NCBI GenBank assembly: GCA_018971405.1
Contig: JAGXAX010000021.1
Span: 1 to 11,522 of the forward strand
From: Alphaproteobacteria bacterium
GTDB lineage: Bacteria > Pseudomonadota > Alphaproteobacteria > Micavibrionales > UBA2020
Length of the DNA: 11,522 nt
Direction: 5' to 3'
In this document: piece after piece, positions 1 through 11,522 of the stretch
Position numbering within the stretch: the first letter of the stretch is position 1
Layout: every line of letters starts with the position of its first letter
Notes under the pieces: generated by a model
Seen by the model: only the letters and a program-made list of their open reading frames with translations
Told to the model about the DNA's origin: nothing
The model's database searches: none
Made by a program: the position numbers and the translations under genes

Positions 1-2
1 GG

Positions 3-701
3 GGCTGCGCCAGGACATTGCATGCCGCGGGGGCGGAAATCGCGATGACGTACCAGAATGAAAAAGCGAAGCCCCATGTCGAACCTTTGGCGCGGGAGGT
101 TTCAGCCCCCATCTTCATGCCGCTGGATGTGACGGACGAATTCCAGGCCGAAGCCTTGTTCGCGGAAATAAGCAGCCGCTGGGGAAAGCTGGATTTCCTC
201 CTGCATTCGATCGCTTTCGCGCCCAAGGCCGATCTGCAGGGGCGGGTGACGGATTCTTCCGCCGCGGGTTTTGCAACGGCGATGGACATTTCCTGCCATT
301 CGCTCATCCGCCTGACAAAGGCAGCGGAGCCTTTGATGAAGGACGGCGGCGCCGTTTTGACGATGAGCTATTACGGTTCCGAAAAAGTGATCGAGAATTA
401 CGGCATCATGGGGCCGGTCAAGGCGGCGCTAGAGGCTTCCGTGCGCTATCTTGCGGCGGAGCAGGGCGCGTGCGGCATCCGCGTCAATGCGCTGTCTCCT
501 GGGCCGGTCAAAACGCGCGCCGCGTCCGGTCTGGCGCATTTCGACCTTCTGATGGAGAAAGCGGCGGGCAAGGCGCCTACGCACCAGCTTGTCAGCATCG
601 GGCAGGTGGGCGAAGCGGCTGCATTTCTGTTGTCCGACAAGGCGCTGCATATCACGGGGCAGGTCATATACGTGGACAACGGATTTAATATCATGGGGTA
701 A
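3..701 (+). CDS. fabI: Enoyl-[acyl-carrier-protein] reductase (NADH), FabI type, 5'-truncated by the window edge
   Basis: This is the C-terminal ~232 residues of a FabI-type short-chain dehydrogenase, the cytosolic enzyme that reduces trans-2-enoyl-ACP in the last step of each fatty-acid elongation cycle. The frame is open to the left edge and begins with GCAR, matching the IA-(W/Y)-GxA segment just after the FabI nucleotide-binding glycines, so the N-terminal ~20-25 residues are missing and the TTG at 18 is not the start. The FabI catalytic arrangement is intact: SYYG (first Tyr codon 369-371), then NYGIMGPVK with the catalytic Tyr at 399-401 and the Lys at 420-422, which is Y-x6-K. The SPGPVKTRAASG stretch is the substrate-binding loop and the ITGQ...VDNGFNIMG end is typical of the family. 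The next gene starts 8 bp after the stop, suggesting co-transcription. A sister FabI paralogue elsewhere in the genome cannot be excluded. Confidence 0.93.
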   Translation, partial: GCARTLHAAGAEIAMTYQNEKAKPHVEPLAREVSAPIFMPLDVTDEFQAEALFAEISSRWGKLDFLLHSIAFAPKADLQGRVTDSSAAGFATAMDISCHSLIRLTKAAEPLMKDGGAVLTMSYYGSEKVIENYGIMGPVKAALEASVRYLAAEQGACGIRVNALSPGPVKTRAASGLAHFDLLMEKAAGKAPTHQLVSIGQVGEAAAFLLSDKALHITGQVIYVDNGFNIMG

Positions 702-709
702 AAAAGCGC

Positions 710-1222
710 ATGCGGCACAGGGTCGGCGACATCATAACGGTGCGCGACAGGATGCAAACGGGCTACAAGTATACGCTCGTCGCGCCGGCGGGGCGCGATT
801 TCGATCCTGCTTTCAAGCCGCATTTCACGCCGAAGGAAATGCTGGAGCTGGGCGTATTCGAGGGAAAATACTGCAACGACTGCCGGAATGAATTCCCCGA
901 GGACTGGTATGAAAAGGCGAAAACAGCCGCCATGCCTGATCCGTCGCTGAACTATTTCAAGGTCAGGAGCCGCCAGCCGTTGAGCGTGTGGCGGCAAAAG
1001 GGCTGGATCATCGGGCCCGACCCGCGCGGCTGGTTCCAGTGGTACTGCCGCTATTATCTCGGCCGCCGCCTGCCGGAGATCGACGCGGCGCAGATCAAAC
1101 GCTGGCGGGCGTTTTCGCGCCATGCGGGGCAGATCCGCGCGAATTGCATGCCGGGCGACGTCGGCTGCCGCCCGCGCCAGCGTCAGGCGCTGCTGCAGTG
1201 GGCTTACGATCCGTTCATTTAA
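710..1222 (+). CDS. Conserved protein of unknown function, Cys- and Trp-rich, 170 aa
   Basis: I recognise the general pattern of a conserved uncharacterised soluble protein (VGDIITVxDxMQxGYxYxL at the start, FTPKEMLELGVFxGKY, DPRGWFQWYCRYYxGRR, and a CRPRQRQALLxWAYD end) but know no function for it. No signal peptide or membrane segment is visible. The five cysteines are C55 and C58 (a CxxC), C113, C146 and C153; together with the many Trp, Arg and His residues they could bind metal or nucleic acid, but that is inference. The ATG at 710 is preferred over the internal ATG at 755 because the VGDII block belongs to the conserved region. The Shine-Dalgarno is poor (GGGG about 12 nt upstream, inside the end of fabI), so translation may depend on the upstream gene. 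Its TAA (1220-1222) interleaves with the stop of the facing gene. Confidence 0.8.
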   Translation: MRHRVGDIITVRDRMQTGYKYTLVAPAGRDFDPAFKPHFTPKEMLELGVFEGKYCNDCRNEFPEDWYEKAKTAAMPDPSLNYFKVRSRQPLSVWRQKGWIIGPDPRGWFQWYCRYYLGRRLPEIDAAQIKRWRAFSRHAGQIRANCMPGDVGCRPRQRQALLQWAYDPFI

Positions 1223-3057
1223 ACGTCGCCGTCCGGCGTCGGCTCGTGGGGCTTGTCGAGCCCCATTTTTTTGTTGAAGGTCGCGCGCGGGTCTTCCTTG
1301 AAGAGCCACGGCGTCGTGATGCGCCGCCATTGCTGCAATTTCTCCCAGCCTTCATAAGTGAAGCCGGGCAGGCCTTCCGGCACGATCTGCCTGTCGAGCA
1401 GTTCGGGGGTCAGGGTCAGGTAGACGTCGTGGAGGGCTTCGTAGTCGCGCGGCGCGGTCACGATGGCGAAGGCCTTCTTGAAGGCTTCGCTTTGCGGGTC
1501 AAGGCGGTAGAGCGCCTGCGTGCTGAGTTCCAGCATGGCCTCGTTGGCGAAGGCTTCGGGGTTGGGGATTTCCGGCGATATCCAGATGTTCTGCGGCTTG
1601 TCCCACCTGTCGCTGCGCAGGTAGGCGAGGCCGACGGGCTTGTCCGGAGCGTCTTTCGTCGTGATCACCCAGAGAGATTCGTGCTTCGGCTCGGTCTGGA
1701 GGATGATCTTCTTGAAGGCGTCGCGGACGTCGGTCTCGGTCTTTTTCTTCCTGTTGCTGAAGCGGACGATGTGCTTGGTGATGTCTTCTAGCGGGATGCT
1801 TCCGGAGAGGCTCTGTATGTCGCGCACGTGCACGGGGCGGATCGTCAGCCGTTCGGTGTGGAAAGCGGGCGGCTCCTTGACCCTGAGGCTGAGCCATTTC
1901 AGCCGTCCGGCCTGCAGCGTGTCGTTGTCTTTCAGGAACAGTTCCTGGTCGGGGCGCGTGATCTTCCGCCCATTGAGCGAGACGCCGCCCTGCAGGATCA
2001 GCCGGCGCGAGTCGCCGCGGCTCTTTTTCGGCCGCGCGAGGACGACGAGGTCGAGCGCCTCCATGTCGCCGGTGTTGAGCACCAACGCCGGCAGGTCGTC
2101 GGGGATGTAGCCTTTCGAGACGGTGTTGTCGAACCAGTCGCGCTCGGTGCGCGCCGTTCCCGCGCCGTGGTAGCGCGCGACGATGGCGGAGGCGAGATCC
2201 GCCTTGGCGTCGCGCGGGCTTTTGGCGAGGGAGGCGGCGATTGCGTCCGGCGGAACGTCGGTGTAGACGCGGAAATAGTCACCGATCAGCGCGTCGGGAA
2301 TGCGCATGACGCGCCCGAACTTGTCGCGCGGAGAATGGACGAGCGAGATGTCGTTGTGGCGGCGCGGCGACTGTTTTTTACGCCCGTCGATGCCGGGGGT
2401 GATGACGGTGGTGAGCAGCGCCTGCGGCTTCTGCTTGTGCTTTTCCTGCAAAAGGCGGCCGAGGGATTCGCTGAACAGGCGGTTCGAGCCGAGGAGGGCG
2501 ATGTCCGCCCGCACCATGCAGGAATCGTAGCCCCGCAGGACGGGGTAGATCATTTCGTTGACGTGGATTTCGCTGCCCTCCGCGATGCGCGCCTGAAAGG
2601 CGTCGCGCGAGATGAGGCGTGCGTGCGTGACGAGCGAGAAAATGTCGAGCATGTCCTGCACGCCCATCCTGTCGTACCACTCCGAGCTGCGGCGGATTTC
2701 GAGCAGTGCGGGGTCGTCGAAGCGCAGCACCATTTTGAGCTGCCGGGTGAGTTCGGCGATGCTTTTGTCCGCTTCCGCGGCGGAGACGTTCCAGATCGTT
2801 TCCAGCCGCCCGTCCATGTCGCCGTTGCGGTTGGTGAAGTCGGAAAAGACGATCACGGCGGCGTGGCCCGCGTCCTGCAATGCGCGCAGGAGCCAGAGGT
2901 TGACGGCGTGGCCGATGTGCAGCGCGGGCGTTTTTATATCCAGCCCGTATTTGACGCGCAGCGGGTGTCCGGTGTGGAGCTTCGCCGCGAGTTCTTCCCG
3001 CGGGAGGAACTGGTCGGTGATCCGGTCAAAACAGGCGAGAATGTCCTCTACGCTCAC
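1219..3057 (-). CDS. Tyrosyl-tRNA synthetase-family protein with degenerate active-site motifs, fused to an S4 domain and a GNAT-like C-terminal domain (612 aa)
   Basis: Residues ~1-325 are a class I TyrRS catalytic domain of the TyrZ-like type, ~330-392 an S4 RNA-binding domain (RRLILQGGVSLNGRKI), and ~399-585 resemble a RimJ/RimL-like GNAT acetyltransferase (FHTERLTIRPV, then WVITTKDAPDKPVGLAYL). Plain TyrRS proteins are ~400-430 residues, so the ~200-residue C-terminal part is an addition. HIGH is intact at 47-50, and Asp80, Tyr171 and Asp178 match Asp78, Tyr169 and Asp176 of the Geobacillus enzyme. However, DPT is DIK (40-42), the Gln173 equivalent is Arg175, the GG(S/T)DQ motif is LGSNR (189-193), and KMSKS is KQSPR (228-232). 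The GNAT part lacks a clear acetyl-CoA-binding loop. I chose the GTG at 3057 because AAGGGGA (3070-3064) lies 6 nt upstream. Automatic annotation would probably say tyrS; these changes argue for an altered substrate or a non-canonical role. Confidence 0.82.
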   Translation of the reverse strand: MSVEDILACFDRITDQFLPREELAAKLHTGHPLRVKYGLDIKTPALHIGHAVNLWLLRALQDAGHAAVIVFSDFTNRNGDMDGRLETIWNVSAAEADKSIAELTRQLKMVLRFDDPALLEIRRSSEWYDRMGVQDMLDIFSLVTHARLISRDAFQARIAEGSEIHVNEMIYPVLRGYDSCMVRADIALLGSNRLFSESLGRLLQEKHKQKPQALLTTVITPGIDGRKKQSPRRHNDISLVHSPRDKFGRVMRIPDALIGDYFRVYTDVPPDAIAASLAKSPRDAKADLASAIVARYHGAGTARTERDWFDNTVSKGYIPDDLPALVLNTGDMEALDLVVLARPKKSRGDSRRLILQGGVSLNGRKITRPDQELFLKDNDTLQAGRLKWLSLRVKEPPAFHTERLTIRPVHVRDIQSLSGSIPLEDITKHIVRFSNRKKKTETDVRDAFKKIILQTEPKHESLWVITTKDAPDKPVGLAYLRSDRWDKPQNIWISPEIPNPEAFANEAMLELSTQALYRLDPQSEAFKKAFAIVTAPRDYEALHDVYLTLTPELLDRQIVPEGLPGFTYEGWEKLQQWRRITTPWLFKEDPRATFNKKMGLDKPHEPTPDGDV

Positions 3058-3084
3058 GTGCGGTCCCCTTGGTTGTCCTGTTCA

Positions 3085-3102
3085 TGATATCACATATATG
3101 TG
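3085..3102. promoter_or_regulatory. Adjacent palindromes upstream of the TyrRS-like gene
   Basis: TGATATCA (3085-3092) and CACATATATGTG (3091-3102) are perfect palindromes that overlap by two bases in the 78-bp gap before the TyrRS-like gene. They could be operator half-sites or part of an AT-rich promoter region. No convincing -35/-10 pair was found with them. Confidence 0.3.
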
Positions 3103-3135
3103 CTTTAAGGGGGCAAAAGACCCTGCGGCATGCCG

Positions 3136-3990
3136 TCAGAGGGGCTTGGGGCCGTTGGCGCGTTTGGCCGGAGCGGTCGTTGGCACAGATTCAGCAGCCG
3201 TGGCGTTGTCGTTGGCGGGTGCTGCCGCATTGCCGTTGAAGGCGGCGGTGGCGGCAGGCAGCGGTTTGGCTTTCGCTTCCTGCGCGGGTGGGGCGGGGGG
3301 CGTGACGGCTTTCGCCTTTGCTTTCGCTTCCTTCTTGTTGCTCCTGTGCGTGCGGTAGGCATCGTGCAGCGTTTTGGCCGAATTGTAGATATCGAAGACG
3401 CAGGTTCCCACGCACCACGTGCTCCACGCCAGCAAGATGCCGCCGCCGATGGTGATGGCCGGCAGGGCCGTGACGGTGGGCACGATCACAAGCGCGGACC
3501 AGCCCACGGCGCCGACGGCCGCGCCCTCCAGCGTCACGCCGCAGAGGAAGACGTCCTTGTGATGCTCGCTCAAACGCGGCTTCATGCGTCCGATGAAGCT
3601 TTTGCGCGGCGCCGCGTTCTTTTTGAGGCGGGCGCGGAAAGGCTCCCTGATCCGCCTGAGGGGGTTGAATTTGGGAAAAGTTTCGGTGCAGAGATGTTCC
3701 AGACGGTCCCATGCGCCGGGGAAGCCGAAACCGATGGCGGTCAGCCCGATGCCGGCAAGCACGGCGCAGCCGGTAAAGCCCGCGACCTGCGCGGAGATCG
3801 GAGCGGAGAGCAGGAAAAATCCCCCCACAAGGCCCTGCACGAGCAAATTGCCGCCGCTGAATACGCCGCCCATGCGCGACCAGAACTTGTTGTCCTTGAC
3901 GAGATTTTTGGCAAAGTTCCAGCCGTAGCGGAAACGGCTCAGTCCTTCCCGCGGTTTGTTCTGTTGTTGTGGATCGGAGACTTCCACCAC
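3136..3990 (-). CDS. Membrane protein of unknown function, tandem paralogue A
   Basis: I do not recognise this family. Counting from the most upstream in-frame GTG (4005), it has a soluble N-terminus with KDNKFWSR (~37-44) and a hydrophobic block at ~53-97 (GGFFLLSAP, then GxxGCAVLAGIGLTAIGFGFPGAW). A basic stretch FNPLRRIREPFRAR follows (~113-126), then a second hydrophobic block (~151-207; FLCGVTLEG, ALPAITIGGGILLAW). The Lys/Ala/Pro-rich tail contains LPAATAAFN and ends GPKPL. Three to four membrane segments are likely, with no clear signal peptide. It shares all these blocks in the same order with the gene at 4138-4950. Starts at GTG 4005, ATG 3996 and GTG 3990 are possible; I use 3990 because GAGGG (4003-3999) then sits 8 nt upstream and the paralogue alignment begins there. 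The true start stays uncertain by a few codons. It lies upstream of the TyrRS-like gene on the same strand with a 78-bp gap. Confidence 0.72.
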   Translation of the reverse strand: MVEVSDPQQQNKPREGLSRFRYGWNFAKNLVKDNKFWSRMGGVFSGGNLLVQGLVGGFFLLSAPISAQVAGFTGCAVLAGIGLTAIGFGFPGAWDRLEHLCTETFPKFNPLRRIREPFRARLKKNAAPRKSFIGRMKPRLSEHHKDVFLCGVTLEGAAVGAVGWSALVIVPTVTALPAITIGGGILLAWSTWCVGTCVFDIYNSAKTLHDAYRTHRSNKKEAKAKAKAVTPPAPPAQEAKAKPLPAATAAFNGNAAAPANDNATAAESVPTTAPAKRANGPKPL

Positions 3991-4029
3991 CGGCATATCC
4001 CTCACGTAACAGTGATAAAATAATCAAGG

Positions 4030-4058
4030 ATAGTAATTGCCATAGGCAGAAAAAGCAA
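4030..4058 (-). promoter_or_regulatory. Possible sigma-70-type promoter for paralogue A
   Basis: On the minus strand TTGCTT (4058-4053) and TACTAT (4035-4030) are separated by 17 nt, placing a start site around 4023 and a ~30-nt leader before the proposed GTG at 3990. The match is partial (3/6 and 4/6), so this is suggestive only. Confidence 0.3.
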
Positions 4059-4066
4059 GGGTGATT

Positions 4067-4096
4067 GCCTGCTTATAATATGAAAATTATAAAGGC
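4067..4096. repeat. Interrupted inverted repeat in the gap between the membrane paralogues
   Basis: TTATAAT (4073-4079) and ATTATAA (4086-4092) are perfect 7-base arms around a 6-nt loop. They are flanked by GCCT (4067-4070) and AGGC (4093-4096), which extend the pairing to 11 bp with a 2-nt bulge. It could be a hairpin ending transcription of paralogue B or an operator. It lacks a strong U tract, so it is not a textbook intrinsic terminator. Confidence 0.4.
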
Positions 4097-4137
4097 GCAA
4101 TATGCGTGTTTTTTGAAAAGAATTTACGGACGCCCTG

Positions 4138-4950
4138 TCAGGGCTTCGGGCCGCTGAAATTACGCGCGACAGGGGCTGCGTGATGAGTCGTGCGCGCCGC
4201 GCCGTCGTTGAACGCTGCGGTGGCGGCGGGGGGGAGTTCCGGCGCGTTTTCACGCGGTGGCGGGCATGGTCTCGCCGCGCTTGCGGATTGCACCTGTTCG
4301 CGCGGTTTCTTGCGGCAGGCCTGCCACAGGGTTTCCGCCGAACAAAAAATGCCGAAAATGCTGCTGGCCATCCCCACTGCCACACCGGCCAGCAGCAAGC
4401 CGCCGACGACGGTCAGCGTCGGCAGGGCGAGAATGACGGGAACGGCGAGCACGGGCCAAGTCACTATTCCGGCCACTGATCCTTCAAGCGTGACGCCGGA
4501 GAGAAAAATATCCAGATGCTTTTCGTGCGGCATCAGGCGTATGGCCGGTTTTTGCATGGCGGCGGGTTTCGCGCGTGCTTTTCTGGAGCGCGCGCGGAAA
4601 GGCCTTTTGAACCGCCGCAAAGGATTGGAGTGCGGGAACGACTGCATGAAGTGGTTTTGCATGCGCTGCCATGCGCCGGGCATGCCGTAAGCAATGGCGC
4701 AGAGGCCTGCCGCACCGAGAAGTCCGCAGCCGGCATAGCCGAAGACCTGCACCGCGACGGGCGCGGAGAGCAGGAAAAATCCGCCCACGACGGCCTGCGC
4801 CATCAGCTTGGCGCCATTGGGCATGGCGTTGAAACGCGACCAGAACTTGTTGTCGGTCATAACGGCTTTTGCGAATCTCCAGCCACGGCGCATAGAGCCG
4901 GAACCTTGCTGCGTTTTGCTGTCCTGCTGCTGTGCGGTTGCTGCGTCCAC
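4138..4950 (-). CDS. Membrane protein of unknown function, tandem paralogue B
   Basis: This is a divergent copy of the neighbour at 3136-3990. Shared in order: QQQ near the start, TDNKFWSR, VGGFFLLSAP, QVxGxxGC, a GLCAIAYGMPGAW stretch, FPHSNPLRR...PFRAR, FLSGVTLEG, ALPTLTVVGG, SAETL, a Pro/Ala-rich linker, PPAATAAFN and a terminal GPKP. By eye well over a third of core positions are identical, while the linker is not conserved. Three to four membrane segments are predicted. An upstream ATG at 5001 would add an N-terminal hydrophobic-aromatic stretch, but that ATG lies inside a tandem TATAAT sequence that looks like a promoter, and the paralogue alignment starts at the VD/VE corresponding to the GTG at 4950. 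I therefore start at 4950, although its Shine-Dalgarno is weak (ACGGG about 7 nt upstream). Function unknown. Confidence 0.7.
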   Translation of the reverse strand: MDAATAQQQDSKTQQGSGSMRRGWRFAKAVMTDNKFWSRFNAMPNGAKLMAQAVVGGFFLLSAPVAVQVFGYAGCGLLGAAGLCAIAYGMPGAWQRMQNHFMQSFPHSNPLRRFKRPFRARSRKARAKPAAMQKPAIRLMPHEKHLDIFLSGVTLEGSVAGIVTWPVLAVPVILALPTLTVVGGLLLAGVAVGMASSIFGIFCSAETLWQACRKKPREQVQSASAARPCPPPRENAPELPPAATAAFNDGAARTTHHAAPVARNFSGPKP

Positions 4951-4990
4951 GAAAAAGCCCGTCTTGTAAAGACACAAAAATATACGATGG

Positions 4991-5018
4991 ATTATAACCA
5001 TTATAAGGAAAAGGGCAA
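4991..5018 (-). promoter_or_regulatory. Sigma-70-type promoter for paralogue B
   Basis: On the minus strand TTGCCC (5018-5013) is followed after 16 nt by a perfect TATAAT (4996-4991). A second TATAAT lies just upstream (5005-5000). The expected start site near 4984 leaves a ~34-nt leader to the GTG at 4950. This argues against the more upstream ATG at 5001, which would overlap the -10 elements. Confidence 0.5.
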
Positions 5019-5133
5019 GCGGGATAGCACCATTACCTGCCGTTTGTGAGAAATATAATTACGAAAAAAGCGATTTCTGGCAGCGAATTCTTGACGGCAG
5101 GCATGTTTGACAAAGCTCCGGAGGTGCATAACA

Positions 5134-5211
5134 ATGAAATGGATTTTCGCTCCCGAACAATCACAGTGCAGGACATGGCGCGTATCTTCCGTTTGTTTTT
5201 TAGTCTGTTGA
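5134..5211 (+). CDS. Possible 25-residue leader ORF overlapping the L,D-transpeptidase start
   Basis: The best Shine-Dalgarno in this region, GGAGGT (5120-5125), sits 8 nt before the ATG at 5134. That frame gives only a short peptide beginning MKWIFAPEQ and stopping at the TGA 5209-5211. It overlaps the start and signal peptide of the transpeptidase in a different frame. It may be a genuine leader ORF that tunes translation. Alternatively the Shine-Dalgarno may serve the in-frame ATG at 5139, 13 nt away. No homology is claimed. Confidence 0.25.
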   Translation: MKWIFAPEQSQCRTWRVSSVCFLVC

Positions 5212-6113
5212 CTGTCGGCTTCCTGCTTGCGGGAAGCGTGGCGTCCGCAGCAACCTATCCCGTGGACGGAGGCATGGCCGGAAAAATAGCCCATTATACG
5301 GTCAAAAAGCAGGACACGCTCTATAGCATCGCCCGCCGGTTCGACGTCGGCATCGTCGCGATCAGTGCGGCCAACCCCGGCGTCGGCACATGGCTGCCGA
5401 AGGCGGGAACGGTGCTGACGATTCCGACCGAATATGTGCTGCCGCTTGCCGCGCGCAAGGGCATCGTGGTTGACCTTTCCGGACTGCGCCTGTTTTATTA
5501 TCCTGACCCGCAGACGGTCGTGACATTCCCGATGGGCATCGGCATGAAAGGCTGGCAGACGCCGACCGGCGAGACGACGGTCGTCCGCAAGGAGGCGCAT
5601 CCGGTCTGGATCGTTCCCGCGTCCATCCGCAAGGAGAAGCCGGAGATCAAGCCCGTCTTTCCGCCGGGGCCGGACAATCCGCTCGGCCAGTACGCGCTGC
5701 ACCTCGGCTGGGCGGGCTATCTTATCCATGGCACCAACATGCCCTATGGCATCGGCAGGCGCTCGAGCCACGGATGCATGCGCCTTTATCCGGAGGACAT
5801 AGAGGTTCTGTTCAAGGCCGTGCAGACGGGAACGCCGGTGACCGTCATCGACAGGGCTTACGAGCTCGGCTGGGAAGGGAACAGGCTCTTCCTGCAGGTC
5901 ACGCCCTCGCAGGAGCAGACCGATGAAATCGCGTCTCACGAAAAATTCGTCATCCACGACATACCCGACGTCTACGGAGACGTCCATCAGTTGGCGGGCG
6001 CAGGCGCGAAGATCGACTGGGCCGCCGTCCGGGCAGCCGTCATGTGGCGCACGGGCATCCCCGTCGTCGTGGCGACGCGCAAAAGCGCGCCGCCACAACA
6101 GACGGAACGGTAA
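5139..6113 (+). CDS. Secreted LysM-YkuD L,D-transpeptidase (ErfK/YbiS/YcfS/YnhG type)
   Basis: This periplasmic enzyme family makes 3-3 peptidoglycan cross-links or attaches lipoproteins or outer-membrane proteins to peptidoglycan through a Cys nucleophile. A secretory signal begins at the ATG at 5175 (MARIFRLFF, hydrophobic core, ASAA cleavage region). A LysM peptidoglycan-binding domain follows (~52-99 counted from 5139; HYTVKKQDTLYSIARRF, TVLTIP), then a YkuD catalytic domain (~107-239). That domain has QTPTG, the conserved His197 in LIHGT, and SHGCMRL with catalytic Cys213. The ~85-residue C-terminal extension is of unclear role. The start is ambiguous: ATG 5139 is 13 nt from GGAGGT, while ATG 5175 gives the cleanest signal peptide but has AGGA too close. 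The gene converges, with a 3-bp gap, on a lysine-terminated Lpp/OprI-like lipoprotein gene, which favours a role in lipoprotein anchoring. Confidence 0.9.
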   Translation: MDFRSRTITVQDMARIFRLFFSLLTVGFLLAGSVASAATYPVDGGMAGKIAHYTVKKQDTLYSIARRFDVGIVAISAANPGVGTWLPKAGTVLTIPTEYVLPLAARKGIVVDLSGLRLFYYPDPQTVVTFPMGIGMKGWQTPTGETTVVRKEAHPVWIVPASIRKEKPEIKPVFPPGPDNPLGQYALHLGWAGYLIHGTNMPYGIGRRSSHGCMRLYPEDIEVLFKAVQTGTPVTVIDRAYELGWEGNRLFLQVTPSQEQTDEIASHEKFVIHDIPDVYGDVHQLAGAGAKIDWAAVRAAVMWRTGIPVVVATRKSAPPQQTER

Positions 6114-6116
6114 ATC

Positions 6117-6386
6117 TTATTTATTCTGGCTGGCCTGAAACATGCGGTGGGCCTTTTCGTTGGCCGCCTGCGCGTCGGCTTCCGCCTGTTTGGCGTCCGC
6201 GGCAGCCTTGTCGGCGGCGGCCTTGGCCGCCTGCGCCGTGGTCACGGCCTGCGCGGAGGATATTTGCGCCTGTTGCGCCAGATCATGCGTTTCCATCAGC
6301 AGTGTGTGGTCTTTATCGCTCAGTTGCTGCGTGCAGCCGGCCAGTGCCAGCGCGGCGAGGGCGGGGATAAGGGCAATACGTTTCAT
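6117..6386 (-). CDS. Small outer-membrane lipoprotein of the OprI/Lpp alanine-zipper type, C-terminal Lys
   Basis: The 89-residue precursor has a lipoprotein signal peptide with lipobox LAGC (lipidated Cys18). The +2 residue is Thr rather than Asp, which favours sorting to the outer membrane. The ~72-residue mature part is an Ala-rich heptad-like helix, expected to form a coiled coil, and ends ANEKAHRMFQASQNK. This closely resembles the C-terminus of Pseudomonas OprI (ANERALRMLEKASRK, recalled from memory), including the terminal Lys that in E. coli Lpp is joined to meso-diaminopimelate by L,D-transpeptidases. The start is secure: AAGGAG (6399-6394) lies 7 nt before the ATG. The convergent neighbour is an L,D-transpeptidase, the enzyme class that performs this attachment. 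The overall length and tail support an Lpp-family role. Alternatively it is another coiled-coil lipoprotein that merely happens to end in Lys. Confidence 0.85.
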   Translation of the reverse strand: MKRIALIPALAALALAGCTQQLSDKDHTLLMETHDLAQQAQISSAQAVTTAQAAKAAADKAAADAKQAEADAQAANEKAHRMFQASQNK

Positions 6387-6456
6387 GTGATTTCTCCTTC
6401 AAGGATGCAATGAATGCGGCGTGGAAGCATCGTGCGCCACCGGATACAACTATAAA

Positions 6457-6470
6457 TTGACGATCGTCAA
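6457..6470. promoter_or_regulatory. Perfect FNR/FixK-like palindromic box between the lipoprotein and Crp/Fnr-type genes
   Basis: TTGACGATCGTCAA is a perfect 14-bp palindrome of the form TTGAY-N4-RTCAA bound by FNR/FixK/DNR-type regulators. It lies 71 bp upstream of the lipoprotein ATG and ~170 bp upstream of the Crp/Fnr-type gene, whose recognition helix carries the FNR-like ExxSR. Read on the minus strand its TTGACG could also serve as a -35 element for the lipoprotein gene, although the matching -10 is weak. The position is compatible with regulation of either gene. Confidence 0.55.
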
Positions 6471-6638
6471 AAAAGTCTTAAGGCTTATGTTGCCAGACTT
6501 TATTTTTATAATGATGAATTTATTATATAACATTGATAATAAAGGAATTTATATATAAAACTTATCTAAAATTTGCATGACAATTAATAGAACTGTATTA
6601 TATTTATCATAAAATCATAATAGATGGGGTTTACTATT
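6471..6638 (+). promoter_or_regulatory. AT-rich promoter region of the Crp/Fnr-type gene
   Basis: This stretch is strikingly AT-rich against the GC-rich surroundings. The best-placed elements are TTGCAT (6573-6578) and TATTAT (6596-6601), 17 nt apart, giving a start near 6608 and a ~31-nt leader to the ATG at 6639. A perfect TATAAT also occurs at 6507-6512 without a good -35. I see no ORF or RNA gene in it. Confidence 0.4.
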
Positions 6639-7595
6639 ATGGAACAAAAGGAATTTATACAGAGCGGTGCGCTGGTATTGCAGCAAGGTATGCCTGGAGA
6701 TTATGTCTACAAAATCGAAAGCGGCACGATAGACATTTCCATGCGCGATCCCGATGGCGAAGAGGTTTTTCTGGCCGAGTTGGGGCCGGGAGAGATCATC
6801 GGCGAAATGGCCGTCATGCTGGGCGGCAGGCGTTGCGCCAGCGCCCGGGCGCACGGGGACGTGGTTCTTTCACGCATCCCTGGGCAGGAATTGCACAAGA
6901 GGGTCAAAAGATCCGGCGCCATGCATGCTTATATGATGCGGCTGATCGCCGATCGCGCCATCAGGAACATTTCTCTGTTCGCCGGCCTTTCTGCGGAGGA
7001 AAAAGCAAGCTTGCCGAAAGGCGAAGGGCCCGTTTTATATCCCAAGAAGTCGTACCTGTTCCGGGAGAACGAGCCCATCGCGCACCTGTATGTCCTGTGC
7101 AGCGGCCATGTGCAGCACTTCAACACCACCGATACCGGACAGGAAATTACGGTGGAACTGCACAAGCCCGGCGACGTGTTTTGCAAGTCGGCCGCGTGCC
7201 TTCATGACGGCTTTTTTTCCACGAGCACCCGCGCCATCGACGATGCATACGTCATTAAATTGCCGATCGGGCAGTTTAAGGAGGTCATGCGCAGGTACGA
7301 GACGGTGGCCGACAGACTGCTATTCAGCCTAGCGCGGCGTAATATGATAAACCAGTATGAAATGGAGCAACGGGCAACCATGACGGCGCCGCAGATCCTG
7401 TCGTCTTTTCTGCGGCGGCTTTGCTATTCATACGGGTTCGACCCGCACGGGTTCACGCTGCCTTACAAGAAGTCGCTGGTCGCCGCGCGCCTCGGCATGG
7501 AGACGGAGACGCTCTCCCGCGCCTGGGCGAAACTGGCGGAATACGGCATCATCGTTGACGGCACGCGCATCACCATCCTCGACGAAGAGGCGTGA
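6639..7595 (+). CDS. Crp/Fnr-family transcription regulator with two cyclic-nucleotide-binding-like domains (318 aa)
   Basis: Usual family members are ~210-250 residues with one sensor domain; this one has two. Numbering from the ATG at 6639: a first cNMP-binding domain (~7-107) has an intact phosphate-binding cassette, GEMAVMLGGRRCASA, with Glu56 and Arg65 spaced as in cyclic-nucleotide-binding proteins. A second, Crp-like domain (~111-230) has PGDVFCKSAAC in place of the GE...R cassette, so it probably does not bind cAMP in the standard way. A winged helix-turn-helix (~248-310) follows, with ETLSR in the recognition helix, the same ExxSR as FNR (E209, S212, R213). There is no FNR-type N-terminal Cys cluster. 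I prefer ATG 6639 over ATG 6624 because GGGG (6626-6629) lies 9 nt upstream and nothing suitable precedes 6624. It converges on cckA with a 6-bp gap. The signal sensed is unknown. Confidence 0.9.
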   Translation: MEQKEFIQSGALVLQQGMPGDYVYKIESGTIDISMRDPDGEEVFLAELGPGEIIGEMAVMLGGRRCASARAHGDVVLSRIPGQELHKRVKRSGAMHAYMMRLIADRAIRNISLFAGLSAEEKASLPKGEGPVLYPKKSYLFRENEPIAHLYVLCSGHVQHFNTTDTGQEITVELHKPGDVFCKSAACLHDGFFSTSTRAIDDAYVIKLPIGQFKEVMRRYETVADRLLFSLARRNMINQYEMEQRATMTAPQILSSFLRRLCYSYGFDPHGFTLPYKKSLVAARLGMETETLSRAWAKLAEYGIIVDGTRITILDEEA

Positions 7596-7601
7596 AACCC
7601 T

Positions 7602-10097
7602 CTATTCCTCGATCACTTCCTTGACCTTGCTCGCCAGTTGCTTGAGCGTAAAAGGTTTTGGCAGGAAGTAGACGTGGTTGCCAAGGTGCTCCTTGAAGCG
7701 GTCCTCGGCGTAGCCGGAGATGAAGATGATCTTCACGTGCGGGTATTTTTCGCGGACGATTTTGGCGAGTTGCGTGCCGTCCATCTCCGGCATCATGACG
7801 TCGGTGATCAGCACCTCGGGGTCGATCATCTTCTCTTCGAGGAGCTTCAGCGCGCTTGCCGCGCTCGCGGCATCGACCACTTCATAGCCCTTGTTGCCGA
7901 GCGCCCGCGCGCTGAAGACGCGCACGGCGTCCTCGTCCTCGACCAGCAGGATTTTTGCGGAACCGGTAAGGTCGTGGATGACCTGCCTTTCCTCCGCGAC
8001 GGGCGCGGCCTTGGGGGCGGCGGCTTCCTTGTGCCGTGGCAGGTAAATGATGAAGGTCGTGCCTTTGCCGACGGCGGTGTTGACGGAGATGAAGCCGCCC
8101 GTCTGGTGGACGATGCCGTGGACGGTGGCGAGGCCGAGGCCGGTGCCCGCGCCGACGTCTTTGGTCGAGAAGAACGGCTCGAAGATGCGCGGCAGGGTCT
8201 CCGGCGGAATGCCGGTGCCGTTGTCCTTGACGCTGATCGTCACCCACGCGCCGGCGGGCAGGATTTCCTCGCCGGCAAGCGGTTGCGGTTCCTCCGTCGT
8301 CAGGTTGTTGGTGCGGATGGAGAGCTTGCCGCCTCGCGGCATGGCGTCGCGCGCGTTGACGACGAGGTTGATCAGCACCTGTTCCATCTGCCCCTGATCG
8401 GCCTTGACGAGGCCGAGTTCGCTGCCGTGTTCGAGGCTGAGGTCGATGTTCGCGCCGATCAGCCGGCGCAGCAAGTGCGAGAGCTCGGTCAGCACGTCCG
8501 TCACGTCGAGCACGCGCGGCTGCAGCGTTTGCTGGCGCGAGAAGGCGAGCAATTGCCGCACGAGGTTGGCGGCGCGGTTGGCGTTTTGCTTGATCTGCAT
8601 GATGTCGGCGAACGACGGGTCGCCCGGCTTGTGGCGCAGCAGCAGCAGGTCGCAGAAGCCGATCATGGCGGTGAGCAGGTTGTTGAAGTCGTGCGCGATG
8701 CCGCCCGCGAGCTGGCCGACGGCCTGCATTTTCTGCGACTGGGTGAACTGCTTTTCGAGGTTTTTCTGTTCCGTCAGGTCGATGAAGTGCAAAACGAGGC
8801 TGTCGCTGCCGCTGAAACGGCGGGCGTAGATCTGCGTGACGGTATCCGCTCCCGACTGGAGCGGAACTTCGATGAAGGGCACGGACCTGTCGCCGCCCGC
8901 GACGCGCCCCAGCCATTCGGCCGTGCGCTTCTGGGCGTCCGCGCCGATGGCGTCGAGCAGGCGCCGCCCGTTGAGCGCGGAGACGGACTGGCGCAGGATC
9001 GCGGCGAGCTTGCCGTTGGCGTCGCCGATGGTTCCGTCGGCGCCAAGCAGGCAGATGCCGACAGGCGCCTCCTCGAACAGCCGTTGGAACCGGTCTTCGG
9101 ATTCGCGCAAGGCCTCTTCCATGTTCTGTTCGGAGGTCAGGTCGTAGACGACCGAGCGGGAGATCAGCCCGTGCTCGGCCGAGACGGTGATGGAATGGGT
9201 GACCGCGGCCTTGAAGATATGGCCTGTGGCGGTCTTCATGGGCAGTTCGTCGTACTGGTGGAACCCCCCGCCCTCGAAGAAATCGCAGGGGCGGGCGTTG
9301 ACGGGCGGCTCCGCGAGGAAGTCGTGCAGGGTCTTGCGCTCCAGCAGCGTCTGCCGGTCGACCTTCAGCAGTTGCAAAAGCGTGTCGTTGGCGAAGAGGA
9401 AGCGCCCGTCCGCGCCGATGGAGAAAAAGCCGACCGGCGCGTTATCGGTGAAGTCGCGGAGCTTTTCGCGTTCCTCGCGGATGGCGGCTTCCATCTGGTA
9501 GCGGGGCGTGATGTCGTCGAACCGCCAGTGGATGAACCCCGGCCAGTCCGCGACGTGCTGGCAGGTGACCTGGAACCACAGCGGCGCGTCCTTGGCGCGC
9601 GCCTGGAATTCGGCGAAGGCGCTGCCGTCCGGCGCGGACTTGATGCGCAGGTCGTTGAGCGCGCGCTCGACCTTGCGCGGGTTGTCGAACAGCCGGCAGA
9701 AGCTGACCAGCGACGGCGCGCCGCCGCCTTCCACGAGGGCGTCGAAACGCTTGTTGCTGTAGATGGTTTCGCCTTCGGGGTCGGTGATGGCGCGAGCCTC
9801 GGCATTCTTTTCGAGGACTTCGGTGAGGATCTTGTGGCTGCGGTCGGTATCGGTGTAGCGCTGCTTGAGCTGCAGGAAGACGATCCCGCCGATCACGCCG
9901 TAGGCGTAAAGGGCGACGATGGACGCGCCGTGGGAGCCGTGCGCGCCGATCAGGATGACGAACAGTGAAAAGAGGACGTAGGCCGCGCTGGCGGTGAAGA
10001 GGATGATCGCCTTGACGTTTTTCTCGCGCAGGACGGTCTCTTTTTTTTGCGGCGCCTTTTCGCGGAAGAAGCTTTCATGGCGCGGGCTGTCGTTCAT
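7602..10097 (-). CDS. cckA: CckA, hybrid sensor histidine kinase of the CtrA cell-cycle phosphorelay
   Basis: This is an inner-membrane hybrid kinase/phosphatase. In alphaproteobacteria CckA passes phosphate through ChpT to CtrA and CpdR, controlling the cell cycle, motility and flagellar genes. The 831 residues comprise two membrane segments (~29-50 and ~58-77), three PAS-like regions (~93-200, 208-325, 335-445), and a HisKA domain with GGIAHDFNN (phosphorylated His469). An HATPase domain follows (N-box NLVVNARDA from Asn577; DNGTGI 625-630; GTGLGL 651-656), then a receiver domain (acidic pocket Glu720/Asp721, phosphoacceptor Asp766, Ser794, Lys814). Caulobacter CckA is ~690 residues with two PAS domains, so this version is larger. 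The ATG overlaps the flhB TGA (TGATG), and AAAGGGA lies ~10 nt upstream, so translation is probably coupled to flhB. The HisKA-to-receiver part is very characteristic of CckA; the extra PAS call is less certain. Confidence 0.95.
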   Translation of the reverse strand: MNDSPRHESFFREKAPQKKETVLREKNVKAIILFTASAAYVLFSLFVILIGAHGSHGASIVALYAYGVIGGIVFLQLKQRYTDTDRSHKILTEVLEKNAEARAITDPEGETIYSNKRFDALVEGGGAPSLVSFCRLFDNPRKVERALNDLRIKSAPDGSAFAEFQARAKDAPLWFQVTCQHVADWPGFIHWRFDDITPRYQMEAAIREEREKLRDFTDNAPVGFFSIGADGRFLFANDTLLQLLKVDRQTLLERKTLHDFLAEPPVNARPCDFFEGGGFHQYDELPMKTATGHIFKAAVTHSITVSAEHGLISRSVVYDLTSEQNMEEALRESEDRFQRLFEEAPVGICLLGADGTIGDANGKLAAILRQSVSALNGRRLLDAIGADAQKRTAEWLGRVAGGDRSVPFIEVPLQSGADTVTQIYARRFSGSDSLVLHFIDLTEQKNLEKQFTQSQKMQAVGQLAGGIAHDFNNLLTAMIGFCDLLLLRHKPGDPSFADIMQIKQNANRAANLVRQLLAFSRQQTLQPRVLDVTDVLTELSHLLRRLIGANIDLSLEHGSELGLVKADQGQMEQVLINLVVNARDAMPRGGKLSIRTNNLTTEEPQPLAGEEILPAGAWVTISVKDNGTGIPPETLPRIFEPFFSTKDVGAGTGLGLATVHGIVHQTGGFISVNTAVGKGTTFIIYLPRHKEAAAPKAAPVAEERQVIHDLTGSAKILLVEDEDAVRVFSARALGNKGYEVVDAASAASALKLLEEKMIDPEVLITDVMMPEMDGTQLAKIVREKYPHVKIIFISGYAEDRFKEHLGNHVYFLPKPFTLKQLASKVKEVIEE

Positions 10098-11176
10098 CAG
10101 AGATTTTTCCCTTTCAGCTTGAAGACGTAGGAGATGACCTCGGCCACGGCCTTGTAATGGTCGCGCGGGATGACCTGGTCGATCTGCATGGAGTCGTAGA
10201 GCGCGCGCGCCAGCGTCGGGTTTTCGACGACCGGCACGTCGTTTTCCTTCGCGACCTGCCTGATCCGCTGGGCGACGAGATCGACGCCCTTGGCGACCAT
10301 GACCGGCGCGTCCATCGCGGCGGTGTCGTATTTGAGGGCGACGGCGTAATGCGTCGGGTTGGTGATGACGACGTCGGCCTTGGGCACGGCCTGCATCATG
10401 CGCTGTCGGGCCTTTTGCTCGCGCAACTGACGCAGGCGGCCCTTGATGTGCGGATCGCCTTCGGTCTGGCGGAATTCCTCCTTGATGTCCTGCTTGCTCA
10501 TGCGCATGTTCTGCATGAATTCGTGCCGCTGGAACATATAGTCGATGATGGCGAGGAAGAAGAGGACGCTCAAGACGGCGATCATCATTTTGAGGAACAG
10601 CGTCAGCAGTTCGGACATCGCCTGCGCGAGGTCGAGCCCGACGAAATGGCCGATGCCCGCGAAATAGGGCTTGAGGACGATGAAGATGGCGGCGGACACG
10701 AGGAGGAGCTTGAAGACGCCCTTGACCAGCTCGACCACCGACCGTGCCGAGAAGAGCCGCCCGAAGCCCTTGGTCAGGGATATTTTCGAAAGGTCGGGCG
10801 TGATGGGGTCGAAGGTGAAGATCGGCCCCGTCTGCAGGAAGCCGGAAAGCAGCCCCGCGAGGCCGAGCAGCAGCAGCGGCAGGACGATGTCTCCGGCGGC
10901 GCGCTCGCAGAGGATGCGCATCGCGTGCAGCAGGCTGGCGGGGTCGCCCGGTACGTCGTAGGACTGTTCGATGAGGTTGCCCATCATGTTTTTGATGTCG
11001 GACATGACGCGCGGCAGCGCCAGCGCCGTGATCATCGTTGCGACGAAGAGCACGACCCAGTTGTTGACCTCGCGGCTGTAGACGACCTGTCCGCGCTTGC
11101 GGGCCTCCTCAAGCCTTCGTGGGGTCGGGTCTTCTGTCTTCTGTGACTCGTCTGTGGAATCGTCTTCTTCAGCCAT
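10097..11176 (-). CDS. flhB: FlhB, flagellar type III export apparatus switch protein
   Basis: This inner-membrane component of the flagellar export gate switches substrate specificity from rod/hook to filament proteins after cleaving itself. The 359 residues show the usual order: a charged N-terminus with the family motif KTEDPTPRRLEEARKRGQV, then four membrane segments (~38-55, 96-116, 150-170, 188-213). A basic linker, FQRHEFMQNMRMSKQDIKEE in part, leads to the cytosolic autocleavage domain with NPTH at 273-276, where cleavage occurs between Asn and Pro. The family motif NPTHYAVALKYD continues past the site. It starts 6 bp after fliR and ends with a TGATG overlap into cckA. All expected parts are present and nothing looks broken. 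Confidence 0.97.
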   Translation of the reverse strand: MAEEDDSTDESQKTEDPTPRRLEEARKRGQVVYSREVNNWVVLFVATMITALALPRVMSDIKNMMGNLIEQSYDVPGDPASLLHAMRILCERAAGDIVLPLLLLGLAGLLSGFLQTGPIFTFDPITPDLSKISLTKGFGRLFSARSVVELVKGVFKLLLVSAAIFIVLKPYFAGIGHFVGLDLAQAMSELLTLFLKMMIAVLSVLFFLAIIDYMFQRHEFMQNMRMSKQDIKEEFRQTEGDPHIKGRLRQLREQKARQRMMQAVPKADVVITNPTHYAVALKYDTAAMDAPVMVAKGVDLVAQRIRQVAKENDVPVVENPTLARALYDSMQIDQVIPRDHYKAVAEVISYVFKLKGKNL

Positions 11177-11182
11177 GACGCC

Positions 11183-11522
11183 CTACTGCGGTATCAGGGA
11201 ACTGGAGAGGACGTTGCCGTAGCTGTCCAGCCAGTAGAGGACGCCGGCGGACATGGTCATCGTCAGCAGCAGCAGGCTGAGGAAGATCTGCACCGGCAGC
11301 GCGATGAAGAAGATCTGCAACTGCGGCATCAGGCGGCTGAGGATGCCCAGCCCCAGCTGCAGCAGCGTGCCGACGACGATGAACGGCAGGGTGATCTGCA
11401 CGCCGACCCTGAAGGCGAGAGAGGTCGCGCGCGTGACGACGTCGGAAACCGAGCCTGCGTCGGGGAAGACGCCGGCGGGGAAGAGCTTGTAGCTGTTGAC
11501 CACGGCGGCGAGCATCTGGTGG
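11183..11522 (-). CDS. fliR: FliR, flagellar type III export membrane protein, 5'-truncated by the window edge
   Basis: This is the C-terminal ~113 residues of FliR, a polytopic subunit of the FliPQR export-gate core in the flagellar basal body. The frame stays open to the right edge (codons reading HQ precede the ATG at 11515, followed by MLAAVVNSYKLFPAG), so that ATG is internal. Family features visible are the conserved SYxLFPAG stretch, a membrane segment around FRVGVQITLPFIVVGTLLQL, LGILSRLMPQLQIFFIALPV and a last hydrophobic helix (~LSLLLLTMTMSAGVLYWL). Gene order fliR-flhB is the common flagellar arrangement. The stop (11183-11185) is 6 bp before the flhB ATG. Confidence 0.93.
   Translation of the reverse strand, partial: HQMLAAVVNSYKLFPAGVFPDAGSVSDVVTRATSLAFRVGVQITLPFIVVGTLLQLGLGILSRLMPQLQIFFIALPVQIFLSLLLLTMTMSAGVLYWLDSYGNVLSSSLIPQ

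Follow-up and report, generated by a model that had tools for sequence, protein, structure and literature searches.

A tyrosyl-tRNA synthetase paralogue fused to a degenerate GNAT domain in one alphaproteobacterial family, with graded loss of catalytic residues in one genus

Introduction

An 11,522-nucleotide stretch of alphaproteobacterial DNA (order Micavibrionales; contig JAGXAX010000021.1), referred to here in its entirety as the window, carries a gene whose product resembles a tyrosyl-tRNA synthetase (TyrRS) with several hallmark residues replaced and an additional domain behind the S4 domain. The locus raises the question of whether such a protein is a working synthetase, an enzyme that joins amino acid activation to acyl transfer, or a protein that has abandoned catalysis in favor of binding. 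A sequence-only reading of the gene had offered an altered substrate, an acyl-transfer role or loss of aminoacylation. Motifs, gene distribution, phylogeny, neighborhood and selection were examined here; what that reading observed proved correct, and the gene is unusual.

Results

Motifs and domains of the window protein

A purine-rich AAGGGGA stretch lies upstream of the GTG start of the fusion gene, and the features of its product are collected in Table 1. The protein scores 192.7 bits against the NCBIfam tyrS model TIGR00234, whose cut-off of 113.8 is exceeded by all 20 fusion copies described below, as well as 114 bits against Pfam tRNA-synt_1b and 25.3 bits against Pfam S4 (cut-off 22.8). 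HIGH is present together with the tyrosine-pocket Asp/Tyr/Asp equivalents D80, Y171 and D178, which we take to be Asp78, Tyr169 and Asp176 in Bacillus stearothermophilus numbering. In place of the intact GG(S/T)DQ and KMSKS/KFGKT signatures of TyrRS, the window protein carries LGSNR and KQSPR. The sequence-only reading had listed these retained residues and four hallmarks changed together (DIK, Arg at the Gln173 equivalent, LGSNR and KQSPR), and every one of them was confirmed in the window protein.

Table 1. Features of the fusion gene, its product and the neighboring upstream genes in the window.
Feature	Position	Strand	Remarks
TyrRS-paralogue-GNAT fusion gene	1219..3057	-	612 aa, GTG start
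Class-I (TyrRS-type) catalytic and helical region	2083..3057	-	Residues 1-325
Asp40-Ile-Lys42 replacing D-P-T	2932..2940	-	Thr40 equivalent gone
HIGH motif (H47-I-G-H50)	2908..2919	-	Residues 47-50, intact
Tyrosine-pocket segment Y171-PVL-R175-GY-D178	2524..2547	-	Gln to Arg at 175 in the window copy only
LGSNR replacing GG(S/T)DQ	2479..2493	-	Residues 189-193
KQSPR replacing KMSKS	2362..2376	-	Residues 228-232
S4 RNA-binding domain region	1882..2082	-	Residues 326-392, still recognizable; Pfam S4
Degenerate GNAT (Acetyltransf_3-type) domain and C-terminal extension	1288..1860	-	Residues 400-590; acyl-CoA loop unrecognizable
Hydrophobic protein	3136..4005	-	78 bp upstream of the fusion gene, co-directional
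Second hydrophobic protein	4138..5001	-	Co-directional; 44-45% identical to the 3136..4005 protein

Distribution of the fusion and its relation to ordinary TyrS

A family-profile search of 142 genomes of the order, 18 of them from the window's family, detected the fusion in 15 of those 18 and in none of the 124 others. Five of these 15 genomes carry two copies, giving 20 in total; none has an internal stop, and three are truncated at contig ends. Within the window's genus, the fusion is absent from G001 and G006 (93% and 77% complete). Among 385 genomes of the class, 13 besides the window passed E 1e-75, with matches that all end by position 403 of 593 and therefore lack the GNAT part, and among 398 genomes of the phylum the window alone passed E 1e-110; both samples are draws from larger groups in which up to three best first-look candidates were scored per genome, so that the fusion may occur, rarely, elsewhere, and these searches could miss fusions in which a GNAT is joined to a TyrRS of the other class. 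Spread by plasmids was rejected, as none of 107 matching plasmid records covers 80% of a fusion protein.

TyrS-type matches of at least 330 bits were obtained in 15 of the 18 family genomes (that of G012 being incomplete), and the fusions scored 175-301 bits in this comparison. A second TyrRS, for which the sequence-only reading had suggested searching the genome, is encoded in 12 of the 15 fusion genomes, including all four at 99% completeness, and was not found in the window's own incomplete genome. The fusion is thus a paralogue, and a role as the housekeeping TyrS was rejected for the family as a whole. The three fusion genomes lacking a TyrS-type match are the window's own genome (G000, 88.6% complete), G010 (91%) and G015 (84%), where the fusion could consequently be the sole TyrRS. 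All seven congeners of the window's genome possess an ordinary TyrS; when a congener's TyrS was searched against the window's 88.6%-complete assembly, the fusion was the sole match. At the expected place of tyrS in that assembly, one contig ends approximately 2 kb away and the other flank is rearranged.

The TyrS proteins aligned from nine family genomes retain (S/A)DQ and KMGK(S/T). These nine were among the 48 rows of a quick tree with SH-aLRT as its only support measure, in which the 20 fusions formed one clade (SH-aLRT 100) away from all 23 TyrS rows, with none of the nine family TyrS grouping with the fusions. The fusion clade lies on the same side as the five class-level TyrRSs, of which three showed KMSKS and one is a long branch, and the window's genus is nested within the 'b' type copies (SH-aLRT 99). 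The closest solved structures by sequence were 1h3e (307 bits), 6bqy (296 bits) and 6byq (271 bits), which we take to be Thermus thermophilus and Acinetobacter TyrRS; 2ts1, presumably the B. stearothermophilus enzyme, scored only 96 bits.

Graded erosion of the synthetase motifs

Comparison of motifs across the 20 copies, 19 of which cover the N terminus, showed H-x-G-H, Asp40, Asp80, Tyr171, Asp178 and K228-Q-S230 to be invariant where covered. Two departures from TyrRS are common to all 20, even to copies with both lysines and the Asp-Gln pair intact: the Met of KMSKS is replaced by Gln, and GG(S/T)DQ lacks its first Gly. GSDQ is retained in 15 copies, the second KMSKS lysine in 14 (13 KQSKS, one KQSKG) and Thr40 in nine, with Arg or Lys in the remaining ten that cover the site. 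The six copies of the window's genus range from KQSRS with GSDQ in G002, through KQSQR with GSDR in G007, to KQSPR with GSNR in the window's genome, G003, G004 and G005. The equivalents of Thr40, Asp194, Gln195 and the second KMSKS lysine, which presumably belong to the ATP/adenylate site (B. stearothermophilus TyrRS numbering), are jointly lost in four of these six copies and partly in the other two. As judged from the aligned residues, the predicted ATP/adenylate side is lost stepwise in the window's genus and the tyrosine side is mostly retained. Because it is the ATP/adenylate site that is altered, loss of aminoacylation is the option of the sequence-only reading that fits best in this genus.

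Arg175 occurs in the window copy alone, the other 19 having Gln, and may accordingly be species specific or a sequence or assembly error; its codon, CGG, is one base away from CAG. An altered substrate had been proposed on the strength of this residue, a proposal left unsupported by the Gln175 of the other 19 copies and by the invariance of Asp80, Tyr171 and Asp178 where covered. Arg175 is the most eye-catching residue yet the least general part of the observation. When the window's genus is compared with the less changed copies, identity amounts to 0.55-0.63 in the synthetase part, 0.49 in S4, 0.35 in the GNAT part and 0.24 at the C-terminal end. With 49% identity versus 55-56% for the catalytic region, S4 is not specially conserved, and retention of tRNA binding is therefore presumptive.

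Nature of the C-terminal domain

The window protein scores 16.9-19.5 bits against Acetyltransf_3, under the gathering cut-off of 25.4; among five fusions scanned, two pass (41.9 and 27.8 bits), two fall below (the window's and one at 17.6 bits) and one has no match. A profile built solely from three stand-alone GNATs matched the fused C-terminal region in 12 of the 20 copies (E 9e-20 to 5e-34; threshold E 1e-15). The eight copies without a match comprise two cut by contig ends, one of the G017 copies and those of G000, G003, G004, G005 and G007, the last five being the most eroded of all. Alignment of the family's C-terminal profile with the stand-alone GNAT profile by hhalign returned a probability of 99.8 (E 9e-29). 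On these profile comparisons, the GNAT-like assignment made in the sequence-only reading holds, and the region is genuinely a GNAT domain, though a degenerate one, homologous to bona fide GNATs.

The acyl-CoA loop of GNATs has the pattern R/Q-x-x-G-x-G/A. It is unrecognizable in 17 of the 18 fused domains covering the site, including that of the window, and RGxG is retained only in the C3 copy of G011. Acyl transfer by the fused domain itself is thus doubtful, and from its sequence the domain looks noncatalytic toward acyl-CoA. A sequence search of solved structures with the GNAT part gave no match better than E 0.14, and five fusions scanned had no match to DUF2156, FemAB or other aminoacyl-tRNA transferase families.

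Gene neighborhood

The hydrophobic protein next to the fusion in the window had no family match over cut-off, and ORFs homologous to it were found upstream of the fusion in four congeners. The window's genus has six fusion loci, and at five of them one to four hydrophobic proteins with no family assigned lie upstream. In four genomes of the family outside this genus (G009, G010, G012 and G016), a stand-alone GNAT lies downstream of the fusion on the same strand, separated by approximately 20-200 bp except in G012, where another ORF intervenes. The loops of these GNATs read QGKGYM (L046 and L045), QGSGYM (L044) and HGKGLM (L047), and the two scanned score approximately 90 bits against Acetyltransf_3. 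None of the eight genomes of the window's genus has a stand-alone GNAT of this adjacent type at E 1e-15.

The same four loci have a gene of approximately 350 codons divergently adjoining the fusion, a family also located 1.5-2.7 kb from the fusion in G008, G015 and G017. Across nine aligned copies, Asp211, His284 and Ser149, the last within a (G/A/S)-Y-S-A-G box, are invariant, an arrangement that suggests a serine-hydrolase-like triad; no match was found in the PDB, in NCBIfam (three copies) or over cut-off in Pfam (seven copies). The family is present in 16 of the 18 family genomes, the window's included (contig C259), and in five of the 124 others, and because it also occurs apart from the fusion it is no strict partner.

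No single operon conserved across the whole family was found. Genera g2, g3 and g4 share some neighbors (the stand-alone GNAT, the ~350-aa family, a deaminase, a methyltransferase and a Na+/H+ exchanger), none of which was found adjoining the fusion at any of the six loci from the window's genus. No tRNA-Tyr gene was found near the fusion in the window or in 15 loci of relatives, only tRNA-Leu and tRNA-Gly. Acetate kinase, phosphotransacetylase-like, queuosine-salvage and tgt genes lie downstream in four congeners (L033-L036; profiles run on L034). Queuosine occurs in tRNA-Tyr; a connection to the fusion by this route was given no weight, because the gene set is missing both from the loci of other genera and from the window, which extends only 1.2 kb past the fusion on the downstream side.

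Selection on the fusion gene

Nei-Gojobori estimates were obtained for ten pairs from five of the six fusion genomes of the window's genus (G002 left out). In the synthetase part dN/dS ranged from 0.08 to 0.24 and in the GNAT part from 0.03 (in the closest pair) to 0.40, as compared to 0.07-0.41 for TyrS in six pairs from four of these genomes, some dS values being above 1 and hence saturated. The dN of the fusion's synthetase part was below that of TyrS from the same genomes in five of six pairs, the exception being G003-G004 (0.089 versus 0.034). The fusion gene is under purifying selection within the window's genus; with dN/dS reaching no more than 0.40, it is not a pseudogene and is maintained rather than decaying freely.

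Discussion

The explanation we place first, with somewhat less than even confidence, is that the fusion is a non-housekeeping TyrRS paralogue that, in the window's genus, has become a tyrosine- or tRNA-binding pseudo-synthetase and pseudo-GNAT derived from a synthetase-acyltransferase fusion. The family ancestor would have joined a KMSKS-class ('TyrZ-like') synthetase to a RimJ/L-type GNAT domain, the homology of which has been shown. Tyrosine activation probably persists in those copies that have changed less (H-x-G-H, GSDQ, K-Q-S-K-S), whose synthetase part may present tyrosine, Tyr-AMP or Tyr-tRNA for acyl transfer outside protein synthesis, both to the GNAT-fold domain of the same chain and, in four genomes, to the product of the neighboring GNAT gene. 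In the window's genus, the ATP/adenylate site has been dismantled stepwise. With that site lost and the tyrosine pocket and a recognizable S4 domain remaining, the protein most likely no longer aminoacylates and may serve as a binding module for tyrosine and/or tRNA-Tyr, i.e., as a sensor, scaffold or regulator.

A wider reading, which we advance only tentatively and consider rather doubtful, is that the fusion and a partner GNAT, perhaps with the hydrolase-like neighbor, form an undescribed synthetase-acyltransferase system that acts outside protein synthesis, modifying tyrosine or Tyr-tRNA or using tyrosine to modify a target. Both active sites would then have been lost in one genus, that of the synthetase in traceable steps, leaving a pseudo-enzyme that senses tyrosine or tRNA-Tyr.

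Several other explanations were weighed. A true bifunctional synthetase-transferase, LysX/ErdS-like in outline, would charge tRNA or make the adenylate and pass an amino acid or acyl group to another molecule through its GNAT part. The conserved fusion is consistent with this, as are, in four genomes, the adjacent GNAT with its (Q/H)-G-x-G loop and the divergent gene with a serine-hydrolase-like pattern on the other side. PMC2922099 and PMC9437257 also supply a precedent in GNAT-fold enzymes that use aminoacyl-tRNA and are fused to aminoacyl-tRNA synthetase paralogues. However, the fused GNAT loop is gone in 17 of 18 copies, aminoacyl-tRNA transferase families such as DUF2156 and FemAB went unmatched in the five fusions scanned and the ATP site is lost in the window's genus, making a bifunctional enzyme unlikely.

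Distinctly unlikely is a second working TyrRS, like Bacillus subtilis TyrZ or a resistant copy, that makes Tyr-tRNA with a decorative C-terminal domain and tolerated oddities in its motifs. The position of the fusions on the KMSKS-class side of the tree, the passing of the TIGR00234 cut-off by every copy, the presence of GSDQ in 15 of the 20 copies and of the second lysine of KMSKS in 14, and the window's assembly without TyrS all point in this direction. Weighing against such an enzyme are the joint loss of the Thr40, Asp194, Gln195 and second-lysine equivalents in four of the six copies of the window's genus, partial in the other two, and the ordinary TyrS of all seven congeners.

A redundant synthetase copy merely losing function in the window's genus would account for the stepwise loss of catalytic residues, the missing fusion in G001 (93% complete) and G006 (77% complete) and the one pair in six in which the fusion evolves faster than TyrS, but such a dying gene is highly improbable given 20 copies without an internal stop, dN/dS of 0.03-0.40 (GNAT part of the closest pair, 0.03) and a synthetase-part dN below that of same-genome TyrS in the other five pairs.

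Returning to the favored pseudo-enzyme derived from a synthetase-acyltransferase fusion, the family spans near-intact to disabled motifs, with intermediates inside one genus and purifying selection. These graded living copies, maintained by selection, allow the transition from enzyme to pseudo-enzyme to be tested directly.

Comparison with known systems

Bacterial KMSKS-class TyrRSs (1h3e, 6bqy and 6byq) share the motif order and S4 domain of the fusion. In contrast, they have the Met of KMSKS and GGTDQ in the two alignments inspected, whereas the window protein lacks ATP-site residues, and the match to their structures stops short of the fusion's GNAT part. RimJ/RimL-type GNATs (Acetyltransf_3) are homologous to the C-terminal domain and differ in their acyl-CoA loop, which can no longer be recognized in the fused domains, with one exception among 18. 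The synthetase parts of LysX and ErdS belong to class II. According to PMC9437257, B. subtilis TyrZ is, like the fusion, an additional TyrRS alongside TyrS; it charges tRNA-Tyr and is highly selective for L-Tyr, while the fusion differs by its GNAT domain and, in the window's genus, by its lost catalytic residues.

The sequence-only reading did not recognize a synthetase-GNAT fusion as a characterized protein, which stands in part. Among the matches listed in searches of open-licence PMC papers, none showed a RimJ/L-type GNAT on a class-I (tyrosyl) synthetase. The broader category is already described: LysX is a LysRS-MprF fusion and fungal ErdS an AspRS-DUF2156 fusion (PMC9437257), MprF-like enzymes have the GNAT fold (PMC2922099), and both sources offer precedents for the coupling or fusion of synthetase paralogues with GNAT-fold transferases. 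LysX and ErdS thus resemble the fusion in combining a synthetase paralogue and a GNAT-fold transferase domain in a single chain. However, their transferase domains are of MprF/DUF2156 type with lipid or sterol targets, whereas the fusion of the window's family pairs a class I synthetase with a RimJ/L-type (Acetyltransf_3) domain. Repurposed synthetase paralogues joined to a GNAT-type domain are already known, and the fusion is a variant thereof.

Gene neighborhoods of the fusion

In four genomes, the gene for the fusion of a TyrRS paralogue and a degenerate GNAT domain lies divergent to a gene of a ∼350-residue protein family, which is widespread in the window's bacterial family. Invariant residues of this ∼350-aa family comprise a Ser within a (G/A/S)YSAG box, an Asp, and a His, a pattern which suggests a serine-hydrolase-like protein. 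A PDB search returned no match for the family, nor did Pfam and NCBIfam over cut-off in the copies scanned.

Features at and around the fusion loci (L, loci from relatives; G000, the window's genome)
Feature	Location	Strand	Context
FabI-type enoyl-ACP reductase	window 3-701		precedes 170-aa gene
170-aa protein gene	window 710-1222	+	convergent with fusion gene
Two hydrophobic proteins, mutually related	window 3136-4005 and 4138-5001	-	upstream of fusion
Hybrid PAS histidine kinase	window 7602-11521 region	-	export genes upstream
∼350-aa family	L046 10364-11434	+	divergent to fusion
∼350-aa family	L045 4768-5841	+	divergent to fusion
∼350-aa family	L044 11443-12492	+	divergent to fusion
∼350-aa family	L047 8253-9287	-	divergent to fusion
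∼350-aa family	G000:C259:8944-9987		
Acetate kinase, phosphate acetyltransferase-like, queuosine-salvage, tRNA-guanine transglycosylase	e.g., L034 5640-9638	-	downstream of fusion

In four congener loci (L033–L036), one to four ORFs related to the window's hydrophobic pair sit upstream of the fusion gene; the pair itself gave no match above cut-off in Pfam and NCBIfam scans. The four-gene set downstream of the fusion is common to these congeners, as identified by profiles for L034, and for L035 too in the case of acetate kinase, and otherwise by tblastn. In the window, the 170-aa gene overlaps the fusion gene by four bases at the fusion stop; its product had no Pfam or NCBIfam match and no relatives in the other 15 loci compared. 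The export genes at the far end are of the FlhB and FliR families, the latter cut by the window end.

Two loci (L037 and L038) carry both kinds of fusion copy, types a and b, on one strand at a spacing of about 1.6 to 2.1 kb, with a LysR-type regulator between them (detected by profile in L037 and as a homologue in L038). The type a copy in each has a long Pro/Ala-rich tail.

Housekeeping TyrS (L049–L052) differs between congeners G003/G004 and G005/G007 with dN of 0.23 to 0.31, exceeding the 0.03 to 0.20 of the fusion's synthetase part; TyrS may have been replaced by transfer.
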